Source: Capsulimonas corticalis (GTDB lineage Bacteria; Armatimonadota; Armatimonadia; Armatimonadales; Capsulimonadaceae). From it: 64,000 bases of DNA. Location of the stretch: NCBI RefSeq assembly GCF_003574315.2, contig NZ_AP025739.1, forward strand, positions 6,386,001 to 6,450,000. Reading direction: 5' to 3'. Each line of letters begins with the position of its first letter. Position 1 is the stretch's first letter. The translations under genes and the position numbers were made by a program. The notes under the pieces are model-generated. The model did no database searches and was not told the origin of the DNA. It saw only the letters and a list, made by a program, of their open reading frames with translations. Below are positions 1 through 64,000 of this stretch, in pieces.

Positions 1-2073
1 CTCCGCGCCGCCGATCTCCGTGATCAGGGCGAGGCCGAAGCCCTCAATGTTCACCGGTCCATCAATTGGAATAGACATCTGATAGTCGGGTAGATCGAAG
101 GAGACCGGGCGGATCGGCTGCGAGAGGCGCGCGGCCAGCACGCCGAGCGTGCGCTGCGCGGAATCGACCGATGCGATCGCCGCCGTCGCGTAAATAAAGA
201 CGCGGCGCTCCCCGACATAATTGAACGCCGTCCGGTTACTGATCGAATCCGTGTCCACGTAGTGCGCCGCGACGATCTCTCCGGTTTTCCCGTCTCGTCC
301 CAGCACCCAGAAGTCGTTCGCGAGCGGCTCCGTGGCGTCGGACTGCTTGACGCTGTTTGCAAGCGCTACCATGATAGCGGGGTTTGGTCCGCGCGCGGCC
401 GCGATCGGCATCTGCGTGAGCGTGTCGATCGGCGTCTGCTGGTAGATCGTCGGGATAGAGATCGTTCCGGCGAGCGCCGCGCGGGTGAAGTAGTCGCGGC
501 TGCAGTAATAAAACCGTCCGCCGATATCGTCGAACACATATCCGCTGAAGGTATCGCAGATGTGCTGGATAAACTCGTCGCGGCTCTGGCCGTTCGCTGG
601 GCGCCACAGCGGCTCTTCGCCGAAGTCCGCCTCGTCGAGCGTCACGCCATCCTCTTCGACGATAATATCCGCCGGGTCAACGCCGGCGTCGTAGAGGATG
701 CGGTAAACCGCGCTCGCGTGCGTCATCGCGTCGAAGCGCTGCGAGTCGGAGAGAAGCGAGTAGCGCAGCATCTTGCGCCGGCCGCTGCACGGTACGGTGA
801 TCTTGCTGTCCCGGCCGTCGATAAACTCCACTGGGTCCGAGTATCCCGAGAAGATCTCGGCCATGGCCGCGTCCACGCCATCCTGCTGAAGGTAGACCCT
901 CACCTTTCGGTTCCACAGGTCCTTGACGCTCGTCCAGCGGTCGTTCGGGTTGTCGAGCGTAAAACTGAAGGACTTTTGCCCGCGATCGCGTGAGAGCGTG
1001 AGATTCGCCGACTGCGGAGAGCCGATATTATTCGTCGTGTAGACGCGATTACCAAGTCCGCGGTCAAATCGGATATCGACGCCGAAGAGCTGCGGCGTCA
1101 CTGTAGACTTGGGCGCCGTCATCGTCACGGTCCAGGCGATCTGCTCGGGACGGTTCATGGGAGTCGGCGCATAGGCGTTCCCGGCGCCGTCCTTGAGTGA
1201 GAGCACGGCTGCGCAGCCGTCCTGCATCTCCGCCTGGACGCGCGCCTCGATCGGTCCGGCGACTGGCGCGTACGGCGTCGCGGTCGGAACAATGCCCACC
1301 GTGCCGGAATTTGCGATATTGCGCAAGGTATTGATCGTCAGCAACGCGCGCACGGCGGGATTAGGCGTCAGCGTGACCTGCGCCGATTCCGTCGTGACAT
1401 AATAGACGTCCTCGCCGGGTGTTCGCGCCCCCTTCAGCGCGTCGCTCGTGTCGGGACGCGTACCAGAGGAGACCTCAAAATAGGATCCCTGGTTTGTGAC
1501 AAAGAGGATCCGCCCGCGCCGCCATGGGATGATCGCGATCTGAAGCAGCTTGCCGATCAGGTCCTGACCGCCAGAGGCGAGCGGAACATCCTCAGCCAGG
1601 AATTGCTGTAGCGCCCCTGGCCGAAGGTCCTCGACATCCGCCGTGCCGTCGGCGTGGATATGGAGATTGAACCATTGCCCGAACTGGCAGACCAGGTAGT
1701 CATCAAGCGGCTGCCCGGAAACGCCGTAAACAAAGGTTTCGAGGAACAGGGCCTGGTTCGGATCGAACTGAGGCGAGACCAGCGTGCCGGAGGCGTTTCC
1801 CTTACTCGACATGAAGAGCGCGTTGTTATCACCGCGTTTGATCTGCTCCCAGGCGGTATTGTCGAGTGTGAAGTCGGTTAGTTTCGTCTTGCCGGCCGCC
1901 GCCGGCCAGGTCGCCTCAAAATTGATAGGCTTCAAGATGGCGCCTTGCCCGCTCGGCAGGATCCAGGCATTCTTCGTCACCATTTTGACCGGAGAGGACA
2001 TACCATGGACGACGCTGAAGCCCTCCTCGGTCACGAAACTGCCGGCGATATCGAGCTGGATGAGGAGGGCCAT
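1..2073 (-). CDS. Phage tail hub / minor tail protein (C-terminus beyond the window)
   Basis: The reading frame is open from ATG 2073 to the left edge (691 codons, no stop seen). AGGAGC lies 5' of the ATG. No enzymatic motif is visible. The beta-rich, Gly/Pro/Thr-rich sequence includes a stretch around residues 345-400 (key residues SFTLDNPNDRW, GYSDP) of the kind seen in siphophage distal-tail, hub and tail-associated proteins. It lies just downstream of the tape-measure gene in the leftward late operon, where the baseplate or hub protein is expected. The tail role is inferred from position and composition; the exact structural role is uncertain. Confidence 0.6.
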   Translation of the reverse strand, partial: MALLIQLDIAGSFVTEEGFSVVHGMSSPVKMVTKNAWILPSGQGAILKPINFEATWPAAAGKTKLTDFTLDNTAWEQIKRGDNNALFMSSKGNASGTLVSPQFDPNQALFLETFVYGVSGQPLDDYLVCQFGQWFNLHIHADGTADVEDLRPGALQQFLAEDVPLASGGQDLIGKLLQIAIIPWRRGRILFVTNQGSYFEVSSGTRPDTSDALKGARTPGEDVYYVTTESAQVTLTPNPAVRALLTINTLRNIANSGTVGIVPTATPYAPVAGPIEARVQAEMQDGCAAVLSLKDGAGNAYAPTPMNRPEQIAWTVTMTAPKSTVTPQLFGVDIRFDRGLGNRVYTTNNIGSPQSANLTLSRDRGQKSFSFTLDNPNDRWTSVKDLWNRKVRVYLQQDGVDAAMAEIFSGYSDPVEFIDGRDSKITVPCSGRRKMLRYSLLSDSQRFDAMTHASAVYRILYDAGVDPADIIVEEDGVTLDEADFGEEPLWRPANGQSRDEFIQHICDTFSGYVFDDIGGRFYYCSRDYFTRAALAGTISIPTIYQQTPIDTLTQMPIAAARGPNPAIMVALANSVKQSDATEPLANDFWVLGRDGKTGEIVAAHYVDTDSISNRTAFNYVGERRVFIYATAAIASVDSAQRTLGVLAARLSQPIRPVSFDLPDYQMSIPIDGPVNIEGFGLALITEIGGAE

Positions 2074-2133
2074 AAGAAACGCGCTCCTGGAGGCGGCGAT
2101 AATGAATTAGTAATGAATTGGTGTGCGCCAAAT

Positions 2134-4245
2134 TTAATGCTGTGCGCCCAGGCGACCGCCGGTCGTGCTGCCGCCGAACATCGTGGCGAGAACCGCCAGC
2201 ACTTCGTCAGCCGTCTCCTGCTTGAGCGTTTGTCGAACCTTGCCGTCAAGGGAAATGTTAATGATGGTTGGTCGCTTCGCCGCCTGGAGGAGCGCAGCCT
2301 TCATGGGATCCGCCGTCTTCGCCCCCGGGCCGCCGAGGGAACGGAAGAAGCGCCGGCCAATACCTGTGCGCTTCAGGACCTCGTCGTCGGAAATTCCGCC
2401 GCCGCCGATGATCGTCGCGATCGTTCGATCCATCAAATCGCGTTTGTCGGCGATCTTGGCGATTCGCGCTTTTTGTTGGAACTCTTCCGCCTCGTCCAGC
2501 AGCTTGTATTTCGCTCGATCGTCGGTGGCGAGCTTGGCGTTCGCCAGCAGCAGGTCATGCGCCTTCATGAGGTGCGCGATCTCGGTCGCCTTCGCGGCGT
2601 TCATTTGCTGCTGGGTGGCGTGCTGGTCCTTCAGGAGCGCGAGCTCGCGCTCATCGTGCTTGATGTTGTATTGGAGGTCCGCCGGCAGTTCGTATTTGTT
2701 CGCGGCCTCGCCGGCGGCTTCCTTGGCGCGAGTGGCGGCATCGGCTTTCGACATGTCGCCAGCAGTCTTCGCCTCAGCGGCTGCCTTGGCTTTCATCGCG
2801 GCGCGCTGCGGCGCGCCGCCCAGACGCATGAACATGTCATGCGTCTGGGCCATCTCACGCAGAAGCTTCGGATCATTAGGATGATCGCGCAACTTCTTGC
2901 GCAGGTCGGCCATACGGTTGATCTGGGCGGATAGATCCGTGACGCCGTCCCCGCGCAGCTTTGCGTCGTTCTCGGCCATCTGCTCGCCGAGGATTTTGTA
3001 TGCGCCGACGGCCGCCATGATCGCAGGAGTTGCGAGTATCGCCCCGCCGATGAGACCGGGAACGAGGGCGCCGGTTCCTTTGAGCCCGAAGCCGCCCATT
3101 TTCGCGATTCGGCCGGTCGCCCCCTCCGCCGCGCCCATGAAGCCGATCTTTCCAGGCATAGAGGCAAGCAGGTTCTTGAGAGCCTGCCATCTCGTAATGG
3201 TGCTGCCGAGTTCGCCTTTTTCTTTATCCAGAGTGCCGAGCTTATCGATCTCTGCTTTGTTCTCGTCCTTCGCGGCGATTTCTGCAAGTTTTTTGGCTCC
3301 GGCAAGACCTTTGAATCCTTTGCCGGAGGAATCGGCGGCAATCTTCGCGAGGTTGGCGGATGTCCTGAAATCACGAAGAGAGCTCGCGATTTTGAGCGCG
3401 GTCCCCACCGCGATCAGTCCGGCGGCCATACCGAGGAATTTGTCTCCAGCGCCAGGAACGTTTTTTATTGCGTCAGACACATTATTGATGGAATCCGCAA
3501 CCTTGTTGAGAATTGCGATCGTTGTGGTTAGCTTCGCCGCTCCTAGATTCGCCTGAAGACCGGTGATCGAGTCTTCGATCATGGAGGAGCTGCCGGATAA
3601 TGTCGTCCGTGATAGTTTCTCGTCGAGACCGGTATCCCCGCGCTTGGCCATAATCGAACGGATCGCCGCAAACGCCTGCTCCGGGGTAATTTTGCCTTGA
3701 ACGGTTTGTCCTGGCTTATACGGTAACCCGGCCGCCTCAAAGACTGCCGCTGTACTGATGCCAAGGCGAGGGAAGCCTTGCTGTCCGAGCGCGGATCCCG
3801 TTCGCCCAGTCTGGAGACGCTCCCACAGATTCGCCACTTCCTGAAGAGGCTTCCCGGTTGCCGCCGCAAGGTCGGCGATGTCCTTCAGATTATCCTTGAC
3901 ACTCATCTGATGAAGAACGAGCGACTGGGCGGCCTGACTGATTTCGAGGTATGTCGCCTTGGAAGCCAGACCGTACTTCTGGGCGAAGTCGAGATCAAAC
4001 GCAGCCTTTTGGGCGCCTTCGACCGCCGCCATTGCCTTCTTGATCTCATCGAGCTGGCCTGCAACTTTGATGGACTTCACGCCAAACGCGAGAGCGGCTG
4101 ACCCTGCGCCCAGGAAAACATTCCCCATGGCATTCAGGCGAGCGGTCTTGCCGGCGAATTCGTCTTGATTATTTGCAATTTTCCGCAGGACCGGGCTGAA
4201 ATCGTCCTGAAGAATTGCGCGCGTCAGCATCGTCTCGAATGACAT
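2134..4245 (-). CDS. Tail tape measure protein
   Basis: A 703-residue protein that should set tail length and line the tail tube before DNA ejection. The first 120 residues (FSPVLRKIANNQ, then QLDEIKKAMAAVEG) match the N-terminal helical region of the TP901 tape-measure type. Hydrophobic, glycine-rich helices at about 270-300 and 390-430 resemble the membrane-active segment of such proteins. Long charged helices rich in Ala, Lys and Glu follow (440-650). It is the largest protein of the late operon and precedes the tail hub, as expected. At 703 residues it is short for a siphophage, implying a short tail if undivided. Confidence 0.85.
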   Translation of the reverse strand: MSFETMLTRAILQDDFSPVLRKIANNQDEFAGKTARLNAMGNVFLGAGSAALAFGVKSIKVAGQLDEIKKAMAAVEGAQKAAFDLDFAQKYGLASKATYLEISQAAQSLVLHQMSVKDNLKDIADLAAATGKPLQEVANLWERLQTGRTGSALGQQGFPRLGISTAAVFEAAGLPYKPGQTVQGKITPEQAFAAIRSIMAKRGDTGLDEKLSRTTLSGSSSMIEDSITGLQANLGAAKLTTTIAILNKVADSINNVSDAIKNVPGAGDKFLGMAAGLIAVGTALKIASSLRDFRTSANLAKIAADSSGKGFKGLAGAKKLAEIAAKDENKAEIDKLGTLDKEKGELGSTITRWQALKNLLASMPGKIGFMGAAEGATGRIAKMGGFGLKGTGALVPGLIGGAILATPAIMAAVGAYKILGEQMAENDAKLRGDGVTDLSAQINRMADLRKKLRDHPNDPKLLREMAQTHDMFMRLGGAPQRAAMKAKAAAEAKTAGDMSKADAATRAKEAAGEAANKYELPADLQYNIKHDERELALLKDQHATQQQMNAAKATEIAHLMKAHDLLLANAKLATDDRAKYKLLDEAEEFQQKARIAKIADKRDLMDRTIATIIGGGGISDDEVLKRTGIGRRFFRSLGGPGAKTADPMKAALLQAAKRPTIINISLDGKVRQTLKQETADEVLAVLATMFGGSTTGGRLGAQH

Positions 4246-4325
4246 ATGGAATACACTTTCACAGGAGAACTGAACGCAATCCTTTGAGTCCTGGCGCCTG
4301 GGAATTAATCAATCGGAAACAACAA

Positions 4326-4349
4326 GAGCCTCGGCAGTTGCCGAGGCTC
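4326..4349. terminator. Hairpin with T-tract, probable bidirectional terminator
   Basis: An 11-bp perfect stem (4326-4336 with 4339-4349) with a 2-base loop, followed by TTTTCTTG on the + strand. It separates the tape-measure gene from the leftward regulator gene at 4440-4892. The T-tract favours stopping rightward transcription. The other strand has a weaker tract (CTTGTT). Confidence 0.6.
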
Positions 4350-4439
4350 GTTTTCTTGTATTGGTGTCAGTATCGCGCTATTCTGGGAGAAGCTTCAAAA
4401 ATTCGTCATTTTAGGAGAGCCTACGAACTTTGGCTGCCG

Positions 4440-4892
4440 TTATTCTGCTTCTTCGCCCAGTTTAGACATCACATCGCGTACCGCAACCGCGTAAGTCGAG
4501 CCTACTGGGATCTCTAGGTTTTGGCAATACACCGCCGCCAATACATCTGTACAGTTCCACAGACGACCAAGCAGCCAACGAATAGGCTTGTCTTCTCCGC
4601 CCACTTCCACAACACTGGATTCCTCAGTCAAGTCGCACCATTCACAGAACGCGTCACGCAGATGTGATGGGGCATGTCCCTTTCTCAAGCGATTAGGTGA
4701 CCCTGCGGGCCGCCCGCGCTCCAACGACCCACCTCGCCGTTCAAGATAGGCTTGTAAGTCTGTCTCTTCGACTGCCCATGCTCGCTCATTGATCTTGTGA
4801 AGGTTTACTCCTGCATTCTCCAAAGCCCTTTTTATACTTGAGCGCGAAACTCCGGCCTTTGTCGCCGCATCCGGCATTCCTATAAGTACCAT
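4440..4892 (-). CDS. Small putative DNA-binding protein (helix-turn-helix)
   Basis: 150 residues. Residues 6-50 (PDAATKAGVSRSSIKRALE, then a basic stretch and WAVEETDLQAYLERRGG) look like an excisionase or MerR-type helix-turn-helix with a wing. The remainder (WCDLTEES, GRLWNCTDVLAAVYC) is unrecognised. ATG 4892 lies exactly six bases after a TATAAT box and has no Shine-Dalgarno, so the mRNA is probably leaderless; Met6 (4877) is a fallback start with ATAGGA upstream. It is transcribed divergently from the rep cassette at 5036-7386, so it could regulate that cassette. Function is inferred only. Confidence 0.55.
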   Translation of the reverse strand: MVLIGMPDAATKAGVSRSSIKRALENAGVNLHKINERAWAVEETDLQAYLERRGGSLERGRPAGSPNRLRKGHAPSHLRDAFCEWCDLTEESSVVEVGGEDKPIRWLLGRLWNCTDVLAAVYCQNLEIPVGSTYAVAVRDVMSKLGEEAE

Positions 4893-4898
4893 GGATTC

Positions 4899-4904
4899 AT
4901 TATA
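4899..4904 (-). promoter_or_regulatory. -10 box of a leaderless promoter
   Basis: TATAAT on the minus strand, six bases before ATG 4892. Transcription would start at or next to the A of the start codon. The same spacing recurs at 49879, 51932 and 57260. No clear -35 box was found at 17 bases. Confidence 0.5.
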
Positions 4905-4937
4905 GCATAATATATTGCAACGTGTGCATCTTTATAC

Positions 4938-4966
4938 TTGACAAATAATGCGACATGTGTTACAAT
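4938..4966 (+). promoter_or_regulatory. Strong sigma-70 type promoter for the rep cassette
   Basis: TTGACA at 4938-4943 and TACAAT at 4961-4966 are separated by exactly 17 bases. The start would be near 4973, giving a leader of about 60 bases before the first gene. This is the best consensus promoter in the window and makes the 5.0-7.4 kb cassette independent of the leftward late operon around it. Confidence 0.75.
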
Positions 4967-5035
4967 ATATTAAGTTCAAAGAAAAACGCCGACCGTCTCT
5001 CCTGGAAAAAGTAACGATCGGCGCAGTGCGAAAGG

Positions 5036-5452
5036 ATGACTCTCACAATGTATTTTGACACAACAGGCGCACAAAAAGTTGCAGCCGCCGCCCCAAAGAA
5101 TTTCGCCGAGCTATCCTGGATCCGCGAGCAGGACCGCCAGAGCGCGCGTATCGCCGCCGCCGACGGCGCCGCAATCTCCGCGACCTTTTATTCCGTTCAA
5201 GACATCATCAGCCGCGCGTCCTTCGTTCGCAACGAGTGGGGAACGCTCACGGACTTCTCCGGTAAGTTTCTCCAAAGCGCCATGGATGTTACGATCGATG
5301 GATCGCGCTTCACCGTCTATTGCAAGAAAGGTGACGACGGACTGGAATGGTCCGCGCGCTGCCCGAGCCGTCGCCATCATCTCGCCGCCGCCGTCATCGA
5401 CGCGGTTCAGCGCCGGCTTGAGATGAGCCGCGCCCAGAAGGCGGTGAACTAA
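5036..5452 (+). CDS. Hypothetical protein, first gene of the rep cassette
   Basis: 138 residues, unrecognised. The N-terminal part is Ala-rich and helical. The C-terminal half has alternating beta pattern (VTIDGSRFTVYCKKGDDGLEW) and a final helix (HHLAAAVIDAVQRRLEMSR). GAAAGG abuts ATG 5036; ATG 5048 (MYFDTTG) is the better-spaced alternative start. It overlaps the next gene by one base (TAATG), so it is translationally coupled to the metallopeptidase-like gene. No membrane segment or signal peptide. Confidence 0.6.
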   Translation: MTLTMYFDTTGAQKVAAAAPKNFAELSWIREQDRQSARIAAADGAAISATFYSVQDIISRASFVRNEWGTLTDFSGKFLQSAMDVTIDGSRFTVYCKKGDDGLEWSARCPSRRHHLAAAVIDAVQRRLEMSRAQKAVN

Positions 5453-5985
5453 TGGTCCTGCAAAATGATCCTCAAAACCAGCCGACTTTCCGTACGATTT
5501 CGCGACGCGAGAAGCAGGACATTGCATCTGCTGTCGCACTCAAGATTAAAAGTCTCGTGAAGGGAGACCGCTCGGACGTCAGAAACTGGGTGAGGGCGGC
5601 TCACATCGTCGCCTTGATGGTGAAGACGGTTTCTTTCTGGTGTGCGGCGCAGCCAGAGATCGCGCATTTGGTCGATAAGACACGCGGGATATGCTGGAAA
5701 ATCCCGGAGATCAACGCATCCGAACACAACACGAATAAGCTCCGAGCGACCCTCATTATCTACGACGCGAGGCTGTCCGCCAAGGAGCAGATCCGGGTGC
5801 TGGCGCATGAAATGACGCACGCGATCCTCTGGAATACGGAATGGAGCTTTGAGCGCGATTTCGATCATCACGACGACTACGAAGGTTTTAATGGATCTCG
5901 TTATGATACCGTCGATCACCGGATCGCGCGCATGGTCGAGCACATCGTGGACAACCCCAAATTCTGGACCGAGCAGCAGGATTAA
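5452..5985 (+). CDS. Zinc metallopeptidase-like protein (HExxH)
   Basis: 177 residues. Residues 118-128 (AHEMTHAILWN) give a gluzincin-type HExxH with His119, Glu120 and His123. The acidic and His-rich stretch after it (DFDHHDDYEGF) may supply a third ligand. The upstream DARLSAKEQIRVLAHE is similar in layout to ImmA/IrrE and SprT-type phage peptidases, but I cannot assign the family firmly. It starts at the coupled ATG 5452 and is two bases from the rep gene. It may process a regulator of the cassette, by analogy with ImmA; that is inference. Confidence 0.6.
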   Translation: MVLQNDPQNQPTFRTISRREKQDIASAVALKIKSLVKGDRSDVRNWVRAAHIVALMVKTVSFWCAAQPEIAHLVDKTRGICWKIPEINASEHNTNKLRATLIIYDARLSAKEQIRVLAHEMTHAILWNTEWSFERDFDHHDDYEGFNGSRYDTVDHRIARMVEHIVDNPKFWTEQQD

Positions 5986-5987
5986 CC

Positions 5988-6860
5988 ATGTCCGAACAGG
6001 CCGACGAAACCTTCATCATGGTCCCGGATTCCGTCCTTGCGCGAACGGACTTGCAGCCGAACGAGAAACTCTTGTTCGGCCTTGTCTCCTCGCTCGCTTC
6101 CGGGCACGGTTACTGCTGGGCGTCGAACGCCTATCTCGCGAAGCGAATCGGCGTCAGTGACCGCCATGTCAAGAGACTGCTGTCCGAAATCGAGAAACGC
6201 CAAATGATCCGAAGCATTGTTCACAAGGACCGTCGCAATCAACGGCATATCTATATTACGTACTGCACGGTGCAGGTCCCTAGTGATCCACAGGTCCCTA
6301 GTGATCCACAGGTCCCTAGTGATCCACAGGTCCTTAGTGATCCACAGGTCCTTAGTGATCCACAGGTCCTTAGTGATCCACAGGTCCTCTCCTCGGGATC
6401 TACAGATCCCGACCCTAGGGACACGTGGGTCCTGTCATCGGGACACGTACGTCACCACGCTAGGGACGGAGGTGTCCCCATAATAGATAATCTAAAAGAA
6501 AACAAAAAAGAAAGAGAAAAAAGAATTGAAGAAATAGCGCCGGAATCGCGCGCTAACGCGCAAGATACTCTCTCTCCAGATTCTTCGTTTTTTGATCCTC
6601 TTTCTCCGGAGAAAAAAACAGACGAAGAAAAAGGCCGCCTCGGCGACATCGTTTGCGAAGTCGTTGTGTCTCACGAATCGAGAACTCTTTCGCGTCGCAC
6701 GAAGAAACAGGATTGGTCCGGAATGGATGATAAAGGCCGTCAGCCTTACCGCGAGGCGGCGCGGATCGAACTCATTGGGCTTGGGATCGACTGCCCACCG
6801 GCGTTGGCAATTGAAAGCCGGGCGTTTAACCTTTGGACACTTCACCAGAAAGCAGGGTAA
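5988..6860 (+). CDS. Helix-turn-helix replication initiator-like protein with internal iterons
   Basis: 290 residues. Residues 1-95 form a winged helix-turn-helix (LQPNEKLLFGLVSSLASGHG, then NAYLAKRIGVSDRHVKRLLSEIEKR) of the type found at the N-terminus of phage O-like and plasmid replication proteins. Residues 96-131 are six hexapeptide repeats (QVPSDP or QVLSDP) encoded by perfect 18-bp DNA repeats. A low-complexity Lys/Glu-rich stretch follows (LKENKKEREKRIEEI), encoded by very A-rich DNA. The C-terminal region (about 205-290) has a small domain with basic residues. The layout (HTH, iterons in the coding sequence, then an AT-rich tract) parallels lambda O. Replication function is inferred. 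Confidence 0.65.
   Translation: MSEQADETFIMVPDSVLARTDLQPNEKLLFGLVSSLASGHGYCWASNAYLAKRIGVSDRHVKRLLSEIEKRQMIRSIVHKDRRNQRHIYITYCTVQVPSDPQVPSDPQVPSDPQVLSDPQVLSDPQVLSDPQVLSSGSTDPDPRDTWVLSSGHVRHHARDGGVPIIDNLKENKKEREKRIEEIAPESRANAQDTLSPDSSFFDPLSPEKKTDEEKGRLGDIVCEVVVSHESRTLSRRTKKQDWSGMDDKGRQPYREAARIELIGLGIDCPPALAIESRAFNLWTLHQKAG
6273..6388 (+). repeat. Six 18-bp iterons inside the rep gene (putative origin)
   Basis: Six direct 18-bp copies start at 6273, 6291, 6309, 6327, 6345 and 6363. The unit is CAGGTCCCTAGTGATCCA in copies 1-3 and CAGGTCCTTAGTGATCCA in copies 4-6. A truncated seventh begins at 6381. Diverged CTAGGGAC and GGGTCC motifs continue to about 6470. There are no spacers, so this is not a CRISPR array. 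Period-18 iterons that keep the reading frame are typical of initiator-binding sites located inside initiator genes. Confidence 0.75.
6481..6540 (+). other. A-rich tract, candidate DNA unwinding element
   Basis: About 60 bases that are mostly A on the + strand, within an otherwise G+C-rich region and starting about 100 bp after the iterons. It is coding (rep residues about 165-184). By analogy with the AT-rich region next to the lambda iterons it could be where strands open. Inferred from composition and position. Confidence 0.4.
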
Positions 6861-6864
6861 CTCG

Positions 6865-7386
6865 ATGATGCACATACCAATATTCCGACTTGCTGAAGAA
6901 TTGGGACTTGACAGATCTAGTCTACTCAAATTCATCAAGAAATCTGGGTTCCAAATCATTACCTTACCGCGCACGCTGGGATCGCGCGGGCAAGCAGTTT
7001 CCGCTCTTACGAACGAAGATGCGGCACTGGTGCGAAAGTTACGTGGTTGTGGAGTGGAGCACCAAAAGGAAATGGCCCCGTCAGATCTACAAGGATATTT
7101 CTACGCAATCCAAATCATCCCTGAATTTGTTTCTATAAGAGTCAGACTTGGCTTCACAAGTGATGTATCGGCTCAATTGGTGGCTGTCCGTGTTTCGGCC
7201 CCAACGGCAATGCTCCTTAAGTTATGGCGTTGTCGTCCAGCATGGCAGGCGGCAGTCATTGATTCGATAACTCGTAGCGGATCAAAAATGATCCTCGGCG
7301 AAATCTACGAGTTCGATAGTGTAGAAGAAATGCTCTTGAGAGCAGACGCCTTTTTCACTCTCATGCCTGTCGATCCTACTCCTTAG
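6865..7386 (+). CDS. Hypothetical protein, possible T5orf172/GIY-YIG-like domain
   Basis: 173 residues from ATG 6865, four bases after the rep stop. Residues 1-45 (IFRLAEELGLDRSSLLKFIKKSG) look like a small helix-turn-helix. Residues 75-165 (FYAIQIIPEFVSIRVRLGFTSD, then LLKLWRCRPAWQAAVIDSI and IYEFDS) resemble the T5orf172/MUG113 branch of GIY-YIG folds: a beta strand ending in GFTSD, then a W, then a glutamate near EFDS. The usual catalytic Arg and Tyr are not clear. It is the last gene of the cassette, followed by a strong terminator. Confidence 0.55.
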   Translation: MMHIPIFRLAEELGLDRSSLLKFIKKSGFQIITLPRTLGSRGQAVSALTNEDAALVRKLRGCGVEHQKEMAPSDLQGYFYAIQIIPEFVSIRVRLGFTSDVSAQLVAVRVSAPTAMLLKLWRCRPAWQAAVIDSITRSGSKMILGEIYEFDSVEEMLLRADAFFTLMPVDPTP

Positions 7387-7422
7387 CACGCCGTGGTGCG
7401 GCCGGCAAGGACCGTCCATCAT

Positions 7423-7459
7423 AGAAGGACCGCTCTCCCGAATGGAGAGCGGTCCTTCT
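7423..7459. terminator. Strong bidirectional terminator
   Basis: A 16-bp perfect stem (7423-7438 with 7444-7459) and a 5-base loop lie between the convergent end of the rep cassette and the leftward tail genes. No long T-tract follows on either strand, but stem strength and position between convergent genes support termination both ways. Confidence 0.65.
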
Positions 7460-7478
7460 GCTGCGCCATCGGCGACGA

Positions 7479-8096
7479 TCAATTCTCCGACACCCCATCA
7501 TACACCGCGCCAGCGGCCGCGAATAATCCCGCAGTGACACCTATCGATACAGCGCTAAAGGCGCTGTATCCGCCTACGCTCGCCGAACCTTCTCCCATTG
7601 CGCCAAAACTGCCCGTAGACCCGCTCACCGGAGCGGAAGAGCGATTGTTCTCCGCAATCCCGCGTTTGATTTCTTTATCGACAGCATCGTGGAACGATTT
7701 CGTCGTTTTCAGGACGACGACGCGCATGATATCGCGCTTGCGCTCCCGGACGGTGCCGACCATGAACTTCGCGTGTTGAGAATCGTTCCAAATTGATACC
7801 GTCCACCGGTTTCCCGACTGCTGAACCCGCGTCCGCCACGAGTTCGCGAAATCGCCGCCACCAATATTGATCAGGTAGTCAGGAAATCCTGCGCTGCCAG
7901 CCGGCAGACGAGTGGCGTACGGATTGCCTTTATCTCTCAAGTCCTTTTTCGTAAGGCTGCCATGCGAGAGATTTTCCGCCACTCTTTTCATTTCGGTTGC
8001 ATGCAGTTTTGCAGCCGTTCGGAAACGAGCTTCGATATTACCGGCCAGGATACGTTTTCGAGCGGCAAGAGCCCCCGCATTGGTCACGAATGCCAT
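7479..8096 (-). CDS. Hypothetical structural protein of the tail operon
   Basis: 205 residues. N-terminal helices (ARFRTAAKLHATEMKRVAENLSHG) are followed by a beta-rich part (PDYLINIGGGDFANSWRTRVQQSGNRWTVSIWND). This resembles HK97 gp10-like connector or tail-completion proteins in size and secondary structure. The last 50 residues are Ser/Gly/Ala-rich. It sits between the tail assembly chaperone and the inserted cassette, so it is read late. Family assignment is uncertain. Confidence 0.5.
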   Translation of the reverse strand: MAFVTNAGALAARKRILAGNIEARFRTAAKLHATEMKRVAENLSHGSLTKKDLRDKGNPYATRLPAGSAGFPDYLINIGGGDFANSWRTRVQQSGNRWTVSIWNDSQHAKFMVGTVRERKRDIMRVVVLKTTKSFHDAVDKEIKRGIAENNRSSAPVSGSTGSFGAMGEGSASVGGYSAFSAVSIGVTAGLFAAAGAVYDGVSEN

Positions 8097-8112
8097 TTAC
8101 TTCATCCTGGCG

Positions 8113-8732
8113 CTATTGATCAAATACATCATCCCAAGTCTGTGACTTACTCTCAATCAAAATTTCTTCCATTGCGAGGTTACGATACATTTCCGTTAGC
8201 GGGATACCTGGATTCATTCGATTGTATGCCTCTGGAGTCGTGTGGAGCGTCTTCAGGCAGAAAGCGCGCCACCTTACTCCAAAGGGTCGCCGCCCTCTTC
8301 CCCTTCGTTGATCTCAGCCTTGGCAGCGCCGATACCGTCAGGAACTTCCTCATCTCCAGGCTTTAGCGGATCAGAAATAAGGCGTGAGCAAACCCAGGCC
8401 CGGACATGGAGGGCGCCCAGAAATGCGAATCCTTCCGCCGCGAACTGAAGCCATTCAAGCGCTGTCAATTTTGGTTCCGTGACGCACGCAGACACCCAGC
8501 ACGCCGCTTTGATATCGCCGTGGTCCGGCTTGTAGACTTGCCCGGTAACCGGGTGCGTCACGGGAATTGGCAACCTCTTCAAGTGCTCTATTTCCGCATT
8601 CACGGCCTCAAGCTCGTCTTTCTTAGTAACGCCACGGATATGAGCGCTACCTCCAAGCTCCTCCACGAGAAAATCCTCCTCAAGTGGCTCAGGGCTTTTG
8701 TAGGCCAATAACTGCTCTTTAGTCAGATACAT
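8113..8732 (-). CDS. Tail assembly chaperone, -1 frameshift product (gpGT-like)
   Basis: The heptamer CCCTTTG at 8286-8280 (minus strand) is in the X_XXY_YYZ register: zero-frame codons are CCT TTG, four bases before the zero-frame TAA. A -1 slip after CCC TTT opens 55 further codons (GGA at 8280 to TAG at 8113-8115), giving about 206 residues instead of 152. The extension includes PGIPLTEMYRNLAMEEILIES and ends QTWDDVFDQ. Lambda-type tail chaperones (G and G-T) use this arrangement between the tube and tape-measure genes, which matches the gene order here. Inferred, but site, register and an open extension all agree. Confidence 0.75.
8274..8732 (-). CDS. Tail assembly chaperone, zero-frame product (gpG-like)
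   Basis: 152 residues, mostly helical and acidic, with a Glu/Gly-rich end (EGEEGGDPLE). It follows the tail tube gene and precedes the tape-measure region, the conserved place for the chaperone that coats the tape measure during tail assembly. It ends just past a slippery sequence that allows the longer fusion. No enzymatic motif. The HPVTGQVYKPDHGDI stretch near residue 60 is unrecognised. Confidence 0.65.
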   Translation of the reverse strand: MYLTKEQLLAYKSPEPLEEDFLVEELGGSAHIRGVTKKDELEAVNAEIEHLKRLPIPVTHPVTGQVYKPDHGDIKAACWVSACVTEPKLTALEWLQFAAEGFAFLGALHVRAWVCSRLISDPLKPGDEEVPDGIGAAKAEINEGEEGGDPLE

Positions 8733-8774
8733 TGTTCGTAACCGTCCTTGATAGGGATTTTATAGCCGTGGGCT

Positions 8775-9245
8775 TTAGTCGAGCGAGACGATCGCGAGCG
8801 TGCTGCCGCTCGCCGCGTAGAACGGCGCGCCTTCGACCGTGAGGGTCAGCGTGTTTTTGGTCTGATCTTTTCCGAGCGCGATATCGAGGTCCTCGCAGCG
8901 GCAAAGGAGCTGCCAGGATTCACCGGTCGTCGACGATGTGAATTGGAATGTCGCGTAAGCGCCCTGAACAAAGATCGCCGTGAATTGGTTCGCGTCATAG
9001 TCCGAAAAACCGACCAGCGTCACCGATCCTGTTCCCCACCGAAGCGGGCGTGACGATTCCACCGTATCTGCGCTCGACGTGGTATCGCCATACATACGCT
9101 TGGGAGGCTTGATCGTACACGTTTCCGCGAGTGCGATGAAGGCGATTGTTGTCCCCGCTGTGCCGCCTGAGAAGCCGGTGCAGGACATAACCGTCACATC
9201 CCGCATCTGATGGCGCTTTTGATGCGCTAGTACTGGTCCAGGCAT
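8775..9245 (-). CDS. Probable major tail tube protein
   Basis: 156 residues, beta-rich, no signal peptide. The C-terminal half (GESWQLLCRCEDLDIALGKDQTKNTLTLTVEGAPF) has the strand pattern of tail tube proteins. It lies directly upstream of the chaperone gene and downstream of the connector genes, where the siphophage tube gene is expected. The long gap between VMSCTGFSGG and the WGTGSVTLVGFSDYD strand resembles the loop that joins tube subunits. Assignment rests on order and fold pattern. Confidence 0.6.
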   Translation of the reverse strand: MPGPVLAHQKRHQMRDVTVMSCTGFSGGTAGTTIAFIALAETCTIKPPKRMYGDTTSSADTVESSRPLRWGTGSVTLVGFSDYDANQFTAIFVQGAYATFQFTSSTTGESWQLLCRCEDLDIALGKDQTKNTLTLTVEGAPFYAASGSTLAIVSLD

Positions 9246-9248
9246 GGC

Positions 9249-9557
9249 TTAGTTTTCCTTTCCCGCAGCGGGCTTGGCGGATTGATCTGGACTGGTGGAT
9301 AGATTCGGACTGGTGGACTGCGCGGAGTTGTTGGTCGGTACCGCAGTGCTGTTGATCTGCACAGGAGTGCTGAGCGGCGCTCCGCCGGTCAGAGGGGAGT
9401 TCGGATCGATTTCCACCGTCGCAGCCGGCGCGCTCGATTTGACGAACTCCCCGTTTGCGTACTGGGCTCCGCAAAATGCGCATCCGTAGCTTGAGGGAAT
9501 TAAGCTCGGGACATCGGGCAGCCGGTGCGGCGTTCCGCACACGCAGTCTTTCATCAT
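9249..9557 (-). CDS. Hypothetical zinc-ribbon protein with Ser/Thr/Pro-rich tail
   Basis: 102 residues from ATG 9557, preceded by GGAGC at good spacing; upstream in-frame codons lack a start signal. Residues 1-35 hold CVCG and YGCAFCGAQY, likely one four-cysteine zinc site. The rest is Pro/Ser/Thr/Asn-rich and probably disordered (INSTAVPTNNSAQSTSPNL). The role in tail or head assembly is unknown. Confidence 0.55.
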   Translation of the reverse strand: MMKDCVCGTPHRLPDVPSLIPSSYGCAFCGAQYANGEFVKSSAPAATVEIDPNSPLTGGAPLSTPVQINSTAVPTNNSAQSTSPNLSTSPDQSAKPAAGKEN

Positions 9558-9592
9558 GGGTCTATGCTCCGGAGCCTGGGCTCCACAAGAAA

Positions 9593-9623
9593 GCGACCTT
9601 GCTGGAATTTCCAGCAAGGTCGC
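9593..9623. terminator. Intergenic hairpin in the late operon
   Basis: A 13-bp perfect stem (9593-9605 with 9611-9623) and 5-base loop, 35 bases upstream of ATG 9557 and downstream of the 9686-10183 stop. There is no T-tract on the minus strand, so it may attenuate, stabilise or mark processing of the late mRNA rather than terminate fully. Confidence 0.5.
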
Positions 9624-9685
9624 GAGGGTCTACAACAATATTCAAAAAAAACCGAAAGCCGGTCCTTAGGTTTCACGGGGAGTAA

Positions 9686-10183
9686 TCACGTCCAGTATTC
9701 GAACCACTTGACCACGACACCGAGCGATGCGGCGGCCAGACTCTCCTGCTGGTCGGTGCCGTTTAGCATCTTCTGCATCTCGCTCTTATCGCCGAGCGCC
9801 ATACTGATCTCCTCGACGCCTTCAATATAGGGCGAGCCCATCACCGTCACACTTTGGAGCCGGTAATCCGATCGCACTCGCTGCGCGATCGCCTGGAGGC
9901 GCGCCAGGATCGTATCCGCCGCGTTTCCGGTCCCGGCTTCCAGTGCGCGAATATGATGAACAGTGATCGGAACGCTGATGAGCTCCCCTGTTCCCTGCTG
10001 CTCGCTCACCGCGTCGCCGTACTCCAGGACCGTCAGCGGCAGACTTGCCCCTTCGAACTCCACCTGCTGGACGGAGGTGATCTGAGGAAGCGCCGTCACG
10101 GTCTCGCCGGCGATCGTCAGCACATCGACGATAATGGCCGCGAACAAATTGATCGCGCCGGAGACGTTGAAAGCGATGGCCAT
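9686..10183 (-). CDS. Probable tail terminator / tail completion protein
   Basis: About 165 residues from ATG 10183; GTG 10204, just after the upstream stop, would add seven residues. Features are an N-terminal helix (AINLFAAIIVDVL), beta strands, and an alternating block VPITVHHIRALEAGTGNAADTILARLQAIAQRV. Size, order (after connectors, before the tube protein) and the ~160-residue alpha/beta layout fit gpU-like tail terminators. No direct motif proof. Confidence 0.45.
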   Translation of the reverse strand: MAIAFNVSGAINLFAAIIVDVLTIAGETVTALPQITSVQQVEFEGASLPLTVLEYGDAVSEQQGTGELISVPITVHHIRALEAGTGNAADTILARLQAIAQRVRSDYRLQSVTVMGSPYIEGVEEISMALGDKSEMQKMLNGTDQQESLAAASLGVVVKWFEYWT

Positions 10184-10206
10184 ATGGAATCCAATCCGAA
10201 GCACGC

Positions 10207-10941
10207 TCAGAAGCTGACGCCGGCGGGAACCTGCGCGAGATGGCGCGCGATACCGCGCTGATCTCCCGTGGACGGAAAAACTTCGCTGGGCCCATTCATC
10301 GCCCAGGCCGTGCCGTCGGCGCGCACGATCACATCCTTGAGCGCTAGGGGAATGCTCGTGAAGACTCGCACTTCGCGCGTGTCCATGGAGCCGCCCGCCA
10401 TCAGTTTCTCGGTATCGGTGAACGGCTCCAGATAGGCGATAACCTTGCCGGCGTCCGTAAAGCCTGTGTCCTTCAGCTTCTTGGTGACCGAGTCCGTGCG
10501 CTGGGCCTGCGTCTGCGGCGTCCAGTGGTGAACCGTCTCGCAGGGAGACAACGGGTTATTGTTGGCATCGACGGCGAGTAGCGCTCGGCAAGCGACCAGG
10601 TGATAAGTGATCAGGGTATCCGCGATCAGATCGGCATCGACCCGATGCACTTTATTCGTCCCGCCATGCCAGATCAATGTTTGTAGCGGCTGGGGATCGA
10701 TCTGCACGCCATTGATCAGGAAATCGAGGGAAGGGACTTCGTAGATTGCAGGATCGATGATCGGTCCGCCGCCGTCCCGGCTGGAGAAGTGCTGCGCCAC
10801 GGACGTCAGCGCGATCGGTTTGCGCTTCGCGTGCGTCTTGACAGCGCCGACCGTCGCCATAGATCCGTATGCGACGATATGGTGCAGTTTTTGCCGGGCA
10901 ATATTTGCGCCTAATCTGTTGACGACGGGCGGGTTTAGCAT
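10207..10941 (-). CDS. Hypothetical head-tail region protein
   Basis: 244 residues. No recognisable domain. Contains DPAIYEVPSLDFLINGVQIDPQPLQTLIWHGGTNKVHRVDADL, a beta pattern suggesting a capsid- or connector-associated fold. Lies between the gp6-like connector and the tail terminator. No signal peptide or membrane segment. Structural role inferred from position only. Confidence 0.5.
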   Translation of the reverse strand: MLNPPVVNRLGANIARQKLHHIVAYGSMATVGAVKTHAKRKPIALTSVAQHFSSRDGGGPIIDPAIYEVPSLDFLINGVQIDPQPLQTLIWHGGTNKVHRVDADLIADTLITYHLVACRALLAVDANNNPLSPCETVHHWTPQTQAQRTDSVTKKLKDTGFTDAGKVIAYLEPFTDTEKLMAGGSMDTREVRVFTSIPLALKDVIVRADGTAWAMNGPSEVFPSTGDQRGIARHLAQVPAGVSF

Positions 10942-10956
10942 CAGTCTCTCCGCTAG

Positions 10957-11577
10957 CTAGACACTAATGCGTCGGTAGCCGCCACCATGAAGCGTCTCTT
11001 TGAAGATCCGTCTCCATTCTTCGATTAGAGTGCCGATGGGCTTGAAATTACCGCTTGCGAATTTGATGTCTTCCGCCACGGCCACACCGTTCGTAATGGA
11101 GAATTCGAGTTCCGGCGCCGATAGCAGCGCCGCCTTACACAGGATCGCATTGCGTACGTTCGCGCGCAGCGCCGTCGTGAAGCCCCATTTGCCCGTCACA
11201 ACGATCGATTGCATGATCGACGACCCGGGCCGCGAGTAAAAACGCAGGTACGTGATCGGCTTACCCTTCGCGAGCGCGTTCTGCGGATACGCGTAGAAAT
11301 CTCGCCCCAGAACAAACGGCGTTCCCGCGACGGTCAGCGAGGTTAGCTCCACGAGACCGGCGCCAAGGTCCAGATCGCGCGAGGTCCTGGGCGGATCAAA
11401 GGAGCGCGAGCCGACCGTGGTGTCGTCCGCGAGGAACGGCGCGAAACCGGTCCCGTCCTCCCACTCCGTGATGGCCGAGAAGATCTTCGTTTCCACATCC
11501 AGATCATCGGGAATACGCTGCCCTGCGCCCAGCAGGAACTTGCGGAAGTCGGAGGCGTCGGGGTACCCGGTGTCCAT
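10957..11577 (-). CDS. gp6-like head-tail connector protein
   Basis: 206 residues from ATG 11577, with AGGAGA eight bases upstream; the longer upstream frame lacks such a site. The N-terminal half (YPDASDFRKFLLGAGQRIPDDLDVETKIFSAITEWEDGTGF) and the VELTSLTVAGTPFVLGRDFYAYP strands resemble phage gp6-type connector proteins, followed by a helical bundle (LRANVRNAILCKAALLSAPELEF). It should join the portal to the tail. Position downstream of capsid and upstream of tail genes supports this. Confidence 0.55.
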   Translation of the reverse strand: MDTGYPDASDFRKFLLGAGQRIPDDLDVETKIFSAITEWEDGTGFAPFLADDTTVGSRSFDPPRTSRDLDLGAGLVELTSLTVAGTPFVLGRDFYAYPQNALAKGKPITYLRFYSRPGSSIMQSIVVTGKWGFTTALRANVRNAILCKAALLSAPELEFSITNGVAVAEDIKFASGNFKPIGTLIEEWRRIFKETLHGGGYRRISV

Positions 11578-11609
11578 TATTTCGTCTCCTCTATGGCTTT
11601 TCGCCGCTT

Positions 11610-11795
11610 TTACTTTGTTTCCTGAGGCCCGCGCACCATCTTGTCGACGGGCGGCGCCTTCACGGACTTGCCGGCCGGCGCAGGCAGTTCCTCCGCCGCG
11701 CCGCGTCCGACCAGAAGCTGCCCGACGCCGGCGCCGACTTCCACCACATCGCCCCGGTTCTTCCCGTCCCATTTTTCGTTCAGTTTGATGATCAT
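11610..11795 (-). CDS. Small conserved-type phage protein
   Basis: 61 residues. IIKLNEKWDGKNRGDVVEVGAGVGQLLVGRGAAEEL forms a KOW-like or SH3-like beta pattern often seen in small phage head-region proteins. The C-terminal third is Pro/Lys-rich. Its start overlaps the stop of the 11792-12187 gene (ATGA), so it is translationally coupled. Function unknown. Confidence 0.55.
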   Translation of the reverse strand: MIIKLNEKWDGKNRGDVVEVGAGVGQLLVGRGAAEELPAPAGKSVKAPPVDKMVRGPQETK

Positions 11796-12187
11796 GGCTG
11801 ATGTCCTTCGATTGAGGGCTCATAGCCCTCAATCAGTTCTTGCAGATAAAGCGCGGCGACTTCGTCGGAGACGGCGCCAGGGTGGCCGGTATGGCGGAAC
11901 CGCTCGTCGCGCAGAATATGGTAAAGTTCTCGGTGGCCGAGGCCGCCGCGCTCGGCAAGACGCCGGAGCGTCTGCCCATGGTTTACCATCGCCTGGCGCT
12001 GGTGCGGCTCGGCGAGCTTGTAGGGAAACCACTGCGGCCAATCCGGATGCTCGCGAACGTCCCTTTCCGAAAGTAGGAACGGCATCAATGCATCGTGAGC
12101 GTTCTGATCAATCTTCACGATCTGAAGCGGGATCGTTTCCCACCGATACTTTTGAAGTGCCCGTGCGTGATTGTGAGGGATTTTCAT
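11792..12187 (-). CDS. Hypothetical late-operon protein
   Basis: 131 residues from ATG 12187, coupled by ATGA overlap to the methyltransferase-glycosyltransferase gene upstream. Trp/His/Arg-rich (HPDWPQWFPYKLAEPHQRQAM, then HRELYHILRDERFRHTGHPG). No domain recognised. It sits between a virion-modification type gene and connector genes. Confidence 0.5.
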   Translation of the reverse strand: MKIPHNHARALQKYRWETIPLQIVKIDQNAHDALMPFLLSERDVREHPDWPQWFPYKLAEPHQRQAMVNHGQTLRRLAERGGLGHRELYHILRDERFRHTGHPGAVSDEVAALYLQELIEGYEPSIEGHQP

Positions 12188-13701
12188 TGCCACGCGCCCG
12201 CCGGCTTCCCTGTCTTCAGCCAGTCACTGACATACTGAGTCTTCAAACCAAGTTCCTCACTCGGCCAGGTTGCCATGAGCTGGAGGTGACCGATCGGGAC
12301 ACGGTTCGCCAGGTACAGCGAGTTGCCCGCCTCGGCCCACTGGAGCCAGAAGGCGACGTCGCTGTCCACGCGCCCGTCGCCCCAGCGGCCGGCGTCGTCG
12401 GGCCGGGCATGGAACCAGGGACGCGGCAGGCGGCGCAGCGCGTCCACGCGGATCATCGTCAGGCCAAAATGGCCGGTTCGGATCTTCAGAACGTCCGTCT
12501 CGAAACGTGAATAATCGATCTCGGTTGCGCTCTTGCCGTCGTCGCCTTCCACGGTAAAGAGCGAATGATCGTTCTCGCGCCGGATCTGGACCGGGCAAAG
12601 CGCGTCAATGTCGGGCCGCGCTTCCATGACGCCATACAGCGTCCGCACATCCTCAGCGGTGAAAAGCGAATCATAATCGATCGCCAGGAGATACTTCGTC
12701 CCGTCGTCCATATGGCTTTCGAAGACGCGTGTCATCCCCTGGTCCCAGAATACGCCGCCGCTCTGCTCGAAGCTGATCGGATGGGCGCAGACGGCGCGGA
12801 TAATGCAGAACTGCGTGTCCGTGAAGCCAAGGCGCGGTACGGTAGCCACGGCCGCGACGTCGCCGGGCTTGATGACGATGGAGGCAAAGCGCAAATCCGG
12901 ACCTGATGATGCTTTCACGCTGTCCTGTGGAACTGTCTTAACATCAGCGACATGATCTAGAATTGAGCAATGGACCACACAAAGATTGCCTTCATTCTCC
13001 CAATACACTTTGACGCAATTGGGGTGCTTTTCGTAGATCTCCAAGACATCGCCAAAGCCGTTTCCACAGTCGCCGGAATTGTCCCAAACTTGATCGCCCA
13101 CAGCAAACCCGTGTGGGTTCTCTATTCGTCCAGGAGCAGGATTATTGATCGATGAATAATCCGCCGGAAGAGGTTTCATCCCCACCAGGTTCAGCGAAAC
13201 GGGAAGCGAGGCGCAGTCCGCGACTTCGGAATCCCATGTGTAGATGTTGACCAGTCCCAGATGCTCCATTGCCGCGCGCAGGCTCTGCTCATCAAAAATG
13301 GCGCCGTGGTGATCATTATCATCCACATGCCCGCCCATCAGATACCCTTCCAGCGGAAGCGCGGCGGCGGCGGAATTGGTGAGGGATTCGAGGTAGCGCC
13401 TTGCGATCCATTCGAAGTTCGGGACGGCGACACAGAGAAGCCCGCCCGGCTTCAAGACGCGAACCCAGTCGGCCAGGACCGCCATCGTCTCGCGATGGCT
13501 GAAATGCTCCAACACGTGTGAGGCGCGCACGCCGCAGACGCTTTCATCATCGAAAGCCAGTGGGTAGACTTCGCCGCGCCAGAGAATGGTGTCTTCGTCC
13601 ACGTGAAGGACATCCTTTTCGTATTTGCGGTCGATATTGATGTGGCCGCGAAGTGGAAGATCCCCAGAGCCTAGATTCAAAAGGAGGTTTTGAGGATTCA
13701 T
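12184..13701 (-). CDS. Methyltransferase - glycosyltransferase-like fusion
   Basis: 505 residues from ATG 13701 (ATGA overlap with the upstream gene). Residues 1-165 are a class I SAM-dependent methyltransferase: LLLNLGSGDLPL (motif I), INIDRKYEKDVLHVDED, VRASHVLEHF and VLKPGGLLCVAVPN. Residues 190-270 form a beta-rich linker (FAVGDQVWDNSGDCGNGFGDVLEIYEKH). Residues about 275-500 look like a GT-A glycosyltransferase or related domain (TKYLLAIDYDSLFTAEDVRTLY, with an acidic D-Y-D). Such enzymes may modify virion proteins or surface glycans; the target is unknown. The centre carries one copy of the dispersed GATCGAT palindrome. Confidence 0.65.
   Translation of the reverse strand: MNPQNLLLNLGSGDLPLRGHINIDRKYEKDVLHVDEDTILWRGEVYPLAFDDESVCGVRASHVLEHFSHRETMAVLADWVRVLKPGGLLCVAVPNFEWIARRYLESLTNSAAAALPLEGYLMGGHVDDNDHHGAIFDEQSLRAAMEHLGLVNIYTWDSEVADCASLPVSLNLVGMKPLPADYSSINNPAPGRIENPHGFAVGDQVWDNSGDCGNGFGDVLEIYEKHPNCVKVYWENEGNLCVVHCSILDHVADVKTVPQDSVKASSGPDLRFASIVIKPGDVAAVATVPRLGFTDTQFCIIRAVCAHPISFEQSGGVFWDQGMTRVFESHMDDGTKYLLAIDYDSLFTAEDVRTLYGVMEARPDIDALCPVQIRRENDHSLFTVEGDDGKSATEIDYSRFETDVLKIRTGHFGLTMIRVDALRRLPRPWFHARPDDAGRWGDGRVDSDVAFWLQWAEAGNSLYLANRVPIGHLQLMATWPSEELGLKTQYVSDWLKTGKPAGAWQ
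13141..13160. repeat. Dispersed GATCGAT palindrome, copy 1
   Basis: ATTATTGATCGATGAATAAT, inside the methyltransferase-glycosyltransferase gene where it encodes YSSINN. Identical to the copy at 45291 in the ParB-fusion gene. One base departs from perfect symmetry. Confidence 0.7.
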
Positions 13702-14444
13702 TTGTGCGGCGCCTCCCACGACGGATTGGTGCATGGGCAGACGTGGTTATGATTTTCAACCCAGAAGTGATGCACTTCGCAGGCAAGTTCGGCGCTGCCA
13801 CGCGTCGCGCAGGTGCAACGCTCTCCGCTCTCGTTTTGAAGTTTCCACCCCTCACCGCTTGCCGTCTTATAACGCCGGTCGAAAATGACTTCGTCTCCGA
13901 TACCTGAAGTTTGGCCGTATAGAAGTGCGTGAGTGAAATAGGAGATCTGTTTCGCATCCTGGACAGGCAGGTGGACGTTCTCCGCCTCAAGGTTGATTTT
14001 TACGTCTCCAATCGACTTACGAATACCGAAGCATTCGTTGGCGCAGTCATAAAATTCGAGCCGCGCTTCGTCTATGTCGATAGATCGTGTGTAGAACTTT
14101 GCTGCCCCAAACTCATAATCCACTGCATAGCGATTCAGCGGGCGTTCGTCTTCAGCAAGCGCCTGGTTGTCGTCCCCACATGCGATGGCGTTTTCTACAA
14201 CACGCCCCGGAACTTCGCCTGGGCACGCAGATTCACGAATTGAAGCGTCGCGAAGAATTTCATTAATCCGCTGCTGTGCGGGACAATAGTCAAAACGCAG
14301 ATTGTTTAGTTCTTCGTTGGCCGCCATCGATTCCTCGAGGAGTCTCTTCGCTTCCACTTCCAGGAAAATCTTGCGCGCGGCTCTCTTGCCCGACTCAGCG
14401 AGCAGAGAATTGATCTCCGCGACTTCTTGCTCTGTTAATGCCAT
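13698..14444 (-). CDS. Hypothetical protein behind a structured leader
   Basis: 248 residues, unrecognised. The first 45 are strongly helical (LTEQEVAEINSLLAESGKRAARKIFLEVEAKRLLEES). The C-terminus is Cys/His-rich (CTCATRGSAELACEVHHFWVENHNHVCPC), suggesting metal binding. It is preceded by a hairpin leader whose loop is complementary to its Shine-Dalgarno, so translation is probably controlled. It is coupled to the next gene by ATGA. Confidence 0.55.
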   Translation of the reverse strand: MALTEQEVAEINSLLAESGKRAARKIFLEVEAKRLLEESMAANEELNNLRFDYCPAQQRINEILRDASIRESACPGEVPGRVVENAIACGDDNQALAEDERPLNRYAVDYEFGAAKFYTRSIDIDEARLEFYDCANECFGIRKSIGDVKINLEAENVHLPVQDAKQISYFTHALLYGQTSGIGDEVIFDRRYKTASGEGWKLQNESGERCTCATRGSAELACEVHHFWVENHNHVCPCTNPSWEAPHK

Positions 14445-14512
14445 CTGCTGACGCCCTCCCGAGACGCCCCCGATACAATTTCACCCTGCGAGCGTCGGGA
14501 GCGCTCGCAGGG
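14445..14512 (-). promoter_or_regulatory. Leader RNA with loop complementary to the Shine-Dalgarno, copy 1
   Basis: On the minus strand an 11-bp perfect stem (14512-14502 with 14494-14484) carries the 7-base loop CUCCCGA. Thirty-nine bases separate the stem from ATG 14444, and this spacer contains UCGGGAG, exactly complementary to the loop and including the GGGAGG Shine-Dalgarno. The leader at 23976-24041 has the same geometry with a compensatory change in the loop-Shine-Dalgarno pairing. Confidence 0.6.
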
Positions 14513-14548
14513 CTATGGTTTGGCCGAAGCCTATTTTTTGGCTTTCGC

Positions 14549-14884
14549 CTATCTGTCATAACTTGTCGGCAACTCAGCTTTATAAAGAAGGACTTTAAAG
14601 TCATCTCCTAATTGCTTAGCGCGCAGGGCAACTATTTTTTTGTGAATGGTCTTTTCGTCGTCACCATCAGCCACGGCTTCTAGAAATAGGAGATCGCTCT
14701 CCATTTTTTCGACTGTTGGACCGCCCTCAGCGGTGTGGTCATACCATCCGCATGCACATCCTGCCCACTTCATCACTTCTAAGGCTCGCTTTGCGACTGC
14801 CTGAGTTGTGATGTTTTCTTGAACGGGACCATCGCTGTTAAAATCTTTTGGCTCTTTAGAGGCCGTTGTAGTTTGATCGTCCAT
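14549..14884 (-). CDS. Hypothetical protein
   Basis: 111 residues, acidic and helical, with WAGCACGWYDHTAEGGPTVEK near the middle. GGGAGGGAGC upstream of ATG 14884 is a strong Shine-Dalgarno; the same UCGGGAG seen in the two structured leaders lies here too. Between the virion protein gene and the leader-controlled gene. No domain recognised. Confidence 0.5.
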   Translation of the reverse strand: MDDQTTTASKEPKDFNSDGPVQENITTQAVAKRALEVMKWAGCACGWYDHTAEGGPTVEKMESDLLFLEAVADGDDEKTIHKKIVALRAKQLGDDFKVLLYKAELPTSYDR

Positions 14885-14930
14885 AATTGCTCCCTCCCGA
14901 GGAACCTGGAAAATGAATGCGCTTTTAAGC

Positions 14931-14961
14931 GCAGGCTAAGACTGTATTGGTCTTAGCCTGC
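14931..14961 (-). terminator. Hairpin after the virion protein gene
   Basis: A 12-bp perfect stem (14931-14942 with 14950-14961) with a 7-base loop, followed on the minus strand by a GCGC/AAAAGCGC palindrome. It lies 20 bases after the 14982-15431 stop. Possible terminator or attenuator that lowers downstream expression after the abundant head proteins. Confidence 0.5.
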
Positions 14962-14981
14962 ATTTGATTTCAGCAGACCAG

Positions 14982-15431
14982 TTAGCCAGTAACAACGACA
15001 GCAACGTTCTGCGACGCCGCGCCGACGGGCGTCTGCTCCGCGCGGCCGAGCTGCGCGATCGCGCTGACGATCTGCGTGGTCTGCGGAACGTCCACGACCT
15101 GGATATAGCGCTTGCGACTCCGAAGGTCCACGTTGAACGAGGCAAACGGGGCGGTGCTAGCCACGGTCTTCTCATTCGGGATGGCGAAGCCGCCCGCGCC
15201 GCCGCCGACAAACTGGGGAATGTCGGTGAACGATGTGGCGTTGGTCACATCCGCTTCCTGGAGCTTGAGGACCGTCGGCGAGTTGGTGGCGTTATTGGCC
15301 GGCGACGTGATTAGATCCAGCGTCATCGCGTCGAAACCGGCGGTATCGATGATCCCCGACGCGGTCGCGCCGTTGGTGAAGGACGCCGGCGCGATTGCGA
15401 CGACCTTCTTAAAGTTGTGAGTACCGATCAT
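14982..15431 (-). CDS. Probable head-associated virion protein
   Basis: 149 residues from ATG 15431, with GGGAGAGA nine bases upstream; ATG 15437 is an alternative. Pattern ASGIIDTAGFDAMTLDLITSPANN, then TVLKLQEADVTNATSFTDI, is typical of the small beta-sandwich proteins often encoded just after phage capsid genes (decoration or head-fibre type). Cysteine-free. Role inferred from this pattern and from position directly after the capsid gene. Confidence 0.6.
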   Translation of the reverse strand: MIGTHNFKKVVAIAPASFTNGATASGIIDTAGFDAMTLDLITSPANNATNSPTVLKLQEADVTNATSFTDIPQFVGGGAGGFAIPNEKTVASTAPFASFNVDLRSRKRYIQVVDVPQTTQIVSAIAQLGRAEQTPVGAASQNVAVVVTG

Positions 15432-15480
15432 ATTCATTCTCTCCCGGCGCCAGCAGGCGCGCCGTAGATAATCCGCCCCG

Positions 15481-15519
15481 CCGCCCACGCGCACCGCCGT
15501 GGGCGGTGCGCGTGGGCGG
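15481..15519. terminator. Very stable hairpin after the capsid gene
   Basis: An 18-bp perfect G+C-rich stem (15481-15498 with 15502-15519) with a 3-base loop, between the capsid stop (15580) and the virion protein start (15431). No T-tract. It may act as an RNase-blocking or attenuating element to set capsid mRNA abundance. Confidence 0.55.
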
Positions 15520-15579
15520 ATGGAGCGGAGGATTTTGGTCAAAGGCGAGGTCTGTTTAGGACGAGGACGGGGCCGATGA

Positions 15580-16977
15580 TTACGCGTTCGGCGTGATCAT
15601 CGCGACGAGCGGGCCGACCTTGCGGTTGGCCGCGACGGCGTCCGCGTTGCCGATGTCATGCACGATGATATCGACGCGCTCAGTGCCCTTGATGGCAAGC
15701 TGGTCGTTCGCGAAGCGGTACTCGCTCGACGTGGCGATCGTGGTCTCGCGGCGATCGCCAAACAGCGCGGCCAGGCTCAGGTCTCCGAAGAAGACCGGGA
15801 TCTGGTTCTGCGCCGAGGACTGGGGCATCGCCTGGCTGATGCGCACGGGATAGCCCATGAACGTCAGCTCCTTGCGGCCCATCGCCACTTCCATCGCGGT
15901 GACGCCGCCGGCGGCGAGCATCAGTGCTTCCATGACGTCCGAGTAGAACGCCTGGGAGCAGTACCAGGCCGCGTCCTTCTGGAGCGCGTACTGCGGGCAG
16001 AGACCCTTCAGCTTGCCAAAGTCCTTCAGCGTGATGCTGTCCCAGTTATTCGCGTAGCCGGCGCCGCTCGCCACATAGAGGCCGGCGATATTGGCGACGG
16101 TTGCGCTGAGACCCAGGAACTTATTCGTGACGCCCGTGATGCCGCCGTAAGCGCTCGTGGCGTCGCCGACGAAGCCCGCGAAGTCCTCGGTCAGCGCGAA
16201 CGCGTACGCGATCTCGCCGGCCAGGTCGTTCGTAATGTCGATGATCGCGTCTTCGTTCAGCTCGCTCGAATAGAGCGCAAGGCACGCGAGCTTCTTCGCG
16301 ATCAAGGTCACCATGTCCCAGCCTTTTTGGCTCTCGGTGATTCCTTGCCCGTCGGTGACCCAGTACGCCTTCAGGCCGCCGGTGCGGCGCGGAACCATCT
16401 TGGTGTCGCTGCGCATGGTCGACTTCTTCGCATACTTGCGGAAGACGCCGTAGATTTCGCGGAGGACGATCAAATCGTTGTCGAACTCAGCCGGCACCAG
16501 GAAGCCGCCGGCGGCGTTATCGGTCTCGCTCTGGGAGCGAAGCTCGATCCCGTTCTTCGCGCACCACGCCTGGGACTTGGCGTTGTTGCCAAGGGTCGCC
16601 AGCAGGAAGTGGCCCATGCGATACGCCTTGGTCTGCGCCTTCTCCAGATCGTTCGTGATCTTGAGGAAGTTCTCAGGGCGGGAGAGTTTAAACTCCACGG
16701 GGACGATGCCGGTCTTTTCCGCGAAGGTCGGCGCGCTGTTGCCAAGTTCCGGGCGCTGGCCCAGAGTCGCGATCTCGGCTTCCCGCTCGGCGTTCGCCTT
16801 GCGGATATCTTCAATGCTCTTCAAGCGGACGATCTCGGCGTCCAGCGCCTTGATCTCGTCGTTGGCTTTTTCGATAGCGTCCAGGTCCTCGGTGGTCTGC
16901 TCAGCCTTCGCGAACAGGTCTTTGACCTGCTTGACCAGCAGCTCGCGCGCCGCCATCTTCTCTTGCAGTGTTTTCAT
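15580..16977 (-). CDS. HK97-family major capsid protein
   Basis: 465 residues from ATG 16977. Residues 1-75 are a coiled-coil (QEKMAARELLVKQVKDLFAKAEQ to IRKANAEREAEI), typical of the cleaved delta/scaffolding domain of HK97 capsids. The mature shell domain starts near 100; NAAGGFLVPAEFDNDLIVLREIYGVFRKYA is the classic P-loop/E-loop entry and MGYPVRISQAMPQSSA the conserved C-terminal strand. The prohead protease gene lies directly upstream, as expected for proteolytic maturation. Confidence 0.9.
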   Translation of the reverse strand: MKTLQEKMAARELLVKQVKDLFAKAEQTTEDLDAIEKANDEIKALDAEIVRLKSIEDIRKANAEREAEIATLGQRPELGNSAPTFAEKTGIVPVEFKLSRPENFLKITNDLEKAQTKAYRMGHFLLATLGNNAKSQAWCAKNGIELRSQSETDNAAGGFLVPAEFDNDLIVLREIYGVFRKYAKKSTMRSDTKMVPRRTGGLKAYWVTDGQGITESQKGWDMVTLIAKKLACLALYSSELNEDAIIDITNDLAGEIAYAFALTEDFAGFVGDATSAYGGITGVTNKFLGLSATVANIAGLYVASGAGYANNWDSITLKDFGKLKGLCPQYALQKDAAWYCSQAFYSDVMEALMLAAGGVTAMEVAMGRKELTFMGYPVRISQAMPQSSAQNQIPVFFGDLSLAALFGDRRETTIATSSEYRFANDQLAIKGTERVDIIVHDIGNADAVAANRKVGPLVAMITPNA

Positions 16978-17052
16978 GGATTGTGTCTCGCGGCGCCGTG
17001 AGCGCCGCCGGGAAATGCGAAGACAGGCACATGAAAAAGCAGCCCAAAACAA

Positions 17053-17088
17053 AAGGAGCCCAGGCGCGCTATCCGCGCCGGGCTCCTT
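17053..17088 (-). terminator. Intrinsic terminator between protease and capsid genes
   Basis: On the minus strand AGGAGCCCGGCGCG pairs with CGCGCC-T-GGGCTCCT around a 5-base loop, followed directly by TTTTGTTTT. It lies between the protease stop (17190) and capsid start (16977). A capsid promoter downstream, or partial read-through, would then be needed. Confidence 0.7.
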
Positions 17089-17189
17089 CGGTCAAAGGCT
17101 GCTATTTTGTGCTGTCTATCGGGAAATGTGAGTGCTGCGGACCATATCAAGAATGGTTCGCTGGTTTTGTGAATTTTTCTGCCGAGACT

Positions 17190-18629
17190 TTACTCGCCGA
17201 GGACTCCCGCCAGCTCCTGGATCAGGAAATCACGCCGAGCCTTGAGAACGGACGCGGCCGGAGCAAGCTTTTCACTTACTTCAAGTGACTTTTCAGTCGC
17301 CTCTTCCGCGTTGTTCTTTGTCTCCTCCAGCAGATCGTCGATCGCCTTGACGCAGTCCGCCAGCGCGTCGCGGTGCGAGGTGAGCTTCTGCCGGTTGGTT
17401 TCCGACAGCGCCCGCCCTTCCTTGACGCGGATGAGATGGATCGCCTTCGCGCGATCGGAGCAGCTCTTCACGGCAGCACGCACCGTTCCCAGCTGTTTTT
17501 GAAACGATTCCCCGGCATGCAGGGAATCGGACAATTGTTTGACGTCGGGGCCGCCCGCCATCGCTTCGAGTTCGACCTCGACTTCTTCGGCGTCCTGCGC
17601 GCCTTCGACGCCGGACATAATGGCTTCGATCACACGGAGCAGTACGTCCGTGAACTCACCTGCGGCGCCTTCAATGGCGACCAGCGCATCGGCGAGCGGA
17701 GGGCGCACGCGGACATAGTCTCCGGCGACATCGTCCCAGGACCAGTTGCCGCGCAGCTGCGCGGCGACGATGTAGTACATCGTGTAGCACAGATCGTAGG
17801 CGGCGCTCAGCGTCATATCGATCTCGATATCGCCCAGGTACTCGCCCTTCAGCGTCACCTTGCCGTCTTTGGCGATCGCCACCAGTTCGCGCGCTCCGCC
17901 CGGCGCCGGCGCCGATTTCGGGACGAGCACGGTTCCGTCAGGCAGCGTGATCGGCGCGCCGGCGTCGGAGAGCTCCTTGAGCAAGGCCGGCAAGGCGGCA
18001 AGGGTGATCTGTCCGGATTTTTGATTGTCTGATTTCACGTCGACCGCCTCCGCCCAGCGGTTCATGCCGACCGGGACAATGCTATATTCATAAAGCTCGG
18101 GGATATTGATGATGCCCCGGCACGTCGTCTTCCAGGACTTGATCCCATCCGCATCAAAAAGGGACAGGTCGTATCCATTCGCCTCAGCCCAGGTCAGCAG
18201 CGCCTGTCCGGAGGCAAACCATTTGTAATCGCCGGCGTACATGCCAAAGCCGACGGACTCGCCGATCCAAAGTCCCTGCGCCAGGCGCTCCATGCAGATC
18301 GTGCGGGCGTCCTGCGCCTTCTGCGTGGTGTGGAAGACCGCGCGGCTGACGAGCTTGTTGCCGTCCTCCTTCGCGGAAATCGGCATCGCGACGATCTCCG
18401 TCCACTCCCATTTGTGGTCGGTAGGGACGAATCCACGCTTCAGGAAGCTTTCCAGCGCCCCGCTCTTCGTGAACGCGCCCGGGAAGATCACATCCGCGCC
18501 TTCATCCATCACGCCCATGACCGAAGGCACGGAATCGATATAGTTGTCTTCGATGGACGTGTTGGCAGCCTTCAGATTGAAGAATTTGTCAACGCGCGTG
18601 AGATTATTCACGACTGTGATGTCACTCAT
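17190..18629 (-). CDS. Prohead protease with C-terminal helical extension
   Basis: 479 residues. Residues 30-200 match HK97-type serine proteases (S78): FVPTDHKWEW (His72) and PELYEYSIVPVGMNRWA (Ser183) carry the catalytic residues. It cleaves the capsid delta domain and itself during head maturation. Residues about 330-479 are helical coiled-coil (GESFQKQLGTVRAAVKSCSDRAKAI to VKAIDDLLEETKNNAEEATEKS), about twice the usual family length, suggesting a fused internal scaffold. Located between portal and capsid. Confidence 0.85.
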   Translation of the reverse strand: MSDITVVNNLTRVDKFFNLKAANTSIEDNYIDSVPSVMGVMDEGADVIFPGAFTKSGALESFLKRGFVPTDHKWEWTEIVAMPISAKEDGNKLVSRAVFHTTQKAQDARTICMERLAQGLWIGESVGFGMYAGDYKWFASGQALLTWAEANGYDLSLFDADGIKSWKTTCRGIINIPELYEYSIVPVGMNRWAEAVDVKSDNQKSGQITLAALPALLKELSDAGAPITLPDGTVLVPKSAPAPGGARELVAIAKDGKVTLKGEYLGDIEIDMTLSAAYDLCYTMYYIVAAQLRGNWSWDDVAGDYVRVRPPLADALVAIEGAAGEFTDVLLRVIEAIMSGVEGAQDAEEVEVELEAMAGGPDVKQLSDSLHAGESFQKQLGTVRAAVKSCSDRAKAIHLIRVKEGRALSETNRQKLTSHRDALADCVKAIDDLLEETKNNAEEATEKSLEVSEKLAPAASVLKARRDFLIQELAGVLGE

Positions 18630-18680
18630 GGGAAGGCTTTCGTCGGGGGAATGTCGTGAGAATCAAAGAGTTCCGATCTC

Positions 18681-18780
18681 ACGACAGATCTATTCTTACG
18701 ACAGATCTATTCTTACGACAGATCTATTCTTACGACAGATCTATTCTCTCGGCAGATCTACTCTTACGATAGATCTACTT
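18681..18780. repeat. Six tandem 17-bp repeats containing AGATCT
   Basis: Unit ACGACAGATCTATTCTT, copies start at 18681, 18698, 18715, 18732, 18749 and 18766; the last is cut to 15 bases. Copies 1-3 are identical, copy 4 differs only at its last base, copies 5-6 are diverged. The array fills most of the portal-protease spacer and overlaps the portal stop codon (18775-18777). No spacers, so not CRISPR. Function unknown; binding-site array is plausible. Confidence 0.75.
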
Positions 18781-20133
18781 GTCGGCGGCGTCAGGATCGT
18801 CGCTGACGCCCTGGGATCCGTCGGGCGTTGCGGTTTTTGCCGGCATCAACTCGAAATAATATCCGTCAATCTGCTCGTCCTTCTCGTAACCAAGACCGGC
18901 GCGCGCTTCGCTCAGTTTGCCGATACCGTTCTTGAAGTCGCCCCAGAAGCGTTTGTGCTTGGCGTCGAGGTCCGGCTGAAGGTCACGGACTTTGTCGTAG
19001 TTGAACGCGACGACCTCGTCCGGCGCACTCTTTTGCCCGGCGTGAAAATCGGGCAGCAATTCATCCGTGAGTGTCTCCCCGAACACGGAAAGCATCGGGA
19101 TGATGCCGTTTTCGTAGGACGCCTCGCGCGCCTCTTTTTTGTTCGCGTACTTCGTGTTGCCGGAGGGAAGTCCGACCGCCATCGGCTCGATGCCGAGCGT
19201 GGCGAAGATCCGCGACTCCGGACGGTCCCCGATGGTGTCGAGCGCCATTTCCTGCGGGGTGGATCCTATGCGATCGGCGCGTACGGGAATCGAGGGCATG
19301 ACCAGGCCGCCCCGGTTGTCCGCCGAAATACCTACCCGGACCTTGTCTTTCAGCTCGTCGACCGTATCCGTGTCCATCTCGGCGTCGTCGCCGACGGGGG
19401 AGATCATGATCGCGACGCCGAGGTTTTTCAGGATCGACGCGGTGAACGTCGCGATCTCGTTGTCGGAGACGACTTCGCGGAACTCAGCGCGGAAGGGGGC
19501 GTAGCCCTTCCGGTTGTTCTCCAGATCGAGACCGTTCTTGAAGTGGATGACGTTGGCGCGCGCATAGACTTCCGTCTTACCATTTGGGAGCGTGCGCTTG
19601 TAGAACTCGGTCGGCCCGTTCCCGAGCGGCGCCAGAGGCTCCATCTGCCAGTGCGCGATATACCAGAGCTGCTGAACGGACCCGTACCCACCGGACCCGC
19701 GCACCTTGACGATATAGGCGTTTCCGTCCAGCTTATAGGACGCAGCGCAGGCCTGGAGCATCGCGCGCCAGCTGTATTCGCCGTTGGGCCTGCGAAGCAG
19801 CTGAATCAGTGCGTGCCCGGGGATCGGCGTGGGCGTTCCGTCGGGATCCGAGACGACTTGAAGGCGCGGCTCCGCGACCTTGTTGAAGATATATTGGATT
19901 CCGATCGAGATCGCCGGGTTTTCCCAGAGCGGTCCCGCCTCGTTTTGCCAGTTGCGGACGCTGCCCCGGTAATACTGATGATTGCGCCCGGAGAGCACAC
20001 TCCATCCGGCGTCGCCTTCGGCCGTCACGCCGCCATCCTTAATGGACAGGACCGCGTTCAAACCCCGACGGATCTGCTGGCGGAGGCCCGGCAGCTTCCC
20101 GGTATTTAGTTTTCCGGCCTTGAAGACTGCCAT
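18775..20133 (-). CDS. Portal protein (HK97 family)
   Basis: 452 residues. NPAISIGIQYIFNKVAEPRLQV at the start, the PNGEYSWRAMLQACAASYKLDGNAYIVKVR block, and VIHFKNGLDLENNRKGYAPF are typical of HK97 portals. The C-terminal region (LQPDLDAKHKRFWGDFKNGI) is the helical barrel. It forms the dodecameric DNA entry ring and docks the terminase. Order terminase-portal-protease-capsid is canonical. Confidence 0.9.
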   Translation of the reverse strand: MAVFKAGKLNTGKLPGLRQQIRRGLNAVLSIKDGGVTAEGDAGWSVLSGRNHQYYRGSVRNWQNEAGPLWENPAISIGIQYIFNKVAEPRLQVVSDPDGTPTPIPGHALIQLLRRPNGEYSWRAMLQACAASYKLDGNAYIVKVRGSGGYGSVQQLWYIAHWQMEPLAPLGNGPTEFYKRTLPNGKTEVYARANVIHFKNGLDLENNRKGYAPFRAEFREVVSDNEIATFTASILKNLGVAIMISPVGDDAEMDTDTVDELKDKVRVGISADNRGGLVMPSIPVRADRIGSTPQEMALDTIGDRPESRIFATLGIEPMAVGLPSGNTKYANKKEAREASYENGIIPMLSVFGETLTDELLPDFHAGQKSAPDEVVAFNYDKVRDLQPDLDAKHKRFWGDFKNGIGKLSEARAGLGYEKDEQIDGYYFELMPAKTATPDGSQGVSDDPDAADK

Positions 20134-20142
20134 AAGGGATTG

Positions 20143-20271
20143 TTATTCCGGCTTCTTGAAGTACGCGATCGCGGCCAGAGAGCCCAGCGCGAGCACGATC
20201 AGGACGACGCCCAGTTCGGCGACGCCGCCGGCGACAGCCGTCGCATATTCGAACAATTTGAATGGCGTCAT
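20143..20271 (-). CDS. Small membrane peptide between terminase and portal
   Basis: 42 residues: a short N-terminus MTPFKLFEYATAVAGG, one hydrophobic segment of about 21 residues (ELGVVLIVLALGSLAAIAYF) and a basic end. Single-span small peptides at this locus are common in phages and of unknown use. Starts 18 bases after the terminase stop, ends 10 bases before portal ATG. Confidence 0.5.
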   Translation of the reverse strand: MTPFKLFEYATAVAGGVAELGVVLIVLALGSLAAIAYFKKPE

Positions 20272-20289
20272 AGGTGTACTTGTCCAGGT

Positions 20290-21864
20290 CTACATCAACT
20301 TGAAAACGCGTTTCTTTTTGCTCATGCGCCGGAGCGCCTGCGTGAGTGCGTCTACATCGTCGTCTTTGGCGGCGTTTGGGAATGCTGTCAGCCGGTCGAG
20401 GGTTACCTTGATCCATGGATAAAGCGCAGGGTGCGGAAGATACACATTTCCGGACTCGCACATCGGAGTGACGGCATGAGCGCGGGAGACTTTATCACCT
20501 TCGGGTTCGATAGGGATGAGCCCCGGGATCTCTTTTTTCAGCGAGGAAATTACCGCAGGTCCGTTTGCCTTATCCTCAACGAGTTTCGCGAGCGCCAGCG
20601 GCCACTTCTCCGTCATCGCGCGAACGGCCGCGATCGTGGCCGTGAAATCCATGCGTTCACAAACTTGATCGAGCAGGAAGCAATCGGCTTTGACCTGAGC
20701 CCAGACCTGCCCGGCGACGAAGTCCGCGCCCTTGCTGTCTTTGAACGACATATCCCAGGACTGGAGGAGTGTTTCAAATCCCTCAGGGATCTCGATGACG
20801 GGGCTGTCAAAGAATGAGCCGTCCTCCAGGACAATGGTAATCGGCGGGAGTTTGCCGAGCAGACCTTTGGGAACCCAGTAGCGCCACCAATGGCTTTTGA
20901 AGATGATGCCGGCGGCGGGTCGCGGCGACTGCTGATGCTGCCCGGCAAAATCCGTTTCGCCCAGATCCTTTTTCAGCTGACTGAGTACTTGCTTCGTGAA
21001 CATCTCCGGGAACAAGAGATCCCCATGCTCAGTCCGCGGATCTGACCAGAATTCAGTGCGCATTTCGTCTTCGCCATCATTAAGATCATTATCCTTGGAG
21101 AAGATGAATGTACGCGAACGGCGCTCCGGCTCAAATTCCGACGGCAGGCAAAGATGCTCGAAGCCGCCCTTCGCAAGTATATGTCCGGACAGATCTTCTT
21201 CATGCAAACGCTGCATGATCACGACGCGCTTGCCGCCACGCGGATCATTGATCCGCGTGGGCATCACTTTGTCCCACCAGAAGATGCACTCGTCGCGGGT
21301 CGCCTTCGAATGCATTTCCTTGGCGTTCAAAGGGTCGTCGACCACGATCTTGTTTCCGCGAAAACCAGTAGCGCGGCCGCCGACGGACATCGAAAACCGA
21401 AAACCGGTCTTATCGTTCTGAAACCAGGACTTAACGTTCTGGTCGCCCTTCATTTTCCAGTCCGGCTCGAACCACTCCTGGTACCAGTCGGAAGTGATCA
21501 GGTCTCGGCAACGAACGCTATCACGGATTGCAAGATCCACGGCGTAGGACGAGAATAGAGAGCGTTCGCGCGGATTTTGGATCCATTCCCATGCCGGCCA
21601 GAAGACACTAACTAGGAGCGACTTCATATGCCCGGGTGGGATATTAATGAGCAGGTCACGGATGTGACCTAAAGTCACCGCCTCCAGATGATCACAGATA
21701 CAGTCCACATGCCAGTTGTTGATCAGCGGCATTCCCGGCTCAATGATGTGCCATGAATGCTGAACAAAGTCACGCAGATGCGCGCGGCATGCGGCTATAT
21801 CACGCCGACGTCGCTCCGCTCGGATTTGTGCCGGTGTCCAGATCTCCAGAGCCGGCTTCGGCAT
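20290..21864 (-). CDS. terL: Terminase large subunit
   Basis: 524 residues from ATG 21864. N-terminal packaging ATPase: Walker A-like PPGHMKS at 76-82, Walker B IVVDDP at 173-178. C-terminal RNase H-type nuclease: LQSWDMSF supplies the first Asp, DKANG and the acidic cluster DDDVDAL the others. It cuts concatemers and pumps DNA into proheads via the portal. The first 65 bases overlap the small-subunit gene. Belongs to the Terminase_6-like type. Confidence 0.9.
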   Translation of the reverse strand: MPKPALEIWTPAQIRAERRRRDIAACRAHLRDFVQHSWHIIEPGMPLINNWHVDCICDHLEAVTLGHIRDLLINIPPGHMKSLLVSVFWPAWEWIQNPRERSLFSSYAVDLAIRDSVRCRDLITSDWYQEWFEPDWKMKGDQNVKSWFQNDKTGFRFSMSVGGRATGFRGNKIVVDDPLNAKEMHSKATRDECIFWWDKVMPTRINDPRGGKRVVIMQRLHEEDLSGHILAKGGFEHLCLPSEFEPERRSRTFIFSKDNDLNDGEDEMRTEFWSDPRTEHGDLLFPEMFTKQVLSQLKKDLGETDFAGQHQQSPRPAAGIIFKSHWWRYWVPKGLLGKLPPITIVLEDGSFFDSPVIEIPEGFETLLQSWDMSFKDSKGADFVAGQVWAQVKADCFLLDQVCERMDFTATIAAVRAMTEKWPLALAKLVEDKANGPAVISSLKKEIPGLIPIEPEGDKVSRAHAVTPMCESGNVYLPHPALYPWIKVTLDRLTAFPNAAKDDDVDALTQALRRMSKKKRVFKLM

Positions 21865-22444
21865 AGATGCTTTCAAGCAATTTGAACCTCTCCTCGCTGA
21901 GCTTTGAGAGCTCCACCGGCGGTTCGTTCTTGAGAGCGATCGCGCCGCCATCCTTGCCTGTCAGTTCGCGCCGGTTCGTATAAGCGCCGCCGCGCTCTTC
22001 CGCCGCCTGCTTTGCCGCCTGGAGGAGAAGGACGTCGTTCCCGTTGATTTCGCAGCGATCGACAACTGACTGGATCTTTTGGAGCCGCACAGCGGGATTC
22101 GCGATCGGGATGTCGTCAAGGCGGTCCAGGTACCGAGCTCGTCGCTCGAAAAACAAAGCCTTCAGCGCTTCCGCCATTTCCTTTTCGCCCTGCACCGTGT
22201 TAGGGTTGTAGCGATTGATCGTCGCCTTCGGCACATCCCGTCCGAACAAATCCATAATCTCGGAGCGTATCTCTGTTGGCCCAGCGTACTGCGCCAACCG
22301 GTCGATGATATAAGTAACGATATCTGATGGCAGCGTTTTGGGACCTGGCACGGTGGAAGCCGACACCTTCGGCGAGTCGGCTTTCGCCACACCCCCCTTG
22401 GCCGCCACCGGCGGCTTCGCCGCATCTTTCCTAGGTCGTCCCAT
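21800..22444 (-). CDS. terS: Terminase small subunit
   Basis: 214 residues from ATG 22444 with AGGTG upstream. A Lys/Pro/Ala-rich disordered start precedes an HTH-like block (DIVTYIIDRLAQYAGPTEIRSEIMDLFGRDVPKATINRYNPN) likely binding the packaging site, then helices for oligomerisation (FERRARYLDRLDDIPIANPAVRLQKIQSVVDRCE). It overlaps terL, the usual arrangement. Confidence 0.75.
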   Translation of the reverse strand: MGRPRKDAAKPPVAAKGGVAKADSPKVSASTVPGPKTLPSDIVTYIIDRLAQYAGPTEIRSEIMDLFGRDVPKATINRYNPNTVQGEKEMAEALKALFFERRARYLDRLDDIPIANPAVRLQKIQSVVDRCEINGNDVLLLQAAKQAAEERGGAYTNRRELTGKDGGAIALKNEPPVELSKLSEERFKLLESIYAEAGSGDLDTGTNPSGATSA

Positions 22445-22451
22445 CGCACAC

Positions 22452-23111
22452 CTAAACCATTCGCAGACAATTGCCGCACGCGGCCCGAATCGACGCCTCA
22501 CCGATCAGCGGCGGCAGGTTCGAGACGCGCACCAGCTCCGCCGTCGCGCCGGCGCACGCCCCGGCGCCGTACCGCTCGGCGACACCGACAAACTCCTCGA
22601 CATCATGGCCTCGGAGCGCCAGGATCGGTTTGCCGGTCGATTTGCTGAATTTCTTAATCCGGAATTGATCTTTGGCGTGAGCAATATGGTAAAGTTCGTG
22701 CTCGACCAGCGCGCAAAAATTGACGTCGGGGTTCTCGGCGGCGAACACAGCATCCAAGGTGATCAGGAAATCGAGATTTCGGGGAAACCATGCGGACAGC
22801 TGAAGATCGTGGCGCGCCTTTTGCCAGCGATTGCCCTGGCAGATCGGCTTCTCGGTCATGCCGGCGACCGCATGGCCGCCGCGAAAGTTCGGCGCATTCG
22901 TCCAGAGGAACCCGATCGACGCCGTCCGCAGATGCTGGTGTGCGGGATTGGCGAGCGGCCCATCCTCGTCGATGATCGCGCGCATGACCCACTCGGCAAG
23001 GTCCTCGGCCGGTTCGAACCGCGTCACCATCCGCCCTTCGTCCGACAGGCGAGATGGCGGAAGCGGCCGCGACAGCATCGCGCGCTCGATTTGTCGTTTG
23101 GTGGCTAGCAT
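22452..23111 (-). CDS. Phage metallopeptidase-domain protein
   Basis: 219 residues. FCALVEHELYHIAHA gives the HExxH zinc site (His138, Glu139, His142); the strand before it (LDFLITLDAVFAAENPDVNF) and the length match the putative phage metallopeptidase family found beside terminase or in early regions. It lies seven bases upstream of terS. Substrate unknown; a role in head maturation or host-protein cleavage is inference. Confidence 0.7.
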   Translation of the reverse strand: MLATKRQIERAMLSRPLPPSRLSDEGRMVTRFEPAEDLAEWVMRAIIDEDGPLANPAHQHLRTASIGFLWTNAPNFRGGHAVAGMTEKPICQGNRWQKARHDLQLSAWFPRNLDFLITLDAVFAAENPDVNFCALVEHELYHIAHAKDQFRIKKFSKSTGKPILALRGHDVEEFVGVAERYGAGACAGATAELVRVSNLPPLIGEASIRAACGNCLRMV

Positions 23112-23149
23112 GTGCTATATGGGGGTAGATTCTGATGAGGGTGAACGTC

Positions 23150-23431
23150 TCAGCCGCCAAACTCTAGCGACTTACTCCCGCCGGGTAACTGCTCCAACCA
23201 GAGATACGCCGTCTCCGCACAGGTAATAGCTTCCGAAAGCTCGCGGTTATACAGGAGGCCCGTGCTTTTGCAGTCGCGAGCTACAGTGATGATTTTCTGC
23301 ATTTCGGCGCGCAGGAAGTCGGCTTTCTCAGCAGCCAGCGATTTAGGATCGACCTCCTCAGGATCATCGGTCCACGTACAGCCAGGCTTGCCGCAAAACG
23401 GGGTCCGGATCCCGGGGGTGCACTTACACAT
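23150..23431 (-). CDS. Hypothetical Cys-containing small protein
   Basis: 93 residues. The start has CKCTPGIRTPFCGKPGCTW, a possible zinc-knuckle with four cysteines, followed by helices (SLAAEKADFLRAEMQKIITVARDC). Its first codons overlap the end of the upstream gene, so it is coupled. No family recognised. Confidence 0.55.
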   Translation of the reverse strand: MCKCTPGIRTPFCGKPGCTWTDDPEEVDPKSLAAEKADFLRAEMQKIITVARDCKSTGLLYNRELSEAITCAETAYLWLEQLPGGSKSLEFGG

Positions 23432-23975
23432 GGTTTGCTTCCTTATCCTGTGGACGAACCCAGTGTTGCCAGCTTTGCTCTTTAGTGGAATTCAAAGCAC
23501 GGGGGTTCTCAATCGCGTTGCCGACATGCCGAACAGCCGCCTCCCACGCTGTTTGAATGGCGACTGGCAGGTCATCAAACGCTGGCATAGGCTCACCGCG
23601 AAAGTTCTTGTTGCCGGTTGATGCAGCGTAGGCGCGGTATGCGCTCGCCGCCATGTCCGTCCAGGCGAAACCTGCCTGTACTTGGCACGTTGGCTGCTCA
23701 TCTCCAGTCATCTTGAAACGCAGTGTCGTCAGCTGTTCGACCACAACATCCAGCGCGTCAACGGTATCGAAGATCATCCGAACCGGCGTGTTGAGTTCTG
23801 ACGTGGACTTTCCTTTCCATTCACCGTAATAGCGTCCGACTTCTCCCGGCTCATGGACTATGAATGCGATTTCGTCTTCACATTCGCGGTCAAGACCTTT
23901 GCTAGGACAGATCGCAATATCGCCAGAACCGAAATGTAGAATGAGAGATCCGTCGTCTCCAGGATAACTTGGCAT
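23424..23975 (-). CDS. Hypothetical protein behind a structured leader
   Basis: 183 residues, unrecognised. N-terminal half beta-rich (SLILHFGSGDIAICPSK, EIAFIVHEPGEVGRYYGEWKGK), C-terminal half helical (FAWTDMAASAYRAYAASTG). Preceded by a hairpin leader homologous to that of the 13698-14444 gene, with the Shine-Dalgarno complementary to the hairpin loop. Confidence 0.55.
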   Translation of the reverse strand: MPSYPGDDGSLILHFGSGDIAICPSKGLDRECEDEIAFIVHEPGEVGRYYGEWKGKSTSELNTPVRMIFDTVDALDVVVEQLTTLRFKMTGDEQPTCQVQAGFAWTDMAASAYRAYAASTGNKNFRGEPMPAFDDLPVAIQTAWEAAVRHVGNAIENPRALNSTKEQSWQHWVRPQDKEANHV

Positions 23976-24041
23976 ATTTGACGCCCTCCTGAGGCGTCTC
24001 CTGAAATGTTTACTCCGCAGGCGTCAGGAGCGCCCACGGAG
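23976..24041 (-). promoter_or_regulatory. Leader RNA with loop complementary to the Shine-Dalgarno, copy 2
   Basis: On the minus strand an 11-bp stem (24041-24031 with 24023-24013; two G-U pairs) carries loop CUCCUGA. The 37-base spacer before ATG 23975 contains UCAGGAG, complementary to the whole loop and including the AGGAGG Shine-Dalgarno. A second short hairpin (23980-23998, GACGCC with GGCGTC) would place that Shine-Dalgarno in its loop. Compare 14445-14512. Confidence 0.6.
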
Positions 24042-24103
24042 CAGCGAGTACATTTTCATCGCGTCTCAATCCCTATCCGCCGCGCGCGCCGCACATCAGA
24101 CGT

Positions 24104-24454
24104 TCAGTCAGAGCCGGCAGCGACTAGGGGATTGACGCCGTAGCCGTAGAAACCCTCGGCGTCCTGGCGCTTCTGTGCGTCGGTTCTCTGGTCCAGTTTG
24201 CCGTATCCGCCGCGCGCGGCATGCCGCAGGTTCCGAACTTGTCGCGAAAGCCGCTTGGCGTGGGCGCCGCGAAGCGACTCCAGCGAAAATCCCGTCGCGC
24301 CAGTAAAAGGCCATTTGTTCTGCGATGGCATTCGCCTGACAAGACGAGTGGAGACCTTGTTATAACTTCGCGGCTGATCGATCAGCAACCGTCTCGGCAT
24401 CACACCGGCCAGTGCGCCCAGCGCCGTAATTGCGTGCAATGTTCGTGCGTTCAT
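24104..24454 (-). CDS. Hypothetical basic protein
   Basis: 116 residues, strongly basic (RRLLIDQPRSYNKVSTRLVRRM, HAKRLSRQVRNLRHAARGGYGKLDQRTDAQKRQDAEG). The N-terminus is mildly hydrophobic (ALGALAGVMP), too short for a clear membrane span. May bind nucleic acid; no domain recognised. Confidence 0.5.
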   Translation of the reverse strand: MNARTLHAITALGALAGVMPRRLLIDQPRSYNKVSTRLVRRMPSQNKWPFTGATGFSLESLRGAHAKRLSRQVRNLRHAARGGYGKLDQRTDAQKRQDAEGFYGYGVNPLVAAGSD

Positions 24455-24461
24455 AATATTC

Positions 24462-24656
24462 CTACCGTTTACGAAGTTTATTCCAGGTGCTTTGCAGTTG
24501 ATGGTCCGCCTCGTCCCGCGCCTGGCGATCCGCCTCGCGCTTCTCGACTCGCTTCATCTCCGCCGCCGCGTACTCCGTCGTGCATCCGAGCAGGATCGCC
24601 GCCGTCTCCGGCCTCACTCCGTCGCGGACAAAGCGCATCCAGACAGCAGAGTTCAT
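24462..24656 (-). CDS. Hypothetical small helical protein
   Basis: 64 residues. SAVWMRFVRDGVRPETAAILLGCTTEYAAAEMKRVEKREADRQ looks like a helix-turn-helix-like pair followed by a charged helix. Seven bases separate it from the next gene. Possibly DNA-binding; not assigned. Confidence 0.5.
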   Translation of the reverse strand: MNSAVWMRFVRDGVRPETAAILLGCTTEYAAAEMKRVEKREADRQARDEADHQLQSTWNKLRKR

Positions 24657-24677
24657 GGTAGTGCACGCGATTTGAAA

Positions 24678-24770
24678 TCAAGATCCGCCGCCGCGCGGCC
24701 AGGCGCACCAGAGGACGGCCAGCAGCATGACGGCGGCGAGAATGCCGATAGTTGCAGAGAAGACGCTCAT
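24678..24770 (-). CDS. 30-residue membrane peptide
   Basis: Thirty residues, nearly all one hydrophobic segment (FSATIGILAAVMLLAVLWCAW) with a PRGGGS end. Start overlaps the stop of the upstream gene (ATGA at 24767-24770), a sign of translational coupling. No function can be given; membrane location is predicted from composition. Confidence 0.45.
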   Translation of the reverse strand: MSVFSATIGILAAVMLLAVLWCAWPRGGGS

Positions 24771-25243
24771 ACGGCCGCCTTGCGCTCGGCCTTCGCGCGG
24801 GTGATCAGGTCCCCGATGACGCCGTTGTGGTCGCAGAAAAACTGAACGCGCGATTTGTCTGCTACCTGCTTACCGAGAACGCACGGAGCGACAGTCACGT
24901 CGTCAAAACCGTCGATCAGTGTCGTGTGGTCCTTGACATCGAGCTTCATCATCGGGTCGGGCGCGCTTCGCCGGCAAAGATCATGCCGCTCGGCCTCAAC
25001 TTCGGTGTAGCGGCGAACGTGCTTCTGGTAGCTGCGCGAGGTGGCCACGCTCTCGACGTGAAGGCTGACTTCTTTGGCTGCGATCCGGCGCATGCCCTCC
25101 AGGCGCCGCGTCATTGGCGCCGCGTTCCAGGCTTTTGCGGCGGCGAGGACTTTGCGCGCGCGGTCCACGGGAAGCTTCATAAAGAGCGCCATTCCCTCAG
25201 CGGTGATATTGGGATGCGCTTGCACGATTTGATTTGCTGTCAT
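24767..25243 (-). CDS. Hypothetical phage protein
   Basis: 158 residues from ATG 25243 with GAGG seven bases upstream; the longer frame would run into the terminator region. N-terminus QIVQAHPNITAEGMALFMKLPVDRARKVLAAAKAWN is a helix-turn-helix-like bundle, followed by a basic part and a beta segment. First protein gene downstream of the tRNA-like genes, probably start of the packaging operon. Confidence 0.5.
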   Translation of the reverse strand: MTANQIVQAHPNITAEGMALFMKLPVDRARKVLAAAKAWNAAPMTRRLEGMRRIAAKEVSLHVESVATSRSYQKHVRRYTEVEAERHDLCRRSAPDPMMKLDVKDHTTLIDGFDDVTVAPCVLGKQVADKSRVQFFCDHNGVIGDLITRAKAERKAAV

Positions 25244-25303
25244 GAGAGCCTCACAGATGCAAGGAAGAAGATCGGGGATGAAATGAGCAAGGACAAACAA
25301 AAA

Positions 25304-25339
25304 GGACACACTTACGGCGTATAACCGTAAAGTGCGTCC
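25304..25339 (-). terminator. Intrinsic terminator downstream of the tRNA genes
   Basis: On the minus strand GGACGCACTTTACGG pairs with CCGTAAGTGTGTCC (imperfect, about 14 bp) and is followed by TTTTTGTTTG. It lies after the tRNA-Asp-like gene and before ATG 25243, so it would end the tRNA or early transcript. Confidence 0.65.
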
Positions 25340-25415
25340 AGCAGCAGCCAATTTTACGTCTAGCTCTCTCGACGTCTGATATGTGATTGTGCAGTGAAGG
25401 AAGGTGAACGGATCG

Positions 25416-25435
25416 ATTATTGATCGATCAATAAT
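25416..25435. repeat. Dispersed GATCGAT palindrome, copy 2 (perfect)
   Basis: ATTATTGATCGATCAATAAT, a perfect 20-bp palindrome two bases from the CCA end of the tRNA-Asp-like gene. Intergenic. Best copy of the five. Confidence 0.75.
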
Positions 25436-25437
25436 TC

Positions 25438-25514
25438 TGGGGCCCGCGGGCCGCTGTGAGCAACCATCTTCCCGATGACAAATCGGGCGCTCTACTATAT
25501 TGAGCTACGCAGGC
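25438..25514 (-). tRNA. tRNA-Asp (GTC)
   Basis: 77 nt including an encoded CCA. All four arms fold: acceptor GCCTGCG with CGCGGGC (one G-U), D-arm GCTC/GAGC, anticodon stem CCCGA/TCGGG with loop TTTGTCA (anticodon GTC), 5-nt variable region, T-stem with two G-U pairs. The T-loop CTCACAG departs from the usual TTCRANY, so function may be altered. Confidence 0.8.
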
Positions 25515-25586
25515 ATAAATGATTCCGGTTACCAGGAACGGCCCGCGAAGTCCGTCACTCCGGATTGCACTTTTCATGCAAGGCGC

Positions 25587-25665
25587 TGGTCCGAGGGGAA
25601 GGATTTGAACCCCCGACCTCACGGTTTTCAAGGCCGTGCGCTCTACCAGGCTGAGCTACCCAAGG
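25587..25665 (-). tRNA. tRNA-like gene, anticodon TGA (Ser) with short variable arm
   Basis: 79 nt including encoded CCA. D-arm GCTC/GAGC and T-arm GGGGG-TTCAAAT-CCTTC are normal. The anticodon arm is CACGG...CCGTG with either a 9-nt loop or a sixth C-A pair and the 7-nt loop CTTGAAA (anticodon TGA). Acceptor CCTTGGG with CCCTCGG has two mismatches. A serine tRNA should have a long variable arm; this one has about 5 nt, so identity is uncertain and it may be degenerate. Confidence 0.6.
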
Positions 25666-25787
25666 ATAAAGTGCAGTCTCTCCCGCTGTCACGCCCTGGT
25701 TAGGATTTCTCTGTACGGAGACGTCGGCGTTCGCGCTCCTGATGGGGTATTCGGTTAAATCTTAATATCCATTGATCTAAATCTAGC

Positions 25788-25853
25788 GGGGCGGCGCACT
25801 GATCCTAGTTACGTGACCTCGCCACGGTTCGGAAATTGTCGCCGCCCCTTTTT
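25788..25853 (+). ncRNA. Possible small structured RNA end or terminator
   Basis: GGGGCGGCG (25788-25796) pairs with CGCCGCCCC (25840-25848), followed by TTTTTGTT on the + strand; the 43-base interior can fold further. All nearby genes are leftward, so a rightward terminator here suggests a short + strand transcript starting within the tRNA region. Evidence is structure only. Confidence 0.3.
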
Positions 25854-25984
25854 GTTGGGTGACTGTCACGGTTTCCTCCAGGAACGGCGAGCCTTCCGCG
25901 TGGGTGAAGGGCCGTCCTAATGCTGGAGTGATTTCATTATCACACGCCTGTTCGTATCTGTCTATAGTGTAAGCTCATTTGGTA

Positions 25985-26017
25985 TGTTGAAAATGTGGGT
26001 CACCCACATTTTCAACA
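25985..26017. terminator. Perfect hairpin at the end of the early operon
   Basis: A 15-bp perfect stem (25985-25999 with 26003-26017) and 3-base loop, 38 bases after the stop of the 26055 gene. Likely terminates or stabilises the 3' end of the long leftward early mRNA. No U-tract. Confidence 0.6.
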
Positions 26018-26054
26018 GCATAGGCGTACTTTATATTACATTACATAACGTATA

Positions 26055-26561
26055 TTAGGCCGCCATCATCGCCTCGAACTCACCCTCGTAACGCTCTCGG
26101 TACTCTTCGCATGTACGTTCCGGGATGTTGCTGGTCCGCGCCAGTTCGTCTACCGACGGCCGCGTCATGAATCGCCGCTCTACGTTTCGGCGGTTCGTAT
26201 GGTAGAGATAATGCACTTTGAAGACTTCGTAGGCGCTCACATAAACGAGTGGATGCGGCGTGCTGGCGCCGCGCACGGCCACGGGTTTCGGCTTGCCCAT
26301 GATGCGCTCGGTCTTTTTACGCTCGGAGAAGCAGAAACTTCGTTTCAGGCCCGACTGCATCAGCTCGCCCAGCGATGGCCGCACGTCGAACTCGCCGGCC
26401 TTCGTTCGTTTGTAGACGAGATAGAGATACCACTTGTCGAAAACGTCCGCGCGTTCGACGTAGGGCGGCGGCACTGGCAGTTCGCCGGTCTGCGTCGCCT
26501 CCTCGATCTGCTCCGGCGTTGGACGACTCCCAGGGGTGATTTCTTTCATGATGAGCAACAT
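26055..26561 (-). CDS. Hypothetical protein, last early gene
   Basis: 168 residues. A central VDELARTSNIPERTCEEYRERYEGEFEAMM block and FDVRPSLGELMQSGLKRSF are helical and resemble paired helix-turn-helix units; YSAYEVFKVHYLYHTNRRNVERRF lies between. ATG 26549 is an alternative start. May be a late-gene regulator given its place at the end of the early operon; that is inference. Confidence 0.5.
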   Translation of the reverse strand: MLLIMKEITPGSRPTPEQIEEATQTGELPVPPPYVERADVFDKWYLYLVYKRTKAGEFDVRPSLGELMQSGLKRSFCFSERKKTERIMGKPKPVAVRGASTPHPLVYVSAYEVFKVHYLYHTNRRNVERRFMTRPSVDELARTSNIPERTCEEYRERYEGEFEAMMAA

Positions 26562-26576
26562 AGATTTCGGTTTCCG

Positions 26577-27077
26577 TCAGAGCGGCTTCGGCGTTAGGTC
26601 GCCTGGCAGATAAAGCGGGTGGCGCGGCTCACCATCTTTCGTCAGGTCCAGATAGTGCAGGCGATACCCGTTGGAAGTCAGTAACGTTTGGACACGGTGC
26701 GCCCCGTTGCGGTGCGCACCGTGCGCTCCCCATGCGGCGATGATCATTCCCGCCAGAGCCGCCTGGGAGAGCAGCACTTCATCATTTATTGGTCCGATGG
26801 GATCCGCTGCGCCCTTCATCGCCTCCGGATGGCGCGCACGGAAGGCAAAGACATTCACCATGAAAAGGCCGCCGAAGCCCCATCGCTTAGCGTAGGCGCG
26901 GCATTTGCAAATGGTGGCGTCGTCTTCGGTCTCGTCCGCAGTAGACGGGTTCAAGCCAATAAACATGACCGGCGCTTTGGAAGCGTCCCAGACACGGCGC
27001 AGGACATATCGGTATTGGCGGCATTCGGAGAGTTCCGCGCTGCTCTGCTCGGCGGGATGTTCGTTTTCTAGCATCAT
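26577..27077 (-). CDS. DUF1643 family protein
   Basis: 166 residues. YRYVLRRVWDASKAPVMFIGLNPSTADETEDDATICKCRAYAKRWGFGGLFMVNVFAFRA is the DUF1643 signature (LNPSTAD, then the Cys and the GF...VNLF-like strand). Members occur in phages and bacteria; biochemical role is not established. Start overlaps the upstream stop (ATGA). Confidence 0.8.
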   Translation of the reverse strand: MMLENEHPAEQSSAELSECRQYRYVLRRVWDASKAPVMFIGLNPSTADETEDDATICKCRAYAKRWGFGGLFMVNVFAFRARHPEAMKGAADPIGPINDEVLLSQAALAGMIIAAWGAHGAHRNGAHRVQTLLTSNGYRLHYLDLTKDGEPRHPLYLPGDLTPKPL

Positions 27078-27778
27078 TCGTCACGCTCCTCGCAAGTCGG
27101 GAACGGGTGCGTCGAAGATATTATTCGCCAAACCTCTCGGCGCCCACTTACAGGATCTGTAACCGAGATTGTTCCAGTTGGCAATGTTTCATCGATTACG
27201 ATAGGCACACCCATGAAGGTTTGCGGCGCTTTCGGTTTTACGCTGAACACCTGCGCCAGCCCGCGCCCAATTACCATATCCTGGTTTGCTGTCGCATCCT
27301 GCTCCGTCTGAGGCGCCTCATCAGCATCAACCGTTTGCCGCAGAGCTGTCATCAATCCGTCGTGCGCCTTCAATCGCCACTGCTGTATCTTTTTGCAGCA
27401 CTCCACCGGGTCCACATCCGCCTCATCAAAGCGCCGAACAATCATGGAAGCATTTGCCTGGATTACGTTGAGAGGGCCAATTGCGACGGCCATCGCCGTT
27501 CTTAACAATTGATTTTGTGCCACCGCAGCTTCCGCCCGCACTCGTTCCGCCGCCGCGACGGCGCGCAGGGCTTGGAGTGGATCAGGCCACGGCACGCGCG
27601 AAAGGTCTTTCGGATCAACGTAACCCGGCCTCTCGTCATACCAATTAACTTTATGCGAGTACGGGGCATCATCGGGATCATTATCAATTAACTCAAGAGA
27701 GCATAGACCGAATTCGCGATGGTATAATTTCTCACGCGGTTGAAAGTCCGCCGCCTGCTCCGTCGTCAGATCGCTCAT
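27074..27778 (-). CDS. Hypothetical protein
   Basis: 234 residues, acidic. A central helix (LQALRAVAAAERVRAEAAVAQNQLLRTAMAVAIGPLNVIQANASMI) is coiled-coil-like. The C-terminal part has a beta hairpin pattern (PIVIDETLPTGTISVTDPVSGRREVW). No domain recognised. Coupled to the DUF1643 gene. Confidence 0.5.
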   Translation of the reverse strand: MSDLTTEQAADFQPREKLYHREFGLCSLELIDNDPDDAPYSHKVNWYDERPGYVDPKDLSRVPWPDPLQALRAVAAAERVRAEAAVAQNQLLRTAMAVAIGPLNVIQANASMIVRRFDEADVDPVECCKKIQQWRLKAHDGLMTALRQTVDADEAPQTEQDATANQDMVIGRGLAQVFSVKPKAPQTFMGVPIVIDETLPTGTISVTDPVSGRREVWRIISSTHPFPTCEERDE

Positions 27779-27976
27779 TTACCAATCCCCCAGGCAACAA
27801 GGCCCGTACTCAACGCCGTTTACGATTTTCGTTCGGCTCGGCGAGTAGCTGGCGCCGCATCCGCAGCACATACCGATCTTGCCTTGGCCGTCGATTGTCG
27901 TCTCGATTTCGTCGTCATCGCAGATGCATTTGATCTCGGCGCATTCACAAAAGCGACGTTTTGCTTTCTCGACCAT
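27779..27976 (-). CDS. Small cysteine-rich protein
   Basis: 65 residues with nine cysteines: CECAEIKCIC, then MCCGCG and PCCLGDW. Probably binds one or two zinc ions. Stop is one base from the next ATG. No family recognised. Confidence 0.55.
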   Translation of the reverse strand: MVEKAKRRFCECAEIKCICDDDEIETTIDGQGKIGMCCGCGASYSPSRTKIVNGVEYGPCCLGDW

Positions 27977-27990
27977 CAGGATCTCCTTCC

Positions 27991-28644
27991 CTACTCCGAT
28001 GAGCTTCCGCTATCGCTAGTGGCCCCGCTCTCACTCGACGGCGATGAGGAATCGCTGGAGGACGGGGCGTCCGATTCACTTGAGGTTTCATTTGGCGCTA
28101 CGTCCGGCGGTGGCGTTGCTTCGGGCGCTTCCGTCGGAGTTTTATCTCCCTCGCCAGGCGGCGTCTCCCCCTCCGACGTCTCCTTGTCCTGCGGATCCAG
28201 ATCGGCCTTCTCACCCTTCTCCGCGAGTTCCTCGTCCGTCAGCGGCTCCTTAGTCGGATCCTTCGGAACGTTGATCGATACTTTCTGATCCATCGGTATC
28301 GGCGCCGACGGCGCGGCGGACACCGCTCCCCACGCCCCTGACCTCGGAAGGCTGATCGGAGCCATGGCGCTTGGCGGCCGCCCCGGCATCGTGTATGGCC
28401 GGTTATTGACTTCATAGCGATAGTACTGATTGTTCGGCGTGCGCGTGTAGAGGTATCGCTGATCGTCGTAGAAGAGGCTGCCATACGTGTGGTAATAGAG
28501 CGGCTGCGGCGGGGGATAGGCTCCCTGCTCCGTGCCGCGAGAGACACAGACGACGACGACAATCAGCACAACGACCAGCAGGAAGAAACCAATCAACCCG
28601 TAGGAAAAACCTGTAAACGCACCATTATTCGAATTTTTATTCAT
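27991..28644 (-). CDS. Membrane-anchored protein with long Ser/Pro/Glu-rich tail
   Basis: 217 residues from ATG 28644, which overlaps the end of the YqhA-like gene. One membrane span (LIGFFLLVVVLIVVVVCV, residues 17-34), then a Tyr-rich segment (QPLYYHTYGSLFYDDQRYLYTRTPNNQYYRYEV), then about 100 residues of low-complexity acidic Ser/Pro/Thr repeats. Likely partner of the overlapping membrane protein. Role unknown. Confidence 0.55.
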   Translation of the reverse strand: MNKNSNNGAFTGFSYGLIGFFLLVVVLIVVVVCVSRGTEQGAYPPPQPLYYHTYGSLFYDDQRYLYTRTPNNQYYRYEVNNRPYTMPGRPPSAMAPISLPRSGAWGAVSAAPSAPIPMDQKVSINVPKDPTKEPLTDEELAEKGEKADLDPQDKETSEGETPPGEGDKTPTEAPEATPPPDVAPNETSSESDAPSSSDSSSPSSESGATSDSGSSSE

Positions 28645-29185
28645 GTGTATGACCTTCGAGTAAACCTTCGGGCTTGTGAATAACTTCCTCGCGCGTAACC
28701 GCCCAGAGAACGAGCGTGGAAACCATGAGCACGATGTGCACCGCGACTTTGACGACGACTTCGTGGCTACTATATTTGCTCGGCTCCAGGAAGACGGGCA
28801 GCAGTCCGACCGCGCTGACACCCATCAGGGACATACTCATTTTCACCTTGAGCAGTCCCGCGCTCATGTGGCTGAGCCAGCTCGGCTTCTTCTCGCCGCT
28901 GGGGATCTTCAGTTCTTCGACGAAGGTGGAATACGACCCCTGGATGATCATAACGATCAGGTTCGCCACCATGACCTGGTCGAGCTGTGAGAGCACGTTT
29001 AGCATCGTCAGCTCCGCATCCAGATTATGGAAGTGGCGCATCAGTCCCCAGAGCGTCTTAACGAACATCAGTAGAAACGCCACCACGGAGAGCGAGAGCA
29101 AAACGTACATCGGCACCAGGATCAGGCGCACGTTAAAAATCAGGCGCTGAACGCCGGCGTGCGCCCTGGCTTCAAGAAGGTTCAA
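28637..29185 (-). CDS. YqhA / UPF0114 family membrane protein
   Basis: 182 residues, four membrane spans. The FNVRLILVPMYVLLSLSVVAFLLMFVKTLWGL start, LSQLDQVMVANLIVMIIQGSYSTFVEELKI middle, and SWLSHMSAGLLKVKMSMSLMGVSAVGLLPVFLE match UPF0114 (YqhA) across the full length. The family's function is not settled. Presence in a phage early operon, overlapping a second membrane protein, suggests envelope alteration or exclusion of other phages; that is inference. Confidence 0.8.
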   Translation of the reverse strand: MNLLEARAHAGVQRLIFNVRLILVPMYVLLSLSVVAFLLMFVKTLWGLMRHFHNLDAELTMLNVLSQLDQVMVANLIVMIIQGSYSTFVEELKIPSGEKKPSWLSHMSAGLLKVKMSMSLMGVSAVGLLPVFLEPSKYSSHEVVVKVAVHIVLMVSTLVLWAVTREEVIHKPEGLLEGHTHE

Positions 29186-29615
29186 TCATCACCTCATTCT
29201 CTATCATCATGACTTTCTCGTTTAGCTGATCGCGGTGCGCGCAGAGTCCCGACCTCGTATGCATAAGTAATGGATCCGTGGCGCACTGCTGGCAAGAGTG
29301 GTTCAAAATGGCGGCGATCCGAACCGCCCCATATCCAACCGGATCACTCGCGAGCGTCATCAAAGTGAATCGATCCTGCCTCGCCGCCTGAATGCGGTTT
29401 CCCTCCTCGATGACCAGTTGCGCCGCGATCCAGCGCTGCTTAGCATGCGCTTGTCCTGGCGCGTCGGATTCGATCCGGATGGCCCCGCGCGCCGCGCTGT
29501 CGGCCAGTCGGTTCAGCACGTCCGCGCCGCGCTCCAGCGACGTCAGCGTCTCCGGCGCCGCAAGGCCCAGGTCGTAGATCATCGCGCACCGCGCCAAAAA
29601 CTCTTCTTTGGTCAA
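29172..29615 (-). CDS. Hypothetical helical protein
   Basis: 147 residues from TTG 29615, which has AAAGGA seven bases upstream; ATG 29657 inside dnaC is the alternative. Helical N-terminus (EEFLARCAMIYDLGLAAPETLTSLERGADVLNRLADS), a Cys pair (SCQQC). It follows the helicase-loader gene by 13 bases, so a replication role is possible but not shown. Confidence 0.5.
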   Translation of the reverse strand: MTKEEFLARCAMIYDLGLAAPETLTSLERGADVLNRLADSAARGAIRIESDAPGQAHAKQRWIAAQLVIEEGNRIQAARQDRFTLMTLASDPVGYGAVRIAAILNHSCQQCATDPLLMHTRSGLCAHRDQLNEKVMMIENEVMIEPS

Positions 29616-29628
29616 TTTGGTATCCTTT

Positions 29629-30651
29629 TCAACGCGTCGCCTTCGGGCGGCCGTCATCGGTGAAGTTCGGATCCCAAAACGGATCCTCGCTGTCGGGAAG
29701 CACCTGCTGGCGGTGGTCGCTGCCGGCGATAGAGATGAGCGGACAGCGACCGTAAAGCCGGCTGACGATCCGCTCGTCATATCGATCCGTCAGCTCGTCC
29801 ACCGAGAGATTGGTGGTCACGAACGTCGTTTTCTGCATGCGCCACCGATGCTCCAGCAGCTCCATGATCTGTCCGCGCGCCCATTCGCCTCTGGTGCTCA
29901 CTGGCTCCGCGCCCAGATCGTCGAGGACCAAAAACTGTGGCCGCTCCACGAACCATTTACGAAGCTGGGTCGTGCTCGGCACATCCGTCTGGCCCTCGGT
30001 CCGGCTGAACGAATCGCGGTAGTAGCGCAGCAGCTCCTGCTCGGTGATATACCGGGCGTTCACGTCGCGGCCATGCCGGCGGATGATCGAGCAAAGTGTT
30101 GCGAACGCGAGATAAGTCTTCCCCACACCGCTCCGTCCCGTCAGCGTCAGGCCCTTGTGCCCGGGTGTCCACTCCTCGGCGAGGCGCTTGCAGAGACCAT
30201 GCGCGAGGCGGTTCCCGTCGTCGATCCGCAGCGGCCCCAAAAACTCCGTCGCCTCGAAATTGGCCTTGCGGAAGTGAGGCGGAATCCGTGCGTCCTCCAT
30301 CGCCGTATGCACGAGCCCCGCGACCCGCTGCTCACGACGTCTTTGAATATCATCATCGCCTTTGCGCCTGATTCCGAGGTTACTTTGATGGACAATCCGG
30401 GTGTGGTAGACAAGCTTGTCCGCAGCAAATGGCTTGATCATGCCCTTGTCCGCCATCGCATAGATCTCGTCTTCATAGTCCTTGAGCGTTCTTTGGGGCC
30501 GAGTGTAAGTCCCGACGCACAGGCCGTCACGGTGACGCTTCTGGCCGGAGATGGGCGAAATGGTCGCGGCGCGGCGCTGGACTTGCTCCGCAACCTCGGC
30601 CTGGGTCGTGTCTGCCGTTACTGCTGGATTTGAAATCACCTGGTTTCCCAC
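29629..30651 (-). CDS. DnaC-like helicase loader ATPase
   Basis: 340 residues from GTG 30651, preceded by AAAGG at good spacing; the longer frame begins only with TTG. AAA+ core: Walker A GRSGVGKT at 172-179, Walker B LVLDDLG at 241-247, sensor TTN at 279-281, Arg-rich DERIVSRL. N-terminal region (120 residues) basic and likely contacts DnaB. Loads host helicase at the phage origin together with the DnaD/DnaT-like gene upstream, which it overlaps. Confidence 0.85.
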   Translation of the reverse strand: MGNQVISNPAVTADTTQAEVAEQVQRRAATISPISGQKRHRDGLCVGTYTRPQRTLKDYEDEIYAMADKGMIKPFAADKLVYHTRIVHQSNLGIRRKGDDDIQRRREQRVAGLVHTAMEDARIPPHFRKANFEATEFLGPLRIDDGNRLAHGLCKRLAEEWTPGHKGLTLTGRSGVGKTYLAFATLCSIIRRHGRDVNARYITEQELLRYYRDSFSRTEGQTDVPSTTQLRKWFVERPQFLVLDDLGAEPVSTRGEWARGQIMELLEHRWRMQKTTFVTTNLSVDELTDRYDERIVSRLYGRCPLISIAGSDHRQQVLPDSEDPFWDPNFTDDGRPKATR

Positions 30652-31687
30652 TGGTCTTGCCTTTCTCCGCCTTGTTCTGTGAGTCGGTCTTGCTGCGCTC
30701 AATGTCGAGCGCGTTGAACGGAACGTTGCTGACGAAATCGAAATCCGTCAGCCACTTCGCCGGCGCTTTGATACAGCGCATCTCGCTTTGCGTCGGCGGC
30801 CTCGCCGAGAACGGCGCCAGGTGCATCTCGATCTGCGCGATCTGCTCGTGCGATGGCTGCACCTGATCCCAGGCGGCGGCGATCTGGTGAGGCGCCTGCT
30901 GCCGGGGATACTTCAACCGAAAACTCTCGAACGCCTGCGGCTCGTGCCGCGGTACTCCTGAAGCGGCGCGGACGGGCGACCTCGGCGGCGGCGCAGCAGT
31001 CTCTCCTGGCATCCCCGGCCACGCCTCATCGGCGGATCCCGGTCGATCGCCAAGCCCAATCCTGGAAGTCTCTTCCTGCGGCGCTTCGGACTGAGATCCG
31101 TTCTCCCCATGAGAAGCGCCTGCCTCATCCCCCATAGAGAGAGTGAGAGATTCCTGATTCGAAAGTGAAGGAGAAGGAGAACAACGCCCGCGTGGGTTAT
31201 CATTTGACGGCAAGTGCGCGTCATCGCGCGCAAATGCGCGCACTTGCGCGCTGTCGTCATCATCCTCGGAATTCTGCGCTCCACTTACACCCTTTGCGCT
31301 CGGAAGCGCGGGCCATGCGGGGTTCGCCGGAAACTTGGACTGATCGCACATACGCTTGGCGGTCCGGATATGAGTCTGGAAGGAGAACCATTTGTCCGGA
31401 TGGATGGCCATGTACTTTTTATTGTCGACTTCGTAGAGGCCTATGAGCCCCTGGCGCGCGTAGATCTCAATGAAAGATGCAATCTCGGGGATACCTACCA
31501 GCGGATTCATCGGCACGATCCGAGCCTTGACGCGCGCGGCCGATGCCGGCGCGCGTCCCCAGTCGTCGAAGAACGTCAGAAACCATGGCCAGAAGAGCGC
31601 CGCCATCGGGCACTCCTCGGTCTCAATGATTTCGGTTAGCGAGTCGTCCTCGCTCATATCGTTCGTGATAAAAATCTTGCGCGCCAT
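30527..31687 (-). CDS. Phage replisome organiser-like protein
   Basis: 386 residues. Residues 1-115 (DSLTEIIETEECPMAALFWPWFLTFFDDWGR to EIASFIEIYARQGLIGLYEVDNKKYMAIHPDKW) form the winged helix typical of phage replisome organisers. A disordered Ser/Pro/Glu middle follows, then a helical DnaD/DnaT-like end (FRLKYPRQQAPHQIAAAWDQVQ, PTQSEMRCIKAPAKWLTDFDF). It binds origin DNA and recruits the loader encoded next. Overlaps dnaC by 125 bases. Confidence 0.7.
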   Translation of the reverse strand: MARKIFITNDMSEDDSLTEIIETEECPMAALFWPWFLTFFDDWGRAPASAARVKARIVPMNPLVGIPEIASFIEIYARQGLIGLYEVDNKKYMAIHPDKWFSFQTHIRTAKRMCDQSKFPANPAWPALPSAKGVSGAQNSEDDDDSAQVRAFARDDAHLPSNDNPRGRCSPSPSLSNQESLTLSMGDEAGASHGENGSQSEAPQEETSRIGLGDRPGSADEAWPGMPGETAAPPPRSPVRAASGVPRHEPQAFESFRLKYPRQQAPHQIAAAWDQVQPSHEQIAQIEMHLAPFSARPPTQSEMRCIKAPAKWLTDFDFVSNVPFNALDIERSKTDSQNKAEKGKTSGKPGDFKSSSNGRHDPGRGCGASPAPRRDHFAHLRPEASP

Positions 31688-31714
31688 TAGTTATGCCTGT
31701 CTGCTGGACTGATA

Positions 31715-32518
31715 TTAGGAAATCTTCGTTGGTTGGTCCGCTACGAGCGGCTGCATCGCCGCCATGTTTTCGAGCGCTGTAAGAGCATCATTCATCGCAC
31801 GCGCCGCCGCGCGTATATCCTCGTGGGCGCGGGTAAGGTTTCGACGCATGACCTTGCCGTCGATAAGGCTTAGTGTCCGTACGATTTCGCCGATCCGATG
31901 CCCGTTGTAATGGTCGATCCGGATACCCGAGACTTGTTCGAACGCGTCAAGGCTGCTCTGAAGCTGCTTGTGGCCTTCCTCGATACCTGAGCACTTCTCT
32001 TTCCAGTCTTTTTCCGCACGCTCGAATCCCAGCAGCCTTCCCTGCTCGCGCGCCGCGCTTTCCACAGCGTACAAATCTTGTGTCGCCGGCGAGAAGTTTT
32101 GCGCCTGTCGTAGAATGCCGGCTAGCATGGGCCGGGACATCGGCAGTGGATCCATTTTAGGCGCCTTGACTTTGATCACAAGCTTGCCGTTCTGAACGAC
32201 CATCAGCCCCCATGTCGCCGGCAGTTCCGCATCCTTTACGATTTGGTCGTCGCCAGCGACGACCCACCAATAATCGCAGTAACGGGCGATCTCGTCGGCT
32301 TTCTCAGGTTTCTTCAGTTCGCGGAGCCAGTCATTACGGAATGTCTTAACTTCGATCCCAGAAAGATGAATTCCACGGCTTTGCCAGAACGACATTACCA
32401 GCGCATCGGCGCTGCGGGCGAAGCTGTTGCCGGTGGAACTGCGTACTTGCTCCATGAAGGCGTATTCGTTTTTCGGGTAACGGGCGCGCAGAAGCGCCAT
32501 AACGTCGGCGGTCGTCAT
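31715..32518 (-). CDS. Putative PD-(D/E)XK nuclease-like protein
   Basis: 267 residues. Residues 25-120 (SADALVMSFWQSRGIHLSGIEVKTFRNDWLRELKKPEKADEIARYCDYWWVVA) carry Asp, then G-I-E-V-K, the PD-(D/E)XK core, followed by the conserved RYCDYWW and LPATWGLMVV. C-terminal half is coiled-coil. Such proteins act in DNA repair or resolution; exact activity unknown. Confidence 0.65.
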   Translation of the reverse strand: MTTADVMALLRARYPKNEYAFMEQVRSSTGNSFARSADALVMSFWQSRGIHLSGIEVKTFRNDWLRELKKPEKADEIARYCDYWWVVAGDDQIVKDAELPATWGLMVVQNGKLVIKVKAPKMDPLPMSRPMLAGILRQAQNFSPATQDLYAVESAAREQGRLLGFERAEKDWKEKCSGIEEGHKQLQSSLDAFEQVSGIRIDHYNGHRIGEIVRTLSLIDGKVMRRNLTRAHEDIRAAARAMNDALTALENMAAMQPLVADQPTKIS

Positions 32519-32554
32519 CTTCAGTCTCCGTAAAATAAAGAGGTTTATCGGGGC

Positions 32555-32650
32555 TCACCGTATGGACCGGGAACGCCGGCCACCGCGCCGATGCTGGATC
32601 CGCGCCGTCAGGCGCTTACCAGCAAAGAGCGCCGTTAAGAAAAACTTCAA
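32555..32650 (-). CDS. Possible 31-residue basic peptide
   Basis: TTG start overlaps the ASCH gene stop (TTGA). Short hydrophobic KFFLTALFAG then an Arg-rich tail (RLTARIQHRRGGRRSRSIR). No start signal beyond coupling. It fills most of the gap between 32518 and 32647; may not be real. Confidence 0.25.
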   Translation of the reverse strand: MKFFLTALFAGKRLTARIQHRRGGRRSRSIR

Positions 32651-33165
32651 AGCACGAGTTCCTCTGGGACATGGAACCAGCCCTGCTTGCCGCTGTAGGG
32701 GATCGGCTCCTCGAACACGCGCACCATTTCGGTCACGAAGGCGTATCGACCAGGGTTATAGTCGCCGAACGCCTCCTCGTAGTCGCCGTATCGGTGGCGC
32801 GCCGCCGCCTTCGAGGTCGTCTCGCGGCAGTCCACAATATTCACGATGCAGAGAAGCGCGGAGCAGGGCATCAGATCCCGAATGACCTTGTCGTAGGCGG
32901 CCGCTGTCCGTCCGCCGAGCGCGTCCCAATCCACGTCCTTCAGAATCGTCGCGAGGAAGACTTCCTTGAACGGTTGTTCGGCGCACTTCAGGCGCTCGCC
33001 CGGTTGGAACCGCTGGGCGGCGTGGATGACAATCGGCCCTCGGTACGTGGTTGACCAGTGGCGCGTCTCGTTGCGCTTTTCTTCGAGCGCCATCAGCATT
33101 GCCCACGGGTTCCAGAGCGAAGTCGCAGGGATGAAGCGGGGTTTGACTGGCGGGTTAATGATCAC
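32647..33165 (-). CDS. ASCH-domain protein
   Basis: 172 residues. SLWNPWAMLMALEEKRNETRHWSTTYRGPIVIHAAQRF is the ASCH (PUA-like) signature, including the RNETR-x-W-x-T and GP-[IV]-x-IHA stretches. ASCH proteins bind or process modified nucleosides or RNA. In a phage with several DNA-modifying genes it may read or recycle modified bases; inference. Confidence 0.75.
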   Translation of the reverse strand: MIINPPVKPRFIPATSLWNPWAMLMALEEKRNETRHWSTTYRGPIVIHAAQRFQPGERLKCAEQPFKEVFLATILKDVDWDALGGRTAAAYDKVIRDLMPCSALLCIVNIVDCRETTSKAAARHRYGDYEEAFGDYNPGRYAFVTEMVRVFEEPIPYSGKQGWFHVPEELVL

Positions 33166-33475
33166 GGCGCGGCTCCTTCCGGTTGGCCGGACAAGAACGA
33201 TGCAGTTTCCCGTAGGCGCGCATGGTGGCGACCATGATACTGATCTCGACCGGACTGTTGACCCGGTACGAGTCGCCGCAGTGATCGCACATCAGCGTGA
33301 AATTCTCGGACAGGCGAACGTGGTCGACGCCGCCTCGCACCGCATCCGGGTCATCCTCGTCCTCGTCCGCAGCGTCGAGGATTTGCATCTGAAGAGAGGT
33401 GATTTCGGCGTTAAGGCTTTCGATCTTCTTCCGGGCCTCGGCCAGGTCGATCTCCGATTGAGTTCTGAGCGCCAT
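33155..33475 (-). CDS. Small coiled-coil zinc-finger protein
   Basis: 106 residues from ATG 33475 (TGATG overlap with the upstream gene). A helical start (EIDLAEARKKIESLNAEITSLQMQILDAADE) is followed by a CDHCGDSY...HRSCP zinc site. End overlaps the ASCH gene start. Unknown role. Confidence 0.55.
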   Translation of the reverse strand: MALRTQSEIDLAEARKKIESLNAEITSLQMQILDAADEDEDDPDAVRGGVDHVRLSENFTLMCDHCGDSYRVNSPVEISIMVATMRAYGKLHRSCPANRKEPRRDH

Positions 33476-34095
33476 CAACCCACCGTTCCTTCCGTAGTCG
33501 TCGGCTGGTCCAGCGCCGCTTCCAGCGCCTCGCCGACGTTCAATGCGAGCAGGGCGTCCGCCATATCCGCCATGCGTTTCCTGACGCCGTCCGGAGTGCG
33601 CGCGTGGCGAAGCAGCTCGTTGTGCTCGGCGCGGGTCAGCAGGACATAGTCGCAGAGCAGGCGGTCCGCATCGGTGAGATAGCCCTCGTAGTCGCGCGGA
33701 TGCATGCGCTGGATATTCTCTGGTGTGAAGCCGTGAATTGCAAGCAGTACGTGCGCGGTTTCGTCGAGCTTATCAATTGGGATCTCCGGCGGCGTCCGCA
33801 GGGCACGCTCATCACGCAGCATGCGCACCAGATCGTCGATCAGGATCTGCTTCTCTTCCAGAAACGCCTTAATATGCCGGACGACCATGCCCGGATAGTC
33901 CCACAGACCAGGATGGCCAGGGTAGACGATCTCCCAGATGGCGTTGAAGTCCTTTGTGTGCGTGCGCCGATTATCCTCGATCTGGGCTTCCAGGTCTCGG
34001 ATTTTCTGCTGCGCCTGCTCCAATGCTTGATCCCGTTGCTCAATGGCTGCGTTCGCCTCCGCCAGATCGATATCCGCCTGCTGTCCAAAGTCCAT
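33475..34095 (-). CDS. Coiled-coil protein
   Basis: 206 residues from ATG 34095 with GGGAG upstream; ATG 34122 lacks one. Residues 1-50 (DIDLAEANAAIEQRDQALEQAQQKIRDLEAQIEDNRR) are a coiled coil, echoing the shorter next protein (shared IDLAEA start). The rest is helical and acidic. The shared motif suggests the two interact or arose by duplication. Confidence 0.55.
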   Translation of the reverse strand: MDFGQQADIDLAEANAAIEQRDQALEQAQQKIRDLEAQIEDNRRTHTKDFNAIWEIVYPGHPGLWDYPGMVVRHIKAFLEEKQILIDDLVRMLRDERALRTPPEIPIDKLDETAHVLLAIHGFTPENIQRMHPRDYEGYLTDADRLLCDYVLLTRAEHNELLRHARTPDGVRKRMADMADALLALNVGEALEAALDQPTTTEGTVG

Positions 34096-34180
34096 GACTC
34101 TCCCGTCCTCTTTCTGATTCATATGTTGCGATCCAGGACGTCTTGCCGGAGCAGCGGCGGCCGCTCCGGCGTTCGCCCGC

Positions 34181-34846
34181 TTATGCGCGAGCCGGCCAGT
34201 TCCAGGTGCCTGGCGCTGGCGTCGGACTGTCGTCGAAGAGAACGCTGGTGCGCCACTCGACGTTCATAAGCGCGTCATTTGGCCCGTCGGTGAAGACTTG
34301 AAGCTGCACACAGCCGCGAGACGTCTTGTCTATGGAATTGCGGTTCCAAACGCGGACGACCATTGCGGGGCGAATTTGCCCAGCGCTTGGACCATCCGGC
34401 AGAATGTAGTGAACGACCCGGCCTTCGGTGAGGCCGGGAATGGGATCGGTCGTTATTGGCTTTTCAGGAGGCAATATGGTAGCGTTTTGGTTTATCGGTA
34501 GAAGCGCGCCGACGATTGCGCAAAAGACTTTATCTTTATATTGCTGGACTTCGGGAAGATCGGCATATGGCACGAGGCAGGGGTGTGTCTTCTTCTCCGC
34601 GTCCTTGACTTCTCCATAAACCCAACCGTCGGCGATCTTGTATTCGCACCAATTTTCGTGCATTTGAGCTGATGTAATGCCTGGATTATCGAGATAAGCT
34701 CGAACGCCTGCAACCGCCGATTGCCGCTGCCATTCCTCGGCATCGTTCCAACTGACCTGGCTAGTGTCGCCGATAGCCTCACACAAACCGCGATTGGCTT
34801 CATGGCAGACTTGTGCAACTGCCGACACTTCGATGCTATTTGCCAT
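34181..34846 (-). CDS. RyR-domain protein
   Basis: 221 residues. Residues 25-110 (SWNDAEEWQRQSAVAGVRAYLDNPGITSAQMHENWCEYKIADGWVYGEVKDAEKKTHPCLVPYADLPEVQQYKDKVFCAIVGAL) match the RyR domain: H-x-x-W, DGWVYG, and KTHPCLVPY. In bacteria this domain is linked to nucleotide-type ligand binding in conflict systems. C-terminal half is beta-rich with RPAMVVRVWNR. Possible anti-defence role is inference. Confidence 0.75.
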   Translation of the reverse strand: MANSIEVSAVAQVCHEANRGLCEAIGDTSQVSWNDAEEWQRQSAVAGVRAYLDNPGITSAQMHENWCEYKIADGWVYGEVKDAEKKTHPCLVPYADLPEVQQYKDKVFCAIVGALLPINQNATILPPEKPITTDPIPGLTEGRVVHYILPDGPSAGQIRPAMVVRVWNRNSIDKTSRGCVQLQVFTDGPNDALMNVEWRTSVLFDDSPTPAPGTWNWPARA

Positions 34847-34911
34847 TTGTTTCTCCTTCGCGGCCTTTCGGTCTGCATCGCCGCCGGCCGATTCACGGCG
34901 ATGACACTTGA

Positions 34912-35271
34912 TTAGTTAGCAACTTCCTGCACCGAAATGATATTGCGATATATCGAGAAGAATGGATTTCGCCATCCGATGACCTCAAATCGATAGGTGT
35001 GTCCGGCGGTAATCTGTCCGTAGACATCGCTGGAATTGAACTTGCCATTCAGGAGCGAGTCTTCGTCTTCCAACGTCTCGTGATCCGTGTAGATCAGGTA
35101 TTTGTCATGGTCACGGTCAGAGCGCTTGATGGCCTTGTCGACCACTTTAGCGGTAATCGTTTCTCGGTGCGCATTGCGGACAAGGCCGCCAGCTACGCCG
35201 AGCGCGATCACCAGAAGAAGGCAGCCACAACTGAATTTCGCGTCGCCACCCGATGATTTCTTCAATGTCAA
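34912..35271 (-). CDS. DUF1523-like membrane-anchored protein
   Basis: 119 residues. One N-terminal span (CGCLLLVIALGVAGGLV). YLIYTDHETLEDEDSLLNGKFNSSDVYGQITAGHTYRFEVIGWRNPFFSIYRNI matches the DUF1523 pattern of bacterial and phage proteins. Outside face likely. Function of the family unknown. Confidence 0.7.
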   Translation of the reverse strand: MTLKKSSGGDAKFSCGCLLLVIALGVAGGLVRNAHRETITAKVVDKAIKRSDRDHDKYLIYTDHETLEDEDSLLNGKFNSSDVYGQITAGHTYRFEVIGWRNPFFSIYRNIISVQEVAN

Positions 35272-35284
35272 ATCGTCCTCTCGT

Positions 35285-35563
35285 TCACCGTATCAAAGTC
35301 GCCAGCCGCGCGTTCACGGCGTCATAGAGCGTCATACGCTGCCCGTCCGGCCGCAGCACGCAGGCATCCCGCGAAGGCCATCTCCCGAGGCCGCAGCCAC
35401 CGGCCAGCGTGAAGCGCGCCGGCGCATAGTCGTGATCGTCTCCAGCAACCTTGATCAGTGTCGGGATCGGCGGTGCCCCGGGTAATAACCGTGGCGCCTT
35501 CAACCAACCGTTGACCGTGGCGACATCCGGCGCGGGATCTGCGAAGAGATCAAGCTGATCCAT
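35285..35563 (-). CDS. Hypothetical protein
   Basis: 92 residues from ATG 35563 with AGGAGG seven bases upstream. Starts MDQLDLFADPAPD, a clamp-binding-like QLDLF motif, which could tether it to the beta sliding clamp. The rest is unrecognised (FTLAGGCGLGRWPSRDACVLRPDGQRMTLYDAV). Confidence 0.5.
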   Translation of the reverse strand: MDQLDLFADPAPDVATVNGWLKAPRLLPGAPPIPTLIKVAGDDHDYAPARFTLAGGCGLGRWPSRDACVLRPDGQRMTLYDAVNARLATLIR

Positions 35564-35573
35564 CGCCGGCCTC

Positions 35574-35909
35574 CTAATCGATCCCCCACCAGGCCACCGT
35601 GACGGGATATGCCTCCGGATGGTCTGAGGGAACGATATGGAAGGTGACCAGGTCATTCGCCTCATCATCCTCGTCCCAGAAATAGTCGTGCGCGGACGTC
35701 GCCGCGAGGGCCACGGTGCAATCCGCCTCTTCCATCAGGCAGAAATCGCTGCTCGCGCTCCGGTCGTGGAGCGCGGCGCTCAGAATGTCCTGGAACTGCT
35801 CGGGGGCGATGTGTCCCTCGACATAGGCGCCGACGATCTCGGTCTCGTCGCTGCCGGAGTAGAGCGCCTGGAGGAGCACCGTTCCAGTGGGTGTGGTAAT
35901 AAATGTCAT
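35574..35909 (-). CDS. Hypothetical acidic protein
   Basis: 111 residues, pI clearly acidic (DYFWDEDDEANDLVTFHIVPSDHPEAYPVTVAWWGID). Alpha/beta. Start overlaps the previous stop (ATGA at 35906-35909). DNA-mimic character possible from charge alone; no family recognised. Confidence 0.5.
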   Translation of the reverse strand: MTFITTPTGTVLLQALYSGSDETEIVGAYVEGHIAPEQFQDILSAALHDRSASSDFCLMEEADCTVALAATSAHDYFWDEDDEANDLVTFHIVPSDHPEAYPVTVAWWGID

Positions 35910-36670
35910 ATCGTGTCCTTTCGAATTCGTTCGATAGAAATGAGCGGCTGATCGCTTTCGATCACAATGTCCCAGGCGTCGCCATATCGCTCGGGGTGCT
36001 CGGACCAGAACTGTTGCCTTATCGCCTGGCGCATCTCGCTTGCCCGGCGCGCGGCCATCGTGCGCGGATCGCCGTCATCTTGTCGCGGGATCAGCAGACG
36101 CATTCCCTGAAGCAGACTTCGAAGGACGGCCATATTATTGAACTGTGCTCGCCGCGTCGCGATCGCTTCCGGAGTGTCCGGATCGGTGCTCAGCACCGTG
36201 TCCCGGATGGAATAGGAGATCGCCTCCTCGACTTCGGCAATCTCTCCTCGCTGAACGGAATCGTAAAGGTCGAGCGCGTGATCCATGACCCGCGCCTGCG
36301 TTCCCGTCATGCGCACGAGGTATTCGCTCTCGCCTGCGGGCGTATCGCGCCGGGATGCATTCGGGAAGATCCTGGACACATGGTCTTCGAAGACCGCGTA
36401 CGCCCGTAGGTTCAATGTTAATGCATCCCACTCAATATGGCAGCCTTCACGAAACGGCGTAAGCACCTCATATTTCTCAGCGTATGAGGTCAGTTCACGT
36501 AAGTAGTGGCCTTCGATAGGGCCACTGCATTTCGTTTCGCCGATCGGCAACCGCAGGAACCCGTTCGCAAAATCCTCACGATCCTCGCGAACGTCTCCCT
36601 TCCGGATCGGCAGGCGCAAATAATAACTGGCGATCGCATCAGGAGGGCAGTTATCCCATTCAATCACCAA
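35906..36670 (-). CDS. Hypothetical protein
   Basis: 254 residues; begins TTG 36670 or GTG 36667. Unrecognised. N-terminal beta-rich region (YYLRLPIRKGDV, FLRLPIGETKCSG), then helices (ARVMDHALDLYDSVQRGEIAEVEEAI). Upstream a 20-bp tandem duplication brings two AAGGATGAG copies close to the start. Confidence 0.5.
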   Translation of the reverse strand: MVIEWDNCPPDAIASYYLRLPIRKGDVREDREDFANGFLRLPIGETKCSGPIEGHYLRELTSYAEKYEVLTPFREGCHIEWDALTLNLRAYAVFEDHVSRIFPNASRRDTPAGESEYLVRMTGTQARVMDHALDLYDSVQRGEIAEVEEAISYSIRDTVLSTDPDTPEAIATRRAQFNNMAVLRSLLQGMRLLIPRQDDGDPRTMAARRASEMRQAIRQQFWSEHPERYGDAWDIVIESDQPLISIERIRKDTI

Positions 36671-36674
36671 AATT

Positions 36675-36714
36675 GGCTCATCCTTGGGAAGCTTGGCTCA
36701 TCCTTGGGAAGCTT
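36675..36714. repeat. 20-bp tandem duplication
   Basis: GGCTCATCCTTGGGAAGCTT occurs twice in a row directly upstream of the 35906-36670 gene, duplicating its ribosome-binding region (minus-strand AAGGATGAG). Likely a recent slippage event. Confidence 0.7.
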
Positions 36715-36734
36715 GGATAATCCGATTTCAGATA

Positions 36735-37070
36735 TCACGCGCGCACCGCCTTCGCGCTCTGCGGCGCTTCCAGATACTCGCGCTCGGCCCCGGCCCACAG
36801 GTCCTCATAATCGGGCTTCGGTTTTTCGACCTCGACGCGCCGGGCATGAAGACTGAGGTCCGACCAGTTCATGTTGTTGCTGGACCAGTCGCTCAGCTCA
36901 CTATTGCTGCCCAGCGTATAGGCGAACTCCTCATCGAACATCTTCTGGTAGGCGAGTGACCCGCGCTCGCCTTCGTCGATGGCGTAGCTGTCCGCGCGGT
37001 GCCTGGCGACGACCTCGGCGGGGATGTCGAACATCTCGCCGTTCTCAAGTTTTACGCGCATGATTTTCAT
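36735..37070 (-). CDS. Hypothetical small protein
   Basis: 111 residues from ATG 37070 with GAGAGG upstream. Starts KIMRVKLENGEMFDIPAEVVARHRADSYAIDEGERGSLAYQKMFDEEFAYTL, a pattern seen in short phage proteins of unknown role. Ends in a disordered Glu/Ala stretch. Confidence 0.55.
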   Translation of the reverse strand: MKIMRVKLENGEMFDIPAEVVARHRADSYAIDEGERGSLAYQKMFDEEFAYTLGSNSELSDWSSNNMNWSDLSLHARRVEVEKPKPDYEDLWAGAEREYLEAPQSAKAVRA

Positions 37071-37097
37071 GGTCTTGTTCCTCTCCGGCGGCAAAGG

Positions 37098-37517
37098 TCA
37101 GTGTATGTGGGGCGGGTTGGGAGCTTCGCGGCGCGGGACAAGCGCGTTGATCGAGTCCAGTTGCCGCTGCAACTCCTCGATCTGACGGGAGATCAGACTG
37201 CTGCTGTGCTCGTAACCTTGCCGATGAATCGTTCGAACTTCAATCATCGCCAGGTGGAACGCCTCGGTGCAGGCGCGGCTCTCTTGCTCCGCCTCGATCA
37301 GCTCGGCGAGATCGGCTTCGCCCTGCAAATGTCGCTCGAATAATTGCGATCGGTGAAGAAAGGCGCAGTACTGGCGGTCAGCCGCTGCGTCAGCCGCTTC
37401 GCCGGCGGCGCGCATCGATTCCGCGATATTCTTGGAATACAGCATGGCCTCCAGTGCCTGCTGACAGCCGTCGCGCGCCTCCGCGATCTGCTCTTTTGTG
37501 AATGAATCGTCGAACAT
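37098..37517 (-). CDS. Hypothetical coiled-coil protein
   Basis: 139 residues from ATG 37517, AAAGGA upstream. Nearly all helical (EARDGCQQALEAMLYSKNIAESMRAAGEAAD, ELIEAEQESRACTEAFHLAMIE, SSLISRQIEELQRQLDSINAL). Terminal PPHIH. No domain. Confidence 0.5.
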   Translation of the reverse strand: MFDDSFTKEQIAEARDGCQQALEAMLYSKNIAESMRAAGEAADAAADRQYCAFLHRSQLFERHLQGEADLAELIEAEQESRACTEAFHLAMIEVRTIHRQGYEHSSSLISRQIEELQRQLDSINALVPRREAPNPPHIH

Positions 37518-37571
37518 AATTTCAAATTTCCTTTCCGTCAAAAAGGCCGGGCTAGGCCGGCGTCGTCAATA

Positions 37572-38171
37572 TCAAGTCATGTCCGTCGAAGCAACAGCAG
37601 TAAGAACGCGCCGTTTGCGGACAGTGTCACGTGTTGCCTCAGGCTTTAACCCCATCGCTTCCAGCAGATCTCCGTTCGCAAGCAAGTATTCGCGCCCGAT
37701 CCGCCCACACTCTTCGTCGCAGTGCTGGTTATGAACGCTCACCGGACCGCCGCGCTTGCCTTTGTTCGCGGCGAGGTGCGCGGCCGTTGGATGCCCGTCC
37801 AGCAGAACAGTCTCGATCTGTCCGAGGCGCGTGACGGCAAGGCGGGCCTTTGCGATCAGCGGCGCCGGCACGTTTTCGGCGTTGTACTCCCAGAACGTCC
37901 AGCCGAGCGCGATCTTACTGTCGCAGTAAACGGTACCACTCCAGCCTTCGGGAAGCGAGAGAAGGCCTTTCGTCAGCGCAATCATCTCGGTATTGTTGTT
38001 CGTGACCGGAAGATAGAAGCCAAGCTCATCCTTCATAAAGGGCTTCACCACGCCGCATTCGCTGTGAATGCGCTCGCCGCTCGCGTCCACCTGTGCCCAT
38101 GCCCAGGTTCCGCCGATCAGAGATGGGTTCTTGCGGATGACACCGCCATCCGTATACAAAGCCGCGATCAT
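37572..38171 (-). CDS. Ribonuclease H-like protein
   Basis: 199 residues from ATG 38171 (AAAGGA upstream). Core of RNase HI: ALYTDGGVI (Asp), GGTWAWAQVD, NNNTEMIALTKGLLSLP (Glu), GTVYCDSKIALGWTF (Asp), then NVPAPLIAKARLAV and VLLDGHP. The three acidic residues are in order. It may remove RNA primers during phage replication. A Cys-rich C-terminus (NQHCDEECGRIGREYL) is additional. Confidence 0.8.
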   Translation of the reverse strand: MIAALYTDGGVIRKNPSLIGGTWAWAQVDASGERIHSECGVVKPFMKDELGFYLPVTNNNTEMIALTKGLLSLPEGWSGTVYCDSKIALGWTFWEYNAENVPAPLIAKARLAVTRLGQIETVLLDGHPTAAHLAANKGKRGGPVSVHNQHCDEECGRIGREYLLANGDLLEAMGLKPEATRDTVRKRRVLTAVASTDMT

Positions 38172-38172
38172 A

Positions 38173-38649
38173 TCAATCCTTTCCCGCCCACGAATCGACT
38201 TCCGCCCAGTCGTAAGCCGCCCAGAGAATCCCAGAGGCGTTAGCCCCGCGCGCCCACATGATTTCAAAAACTCGCTGATCGTATTGATCGATCAATAATC
38301 GCGCAACGTTGGATCGGTGGCATGTCTCCGCGTTCCGGCACCCACACATCAAAATCACGGAATGCGGATGCTCAAGGACATACTGCGCTCCGGCGGCGGC
38401 GTCGACCAATTCGATCTGGCGGCTTCCGTCCGCGTTCGCGGGCTCCCGGTAGCGCTTATTGCCAAGCTGCACGCAGCGCGCATAACGATCGCCGAGAAAC
38501 TCGCGAAGGGCTCCATGCCGCCATTGCGGATGCGCGCTCCAGGCGCGGTACCGGATGTCCACAATCGTCGCGTCCAGGCGCTCCGCGATCATCAATAGGT
38601 CCGCCGGCTTGCGTCCCTCGTAGCCCATCGTGTAGACCGTAGGCGTCAT
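38173..38649 (-). CDS. DUF488 family protein
   Basis: 158 residues from ATG 38649 (ATGA overlap with the gene upstream). Starts PTVYTMGYEGRKPADLLMIAERLDATIVDIRYRAWSAHPQWRHGALREFLGDRYARCVQLGNKRY and contains VILMCGCRNAETCHRSNVA, both DUF488 hallmarks (VDIR, LGN, C-x-C...CHR). Function in phages unknown; possibly nucleic-acid related. A dispersed palindrome lies in its 3' end. Confidence 0.8.
   Translation of the reverse strand: MTPTVYTMGYEGRKPADLLMIAERLDATIVDIRYRAWSAHPQWRHGALREFLGDRYARCVQLGNKRYREPANADGSRQIELVDAAAGAQYVLEHPHSVILMCGCRNAETCHRSNVARLLIDQYDQRVFEIMWARGANASGILWAAYDWAEVDSWAGKD
38280..38299. repeat. Dispersed GATCGAT palindrome, copy 3
   Basis: CGTATTGATCGATCAATAAT; the inner 16 bases are a perfect palindrome. 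Lies within the DUF488 gene (encodes LLIDQYD). Shares the 17-base core with all other copies. Confidence 0.65.
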
Positions 38650-39071
38650 GGCGACCGCCTCCGGGAATTCTCTAGCGCCTCCTCCCATCGCACCTCTGGG
38701 ACGCCCAGGAACAGGCGGGCTCGGTTGCGATAGCTCCACTGCAGCATGGGTCCGCAATCATCAAAACCCGTTGGCTCATTGTCGTTGAGTGGGATTCGGC
38801 GGCGATAATACTCATCTGCAAGCCAGCGCGCATGCCGGTCGACTTGCTCGTCGCTTTCCAAACTCACCGGGGCTTCCGTACTGATCGTCACGTAAATGGC
38901 TCGATGCGAATGATCCTCACACGTGAAGGCGATTCCGCCCTCCGGAAACCGCTCAATCTGGTCCCCATAGCTTTCCGCCAGAAGCTGCGCGCTGAAGCCG
39001 TTGAGATGAGCATTCACGACTGAATGTAGGTTCGCGCAGAAATATCCGATATTGATGACTGCCTTTGACAT
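38646..39071 (-). CDS. Hypothetical protein
   Basis: 141 residues. N-terminus AVINIGYFCANLHSVVNAHLNGF and a middle beta part (GIAFTCEDHSHRAIYVTISTEAPV) are unrecognised. C-terminus Arg-rich (WSYRNRARLFLG). Coupled to the DUF488 gene. Confidence 0.5.
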   Translation of the reverse strand: MSKAVINIGYFCANLHSVVNAHLNGFSAQLLAESYGDQIERFPEGGIAFTCEDHSHRAIYVTISTEAPVSLESDEQVDRHARWLADEYYRRRIPLNDNEPTGFDDCGPMLQWSYRNRARLFLGVPEVRWEEALENSRRRSP

Positions 39072-39072
39072 A

Positions 39073-39456
39073 TCACGCTCCCGCCGCGTCGATGATCGCG
39101 GACGCCTCAGAGACTGTCATCCCCGCCGCCTGCATCGCCGTCGCATGTCCGTAGCGAAGCAGGTAACACTGCTGCCCCGTCGTCGCGAGGTCCGCGCTGC
39201 GCTTGCGCGGCTGTGTCAGGAAGACCGACGACGGCGGCGCTTCCGAGATCGGCGGACGCGGAACGAATGGCTTCGCGCTCACGCGGTGATGGCATTTGCG
39301 ACAGGCCCATCCGCGATCGACCAGCGTCAAATCCGTCTTATGCGTTCCGCCCGGCTTTGTCTGGACGCCGCAGACCGGCAGGCCGTCCTCGCCGGCGATG
39401 TGCCAGGTGCGATGCTTCGCCGCGCGGTAATAGCGGCGGGTGATGATTTCGCTCAA
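39073..39456 (-). CDS. Hypothetical zinc-site protein
   Basis: 127 residues from TTG 39456, which has AAGGAG six bases upstream; ATG 39507 adds 17 residues but lacks a signal. TWHIAGEDGLPVCGVQT and GWACRKCHHRV give a likely four-ligand zinc site. Basic C-terminus (QPRKRSADLATTGQQCYLLRYG). Unknown role. Confidence 0.5.
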   Translation of the reverse strand: MSEIITRRYYRAAKHRTWHIAGEDGLPVCGVQTKPGGTHKTDLTLVDRGWACRKCHHRVSAKPFVPRPPISEAPPSSVFLTQPRKRSADLATTGQQCYLLRYGHATAMQAAGMTVSEASAIIDAAGA

Positions 39457-39606
39457 TAAAATCTCCTTCAACGCAGGACCTTCGGCATTTGGATATGCTT
39501 GCGTCATCTAAGCAAGCAAGCGATATTTCACTTTCCGGCCCTGTACATTCCCATCGGGCAGAGGTCTCTGGGCACAGGATTGTACAGTGATTTGCTGCAC
39601 GGCGCT

Positions 39607-39996
39607 TCAGCCGTAAACGAGTTCCCTTTCCTGAGCCGCCGCCGGCGCGCTCCGTCTCTTATCTTCCACGACCCGACGATACGCAAAGAGCAGACGCTCC
39701 GCCGGAAGCGCGTTCAGCGCGATCACCTTGCCCTCAAACGTTGCCGGGTCGAAGTCGCCTCTCGTGTAGGCGTCGACCGTGCGCGCCCAGTGGCGCAGCA
39801 GCTGGCGCGTCCAGTCTTCGGGCGTCACGGTCCCAGGAACCACCGCGCCCTTCGCCCCGGGCTGTCTGCCGATCGTACACGCGGGCTGCTTCTCGAAATC
39901 GATCCACGGCCAAAGCACGAGATCGCTGTCGCGGGTGCGCAGATACCGCTCCGTCCAGTTGACGATTTCCTCGCATGGCCAGGGCTTTCGGGTCAC
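39607..39996 (-). CDS. Hypothetical protein
   Basis: 129 residues from GTG 39996, with AGGAGG just upstream. TRKPWPCEEIVNWTERYLRTRDSDLVLWPWIDFEKQPACTIG is distinctive, helical and Trp-rich. Stop two bases from the upstream gene's. No family recognised. Confidence 0.5.
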   Translation of the reverse strand: MTRKPWPCEEIVNWTERYLRTRDSDLVLWPWIDFEKQPACTIGRQPGAKGAVVPGTVTPEDWTRQLLRHWARTVDAYTRGDFDPATFEGKVIALNALPAERLLFAYRRVVEDKRRSAPAAAQERELVYG

Positions 39997-39997
39997 C

Positions 39998-40465
39998 TTA
40001 GACCTCCTCGATCGTGATGCCGTGTCGCGCTTCAATCAGGCGCTTCTTCAGCATGAAGACGGCTGTTCGAATACCCTTCGCATCTTCCACTCTCTTCTGT
40101 CCGCTCTCGATCCAGGTGTAGCGGAAGTCGGCGATGTATTCGAAGATCAGCCGCTCGCCTTCGAAAAAGCGATATGGGACCTGCATCTCCAGTCCCGAAA
40201 TACTGCCCGCGATCTGCATCGCTTTCAGCAGTCGGTAGCGATTACCCTCACGCTTGGATGCGAATGTATAGCCGTCGATTTCCACCGGTTCATTGCGGTA
40301 TTTAGGCTTCTTATCCACGTCCGTCTGAGCGCCTGTAGGATCCGTGCGCGCGCTTCCCGACTTGCTGGCAGGGAGTGGAATAGCGGCGACGCCCATCTGT
40401 GCGCGGATCTGCTCCGCCGCCTTCGTCCCGTACTTATCGATGTCTCGAATGTCGATGCCTGCCAT
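39998..40465 (-). CDS. DUF1064 (PD-(D/E)XK-like) nuclease
   Basis: 155 residues. KYRNEPVEIDGYTFASKREGNRYRLLKAMQIAGSISGLEMQVPYRFFEG, then YIADFRYTWIESGQKRVEDAKGIRTAVFMLKKRLIEARHGITIEEV, is the DUF1064 pattern; A-D-F and V-E-D-A-K-G place the catalytic Asp, Glu and Lys. Members act as Holliday-junction type or nicking nucleases in phages. Confidence 0.8.
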   Translation of the reverse strand: MAGIDIRDIDKYGTKAAEQIRAQMGVAAIPLPASKSGSARTDPTGAQTDVDKKPKYRNEPVEIDGYTFASKREGNRYRLLKAMQIAGSISGLEMQVPYRFFEGERLIFEYIADFRYTWIESGQKRVEDAKGIRTAVFMLKKRLIEARHGITIEEV

Positions 40466-40686
40466 GTCGATGTCGTCCTATCACCAAAATCAAGACTCGT
40501 GTCCGAAATCTGTTCTCGCGGGCCGCATCCCCGGCGAGGCTCCCACTTCTTGCGGCCCGCGAGTGTTACTAGAATCCGCCGGCGTTCCATCTGCTCGCCG
40601 GGGCGCCTCAATCCCCCGGTCTGGCGCTGCTCGTTTAGATTTATCCAGGCCGCCGCCCCGCCTGAAATCGCAAATTCAAGATTTCT
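40466..40686. other. Gene-free gap with a stable hairpin
   Basis: No reading frame of note. Apart from the 40515-40563 hairpin, I see no promoter consensus. A+T-richer near 40660-40690. Confidence 0.4.
40515..40563. terminator. Long-loop hairpin within the early operon
   Basis: A 13-bp perfect stem (40515-40527 with 40551-40563) with a 23-base loop, between the 40687 gene stop and ATG 40465. No T-tract; may be an attenuator or RNase processing site of the early mRNA. Confidence 0.45.
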
Positions 40687-41166
40687 TTAATTCCTATATT
40701 CGAGAATATGAAGGCCTGCTTTCGTGAAACCGCAGAAACTCCATCCGGCCATCTTGAAGCAGTATCCAGGGTTTGCGCTCTGTACTTTCTCCGCGTTGAC
40801 GAAGGTGAAGAACCGTTGCGGTTTCCATTTCACTACCGCCGCTTCCACTGCCTCGCGGATCATCAAACTGGACTGCACGGATCCTTCATTGCGGAATACG
40901 CTGCACTCCACGCCCCACTGGTCGTCTTTGCGAAACTCCTCGCTGCGCCAGACGAATAGCGCGTCACCGGTCGCGGTGATCAGTGTCATGTCCTCGCCGG
41001 GCCCCGCGATTCCGGAGGTATAGTGCGTATCCTTAGGCTTCGGGCAGCTATAATGCCGCTGGAAGAGCGGAACTACATTCACATCGCAGCTTTTGGCTCG
41101 GTACCAGTGATCTGAGACGCGGACCAGTCCGCTCTCCGCCGGCGTGAAAAGCGCGGCGGTTCTCAC
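40687..41166 (-). CDS. GNAT-fold protein, possibly Mom-like
   Basis: 159 residues. LFQRHYSCPKPKDTHYTSGIAGPGEDMTLIT, then FRNEGSVQSSLMIREAVEAAVVKWKPQRFFTFVNAEKVQSANPGYCFKMAGWSFCGFT, has the acetyltransferase-like order of a HYS motif, a central strand-helix unit and a final Gly-Trp strand, resembling Mu Mom in layout. Its start overlaps the end of the Dam-like gene. Mom modifies adenine and is tied to Dam methylation in Mu, so co-location is suggestive. Family identity is inference. Confidence 0.5.
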   Translation of the reverse strand: MRTAALFTPAESGLVRVSDHWYRAKSCDVNVVPLFQRHYSCPKPKDTHYTSGIAGPGEDMTLITATGDALFVWRSEEFRKDDQWGVECSVFRNEGSVQSSLMIREAVEAAVVKWKPQRFFTFVNAEKVQSANPGYCFKMAGWSFCGFTKAGLHILEYRN

Positions 41167-42053
41167 GCTCTCACCTCGAGCTCTAAAGATTGCTGACCAC
41201 GGGCCTGGGCCGCAGCAGGATTAAGCCACAGAGATTCCATGCGCGTTGCGCTTCCGGTATTGCTCGCGATCACGCCGGCGCGGTCACATCGGATCCAGTT
41301 GTTGAAGATCTCATCGTAAAGGTCGCATCGATATCCGCTCACGATCACCATTGCCGCGCTCGAGCTCAGGGCCGCCGCCATGGTTCGGTGATCGTCATCG
41401 GTCATCTCATGCGCGTACGCTTTCTCCCCTGGCCAGCGTAGCGAAGACCTGGTGCTGCGCACATAGGGAGGATCGCAATAAAGCAGCGTCTCGGGAGTGG
41501 AGTGCGATTGAACGAGTTCAATCGCACTCCGGTTCTCGATCGTCACGCCGCGCAGCCGCTGCACCACGGCTGGCAGCGCGGCCGGCAATCCCGCCCAGTC
41601 CGCCGCCGGCGTCATGTAGGAGCGGTAGGCATAGGATCGAAATCCTGTTTTGCTACCCTTGCCCGACGCACTGGACGAAAAACCCATGAAAGACCGGACC
41701 ATCAGGCGGCGAGCGCGCTCCACGGGATCCAGGATATTGCGATCGTAAGCGGTGTCGAATTCGGCGCGCGCGAACGGCGTCAGGCGGATCGCATTGATCA
41801 GATCCTTCGCGGCCGCCGGTTCGCGCAGCACGCGGAACAGATTGACGACCTCCCCGTCCAGATCGTTGATCACCTCGCCGAAGGCGCGCGGCTTCTGGAG
41901 AAGGACGGACGCGGCTCCGCAATACGGCTCGACGTAAACGCGATGAGGCGGCATTTGGCTGATGATCCACGACGCAAGACGCCATTTCCCACCGTGATAT
42001 CTCAGGACAGGGCGTCGGCATTTGGCGTCTGCGTTCATGAGATCTGATTTCAT
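41163..42053 (-). CDS. DNA adenine methylase (Dam / D12 class)
   Basis: 296 residues from ATG 42053 (ATGA overlap with the C5 methylase). RYHGGKWRLASWIISQMPPHRVYVEPYCGAASVLLQKP is the start of D12 enzymes with motif I; LLYCDPPYVRSTR gives the DPPY catalytic motif. GATC-type or related target is likely but unproven. Would protect phage DNA or alter gene control. Confidence 0.9.
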   Translation of the reverse strand: MKSDLMNADAKCRRPVLRYHGGKWRLASWIISQMPPHRVYVEPYCGAASVLLQKPRAFGEVINDLDGEVVNLFRVLREPAAAKDLINAIRLTPFARAEFDTAYDRNILDPVERARRLMVRSFMGFSSSASGKGSKTGFRSYAYRSYMTPAADWAGLPAALPAVVQRLRGVTIENRSAIELVQSHSTPETLLYCDPPYVRSTRSSLRWPGEKAYAHEMTDDDHRTMAAALSSSAAMVIVSGYRCDLYDEIFNNWIRCDRAGVIASNTGSATRMESLWLNPAAAQARGQQSLELEVRA

Positions 42054-43924
42054 ACAGCCACCGCCATCAACGTCTTGAAGATCGTTGTGCAAAGCGCCTC
42101 TGCGGTCGCAACAGGAACCGCATTGCCAATCTGCTTGATTTGCGCCTCGCGCGTCCCGGTGAAAATATACGACTTCGGAAATCCCTGGCCGCCAGCGAGC
42201 TCGTGCGGCTGGAGCATCCGGTAAAGAATGTCGAGGTAGCCGACGACGTCGCCTTTGTCGATCAAGTGATGATATTCGGGCGCCACCAGGGCGAACCGGT
42301 CGTTCCCCGTCGCGGAGAGCAGCGGCTCGTCCACCGAATGCGCGCCGCCGGTCCCGTTATAATTGATCAGGAATGGCGTATGTTGTCGGATTACAAGATT
42401 AGGCTCAGCGATACCCAGGCAATTCGAAGTGTCGAGAGCAGGGAGCGGCGAGCCAACCGAAAGTACGCGCCCATCACCGTCGTTTCGCCCCTGGTGCGAG
42501 CCATGATATTTCGTCATGAACGCCGGCATCGTCTCGTTCCATTCAGGAACAGTTTCGATCAGCGCCAGATGTTCATAATTCGAGGTGACCGCTGGCAGCG
42601 GGGCGTCGAGCGAGGCGGCGTCACTTCCTTCGTAATATTTCACGAGGAAGGCGTTAACCGAGTCGGTTACGATCTGAGGCTCCGCAACTCCCATGATGTT
42701 ACCGGTCGTCAGCGCGCGCATGGGAACATCCATCGGATGTGCGTCCGCATTCTTGCGATTGACCACCATATAGGGCTCCAGTAACGCCAGTTCCCCACGT
42801 TTGGCTCCAGTAACGGTGAAGAGCGGCTTATCCACGCCCCGGCATCGATTCCCGGATCCCGTGTGCGTGATCGGCGCGATGTAGGGCTCGGCGACACCGA
42901 ACTGCCGGCGCGTCATGATCGTTGGGAACGGTTTCTCCAGGCTGTAACCATCACGATGGTTCTGGAGCACGACGAGAAACGGCTGGCAGATCGCTCCGGC
43001 GCCGTGGCTGGTGACGGCGGACAATGGCGAATAAATCGAGTGCGTACGCGGCTGCTGCCCTTCTCGCTCCCCGAAATTCGGAACAAGGAATGGCAATCCC
43101 GCGAATTTGTAAACACCGGCGTGGATGCGCTTCATCGTCGCGGCAACGAGGTTTTTTTTGCCCTGAGCCGGCCGATCGTAGATCGATGTGCCCTTCAGTT
43201 TCCAGTCGATGATGTCACGGGCGACAAGCTGAGCCTTCTTCCCTGGACGCGACGCGACTTCAGCGGCGGGAACGTGCGTAATTTCCGGCCAGGCAGGCGC
43301 GATACCGCCGAGCCGGGCCTGGATGAACAGGCGTTTGCGGCTGGTTGGATCGCCATATTCGCAGCAGGTAAGCACCTTGAATTCGACGGTATAGCCAAGC
43401 TCCTCCAAGTTGCGGATAAAGTTTCGGAAGAAGCGGCCTTCCTCTTCTTTGATCGGCTTCCCGATCAAGCAGGATTTCAGGTGCTCAGCGCCTTCCTCCA
43501 CCCCACAAGTGCAGGGATGAAGCGGCCCCCATTTCTGGAATTCCGGCACGTTCTCAATCAAGATGTGGTGAACATACAGCGCGTCTGCCCATCGAAGGAT
43601 GTCCCAGGCGCTTGATCGCTTTTGTTCGCTCTTGGGCTTACCCCCGCGCGCATTGGAGTGATGGGTGCATTCCGGCGCCGCGCAAAGAAGATGGACAATC
43701 CCGCCTGGGACAAGCTCGCGAGGATTGGCGCCGTCCACCGGAGCGCAAATATGTGTGGCCTCTGGATGATTGAGCGTATGCGAATCGATCGCGACTGGCC
43801 AGTGGTTGATCGCGAGAAGCGCCGCCGTATAGCCAACCTTCTTGGCGGCATTGCGCAGACCTTGACTGATCCCGCCGGCCCCGCAAAAGAGATCCACGCA
43901 AACAAATGGCTTCTTAGGAGTCAT
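42050..43924 (-). CDS. DNA cytosine-5 methyltransferase with long internal repeat region
   Basis: 624 residues. Motif I VDLFCGAGGISQGL; motif VI ENVPEF (124-129); motifs IX-X at the C-terminus (HELAGGQGFP, KQIGNAVPVATAEALC). The motif IV catalytic Pro-Cys is replaced by APECTHHS, with Cys86 after Pro-Glu; this PEC form occurs in some phage enzymes. Residues about 260-560 are a target domain with degenerate repeats of the type aPhsvDePLpavTs. Larger than typical M.HpaII-type enzymes. Confidence 0.85.
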   Translation of the reverse strand: MTPKKPFVCVDLFCGAGGISQGLRNAAKKVGYTAALLAINHWPVAIDSHTLNHPEATHICAPVDGANPRELVPGGIVHLLCAAPECTHHSNARGGKPKSEQKRSSAWDILRWADALYVHHILIENVPEFQKWGPLHPCTCGVEEGAEHLKSCLIGKPIKEEEGRFFRNFIRNLEELGYTVEFKVLTCCEYGDPTSRKRLFIQARLGGIAPAWPEITHVPAAEVASRPGKKAQLVARDIIDWKLKGTSIYDRPAQGKKNLVAATMKRIHAGVYKFAGLPFLVPNFGEREGQQPRTHSIYSPLSAVTSHGAGAICQPFLVVLQNHRDGYSLEKPFPTIMTRRQFGVAEPYIAPITHTGSGNRCRGVDKPLFTVTGAKRGELALLEPYMVVNRKNADAHPMDVPMRALTTGNIMGVAEPQIVTDSVNAFLVKYYEGSDAASLDAPLPAVTSNYEHLALIETVPEWNETMPAFMTKYHGSHQGRNDGDGRVLSVGSPLPALDTSNCLGIAEPNLVIRQHTPFLINYNGTGGAHSVDEPLLSATGNDRFALVAPEYHHLIDKGDVVGYLDILYRMLQPHELAGGQGFPKSYIFTGTREAQIKQIGNAVPVATAEALCTTIFKTLMAVAV

Positions 43925-43928
43925 GGAT

Positions 43929-46412
43929 TTAGAAGCCCTCCGACTGTGTGGCGCGTGTCAGCACGATGGAGCTCAGGCGCTCGGACAGATTGATATTTTC
44001 AGCATGGTTTTCGTTATAGGCGTCCGTAAGCATGCGAAGCGCATTCTTGGCCTTTGGGACAAGGCGGTATTCGAGCAGCTCCGCAATTGCCTGATCCGCC
44101 GTCAGACCCATTTCCCAGAGCGCGTCCGTGCTGTCCTTTGAGAGTGTCACGGTGCGGTCATCGGTCTGATCGGCAGCCTGCGCCCCCTGCATCGATGCTC
44201 GAACGCCGTCACGAATGTTCACCATCGTCGCCGCGCTGAGCGGACAATGGTGGCAAATCGAGGGGATATCCTCTCCGATCAGCACCTCGACCGGCCCGGT
44301 CGGTGTAGCGGCCTCCGGTACTGAGGCTGCCTGTGCGTCCACTGTGTCATGTGGTGCAGATGATCGTACTTCGCAAGGCGCGTCGTCCGCAGATGATGAA
44401 GCTGGCGCGTCTTCGTGCGCTGCATGCTCAGTCGCTCCAGCAGCGGCCACCACCGGCACGGGATCTCCGGACGAAAATACGTCCTGTGCGACCATCTCAT
44501 GACTGCCATCAATTTCCTCCTCGTTGCTATTTGGGGATCGTTCTGACATTGCCGGCGCCGGAGGCGCTTCGACTTCGGCGGCGGGGATCGGTCCCGGCTC
44601 AGAGAAGACGGTGGCCGAAATTGTTGGCGCCACCACATTGAAGTAGGGAGACGCGGCCGAGCGCTGAAGGTCGGCGATATGATCGGTAATTACCTGATCC
44701 AATTTGCTGACGGACCAGGACGCGGCGAAAGCGTCTCCAGCGAACTTGATCATCGACGCTTCGGTCCCCTGTAGCTTACGCAGCTTCAGCAATTTGAAAC
44801 CGTGCGTGGCGGAGATGCGCCCGTGGCGAAGATGATCCTGGACACTTTCAGGAAGCGTGAGTAAGTTCAGCGTTTGACTGATGGAAGATTGATCGACGCC
44901 AGTCTCCGCCTCAATTTCCGCCTGTGTCTGACCGAGTTTCACGCGGTTCGCATATCCACGAGCGCGCTCCAGGGGATTGAGAGGCTCACGCTCATCGTTT
45001 TCGGCCGTCGCGATACGCGCCATCTGCAAATCATCGTAGACAGCGACTTCAGCGCGCAATGAAGCAAGTCCCGCGATCTTCGCCGCGCGGAAGCGCCGCT
45101 CGCCGCAGGCGATCTCGAACTTGCCGGCGTCTTTTGCGGCATGGCGGACGACAATCGGCTGGAGTTGCTTGTTTATGGTCAGGCTGCGCGCCAGGTCCTC
45201 CAGCGGTTTTTGAGCGAATATGTCACGCGGCTGAAAAGGATTGGGAAGGAGATTCTCAAGCGGAATATCTTGCGTGTCAGGGCCGACAGCATTATTGATC
45301 GATGAATAATTCTCAGAGCCTGACGAATTATTTTCGATGCGCGCTTCTCCCACGGATGTGACCAGTGTCAAGACAGGAGCCGCCGGCTTATTCAGAACGA
45401 TGATCTTCGTGCTGACGGCCGTCTTCTTATCGCTCTCCAGGAAGGAGCCGTGGGGAACTTCGAACGCCTCGCCGTCATTGACCCGGAACCACTGCTGGAA
45501 GAGCGATGCCTTCTTATCGGACCGAAAGAACGCGCCGTCGGACATCACGGATACAAGGCGCCCGCCCGGCGCCAGCAACTCATACGCGTGACGGACATGA
45601 TCGATATCGACGCCGCGCTCGAACGGTGGATTGCAGACAAATCGATCGAAGAGCTCTTCCGAGCGCCATTCGAGGAAATCGGACCCCGCAATCGGATAAC
45701 CTTTGGCCGATAAGATCTCGCGAAGCTGAAGGTTGATCTCAATCACCGTGAGCGGGACGTCGGGATGTTCGGCGCGGATCCGGTCGGCGATATGGCCGCT
45801 GCCTGCCTGGGGCTCGCACGTCCTCATTCCCGCTTCGATCTCGGCAAGCTCCAAAAGGCGCGTCACCAATCCGTCCGGCGTCGGGAAGTAGCCGGGGATG
45901 TTGACGCCGACCAGCCCGCGCATCAGCTTGCGCAACTTCAGTGCTTCTTTCGATTCCCCGCCGGCGTCCTCGGCGGCGGCCTCCAGAATCTTCTTCGCTT
46001 CATCAAAATCCGCTGCGGTCGCGATGCCAGCAGCGAGTAGTCGCCCCTGCTCGCTGCTGGATCCGATCCAGTCCGGGAACTTCGTATTGAAGAGAATGTT
46101 TTCGATGACCGACTTCGTCTTGATTCGGGAGACGACCAGAGGAACCGTGCCAGCGTCGTGGGCATCCGCCAGATATTGCAGTGATGCCTGGACGCGCTGC
46201 ATCCGCTTCGCGTCGCGCTCGGCATCCTCCGCCTCACGGATACGCTTGGGTGTGTTGGCAAGGCGAGGGGCAAGCTTGACATCGATGGCCGCCTGCATCC
46301 CGTTCGCCAGAACGCGCAGTTTGTCGGAGATCTTCAGATCCTCGCCTTCGCCGGCCTCTCTTGGCGCGAGTTGACCGACTGTCTGAATTTTAGTATCGAT
46401 TTCAGCAAGCAT
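43929..46412 (-). CDS. N6-methyltransferase - ParB fusion
   Basis: 827 residues from ATG 46412. Residues about 170-340: methyltransferase with CEPQAGSGHIADRI (motif I) and CNPPFERGVDI (NPPF motif IV). A linker (345-380) holds a dispersed palindrome (YSSINN). Residues 383-560: ParB/Noc domain, GERRFRA (437-443), NDEREPLNPLERA and an HTH (ETGVDQSSISQTLNLL). A disordered acidic section and a C-terminal Cys motif (CHHCPLS) with helices complete it. No ParA is nearby. May bind the dispersed palindromes; inference. Confidence 0.8.
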   Translation of the reverse strand: MLAEIDTKIQTVGQLAPREAGEGEDLKISDKLRVLANGMQAAIDVKLAPRLANTPKRIREAEDAERDAKRMQRVQASLQYLADAHDAGTVPLVVSRIKTKSVIENILFNTKFPDWIGSSSEQGRLLAAGIATAADFDEAKKILEAAAEDAGGESKEALKLRKLMRGLVGVNIPGYFPTPDGLVTRLLELAEIEAGMRTCEPQAGSGHIADRIRAEHPDVPLTVIEINLQLREILSAKGYPIAGSDFLEWRSEELFDRFVCNPPFERGVDIDHVRHAYELLAPGGRLVSVMSDGAFFRSDKKASLFQQWFRVNDGEAFEVPHGSFLESDKKTAVSTKIIVLNKPAAPVLTLVTSVGEARIENNSSGSENYSSINNAVGPDTQDIPLENLLPNPFQPRDIFAQKPLEDLARSLTINKQLQPIVVRHAAKDAGKFEIACGERRFRAAKIAGLASLRAEVAVYDDLQMARIATAENDEREPLNPLERARGYANRVKLGQTQAEIEAETGVDQSSISQTLNLLTLPESVQDHLRHGRISATHGFKLLKLRKLQGTEASMIKFAGDAFAASWSVSKLDQVITDHIADLQRSAASPYFNVVAPTISATVFSEPGPIPAAEVEAPPAPAMSERSPNSNEEEIDGSHEMVAQDVFSSGDPVPVVAAAGATEHAAHEDAPASSSADDAPCEVRSSAPHDTVDAQAASVPEAATPTGPVEVLIGEDIPSICHHCPLSAATMVNIRDGVRASMQGAQAADQTDDRTVTLSKDSTDALWEMGLTADQAIAELLEYRLVPKAKNALRMLTDAYNENHAENINLSERLSSIVLTRATQSEGF
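45291..45310. repeat. Dispersed GATCGAT palindrome, copy 4
   Basis: ATTATTGATCGATGAATAAT, identical to copy 1 and encoding the same YSSINN peptide, here in the linker between the methyltransferase and ParB domains. Confidence 0.7.
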
Positions 46413-46414
46413 GG

Positions 46415-46924
46415 TTATCGCCAGTCTCCGTTCTTGCCAGCCGGACGGGTGCCGCATTTGAACGAGCGGATCGCGGAGACTTCGGGACGGCGGCAGGAGG
46501 TCGGAAGTTCGACGAAGACGGGGCCCGCAACTTTCTGCGCATCCTCTTCGGAGACCGGCTCCGCGATCTCAACCATCAGCGTCAGCGCCGACTGCTCCTC
46601 GCGCCAGGCGGCGAGGCGCGCTTTGTGCGACCGGTTCTCCCACGGCGCCACGGCGAAGATCAGCGCCTGGATCAGGAACCCCGCCGCGAGCCAGTAGAAG
46701 AGTGCGCCGCCGGCGAGGCCACAAGCGGCCGAAAGCGCGAGCGAGCATCCCGCCAGACAGTACATCACGCGGTCGCTGAACGCGATATGCGCGAAAACAT
46801 CCGGCGAGCTCTGAATTGAGCGAACCATGACCAGATGCGGCGACTCGGTCTTTGGCGCATTCGATTTTGAAAAATCGGTCTCCGATAAATCCGATTTTTC
46901 GAGTGAGGGATCCAGGAACTCCAT
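46415..46924 (-). CDS. Two-span membrane protein
   Basis: 169 residues from ATG 46924, GGAG upstream (ATG 46936 is possible). Two adjacent membrane spans (VMYCLAGCSLALSAACGLAGGALFYWLAAGFLIQALIFAVA). Flanks polar; C-terminus faces the cytoplasm or outside unclear. Ends two bases before the MTase-ParB ATG. Function unknown. Confidence 0.55.
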   Translation of the reverse strand: MEFLDPSLEKSDLSETDFSKSNAPKTESPHLVMVRSIQSSPDVFAHIAFSDRVMYCLAGCSLALSAACGLAGGALFYWLAAGFLIQALIFAVAPWENRSHKARLAAWREEQSALTLMVEIAEPVSEEDAQKVAGPVFVELPTSCRRPEVSAIRSFKCGTRPAGKNGDWR

Positions 46925-46960
46925 CGCGATCTCCATTTTCTCGGCCGCTCGGCCGGTGCG

Positions 46961-47329
46961 TTAATTCTGGGAATGAAGCAGGCGCTTTGGCAGCACGTAA
47001 ACCGTATCCACGCCGGCGGCGAGATCTGGCCACATGAGCGCCGCGAACGCTTCGTCGTTGATCCGCTGCTCATCATTTCTTTGTTGCTCGTTTTGGGCAG
47101 AGTGGACGACTTCGTGCGCGGTCGGGGCGGCGCCGCTCTTCTCTTCGCGATGCTTTTCCAGGTGCAGATGGTGGAGCATCAGTTTGAGCGCGAGAACCTT
47201 CTCGTAGGCGGTCAGGCACTCGTCCATGGAGCCGCGACCGAGGCAGAGCGATGTTTCCGCGATGACCATGCCCGCCGTCGCCTTGCCGATCGCCATCATG
47301 ACGTTGAGAATTTTGGAAGTGGCGTTCAC
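46961..47329 (-). CDS. Hypothetical helical protein
   Basis: 122 residues, GTG start overlapping the upstream stop (GTGA). All-helical (LTAYEKVLALKLMLHHLHLEKHREEK). No domain recognised. Between the annealing protein and a membrane protein gene. Confidence 0.5.
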   Translation of the reverse strand: MNATSKILNVMMAIGKATAGMVIAETSLCLGRGSMDECLTAYEKVLALKLMLHHLHLEKHREEKSGAAPTAHEVVHSAQNEQQRNDEQRINDEAFAALMWPDLAAGVDTVYVLPKRLLHSQN

Positions 47330-48156
47330 GCGCGGCCCCCTTCCCGCTCCAGGCGCTCGCGGCGCTGGCTCTCAAACTCGCGGTCCTGTGGTCGCGTCGA
47401 GGATTGCGCGGGACGTGTCGAGGATTGCGCGGGGCGCGTCGCAAACGTGGCGGCCGGCGAGGGCGACTCGGCCGCGCCGCGTTCGCGCTGGCAGGCCGGG
47501 CAAAGCGCGTCGCCGTAATTGTGTTTGGAGAAGTCCGCCTGGGATTTGCTGAGCGTTCGGTCGCAGGAGGCGCAGGACGTGCTCACGGCAGGAGCCTCGG
47601 TGGTCTCGCTGCTCTCTGGCTGCTCATCCTGTCGCGTAAACTCCGAAGCGGGGCGTGCGGCGGGATGACCTGAGCGCTGTCCACGGCCCTGTCCGCCGCG
47701 CGACGAGTCGCCGTAGCGTCCCGCCTGGGCAGCGTCGCCATGCCGGCTCCCTTGTGGAGTGTCAGCGAAGCGGCCGCCGGCGACTTCGTCAAGCTCGGGT
47801 GCGAACTGCGTACCGTAGCCGCAAAGCGCCAGTGCGCGGCCGACGCTTCCGGTCTCGGCCTTCTCGATATAGTCGCCGAAGCCCTTGATGTCTTCCTTCT
47901 TCGTGCCCATCGCCATCAGGCGGCCGTCGGCGTTGAAGATCTTCGCCTGGAAGATGGCGAACTGCTTGTCGTTGTCGATGGTGAGCGGGTTGGTCTCGAT
48001 TGTCCAGTCCGGATGCTCGGATCGGAACCACTGGACGCGGGCGGACACGGGAAGATATTTCCGGCCGCCCTGAACCGCGATCAGGTGCTTATTGGGGTCA
48101 AATACCGGTTTTTGGACAGTATTTGTATTGCAATTGGAATTTTGGGGTATAGTCAT
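47326..48156 (-). CDS. Rad52/DdrA-like single-strand annealing protein
   Basis: 276 residues. Residues 18-125 (HLIAVQGGRKYLPVSARVQWFRSEHPDWTIETNPL to YIEKAETGSVGRALALCGYGTQ) match DdrA/Rad52-like annealing proteins, including the conserved K-A-E-T-x-x-x-GRAL. A long disordered Arg/Gln/Ser linker and a C-terminal zinc finger (CASCDRTLSKSQADFSKHNYGDALCPAC) follow, with short STRPAQS repeats. Promotes phage recombination. Confidence 0.75.
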   Translation of the reverse strand: MTIPQNSNCNTNTVQKPVFDPNKHLIAVQGGRKYLPVSARVQWFRSEHPDWTIETNPLTIDNDKQFAIFQAKIFNADGRLMAMGTKKEDIKGFGDYIEKAETGSVGRALALCGYGTQFAPELDEVAGGRFADTPQGSRHGDAAQAGRYGDSSRGGQGRGQRSGHPAARPASEFTRQDEQPESSETTEAPAVSTSCASCDRTLSKSQADFSKHNYGDALCPACQRERGAAESPSPAATFATRPAQSSTRPAQSSTRPQDREFESQRRERLEREGGRA

Positions 48157-48171
48157 TTTCGTATGATCCTT

Positions 48172-48278
48172 ACGACCCGGGAGCTGTTGCCACAGCGCTT
48201 GACCGGGTCGTTTTGTTTTGTCGGGCCCGTAACTAATCCTCTAACTAATCCTCTAACCAATCCTAAAACCAACCCTAC
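48172..48278. repeat. Stem-loop and four 12-bp repeats before the annealing-protein gene
   Basis: ACGACCCGG (48172-48180) pairs with CCGGGTCGT (48203-48211). Then a 12-bp unit AACTAATCCTCT occurs at 48231 and 48243, with diverged copies at 48255 and 48267. The block lies between the LuxR-type gene and ATG 48156. May be operators for the small regulator; inference. Confidence 0.5.
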
Positions 48279-48508
48279 GCCGCTGCTGAGATCTCCAGCA
48301 GCCCACGGCTGCGCGCAATATTGATCGCCTGGATCCGGTTCGAAACGCCCAGCTTCTCGTAAGTGTTGTAGAGGTGAAAGTCCACCGTTCGCTTGGAGAC
48401 GCCCTCGCGGCTGGCGATTTCTCTGTTGATCAGGCCTGTCGCCGCCATCCGAAGCATGTTCCGCTCCTGACGGGTCAGAGACTGCCCGGTCGTCGCTTGC
48501 TTTGCCAT
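48275..48508 (-). CDS. LuxR/GerE-type DNA-binding protein
   Basis: 77 residues from ATG 48508, GGAGGG upstream. Nearly all is the GerE helix-turn-helix (SLTRQERNMLRMAATGLINREIASREGVSKRTVDFHLYNTYEKLGVSNRIQAIN). No sensor domain, so a stand-alone regulator of the early operon or the repeats downstream. Confidence 0.8.
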   Translation of the reverse strand: MAKQATTGQSLTRQERNMLRMAATGLINREIASREGVSKRTVDFHLYNTYEKLGVSNRIQAINIARSRGLLEISAAA

Positions 48509-48565
48509 CAAACCCTCCCAAACTGCGAACTCAAATGTGCAATTCGCCCTTCGTCTCCACTCGCG

Positions 48566-48787
48566 CTATGCGGCCTTCGCCGCCGCCTGCATCCTCTGCT
48601 CGTGATTTCGTGTCATGATGGCGCGGTCTTCCGCAGTGAAGCGGATCCCGCGCGCCGCGAAAAGCTCCCTGGCGAGCGCGATCTGGTATTCCAGGCGATC
48701 GTGGATGATTCGCTCGCCCGGAGCGGAACTCTCCATGATCACCCGCCCGTCCGCCGTTGACAATGTAACCCGCAAAGGCTGCTTCAT
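48566..48787 (-). CDS. Hypothetical small protein
   Basis: 73 residues, GGGAGA before ATG 48787. Starts with strands (LRVTLSTADGRVIMESSAPGERI) then helix (YQIALARELFAARGIRF). Not assigned. Early operon. Confidence 0.55.
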   Translation of the reverse strand: MKQPLRVTLSTADGRVIMESSAPGERIIHDRLEYQIALARELFAARGIRFTAEDRAIMTRNHEQRMQAAAKAA

Positions 48788-48838
48788 TGACGTCTCCCCA
48801 CACTCTCAAAATCAATCAGAAGATAATTACAAAATCAA

Positions 48839-49153
48839 TTAAGCCGCGAGCGGCAGTTCACAAAAGAATGGTTCAGCAGCGGCTTCCTCGTCCGTACCGC
48901 AATGTCCCGACGAGAACCGAAGAACCAGATCGCACTCGCCGCCGTCGGCGTTCATCTGATCGGCGAAGTAGGCGTTCATCTGATCGGCGAAGTAGGCGTT
49001 CATGCGAAGCGACAGCGCCTCCCGCTCCTCCATCGCCTCGTCTTGCGTCAACGCCCCATGGAAGATGAGGATCGCGAGCAGATCGAGGTCCGCGTCAAAC
49101 TCCGTGACGCCCGCCGGGACCATCACGCCAAGCGCCTGAGCAGCCGTTCCCAT
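48839..49153 (-). CDS. Small acidic protein with MNAYFADQ repeats
   Basis: 104 residues, acidic. MNAYFADQ occurs twice (then MNADGG), from a 24-bp tandem repeat at about 48949-48996. C-terminal CGTDEEAAAEPFFCEL. Possible DNA mimic by charge; function unknown. Start overlaps the previous stop. Confidence 0.5.
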   Translation of the reverse strand: MGTAAQALGVMVPAGVTEFDADLDLLAILIFHGALTQDEAMEEREALSLRMNAYFADQMNAYFADQMNADGGECDLVLRFSSGHCGTDEEAAAEPFFCELPLAA

Positions 49154-49533
49154 TACGCCGCCGCCTTTCGGCTGGCGTTCATTTTCTGAGCCGCCAGGCG
49201 CTCCCGGCGATTCGCCTCGATCCGCTGCTCGATCACGACTTCGAAGGCGCGCGCCAGGAACGGGGTGCGGTGACCGACCTGGGTTCGGTCGCGGTCCACG
49301 TCGGTTGTGCCGGGAACCCGGAAGACCTTCGCGAAGTCGTCCTGCTCCATCATGTGCGTCAGCAGCATGTGATCGTCCGAGACCGTGATTTCGTAGTCGC
49401 TCTGGATTGCCGCCACCTGCTCGCTGAGGAGCTGCGCGCGGTGCGAGGCTTCGATCTCCCGGGTTCGGCGCTCAAAGGCGGCAACTTCGTTATTCACCTC
49501 GACCAGATTGCGGAAATATGCGGCGGCGGACAT
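49153..49533 (-). CDS. First leftward early protein
   Basis: 126 residues from ATG 49533, GAGGAG nine bases upstream. Helical (EVNNEVAAFERRTREIEASHRAQLLSEQVAAIQ), then basic C-terminus (EQRIEANRRERLAAQKMNASRK). First gene from the operator-covered promoter at 49568; likely an early regulator or DNA-binding protein. Confidence 0.55.
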   Translation of the reverse strand: MSAAAYFRNLVEVNNEVAAFERRTREIEASHRAQLLSEQVAAIQSDYEITVSDDHMLLTHMMEQDDFAKVFRVPGTTDVDRDRTQVGHRTPFLARAFEVVIEQRIEANRRERLAAQKMNASRKAAA

Positions 49534-49567
49534 CTTTTTTTGCTCCTCAGTAGAGTGGACTGAGGAT

Positions 49568-49618
49568 ATTATAACAAATTGTTCTAAAAATAGCAAGATT
49601 TTTAGAACAATTTGTTAT
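49568..49618 (-). promoter_or_regulatory. Early leftward promoter covered by a 48-bp inverted repeat
   Basis: On the minus strand TTGCTA (49596-49591) and TATAAT (49573-49568) are 17 bases apart. A perfect inverted repeat with 21-bp arms (49571-49591 with 49598-49618) covers it and contains two ACAAWTTGT sites (49574, 49607). The same sites recur at 49919 and 49943. This is the probable early promoter and repressor operator. Confidence 0.75.
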
Positions 49619-49872
49619 TTAATTTTGTCAGGGTTCACCAATTCTGCCATCTCCTCATTCGTCATCCCATGGATCGACGCGAGGGCACGGATCACGTAAT
49701 AATCTTTTACGCCACGGTTCTCGATCGCGATGATGGATCCGCCGCTGCGCTCCTTCTCTCCAAGGATGGCGGCCACCATGTTGGCAAATTCTTGTGCGCT
49801 GCACCCCTTGCCGTTATTCATGGCGTCGCGGAGCTTTCGCAATTCCGAATAGACTTCTAATTGCTTAGGCAT
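49615..49872 (-). CDS. Cro-like small regulator
   Basis: 85 residues from ATG 49872, which lies six bases after TATAAT with no Shine-Dalgarno (leaderless). ELRKLRDAMNNGKGCSAQEFANMVAAILGEKERSGGSIIAIENRGVKDYYVIRALASIHG fits a compact XRE-type helix-turn-helix. Divergent from the repressor and sharing operators, so a Cro role is inferred. Confidence 0.6.
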   Translation of the reverse strand: MPKQLEVYSELRKLRDAMNNGKGCSAQEFANMVAAILGEKERSGGSIIAIENRGVKDYYVIRALASIHGMTNEEMAELVNPDKIK

Positions 49873-49878
49873 GGAGGG

Positions 49879-49959
49879 ATTATAACATATTGTATTGGGG
49901 ATAGCAATATGTTTTAAAACAATTTGTCGCTTTATTTTTGCAACAAATTGTTTTATACT
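49879..49959. promoter_or_regulatory. Divergent lysogeny promoters and operators
   Basis: Minus: TTGCTA (49907-49902), 17 bases, TATAAT (49884-49879) for the Cro-like gene. Plus: TATACT (49954-49959) for the repressor, no clear -35. Operators: ACATATTGT (49885), ACAATTTGT (49919), ACAAATTGT (49943). Two opposed promoters with shared operators are the classic genetic switch layout. Confidence 0.7.
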
Positions 49960-49984
49960 GTGTCTATCTCCATTAGGAGACAAA

Positions 49985-50470
49985 ATGATAGCCTGTTTAG
50001 AAATTGAGATTGACTTTATGAGCAAGGAAAACGCAAGCACGTTCAGCCTATGGTTGGCCGAGCAGCGTCGCCAATACCCTGAAAAGTTATCCCAAGATGA
50101 TTTGGCCGATATGGCTAATATCACCCAAGGCTACGCATCTGCCCTGGAACGAGGCGCTCGGGCGCCTTCAAAAAAAGTTGTCGAAAAACTCGCTAGGGCG
50201 CTGGCCCCGCCCGGCTCAGATGTAGATTTTGTTCAGGCCCTTATAGCTTCCGGTTTAGATGCTGCTGGCTTTAAAGTTGAACAGCGAATAATTACCCGAA
50301 AGCGTGACGCTGAACTCGATCATCTCTTCGAACAGCTTAGTGGACGCCAAGACAAAATTCCGCTGGCGAAGAATGTCCTCAGGGCAATCTTGGAAAGCGA
50401 TTCAGATACGGCAATCGGACACCGCTCAAAATTCGATGATGACTTTGAGGACGGTACGGAGGGTGAGTAA
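49985..50470 (+). CDS. XRE-family phage repressor
   Basis: 161 residues from ATG 49985, AGGAGA upstream. FSLWLAEQRRQYPEKLSQDDLADMANITQGYASALERGARAPSKKVVEKLARAL is an N-terminal XRE helix-turn-helix. The C-terminus is short and acidic; no LexA-like protease domain, so induction probably needs the ImmA-like protease next door. Divergent from Cro. Confidence 0.8.
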   Translation: MIACLEIEIDFMSKENASTFSLWLAEQRRQYPEKLSQDDLADMANITQGYASALERGARAPSKKVVEKLARALAPPGSDVDFVQALIASGLDAAGFKVEQRIITRKRDAELDHLFEQLSGRQDKIPLAKNVLRAILESDSDTAIGHRSKFDDDFEDGTEGE

Positions 50471-50473
50471 GCG

Positions 50474-50872
50474 TTGCACATGGATGTATACGGGATTGAC
50501 CTGGATTGTATCGGGAAGAACCTGCATCGGAAGCTCGAAATGTTGTATGACGGCTATGTCGCCGACGAAGTCATGTCAGGCATCAGAGTGGCGCGTGGGC
50601 TTGGGATCGAAATGGTCGCAGACAGAAATCCTAGATATGGGGCTGCTTTTTACACTCCTACTGATCGTGGATGCATCGTGATTAACTTTCACTACGCGCC
50701 GACCACCATCGCTCACGGTATCCGGCACGAGATCGCCCACCATTTGCTCTGGGCGGGCGCCTGCCTGGATTACGAATGTGATCATGGATTATGGGGAGAT
50801 CATCTTCCGCTTCAGCCAGGGCTTGACGCGGCCCAAATTCGCCACATCCTATGCAAGCTTGCAGTGAGGTAA
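50474..50872 (+). CDS. ImmA/IrrE-type metallopeptidase
   Basis: 132 residues; TTG 50474 or ATG 50480. HEIAHHLL at 85-92 is the gluzincin zinc site, inside a short domain typical of ImmA. It likely cleaves the repressor to induce the prophage, as in ICEBs1. Overlaps the zinc-ribbon gene region. Confidence 0.8.
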   Translation: MHMDVYGIDLDCIGKNLHRKLEMLYDGYVADEVMSGIRVARGLGIEMVADRNPRYGAAFYTPTDRGCIVINFHYAPTTIAHGIRHEIAHHLLWAGACLDYECDHGLWGDHLPLQPGLDAAQIRHILCKLAVR

Positions 50873-50889
50873 TATCAGAGGTCGACCGT

Positions 50890-51606
50890 ATGGAATGTCC
50901 CGACTGCGGCTATATCATGACGGCGTTCGATCTCGACTGCGCGCGGTGTCAGAAATATGGGAAGCCGGCGGCCAAGGCCGCTGCGCCAGCCGTTACCCCA
51001 CAGGATAACCATTGCTCAACCTGCGGACTGCTGAACGATGCCGGAACTGAGATTTGCAAGCAATGTAACGCGCCCCTCACGGGTTCTCCACTCATTGTCG
51101 TTCACGCACCGACCGCGCTTCTTGTCTCGCCAGCAGACCCCCTTGAGAAGACTGTTAGCGCGTGGCGTCCGGGAGCCGTAAAGTTCAACCAGGCCACACC
51201 TCAGCAGATTGACGAGCAGGCGACACGTTCGATTCGGGAAGCGACGAAGGAAAGATCCGGAGGTTTCACCATCGTCCCAATCTGGATATTCTGGTGGGCA
51301 GGACTTATTGGACCCTTCCTTGTTTACGTTGGAGGCATCTGGTCGATACTCGGGATCCCGCTCTGCGGCGCCTTTTTGTGGGCGATCTATGAGGGCATAG
51401 GGAAGCCGCTCCTCGGCCGGGTTGGCTCTCTCGACGAGAAGGAGTTAGCTGGGGAGAGATATCGCTGGCGAAATATGCATATCGGTTTATGCCCGATCTG
51501 CAATGGTTCGATCGTCCTGATCGCTAACGAGGATCGCCGCGAAATGACATGCGCTCACTGCCGAGGCCCATTGTTATTCGAAGGCGGCTACGTTTCACCC
51601 AGGTAA
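50890..51606 (+). CDS. Zinc-ribbon membrane protein (lysogenic cargo)
   Basis: 238 residues from ATG 50890. Three zinc sites: CPDCGYIMTAFDLDCARC, CSTCGLLNDAGTEICKQC, and CPICN...CAHC near the end; two membrane spans between (VPIWIFWWAGLIGPFLVYV, IWSILGIPLCGAFLWAIYEG). Co-directional with the repressor, so expressed in the lysogen. Function unknown; could alter the host envelope. Confidence 0.6.
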   Translation: MECPDCGYIMTAFDLDCARCQKYGKPAAKAAAPAVTPQDNHCSTCGLLNDAGTEICKQCNAPLTGSPLIVVHAPTALLVSPADPLEKTVSAWRPGAVKFNQATPQQIDEQATRSIREATKERSGGFTIVPIWIFWWAGLIGPFLVYVGGIWSILGIPLCGAFLWAIYEGIGKPLLGRVGSLDEKELAGERYRWRNMHIGLCPICNGSIVLIANEDRREMTCAHCRGPLLFEGGYVSPR

Positions 51607-51881
51607 TGAATATGATCAATCCAGATTTTATTGAACGCTGGGCCGCGCGGCTCCTGAAGCGCGGCGAACGCTGGTCCAAGCGCAAGATTGCGACCTGGGC
51701 GACGGGCCTGATCGCGTCGGCCATTCTCGGGCCGCACATGCACCGTCCAACACTCAAAGATGCTGTGCTTCTGATGCAACAGGCAATTTCAGGCCCAGGG
51801 GCGCCGCTCAATCAGCAAACGATGGAACGGAACAATCAAAAAGATATCGACGCCATGAATAAGGCGATGCAGAAGCGCTGA
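51606..51881 (+). CDS. Hypothetical small protein
   Basis: 91 residues; ATG 51606 overlaps the previous stop (TAATG). Helical, one weakly hydrophobic stretch (TWATGLIASAILGPHM). Polar Asn/Gln end. Coupled to the zinc-ribbon protein and likely its partner. Confidence 0.5.
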   Translation: MNMINPDFIERWAARLLKRGERWSKRKIATWATGLIASAILGPHMHRPTLKDAVLLMQQAISGPGAPLNQQTMERNNQKDIDAMNKAMQKR

Positions 51882-51901
51882 AATATTGATCGATCAATAA
51901 T
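51882..51901. repeat. Dispersed GATCGAT palindrome, copy 5
   Basis: AATATTGATCGATCAATAAT, intergenic, directly after the 51881 stop and 30 bases before the -10 box of the cargo operon. One base departs from perfect symmetry. Confidence 0.7.
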
Positions 51902-51931
51902 TTAACCTGTGACGGTTACCTTCAGAAGGAA

Positions 51932-51937
51932 TATAAT
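51932..51937 (+). promoter_or_regulatory. -10 box of a leaderless promoter for the cargo operon
   Basis: TATAAT six bases before ATG 51944. A poor TGTGAC-type -35 lies about 17-18 bases upstream. AAGGAA is 13 bases from the ATG, too far for efficient use. The palindrome copy 5 sits about 30 bases upstream. Confidence 0.5.
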
Positions 51938-51943
51938 TGATTT

Positions 51944-53050
51944 ATGGCATGGGAACCTTACGTAGAATTCGCAAATTTCATTTGTAAGTTTGGCGAAGAC
52001 ACCAATCTTCTTGATCTCGCTAACGATGTCGTCCTGCCAGCCCTACTTTCGCATCCTGAAAAATATGAGTTCATGTCGAGCACATATTTTCTCTATGAAA
52101 CCCGATTAGAGATGTTGCCCTTTGACGGCCGCGATGAACTGTGTTTGGTCGGCACTTTTATCCAAGACACGAGGCATCGGAGCGTACAAGTCTTTGACCC
52201 TGAGCTTGGATTGGTGGAAAGCCTTAGTGAAACTCCTTATGCGACCTCCGCTTCCTTTGTCCTGATATTAAGGAACCATAAGCTTCTCTACTACCATGAG
52301 ACCCCCGAGGCGCCTCCTCTTGGATCCTTCAAGAACGTCGTAACCCGAAACATTCGACGGTATTACAAGCAGTATGTTGATGATCGGATAGCCGAAGCTG
52401 CCGCTGAGGTACAATCTAGAAAGAATCCTACCAAGACCGCAATCAACGCGGCCAAGAGCGCTACGCGCCGAACGTATGGCCGATTCACCCTGGAAATTAT
52501 CTCTCTCTCAAGTGAAGATGACTTCAGGGCCTACATTCAGCAGATGTCCCGGCTCGTTTCCGTTCGAATTGAACTGGTGGACACAAATGATGAAAACGAC
52601 AATGATCCGTTCTTTGACGATGTCCGGGAGAAGAAAGAAGCAATAGGATCGGACAGGACGGCTTTGTCTCACGAAAACACCGAAGGTCTGAATCGTGAGG
52701 AGGCAATCAACCAGTTGAGCGCGGCGACAGCCCAAGGTAATTCACATATCTCGGTGGTCGGTTTTGACGAAGCGGGGGTTGAGATTCGTGGGGGCGCGAC
52801 GGATTACAAGACCCGAATCACATTGCCGCTCGAAAGCCGCGAAAATAGAGATGGCGGCAGTCCGGACGTGGAAGGAAATGTTATTTCCCGAACCGAAAAC
52901 GCCGGAATCTTAATGCGGCGAATGCTTTCCGCATTCGGAGCCTTCGTGAGGCGTGGAGTTCACATTGATGAGACCCCTGAAGCAGACGCACAAATCATTG
53001 AATCCAAAATTGCGGCTGTCCAAGAACAATTCAACATCGGAGCCGGGTAA
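51944..53050 (+). CDS. Unknown soluble protein of a two-gene cargo operon
   Basis: 368 residues, no known motif. N-terminus 1-145 alpha/beta (YVEFANFICKFGEDTNLLDLANDVVLPALLSHPEKYEF; a strand TFIQDTRHRSVQVFDP), then a basic helix (RKNPTKTAINAAKSATRRTYG), a second domain (200-280) and a C-terminal beta part with VVGFDEAGVEIRGGATDYKTRITLP. No membrane span. Its gene overlaps that of a four-span membrane protein by 83 bases. Sensor-effector defence function is a hypothesis. Confidence 0.6.
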   Translation: MAWEPYVEFANFICKFGEDTNLLDLANDVVLPALLSHPEKYEFMSSTYFLYETRLEMLPFDGRDELCLVGTFIQDTRHRSVQVFDPELGLVESLSETPYATSASFVLILRNHKLLYYHETPEAPPLGSFKNVVTRNIRRYYKQYVDDRIAEAAAEVQSRKNPTKTAINAAKSATRRTYGRFTLEIISLSSEDDFRAYIQQMSRLVSVRIELVDTNDENDNDPFFDDVREKKEAIGSDRTALSHENTEGLNREEAINQLSAATAQGNSHISVVGFDEAGVEIRGGATDYKTRITLPLESRENRDGGSPDVEGNVISRTENAGILMRRMLSAFGAFVRRGVHIDETPEADAQIIESKIAAVQEQFNIGAG

Positions 53051-53675
53051 AGATAGACCGTTCAACCCTGCCAGCCTGACAGAAGAAAAAGATCTGTGGG
53101 ACATTTGGGTTCAGATACGGCATATCAAGGAAAGCAAGTTCAATGTTTCATCGACTTGGCTAATTGTCTTCTTGAACGTTTTATATGCCGTATATACCCC
53201 TGAGTCCACTCACGTTCTGGCGGATAAGGTCCGAAGCTGGTCAGATCTTGGGCTGAACTTTGGAGCGTCACTGCTTGGTTTCCTCATAGCTGGATTTACG
53301 ATCTTCGCTACTCTGGTAAAGCCTGAGCTTTTCCTACAGATGGCGCAGCACATTGACAAGAAAACGGGTCTCAGTTATTTGAAGGGTTCCTTCTTCAGGT
53401 TTATTAAGATCTTTACCGTGATCTTGTTCTTTATATTCACCTGTTATCTGGTAAAGGCATTTGCTCTTCCATCTGGCCTACTCTCAATTTTCGTCAATCG
53501 CGTATTGATAGACCCTGGAGAATGCAAGCGGTATTTGGCTCAGATCGGGATAGTGTTTGTATCATCCGTGTTTTTTTATATGGTGGTGTTGGTTCAGTCC
53601 TTCATCTTCAACGTGTATCATTCCATAATGACGTCACTGCGATGGGAAGCTGAATATCCGACACCTCCAAAATAA
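52968..53675 (+). CDS. Four-span membrane protein, partner of the 51944 gene
   Basis: 235 residues from ATG 52968, GGAG upstream (a GTG at 52953 is possible). Spans: WLIVFLNVLYAVY, GASLLGFLIAGFTIFATLV, IFTVILFFIFTCYLVKAFAL, IGIVFVSSVFFYMVVLVQSFIF. Cytoplasmic N-terminus. Overlap with the upstream gene indicates coupled synthesis. Such soluble-plus-membrane pairs often act in phage exclusion; untested here. Confidence 0.6.
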   Translation: MRPLKQTHKSLNPKLRLSKNNSTSEPGKDRPFNPASLTEEKDLWDIWVQIRHIKESKFNVSSTWLIVFLNVLYAVYTPESTHVLADKVRSWSDLGLNFGASLLGFLIAGFTIFATLVKPELFLQMAQHIDKKTGLSYLKGSFFRFIKIFTVILFFIFTCYLVKAFALPSGLLSIFVNRVLIDPGECKRYLAQIGIVFVSSVFFYMVVLVQSFIFNVYHSIMTSLRWEAEYPTPPK

Positions 53676-53708
53676 ATTGTTCAGACAATAACGGCAATTT
53701 TACTTACT

Positions 53709-53735
53709 CGGCCTTCCAATACGGGAGGCCGTTTT
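53709..53735 (+). terminator. Intrinsic terminator after the cargo operon
   Basis: A 9-bp stem with one G-U pair (53709-53717 with 53723-53731), 5-base loop, followed by TTTTAATTTT. It separates the cargo operon from the integrase. Confidence 0.7.
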
Positions 53736-53764
53736 AATTTTAAATATCGCACGGATTCCCCTAA

Positions 53765-55342
53765 ATGACCACGAGGAAACAAGTCCACCTTTCCTTCACC
53801 CCGCTTCGGTACTGCATTTACCGCCGCGTCAGCAAAGAAAGCCAGGTCGAGCGCGATCTCTCCCTTCCCGAGCAGGAAGCGCAGCAGATCGCCTATGTCG
53901 CGGCGCGCGGCGGCGTGGTCACGCACAACTTCCAGGACGGAGGTATCAGCGCCTGGGGAGAGAAGGGCGATCAGCGCGCCGAGTTCCAAAAGGCGATCAC
54001 CTGCGCCAAGGCCGGCGAGTACGATGTCTTTCTAATCCATAAATCCGATCGCGTTTTTCGGTACCGTACGCACGCTGTTACATACAAGCATCTCCTCAAG
54101 CAATATGGCGTGAAGGTGGAAAGCGTCACCGAGCCATGGGTGGGCGGGGACGATCCCTCCGAGAAGCTGATCGAAGGCGTTATGGAGTGCGTCTCGGAAT
54201 TTCACAGCGATAATCTTTCGACGGAACTCAAAAAGGGAATCCACAGCGCGGCCGCCAATAAAGGTCGCCAGCACGGTCCGCCCGTCTATGGTTACCGTTA
54301 TGCCGAGCCCGGCGTGCGCGGCGCCGGCTGGGCGCTCGACGATGAGGCCGCGCGCTGGGTCAAATGGATATTCGAGACGTACGTCGGACAGCGCGCCATG
54401 CTCGTCGATCTCGCCCGGCAGCTGAACGCCATGAAGATCCGTCCACCCGGCACGAACGGCGCGCGCCGCAACGTTTACCTCGACGGCTGGCAGGCGCAAA
54501 CGATCTCCCACATGCTCCGAAACATCGTCTATACCGGCCAGTGTAAATTGAATGGCGATGTCTTTCCCGGCGCCCATCCGGCCATCATCACCGCCGAGAC
54601 CTTCGCCCAGGCCCAAATCCTCGTAGAGGCCCGCCGCCCTGGGAAGATCTCGGAGATTGACGCCATGTTCGCCGGCGGTCTCCTGCTCTGCCCGCACTGC
54701 GTCGAAGCAGGACGCAAGAGCGTCCTGCACACCCATATCCGCAGTCCAAAAACGGGCAAGCGCGAAGCCTGCTACGTCTGCTCCGTTCGCATGGGAATGT
54801 ACCGCGCGAAGGGATCCGGACTTGCCCCATCGCAGGAGTGTCCGGGTTTCAACATCATGGAGGGTAAGATTAGGCGAATGGTTATTGAAAGCCTGGAACG
54901 GATCCGGAACGAGGGCGGGATCGTGGAACTGCTCGCCGAGCATCCACATCTCGCCGAACGCCTCCTGGAGCCGCCGCCGCTTGAGGCGCCGTCCCCGCAC
55001 CCCGACCCGCAAATCATACGCAAAGAGCTTGACCTGATCCCAACACGCATCATGGCCCTCTCCGATCAGAACCAGCGCGGCTACATTACGCTCGATCAGA
55101 TGGGAAACGCCATCGCCGAAATCGAGCGCACGAAGACACTGCTGCTGGAGCAGCTCGCGATCGCCGAGACCGCGCGTCCACTGAAGCTCCTGAAGCCTTT
55201 CGACGCCCATCGCCTGCTCGTGATGATCCAGAGCAATCAGCACACCACCGAGGAAAAGCGCGCATTCCTTCAGGATTGGCTTGCTGGGATCCTGGTTTCC
55301 GCTGACAAAAAGTTGGTGGATTTCCGCATTCCTCAGCTGTAG
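53765..55342 (+). CDS. Large serine integrase
   Basis: 525 residues. Resolvase domain 16-150 with catalytic Ser23 (YRRVSKES) and KSDRVFRYR; recombinase domain from about 165 (HGPPVYGYRYAEPG); zinc ribbon (LLCPHC...CYVCSV) and a C-terminal coiled coil (NAIAEIERTKTLLLEQLAIAET) as in phage serine integrases. No Shine-Dalgarno. Adjacent to the truncated phage B capsid gene, matching the att site position. Confidence 0.9.
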   Translation: MTTRKQVHLSFTPLRYCIYRRVSKESQVERDLSLPEQEAQQIAYVAARGGVVTHNFQDGGISAWGEKGDQRAEFQKAITCAKAGEYDVFLIHKSDRVFRYRTHAVTYKHLLKQYGVKVESVTEPWVGGDDPSEKLIEGVMECVSEFHSDNLSTELKKGIHSAAANKGRQHGPPVYGYRYAEPGVRGAGWALDDEAARWVKWIFETYVGQRAMLVDLARQLNAMKIRPPGTNGARRNVYLDGWQAQTISHMLRNIVYTGQCKLNGDVFPGAHPAIITAETFAQAQILVEARRPGKISEIDAMFAGGLLLCPHCVEAGRKSVLHTHIRSPKTGKREACYVCSVRMGMYRAKGSGLAPSQECPGFNIMEGKIRRMVIESLERIRNEGGIVELLAEHPHLAERLLEPPPLEAPSPHPDPQIIRKELDLIPTRIMALSDQNQRGYITLDQMGNAIAEIERTKTLLLEQLAIAETARPLKLLKPFDAHRLLVMIQSNQHTTEEKRAFLQDWLAGILVSADKKLVDFRIPQL

Positions 55343-55353
55343 TGCGAAAAATA

Positions 55354-55878
55354 TTAACTCCCTCGACGCCACCTGAAATCCCCAGCTTGAACAGCTAAAA
55401 TCACCACTCCGCGCCGCGACCAATCAACTTGATGTATTCGGTAATGCACATTGGTGCCGGTGCTCATGAAATCACGCGCGAGCTGATCGATCGTTTGTCC
55501 GGCCTGGAAGCCGAGGATATCGGCCGCCTGAGTCAGAATGGGATCGATCGCCGACCACGTCAGCACGTCCGAGACCTGAATAAAGTCTCCGTACTGCGCG
55601 ATGCCTACCGTCACCGGCGTTACCGTCAAGTTGTTGCCCGTCGGCGTAACGCCTTCGGAGAGCGGCGAAGTCGCGGGACTCAGCAGCTCAAAACGCCGCA
55701 TCTGCATGGTCGTTCCGGCGTTCTTGTCAATCGGCCGATCGTCCGCAAACTGCGCGTGGATCAAATTTGGGCGCGCCGCCTTGAGAAGCCGCCGATCATA
55801 CGCGATCCGCACTTCCGCCGGCAAGCTGCCGCCCGCGCCGGGAGTTGTCCCCGGTCCAAATACATGTGTCGTCGCCAT
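55354..55878 (-). pseudogene. Truncated N4gp56-type major capsid gene (phage B)
   Basis: 174 codons. RIAYDRRLLKAARPNLIHAQFADDRPIDKNAGTTMQMRRFELLSPATSPLSEGVTPTGNNLTVTPVTVGIAQYGDFIQVSDVLTW is a strong match to N4gp56 capsid proteins (usually 300 residues or more). Family sequence ends at TGTNVHY and is replaced by about 30 unrelated codons. The remainder is presumably beyond prophage A's other end. Confidence 0.8.
55415..55450. other. Probable attachment site (attR) junction
   Basis: On the minus strand the phage B capsid frame reads on-family to STGTNVHY (55460-55435), then changes to an unrelated tail that stops at 55354. The integrase stop is 93 bases away. Serine integrases act on short sites next to their gene, so the crossover is expected here. 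The other junction is left of the window. Confidence 0.6.
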
Positions 55879-55943
55879 GGCTAGTTACAGTCCTTACTGT
55901 GTCATAAAAGAAGCGCCCGGCCCCACTGGCCGCACGCTGAAAA

Positions 55944-56090
55944 GCCCTCACCCGGCCCTTCGCCAACTCTCTTTATTCGGGGAGAGGGTTAAGATGAGAT
56001 CAAGATTTGGATCTGTGATCCAAAAGACCTTATCACTCCCTCTGACTCCCCCTCTCCCAAAATAGGGAGAGGGGGCAGGGGGGTGAGGGC
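55944..56090. repeat. REP/MITE-like element
   Basis: Ends in inverted repeats GCCCTCACCC (55944-55953) and GGGTGAGGGC (56081-56090), with an internal CCCTCTCCC/GGGAGAGGG hairpin. 147 bp long, directly after the scaffold gene stop. A related piece lies at 58485-58531. A dispersed host repeat is likely. Confidence 0.6.
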
Positions 56091-56094
56091 CGAT

Positions 56095-56877
56095 CTACCG
56101 ATATGTTTGCAGCGTCTTACGCAGCTCTTGTTCGTACCATTTGTCGAAGTCGGGGGAGTTGATCTCCGGCACGCCGCCCCGGCGCGGGGCGTTTTTGCCG
56201 CCGCCGCCCTCGGGAGCGCCGCGCCTTCGGTCCCCTTCCTTCTGGTTGTGATAGTCCGCGATCACCCGCTCACGGTAAGCCGTCCGCTGCTCGTGCGACT
56301 CTCGCGCGAGGTCCGCGACCGGCCGGCCCGTTGCGGCGGCCATCGCCCGCACATAATCCGTGTCCGCCTCGGGGTAGCGGCGGCTCACGGCGGCGAGGTC
56401 TTGCTCGCGCATCCACCCCGCCAGCTGCTCGCGCTCCCGCTGCAGCGCGCGATGCTCCAGCTCCGCCCGCAGACGCTGACTTGCGACCTGCGGATCCAGC
56501 AGGCCCTGGTCGACCTGCTGCTGATACGCGGCCGCCACTTGCGTTTGTTCGGCCTCCAGGGCGCGCTGCTCCAACGCCTCCTGCACAGCCTCGGGACTAT
56601 CATATCCTTCAGCGCGAAGCGCCTCCAGGATCGGCGACCACCGGTTGAGCTCCTGATAGCGCTCATTGACCTGATGGAACCGCTCGTACGGCACCGGCCC
56701 CCGCGCTTCATCCTCGTCGGCATCCTCATTTAACGCCTGATCGATGTCGTCATCTTCCGAAAGAGCGGCGACCTCTTCCGAATCCTCGGGTGAAGCGTAC
56801 CAGTCCGCAATCTCCATGCCGTCCGCGGGCGACGCGTCGGCTCCGTCGTTTAACGCCCCTTCATTAAAATCATCCAT
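56095..56877 (-). CDS. Head scaffolding protein (phage B)
   Basis: 260 residues, acidic N-terminus (EVAALSEDDDIDQALNEDADEDEARGPVPYERFHQVNERYQEL) then Gln/Glu/Arg-rich coiled coil and a basic C-terminus with FDKWYEQELRKTLQTYR. Typical scaffold layout, located before the N4gp56 capsid gene. Confidence 0.7.
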   Translation of the reverse strand: MDDFNEGALNDGADASPADGMEIADWYASPEDSEEVAALSEDDDIDQALNEDADEDEARGPVPYERFHQVNERYQELNRWSPILEALRAEGYDSPEAVQEALEQRALEAEQTQVAAAYQQQVDQGLLDPQVASQRLRAELEHRALQREREQLAGWMREQDLAAVSRRYPEADTDYVRAMAAATGRPVADLARESHEQRTAYRERVIADYHNQKEGDRRRGAPEGGGGKNAPRRGGVPEINSPDFDKWYEQELRKTLQTYR

Positions 56878-56903
56878 GGATGTATAAGTCCCCTCGAAAA
56901 CGC

Positions 56904-57224
56904 CTATTTCTTACCGCGCGGCCGACACGCCGTCTTGGCCTTCGCCGCTGCGGGCTTCGCCTTGATCGAATACGGCTTCGACGCCGGACGCGCTGCGCGC
57001 GGCTTCACCGACGCAATCATCACCGGTGGCAGCGCCGGCAAAAGATGCGCCCCGCCTCCACTAATTGCCGCAGCGGCCCGGGGGTGGATCTTCGTGATCG
57101 GAGCGTCGAGCGGAGGGACCGCCCCAGTCATTGCCGTCACACTCGGCAGGATACGCCCAGACACCGCGCGTCCCGGCAATACGGGATGCGGCGTCAGATG
57201 AGGATCGATCATTCGTTTCGCCAT
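56904..57224 (-). CDS. Small basic Pro/Ala-rich protein (phage B)
   Basis: 106 residues, basic, Pro/Ala-rich (PKPYSIKAKPAAAKAKTACRPRGKK at the end). No domain. Between portal and scaffold genes; possibly a minor head protein. Confidence 0.45.
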   Translation of the reverse strand: MAKRMIDPHLTPHPVLPGRAVSGRILPSVTAMTGAVPPLDAPITKIHPRAAAAISGGGAHLLPALPPVMIASVKPRAARPASKPYSIKAKPAAAKAKTACRPRGKK

Positions 57225-57259
57225 AGTAGATCTCCTGACATAGATTTGATTTCTGCTGG

Positions 57260-57265
57260 TACACT
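57260..57265 (+). promoter_or_regulatory. -10 box of a leaderless promoter
   Basis: TACACT exactly six bases before ATG 57272. CTGACA lies 19 bases upstream as a weak -35. Same spacing as at 4899, 49879 and 51932. Confidence 0.45.
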
Positions 57266-57271
57266 GACGTT

Positions 57272-57805
57272 ATGAAAATTCACTCGCAAATGTGGAGCAG
57301 GCTTACGGCTGCGCTACTACTTAGCGGCTTATGTATTCCTGCAAGCGGCGGCGATCTGACGAAACCAAGAAGTAACACAATGGATCAGGTCATGTCGCGC
57401 CGTGCGCAGTATATTCTCGAGCATTGTAATCACCTCACTCTTTTCTCGCTGGATCCTGAGATCGTCCCAATCGCGCCCGGCGGATCCGCCAAAAGGCATG
57501 CATTTCATGGATATCGACTTGCCAGCTCTCTGACAATCCGCAATGCGGTAAAGCGCCGTGAAATCGTCGCGGAGCTCGAAAGGGGGCTGACCGCGAACGA
57601 GCTTGGCGCCGGCTGCTTTGAGCCGCATCATGGCGTTCGCGCGACATTCCATGGCCAATCCGTGGACTTGGTGATCTGTTTCGGATGCGCCAACGTTGAA
57701 ATTTTTACCAGCGCCGGCGAATCACGGGCAACCACGTCGAAATTCCCACAACCCCTTCTCGACCGATTACTGCATCACAATTCCAACGTCCTTACGACGT
57801 CCTGA
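57272..57805 (+). CDS. Secreted protein of unknown function
   Basis: 177 residues with a signal peptide (LTAALLLSGLCIPASG, cleavage near 25). Then DPEIVPIAPGGSAKRHAFHGYRL and CFEPHHGVRATFHGQSVDLVICFGCANVEIF, which is of a type seen in several bacterial groups. Opposite in strand to the phage genes and with its own promoter, so it is cargo. Confidence 0.6.
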   Translation: MKIHSQMWSRLTAALLLSGLCIPASGGDLTKPRSNTMDQVMSRRAQYILEHCNHLTLFSLDPEIVPIAPGGSAKRHAFHGYRLASSLTIRNAVKRREIVAELERGLTANELGAGCFEPHHGVRATFHGQSVDLVICFGCANVEIFTSAGESRATTSKFPQPLLDRLLHHNSNVLTTS

Positions 57806-57878
57806 ATGGGCGTTCCACACATCAAGGAAAACGGGCAAACAGGAAGGCGCGACAGGCAAATCTCCACACAACCATAAA

Positions 57879-60057
57879 TTAATCCGACACCCCCGGTATC
57901 GTCTGTGACGGCCCCCCATTCGCTTCCGCCGAATGCTCCGCGCGCCACTTCTCGATCTCCAACTGAGCCTTGTGCGTCTCCAGATCCATCGCGTGCTGAT
58001 GGTCGATCGCCTTGAGCTGCGCCTCGTGCTCCATCTGGGTGCGCGCCGCCGTCTCCTCCTGCTGATGCTGGATCGCCGCGAGCTCTGCCGCATGTTGCTG
58101 CTGGGCCTGCGCCATCTCAGCCGCATGCTGCTGCTGCATTGCCGCCGCTTGCTCGGGATCGGGCTGCGACGCCTTCGCGATCGCCAGCGCATCCATCCGC
58201 GCCTGGAGCATCGTCTCGTAGACCGTGTCCGGATTCGTGTACTCCAGCTCTTCCAGCAGGATCTTCGCCGCCGTCGGGTCTCCCGAACGAACGCGCCTGC
58301 ATCACCGGCGCCAGCCATCCGTCCGCCGGCGGAGGCGGAGGCGAAGACGCCAAAGGCGCGCCTCCGTTCCCCGCCCCCATCGCTCGCCCCAGGGAATCGG
58401 GAGAAGCAAGCCCATTCGGCAGCGAGCCACCCCCACCCGCCCCGATCGCCTGCTCCCCCACTGGGGGCCGAGGAGCATCCAAATCCTCTCCCAGAATTGG
58501 GAGAGGGTGGCGCTTCAGCGCCGGATGAGGCCCAGCCCCCGTCCCTTCCGAAACCCAAACCAGTCTCGGCTCTTTGTAAAACTGCGCCGCCAGCGCAATC
58601 TCCCACTCCGCGCGCCTCTGATGCCACGTTTCGATATTCTCGATAAAGTCCGCCATCTGCGTCGTATCCGATTCCAGCAGTTGCTGAATCGCCGACGCCG
58701 CCGTCACCCCGGCCGGCACCCCGCCTTCGGAGACTTCATGCACTCCAGAGATATCGTTCATATCCCCCTCGTCCATCTGAAGCATTTGCAGTAGAAACGG
58801 AGGCAGCGGCGGCGCGGGGATATGCTGTGGCGGCACGCTGCCCTGCTTGTAATAGATCACCTCGCCCGGCGCGGCGCTGTCGAAGGCGTCCACCCCAATC
58901 TCGCTGCCCTCCTGGGCGAGGATCTTTCCCCAGGCCGTCTTGCGATGCTCGATCGTCCGCGAAATCCCTTCATTGTACGACCGCTGGGCCGAGATCAAAT
59001 CGGAGACGGCGTTAAGCCCATACACCGTGCTTTGCCCATCTTCAAACGATAATGGGACAAACGGGAAATCATCCTTCTTAGCGTACGGCCATGGATCATC
59101 GCGCAGCACGCGTCCGCCGGCCACCGTAATCAATCGCCCTTCAGGAAAGCGCAGCGTAGGCTTCTCCCACAGCTCCTTCACCAGCACGCTCTTCTGCGAC
59201 TGCCCCGGCTCCGAGCCGCGCCCATATTCCCCGACCACCGACGCCAGTCGGCTCTCGACATATCCGCCAACTCCGCCGCCGGCGTCGCCCTCAATGTCCA
59301 GAGCCCTGTCCCCATACTTCGCCCGCAGCTCTTCCAGCGATCGGACTTTCGCGTGGATCAGCCACGCCACGTCCTCCCACTCACGCGCCTTCGGATCCAG
59401 ATAGATCTCGAAGATCGGCGCGATGTCCTCGCAGATATCGCCGATCGCCGCCGTGGACGATCCCACGATCGCCCCGGCCGCATCGAATTTTGGAACTTCC
59501 GCGCGCCGGTCCGGGTCCCAGTAAATCTTCAAAAACGCCGTCGATGTCGTCAGCGCGAACCGCGCCAATCTCTTCACCTGATGGGGACGCCGCCAGATAT
59601 TGTCCAGATGCTCGATCAGCGCCCGCGCCTCAGCCGCCGCCGCTCGGTCCAGATCCGACGCCGTGAGCGGCGCCACCCCCGCGTCCGGCGACGCGCTCAG
59701 TCCCCGCGCCAGCAGCTTCTTGATCTTCGGCCGGATCTTATTGCGCACGGCGTAGACCTGATGCGGGCGCCGAGGATCGCGCATCGACCGCAGTATTCCA
59801 TGCGCATTCGACCAGCTCACCCATTGGTTGCCCAGATAAAACGCCAGGCTCTCAAACCACGCCGGCTCATGGATTCGACGATTATCCGCCGCGCTGTTAT
59901 ATCTCTCGTCCACCAGCCGCGCCAGCGCAATCTCATCTTCCCCGGGCATCGTCGGCGTCCGAATCACATCGTCCGCCGACAATTCGCTATCCACGTTCGA
60001 CGGGTCCCGCAGCGTCACCGTCGCCCGCGCCTTCTTCTTCGGAATTTGCTCAGCCAT
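57879..60057 (-). pseudogene. Frameshifted portal gene (phage B)
   Basis: Frame 1 (60057 to 58117) encodes a portal of the podovirus-like type (ERYNSAADNRRIHEPAWFESLAFYLGNQWVSW, SFEDGQSTVYGLNAVSDLISAQRSYNEGISRTIEHRK). The natural C-terminus (SGDPTAAKILLEELEYTNPDTVYETMLQARMDALAI and Gln-rich coiled coil) is in another frame ending at 57879. The switch is near 58290-58310. A REP-like insertion at 58485 lies just before it. So the gene is probably dead. Confidence 0.7.
58485..58531. repeat. REP-like element inside the portal gene
   Basis: CCTCTCCCAGAATTGGGAGAGG hairpin then TGGCGCTTCAGCGCCGGATGAGG (each given in part; two inverted repeats), related to the 55944 element. It adds residues such as HPALKRHPLPILGE not expected in a portal. 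Confidence 0.6.
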
Positions 60058-60343
60058 GCGTCGCCGCTTCCTCTCCCGTCATCGGGTCGACCAGGCTCCC
60101 CGCATGATCCACCCCAAACTCCTCACGCAGCAGCCGTCGATACCGCTCCAATTGCTGCTGACGCTCCACCTTCCCCGGATCCTCATAAGCATCCGGCTCC
60201 GCCGTCTCCACAAGCTCCAATTTCGGCCCTTGCGTCTCAGCCTCGTCAGCTTCCGCTGGCGCCTCACCCGCCACACGCCGACTGCGCAGCAACAACAGCC
60301 CCATCAACGTCCCAGCAAGCACTCCGACGACAAAATCATCCAT
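60050..60343 (-). CDS. Small membrane-anchored protein (phage B)
   Basis: 97 residues from ATG 60343, AAAGGAG upstream. One N-terminal span (DFVVGVLAGTLMGLLLL), then acidic (EAPAEADEAETQGPKLELVE) and a basic C-terminus with RYRRLLREEFGVDHAGS. Overlaps the portal start. Unknown role. Confidence 0.5.
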   Translation of the reverse strand: MDDFVVGVLAGTLMGLLLLRSRRVAGEAPAEADEAETQGPKLELVETAEPDAYEDPGKVERQQQLERYRRLLREEFGVDHAGSLVDPMTGEEAATHG

Positions 60344-60369
60344 TGGCTTCTCCTTTGTGGGCTCGCCCC

Positions 60370-61980
60370 CTACCACTCATCCTCACTCTCCATCAGCGCA
60401 TGCGGCAGCCGCTTCGGGTCGATCACCTTCACACCCCGATACTTCAGCACACGCTCCTCGTCCGAATCCGGCCGCTTTGCCCGCGCGGGTCTCGAAAGCA
60501 ATCCGTATCTCAAGGAGTCGGCACCGTGATCCTCCGCCGTCGTATCCAGATCTTCCAAGTCCCTCGGATCCGGCCCCAGTGTCCCAATCGTCCGAATCAG
60601 ATTCGGACAGCGGCCTTGGAACACTGTCAGCGCGCCCGGTTCGTGCAGATATTCGCGCACCCGCGCCCAGCCGTTCACGCGGTCGTTATTGGCCCGGATG
60701 ACATTGAGACCTTCACTCCAATACTCCTCGGCGATATATTTGCCCGGATGCCCCGCCCGCGCCTTCGCCTCTTGCGGCGGGAAGATCGATGGGTCCGCAT
60801 AGATCGGGCATGACTTTGGCGCGATCCCATAGCGCTCCAAAACCTGCGCGACTTTCACCGCCTGCTCCCCCGGCGTCAGACGGGTTTCATACACCTCATC
60901 CATCACCGTCACATTGCCGGCGTCGTCACTCGCCATCAAAAGAAAGCAAAACGGAGCGGCCTTGCCATAATCCAATCCTCCAAAAAAGCGATACCACGTG
61001 GGAATCTCCACCGAGAGCCGCACATGCTTCGCCTCCGACCACTCGGAGAAGTACGCGCCTTCTTGAACATCCCAGTCGCCGCGCAGCAATCGCGCCTGCT
61101 CGACTTCCGGAAGCGACTTCAAATTCACCAGATAGTGCGGATCGATCTCTAAGAGAAGCTTGTTGTCGTAAACACTGGAGAAGATAAACGTGACGGACTT
61201 TCCAGGCAGCCCTTCCTCATCACGCCAGTTTTCGTCCACCCAAACGATCTCGCCATTCACCCGAGTAAACCAGCGCAGCTCTCCATGCGCCGCCCGGTCC
61301 AGACGGTTCTTATCCAGCCACGGCGCCAGAAACTTCTTCACCCACGAGCCCGCCTTCGGATTCGTCGTCGCCCGCACATAAGGCCGCACGCCGCTTGTTG
61401 ATCGATTGCGCGACAGCAAATAGAAGAACTGGTCTTCCGTGAAGTGCGTCAGCTCATCAAAACAAATGAGCGGAATCTCCGTCCCCTGCCAGTCATGGAC
61501 AGTATCCGCGCGCTGCAAATGAGCCATTTTTCCTTTTGCCCCGCTCGGAAACTTCCAGCTCAAAGTCGTCAAGTTCGGCTTCGCGCCAGTCCTTGGAAAA
61601 AGCTTTAGCGACGCATCCCACAAGCCCCCATTCGCCGTAATCGGCGGCGACGTGCGACGAAAAATCACGAAGTTAAAGTAAGGATTATTCCGATGACGCA
61701 GACACTCCAGCAGCAGCCCAAAGGTCTTGCCGCCGCCCGCCGCCCCGCCAAAAATCACGATATCCGCGCGACTGTTGTAAAAATCCGTCTGCGGCCCCGG
61801 CTGCGGTGGAGGAAGTCCCACTGGCGCCCGATCCCGCTCCCGCCGCAACGCTTTTGACGCGGGGCTTTCACTCTTTGACGCCGTCCTTCCGCCGCTAGAC
61901 GCGCTGGGGCTGGATGTCGATCGCTCCCCATCGGCGTTCCACAAAGTCAAGGAGTTTGGTGCGCGTGTCATCGTCGTCAA
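60370..61980 (-). CDS. terL: Terminase large subunit (phage B)
   Basis: 536 residues. Walker A GGAAGGGKT (78-86), Walker B LICFDE (171-176), nuclease GGLDYGKAAPF and CPIYADPS. The family differs from prophage A's terL. First 50 residues low-complexity. Overlaps the small subunit by 86 bases. Confidence 0.9.
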   Translation of the reverse strand: MTTMTRAPNSLTLWNADGERSTSSPSASSGGRTASKSESPASKALRRERDRAPVGLPPPQPGPQTDFYNSRADIVIFGGAAGGGKTFGLLLECLRHRNNPYFNFVIFRRTSPPITANGGLWDASLKLFPRTGAKPNLTTLSWKFPSGAKGKMAHLQRADTVHDWQGTEIPLICFDELTHFTEDQFFYLLSRNRSTSGVRPYVRATTNPKAGSWVKKFLAPWLDKNRLDRAAHGELRWFTRVNGEIVWVDENWRDEEGLPGKSVTFIFSSVYDNKLLLEIDPHYLVNLKSLPEVEQARLLRGDWDVQEGAYFSEWSEAKHVRLSVEIPTWYRFFGGLDYGKAAPFCFLLMASDDAGNVTVMDEVYETRLTPGEQAVKVAQVLERYGIAPKSCPIYADPSIFPPQEAKARAGHPGKYIAEEYWSEGLNVIRANNDRVNGWARVREYLHEPGALTVFQGRCPNLIRTIGTLGPDPRDLEDLDTTAEDHGADSLRYGLLSRPARAKRPDSDEERVLKYRGVKVIDPKRLPHALMESEDEW

Positions 61981-62413
61981 TCGTCTCCTGCGCGGCCTGC
62001 ACCAGCGCCGCGCCCATCTGTCCCATCACCGCGTCCAGCGCCGCCAGCCCGATCGCGCCCGCGCTCTTCTGCTTCTCGATCCTCAGCGCGAGCGTCCCCA
62101 CCTGCGCCAGCAGCGATCCCGCCGCCGCCACATCCAAAATCTTCACCGGTTTCGCCGGCCGCTCCGGGTTCCCGAACGATTCATGCCACGCGATCAGCGC
62201 CGCCGAAAACCGGTCATAGCGCTCCACATAATCCGTCAGCAGCGCCCGCAGCAACGCCAGCTCCGGCAGCAGATCCAGCGGCTCCAAATCCCCCGCATGC
62301 CTGGCCGCAAGCTCCTTCAGCCTCTCGCTTTGCAGCGCGCGATATCTGCCGCCGCTGCTGGGACGCTTACGCGCCGCCCCGCCGTCTTTCTTGCCCGGAG
62401 CACTATCCGTCAT
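61895..62413 (-). CDS. terS: Probable terminase small subunit (phage B)
   Basis: 172 residues from ATG 62413 (ATG 62428 possible). A Lys/Arg-rich start (GKKDGGAARKRPSSGGRYRAL) likely binds DNA; helices follow (LLPELALLRALLTDYVERYDRFS, SLLAQVGTLALRIEKQKSAGA). Position and overlap with terL support the call. Confidence 0.6.
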   Translation of the reverse strand: MTDSAPGKKDGGAARKRPSSGGRYRALQSERLKELAARHAGDLEPLDLLPELALLRALLTDYVERYDRFSAALIAWHESFGNPERPAKPVKILDVAAAGSLLAQVGTLALRIEKQKSAGAIGLAALDAVMGQMGAALVQAAQETIDDDDTRTKLLDFVERRWGAIDIQPQRV

Positions 62414-62545
62414 TACTTTCCACCCCATTCGTAATGCCAGCGAAATTACTGGATTTTGCCTTGACTGCTCCAAAACCATATGTTCCCCATGCAATCGAGC
62501 CGAGAATAGTACTATCTCAGCGTCCGCCAGCCAGGGGTAGAAAAC

Positions 62546-62779
62546 ATGATGAACCATCTCCATCGCACGATATTCGCGGTTTTGGCGTTCGCCGCAATCG
62601 CCGCCACCGCCCACGCCGGCGCTCCGGTGCGCCATGCGAAAGTCAAAACGACCGCCCGGCGCCCGAACACGACGCCGCGACCGCAAGTCGCCCTCTCCGG
62701 CTTCACCTTGCTCCCGATGAGCCCTACTTTGCGCGTCCTGGCAGCCTCCAGCCAAATACTCCAAACCTCCAAGCACTAA
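62546..62779 (+). CDS. Small secreted protein, FTLLP type
   Basis: 77 residues with a signal peptide (IFAVLAFAAIAATAHA). Mature part basic (KVKTTARRPNTTPRPQVALSGFTLLPMSP). Paralogous to the 62961 gene in layout and the ALSxFTLLP motif. Outside phage B. Confidence 0.5.
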   Translation: MMNHLHRTIFAVLAFAAIAATAHAGAPVRHAKVKTTARRPNTTPRPQVALSGFTLLPMSPTLRVLAASSQILQTSKH

Positions 62780-62960
62780 GCAGCAGTAACTCAGTTGAGG
62801 CAGCCGATCGTCAAGTGTAAACATGACATTACGACCGCTTCCTTGAGAGAAAAGCTTCAGTATTTCAGGAAGTCTCAACTCATCCTGGCATGGATTCTGC
62901 AAGGAAGGTTACCGACCAGCAACATTTGCTCTTGCACGCCAACACAGAGGTAGCCACATC

Positions 62961-63215
62961 ATGATCAAGTTCCATGGCGTCATCGCCGCGATTTTGACCG
63001 TTTCCACCCTCACGCTGCCCTGCGTCCACGCCGCCCCCGCGACCGGCCATAAAAAAGCCGCAGTCAAGCGCCGCGCCATGTCGCTGCATCGCACTCTGCA
63101 AACACCGATCCTTGCGGACAAAATCGCGCTCTCGCCTTTCACACTACTTCCGACCGAGAAACCAGGACGCACTCTGCCATCGGCGGTGCAAGTATCCAAC
63201 GACCGTTCCCAGTAA
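62961..63215 (+). CDS. Small secreted protein, FTLLP type
   Basis: 84 residues with a signal peptide (VIAAILTVSTLTLPCVHA). Basic mature part ending KIALSPFTLLPTEKPGRTL. GAGG upstream of the ATG. Tandem paralogue of the 62546 gene; function unknown. Confidence 0.5.
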   Translation: MIKFHGVIAAILTVSTLTLPCVHAAPATGHKKAAVKRRAMSLHRTLQTPILADKIALSPFTLLPTEKPGRTLPSAVQVSNDRSQ

Positions 63216-63222
63216 GACAAAC

Positions 63223-63543
63223 TCAGAAGTCCGCACTCCGTTCGACTGGATTTGCGGCTGGGGCACGCTTCTTCACCATCTGCTCAATCGCTCCAGGAGG
63301 ACACTGCAGCAGTGGCCGGTCGTCCGCGCGCAGTTGATAGGGACGCCCCGCGTACGCCTCCGTCGGCCACCGCCGCACCGTATCCCGGTCCGGCGCTCCC
63401 GTCCCCGCGTCATCCGGCGGCACATGCACCACCCGATACTCCGCCCCTGCCTCCGCACAAGCCACCTTCAGCAAATCCCGCTGTGCCCGCTCACCCGCCA
63501 AAGCCCGCATCAAATTCCGCCGGTGCTCCGCAAAAGTAGACAT
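63223..63543 (-). CDS. Hypothetical protein
   Basis: 106 residues from ATG 63543, AGGAG eight bases upstream. Helical start (TFAEHRRNLMRALAGERAQRDLLKVACAEAGAEYRVVHVPPDD). Not assigned. First gene right of the phage B terminase on the minus strand. Confidence 0.5.
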   Translation of the reverse strand: MSTFAEHRRNLMRALAGERAQRDLLKVACAEAGAEYRVVHVPPDDAGTGAPDRDTVRRWPTEAYAGRPYQLRADDRPLLQCPPGAIEQMVKKRAPAANPVERSADF

Positions 63544-63885
63544 ATGATTCACTCCTGAGTAAAAAATAAACCGCCTGCCCAGGCGGTGTCCGACATAAAA
63601 AAGCGAGCGTGAGAATGACGATCTCTCACCCAGCAGCACAATGGATCTTTAATATTGCTTCTCCATCAAGATTGAGGCGGCGGAACGTGGAGATACGCCC
63701 CGCCGCCCCAAAAAGAGGAGGAGAAGTTTCGATCACAATATTATAATACCGCACATATGTTCGTATATCTACCCTTCCGGCATAAACTCTTTTCCATATG
63801 GAAAAGGCGTGCGCGCGTGGAACTAAACCTCCCGCAATTATGCTATATAGAGGGAACCAACGCTTTACCCTCCCGGAGATCCCCT
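63544..63885. other. Gene-free stretch before the edge gene
   Basis: No gene recognised. Holds an 18-bp perfect palindrome (63789-63806) and A+T-rich runs around 63730-63780 that could be promoters for the flanking genes. Confidence 0.4.
63789..63806. repeat. 18-bp perfect palindrome
   Basis: CTTTTCCATATGGAAAAG, about 80 bases upstream of ATG 63886; a possible dimeric regulator site. Single copy in the window. Confidence 0.45.
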
Positions 63886-64000
63886 ATGCGCCATTCATCG
63901 CTGAAAACCATTACACTCGCCGCGCTCGCCGCCGGCGTTCTGTCCACACCGCAAATCGCCGCGTACGCGGCCACCCCAGCGCCCGTCATCGCTGATCCCG
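63886..64000 (+). CDS. Secreted protein, N-terminus only
   Basis: 38 codons to the window edge. Signal peptide LKTITLAALAAGVLSTPQIAAYA, then ATPAPVIADP. GGAG upstream of ATG 63886. Family cannot be told from the part seen. Confidence 0.55.
   Translation, partial: MRHSSLKTITLAALAAGVLSTPQIAAYAATPAPVIADP

Follow-up and report, generated by a model that had tools for sequence, protein, structure and literature searches.

We found that prophage A, a 99.8-kb temperate phage in the genome of Capsulimonas corticalis, has very probably integrated site-specifically into the capsid gene of an unrelated resident prophage, here called element B, with a large serine integrase as the putative catalyst. The window that we analysed was a stretch of 64,000 nucleotides (bases 6386001-6450000 of one 7,645,051-base contig); positions outside it are given as genome positions. 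The integration into a resident capsid gene, which had been proposed in the initial annotation of this DNA, is borne out by the two halves of the gene, the 8-bp core that they have in common, the reading frame that is restored when they are joined, and a relative in which the gene is uninterrupted, together with a dyad-symmetric attP beside the integrase gene. Judged by the uniqueness of the attP arm, by shuffles of the dyad and by the open joined frame, the pattern lies well above chance.

A capsid gene in two halves

The N4-gp56 capsid family (TIGR04387) was represented in the whole genome by two pieces, each scoring above the curated cut-off of 60 bits. The right piece covered positions 5-134 of the 324 positions of the model at window 55438-55827 (minus strand; 124.4 bits), and the left piece covered positions 113-303 at genome 6341218-6341721 (minus strand). 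The left match contained two stops and extended beyond the core into prophage A; its B-side portion was open. The reading frame of the right piece, including its fused tail, spans 55354-55878 on the minus strand. The initial annotation had noticed that it keeps family sequence to TGTNVHY (about 55435) and then becomes unrelated. Family sequence stops at ...STGTNV, inside the 8-bp core, and the later residues are prophage A DNA that is read through. The missing C-terminal half, which had been expected beside the left end of A, was found there, 99.8 kb to the left (core-to-core distance 99,782 bp). Joined over the common ACCAATGT, the two halves form a single open frame of 303 aa, ...DFMSTGTNV/IYANGKTARNLV..., with the junction at the slash. 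Since both halves are open and in frame, the capsid gene was apparently undecayed at the time of cutting. The attP of prophage A brings no replacement sequence for the interrupted capsid.

The viral contig IMGVR_UViG_3300045253_000067 (L010) carries a capsid gene without the insertion, which aligned to the rejoined capsid at 61% identity and without gaps over residues 1-296, across the junction. The same contig also matched B upstream of the insertion, in the portal and weakly in the scaffold, and downstream of it, in g13, g12, g11 and g9. Thus, the right part of B (in the window) and its left part (100 kb off) correspond to one late cluster in a relative that lacks A. The initial annotation had asked whether the fused capsid tail also occurs in phages without the integrase; L010 and the homologues in phages matched the rejoined capsid and not this tail. 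The order of the B genes upstream of the insertion (terminase, portal, scaffold position), earlier described as normal, is also the annotated order in Bacillus phage Pony. The earlier remark that no tail genes follow the capsid holds within the window but not overall, as the remainder of the capsid and the downstream genes of B lie past the left end of A.

Table 1. Features of prophage A, element B and their junctions. Positions are those of the window unless marked as genome positions.
Feature	Position	Strand	Evidence or remark
Major head protein, A	15580..16977	-	phrog_10 E 3.6e-51; unrelated to the capsid family of B
Head maturation protease, A	17190..18629	-	phrog_3244 E 1.1e-6, weak match
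Portal, A	18775..20133	-	phrog_2662 E 3.9e-33
Large terminase, A	20290..21732	-	phrog_38 E 2.5e-95
Repressor-like helix-turn-helix gene, A	49895..50470	+	PF01381 E 4e-11; near integrase
Large serine integrase, A (525 aa)	53765..55342	+	Pfam Resolvase and Recombinase; phrog_95 integrase E 1.5e-69
Tyrosine recombinase, left end of A	genome 6341746-6342801		PF00589 and integrase PHROG matches; 72 bp inside attL
Fused tail of truncated capsid frame	55354..55447	-	prophage A DNA read through to stop
attP arm in attR	55429..55444	+	inverted partner at genome 6341677-6341692 (outside window)
8-bp crossover core of attR	55448..55455	.	ACATTGGT on plus strand; direct repeat in attL, genome 6341666-6341673 (outside window)
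N-terminal part, N4-gp56 capsid gene of B	55448..55878	-	TIGR04387 over cut-off; joined 303-aa frame
C-terminal part, N4-gp56 capsid gene of B	genome 6341185-6341665 (outside window)	-	TIGR04387 over cut-off
Palindromic repeat copy in B, between scaffold and capsid genes	55930..56085	+	genome-wide repeat family
Scaffold-like gene, B	56095..56877	-	by position, no family match; weak similarity to the L010 gene in the same place
Portal (P22-like), B	58117..60057	-	PF16510 E 2.2e-28
Large terminase, B	60370..61980	-	PF03237 E 5.2e-22; phrog_979 E 1.9e-82
Small terminase, B	61895..62413	-	position only, no family match

Attachment sites and proposed integration

On the capsid sense strand, attR reads ...GAGCACCGGC-ACCAATGT-GCATTACCGAATACATCAAG and attL reads GTTGATGTATTCGGTAAAGT-ACCAATGT-CATCTATGCG. 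The 16-bp attP arm was present at exactly two places in the 7.65-Mb genome (with at most one mismatch), in inverted orientation and at the two ends of A. When these ends were joined, the AA of the core was the exact centre of a dyad with 20 out of 25 pairs, a value that 0 of 2000 shuffles attained; for the arm positions, 17 out of 20 paired, which was attained by 1 of 200,000 random pairs. The dyad reached about 23 bp to each side of the centre. This attP is about 50 bp long, adjoins the integrase gene and has inverted arms around a short crossover core, as do those of large serine integrases. The imperfect dyad that goes with an attB of this class was not seen in the predicted attB, which had no dyad symmetry (3 out of 20 arm positions) and whose arms matched the attP arms at 5 to 7 of 20 positions. 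For want of both the symmetry and the likeness to the attP arms, the capsid site may be a secondary attB.

We propose that the large serine integrase of A brought attP together with a target site within the coding sequence of the B capsid. Strand exchange would have taken place at the AA centred in ACC-AA-TGT, which makes up the first two bases of the Asn codon in a GTNVxYA motif. The capsid gene is split as a result, and no intact B capsid protein would be made while A is integrated; excision of A is predicted from the sequence to restore the frame exactly.

Element B

Element B covers about 33.8 kb and comprises 27 genes predicted with a homemade gene caller, 26 of them on the minus strand. 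The gene run leads from the terminase to tail-type structural genes, followed by a holin-like gene (weak) and an endolysin. The portal frame matched L010 up to about residue 512, and from there the C-terminal sequence of L010 continued in another frame (57924-58283; tblastx). A partial copy of a palindromic repeat lies in the portal gene beside this frame shift (window ~58477-58541), and a second full copy in B lies at genome 6330469-6330619. The repeat family was located at 47 places among the matches listed genome-wide (40 of the 126 first-look candidates were scored). Within a 203-kb stretch that comprises A and the host flanks, the two copies of B and the partial portal copy were the only ones. 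Dating the insertion of A from the absence of the repeat in A was considered and judged too weak.

The marks of a functional prophage, namely its own integrase, a repressor and att repeats, were not found in B. There was no tyrosine integrase gene (PF00589 match), and for serine recombinases and repressors the gene calls and the scans of part of the B genes yielded none. Flanking direct repeats were not convincing: the longest (18 bp) resembled chance, and on this ground we rejected the view that B is a prophage whose ends can be recognised. We also rejected B as a conserved gene-transfer cluster, as TIGR04387 was above the cut-off in just 4 out of the 291 genomes of the phylum, this genome included, and the cluster is thus not conserved. 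Because no integrase was found and the reading frame of the portal changes next to a genome-wide repeat, B is probably a cryptic, decaying prophage; it was probably cryptic already when A arrived, or is so now. The insertion likely has little effect on B at present, and with B in decay it is doubtful that A now gains from silencing it. The earlier suggestion of a disabled rival is therefore retained in part: A interrupts the capsid gene and its attP holds no replacement, but the supposed rival has no integrase or att repeats that we could find and a frame-shifted portal.

Conservation of the target and search for a second case

We compared the crossover codon in 14 capsid loci, nine of them hand-picked from 83 phage records and five added to these (L010, L011, L012, L013, L021), excluding the weak loci L014-L020. 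An Asn was present in 10 out of the 14. This fits a conserved target without proving that one is used; capsid genes of the N4-gp56 family might be a regular target, but the searches that follow gave no second case.

The search with the serine integrase against the 291 phylum genomes recovered only itself and one 38% homologue (in G022). The gene after this homologue was recognised by eye as secA, so that the homologue does not lie in a capsid gene. No relatives of the integrase were found in viral contigs, and the 177 records recovered from the phage collection were all below 60% identity. The best 80 of the 175 integrase-relative loci in genome contigs contained no stretch resembling the capsid of B and none of the eight structural genes of A and B that were tested. 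The exact attP and attB patterns had 0 matches in viral contigs.

These results bear on another explanation, according to which A did integrate here, but the capsid site is an accidental secondary attB, B was by then a dead prophage remnant, and neither phage is affected. We regard it as evenly balanced. The lack of dyad symmetry in attB points towards it, and so do the condition of B (no integrase or att repeats found, a shifted portal frame, inserted genome-wide repeats) and the failure to find a second case among the phylum genomes, the viral contigs and the best 80 of 175 integrase loci, whereas the capsid halves that are still open and in frame, and the crossover codon kept in 10 of the 14 loci compared, argue the other way. 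We consider it unlikely that the serine integrase of A normally attaches at the conserved codon motif of N4-gp56 capsid genes, so that lysogeny would silence such phages and excision would reactivate them.

Choice of recombinase

The initial annotation had recognised a large serine integrase ending at 55342, and the gene at this place indeed carries both domains of the class, PF00239 (resolvase catalytic) and PF07508 (recombinase). It is present in a single copy in the genome, and its stop codon is 105 bp from the attR core. The tyrosine recombinase gene that adjoins attL, with its PF00589 and integrase PHROG matches, could have carried out the integration instead, in which case the 8-bp core would be its overlap region; a short identity block is likewise described for satellite integrases in PMC10111431 (10 bp for 11capE). 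We find this quite unlikely, given that the arms of attB and attP agree at so few positions and that the attP dyad is so long. Core sites of tyrosine recombinases normally have inverted arms common to attP and attB, and a dyad of some 23 bp on each side of the centre is a property of serine-integrase attP sites. By these general site properties, the long attP dyad and an attB unlike attP favour the serine integrase, and A most likely integrated into the capsid gene of B through this enzyme. That the arrangement arose by misassembly or by chromosomal rearrangement, and not by phage integration, is highly improbable: although it was found in one genome only, its ends coincide with an 8-bp core at the middle of a dyad beside an integrase gene, and the frame is restored to the base.

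Gene content of prophage A

We predicted 107 genes in prophage A with the same gene caller, and 92 out of the 107 were on the minus strand, which is that of the capsid gene. Prophage A has head and packaging genes of its own, with matches to terminase, portal, protease (weak) and major head protein families (Table 1). By gene content it is an independent temperate phage and not a satellite, and it looks complete. The terminase had 95 relatives in viral contigs, so that A belongs to a common phage type, judged by this gene; the head protein had no relative among the viral contigs searched.

Comparison with known nested elements

Helper-embedded PICI (HE-PICI), described in PMC10111431, are satellites such as the 11-kb 11capE that lie in prophage late genes, most often in the capsid gene; the genomes of Gram-negative PICI measure 10-20 kb, and many of the helper prophages of HE-PICI look truncated. 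A resembles them as a mobile element in a prophage capsid gene, with a short identity block (8 bp for A versus 10 bp there), an attP without replacement sequence and most genes (92/107) co-oriented with the interrupted late gene. A differs from them in size (99,782 bp core to core), in having its own head and packaging gene matches where HE-PICI rely on a helper (B is not known as a helper of A), and in having a serine integrase at the site and a host in another phylum, where HE-PICI have one integrase clade and enterobacterial hosts.

In E. coli, prophages inside prophages use attB sites of chromosomal origin at effector-gene loci (PMC8112680). The case of A is similar in that a whole prophage lies within another and the recipient carries the att site; unlike in the E. 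coli type, the site of A is inside a capsid coding frame and is part of the phage gene, with no origin in a host locus. Pneumococcal prophages also carry attB sites (PMC8637289), and PMC10654092 and PMC8092301 showed no nested prophage case for the terms searched.

In the open-access literature searched, we found no case of a serine integrase placing a full phage in the capsid gene of a prophage. The present case differs from those known in combining a full phage, a capsid coding sequence as target and, probably, a serine integrase as catalyst. The skin element in sigK and the comK prophages interrupt a host gene, and their regulated excision restores its frame. The capsid gene of B is similarly split by a site-specific element and its frame would be restored by the predicted excision, but the target of A is a prophage gene and not a host gene. 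The integrations into prophage late genes described so far are those of small satellites that depend on a helper, in enterobacteria; that of a full phage into a capsid gene in Armatimonadota, probably with a serine integrase, would extend them to a wider range of elements and recombinases. As the capsid frame appears to be exactly restorable, the fate of the recipient on induction is directly testable.

Other genes of the two elements

Two genes separate the repressor-like gene of A from its integrase, one for a 368-aa protein (window 51944-53050) and, overlapping it, one for a membrane-like protein (52953-53675). Their placement is reminiscent of superinfection-exclusion pairs; neither gene had a Pfam, PADLOC or PHROG match, and the idea finds no support there. 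Genes for tRNA-Thr (tgt) and tRNA-Ser (tga) were found in A at window 25438-25665. In the part of A to the left of the window, a gene matching a phage DNA polymerase family (L004:2729-4129) adjoins a DnaE-type polymerase III alpha gene (L004:4224-7415), and the pair recalls bacterial ImuB-DnaE2 mutagenesis cassettes.

The end of the late cluster of B, to the left of the window (L003, L022), encodes a 1022-aa protein at genome 6322460-6325528 whose C-terminal part weakly matched Colicin-DNase, at a score under the cut-off. The next gene, at genome 6321906-6322451, is of the SMI1/KNR4 immunity family. Further on, there is a 1572-aa protein whose start resembles that of the 1022-aa protein. Finally, we identified a glycosyltransferase family 87 gene in B (L003:13055-14230, plus strand); it is the only predicted gene of B on its strand and is apparently inserted cargo.
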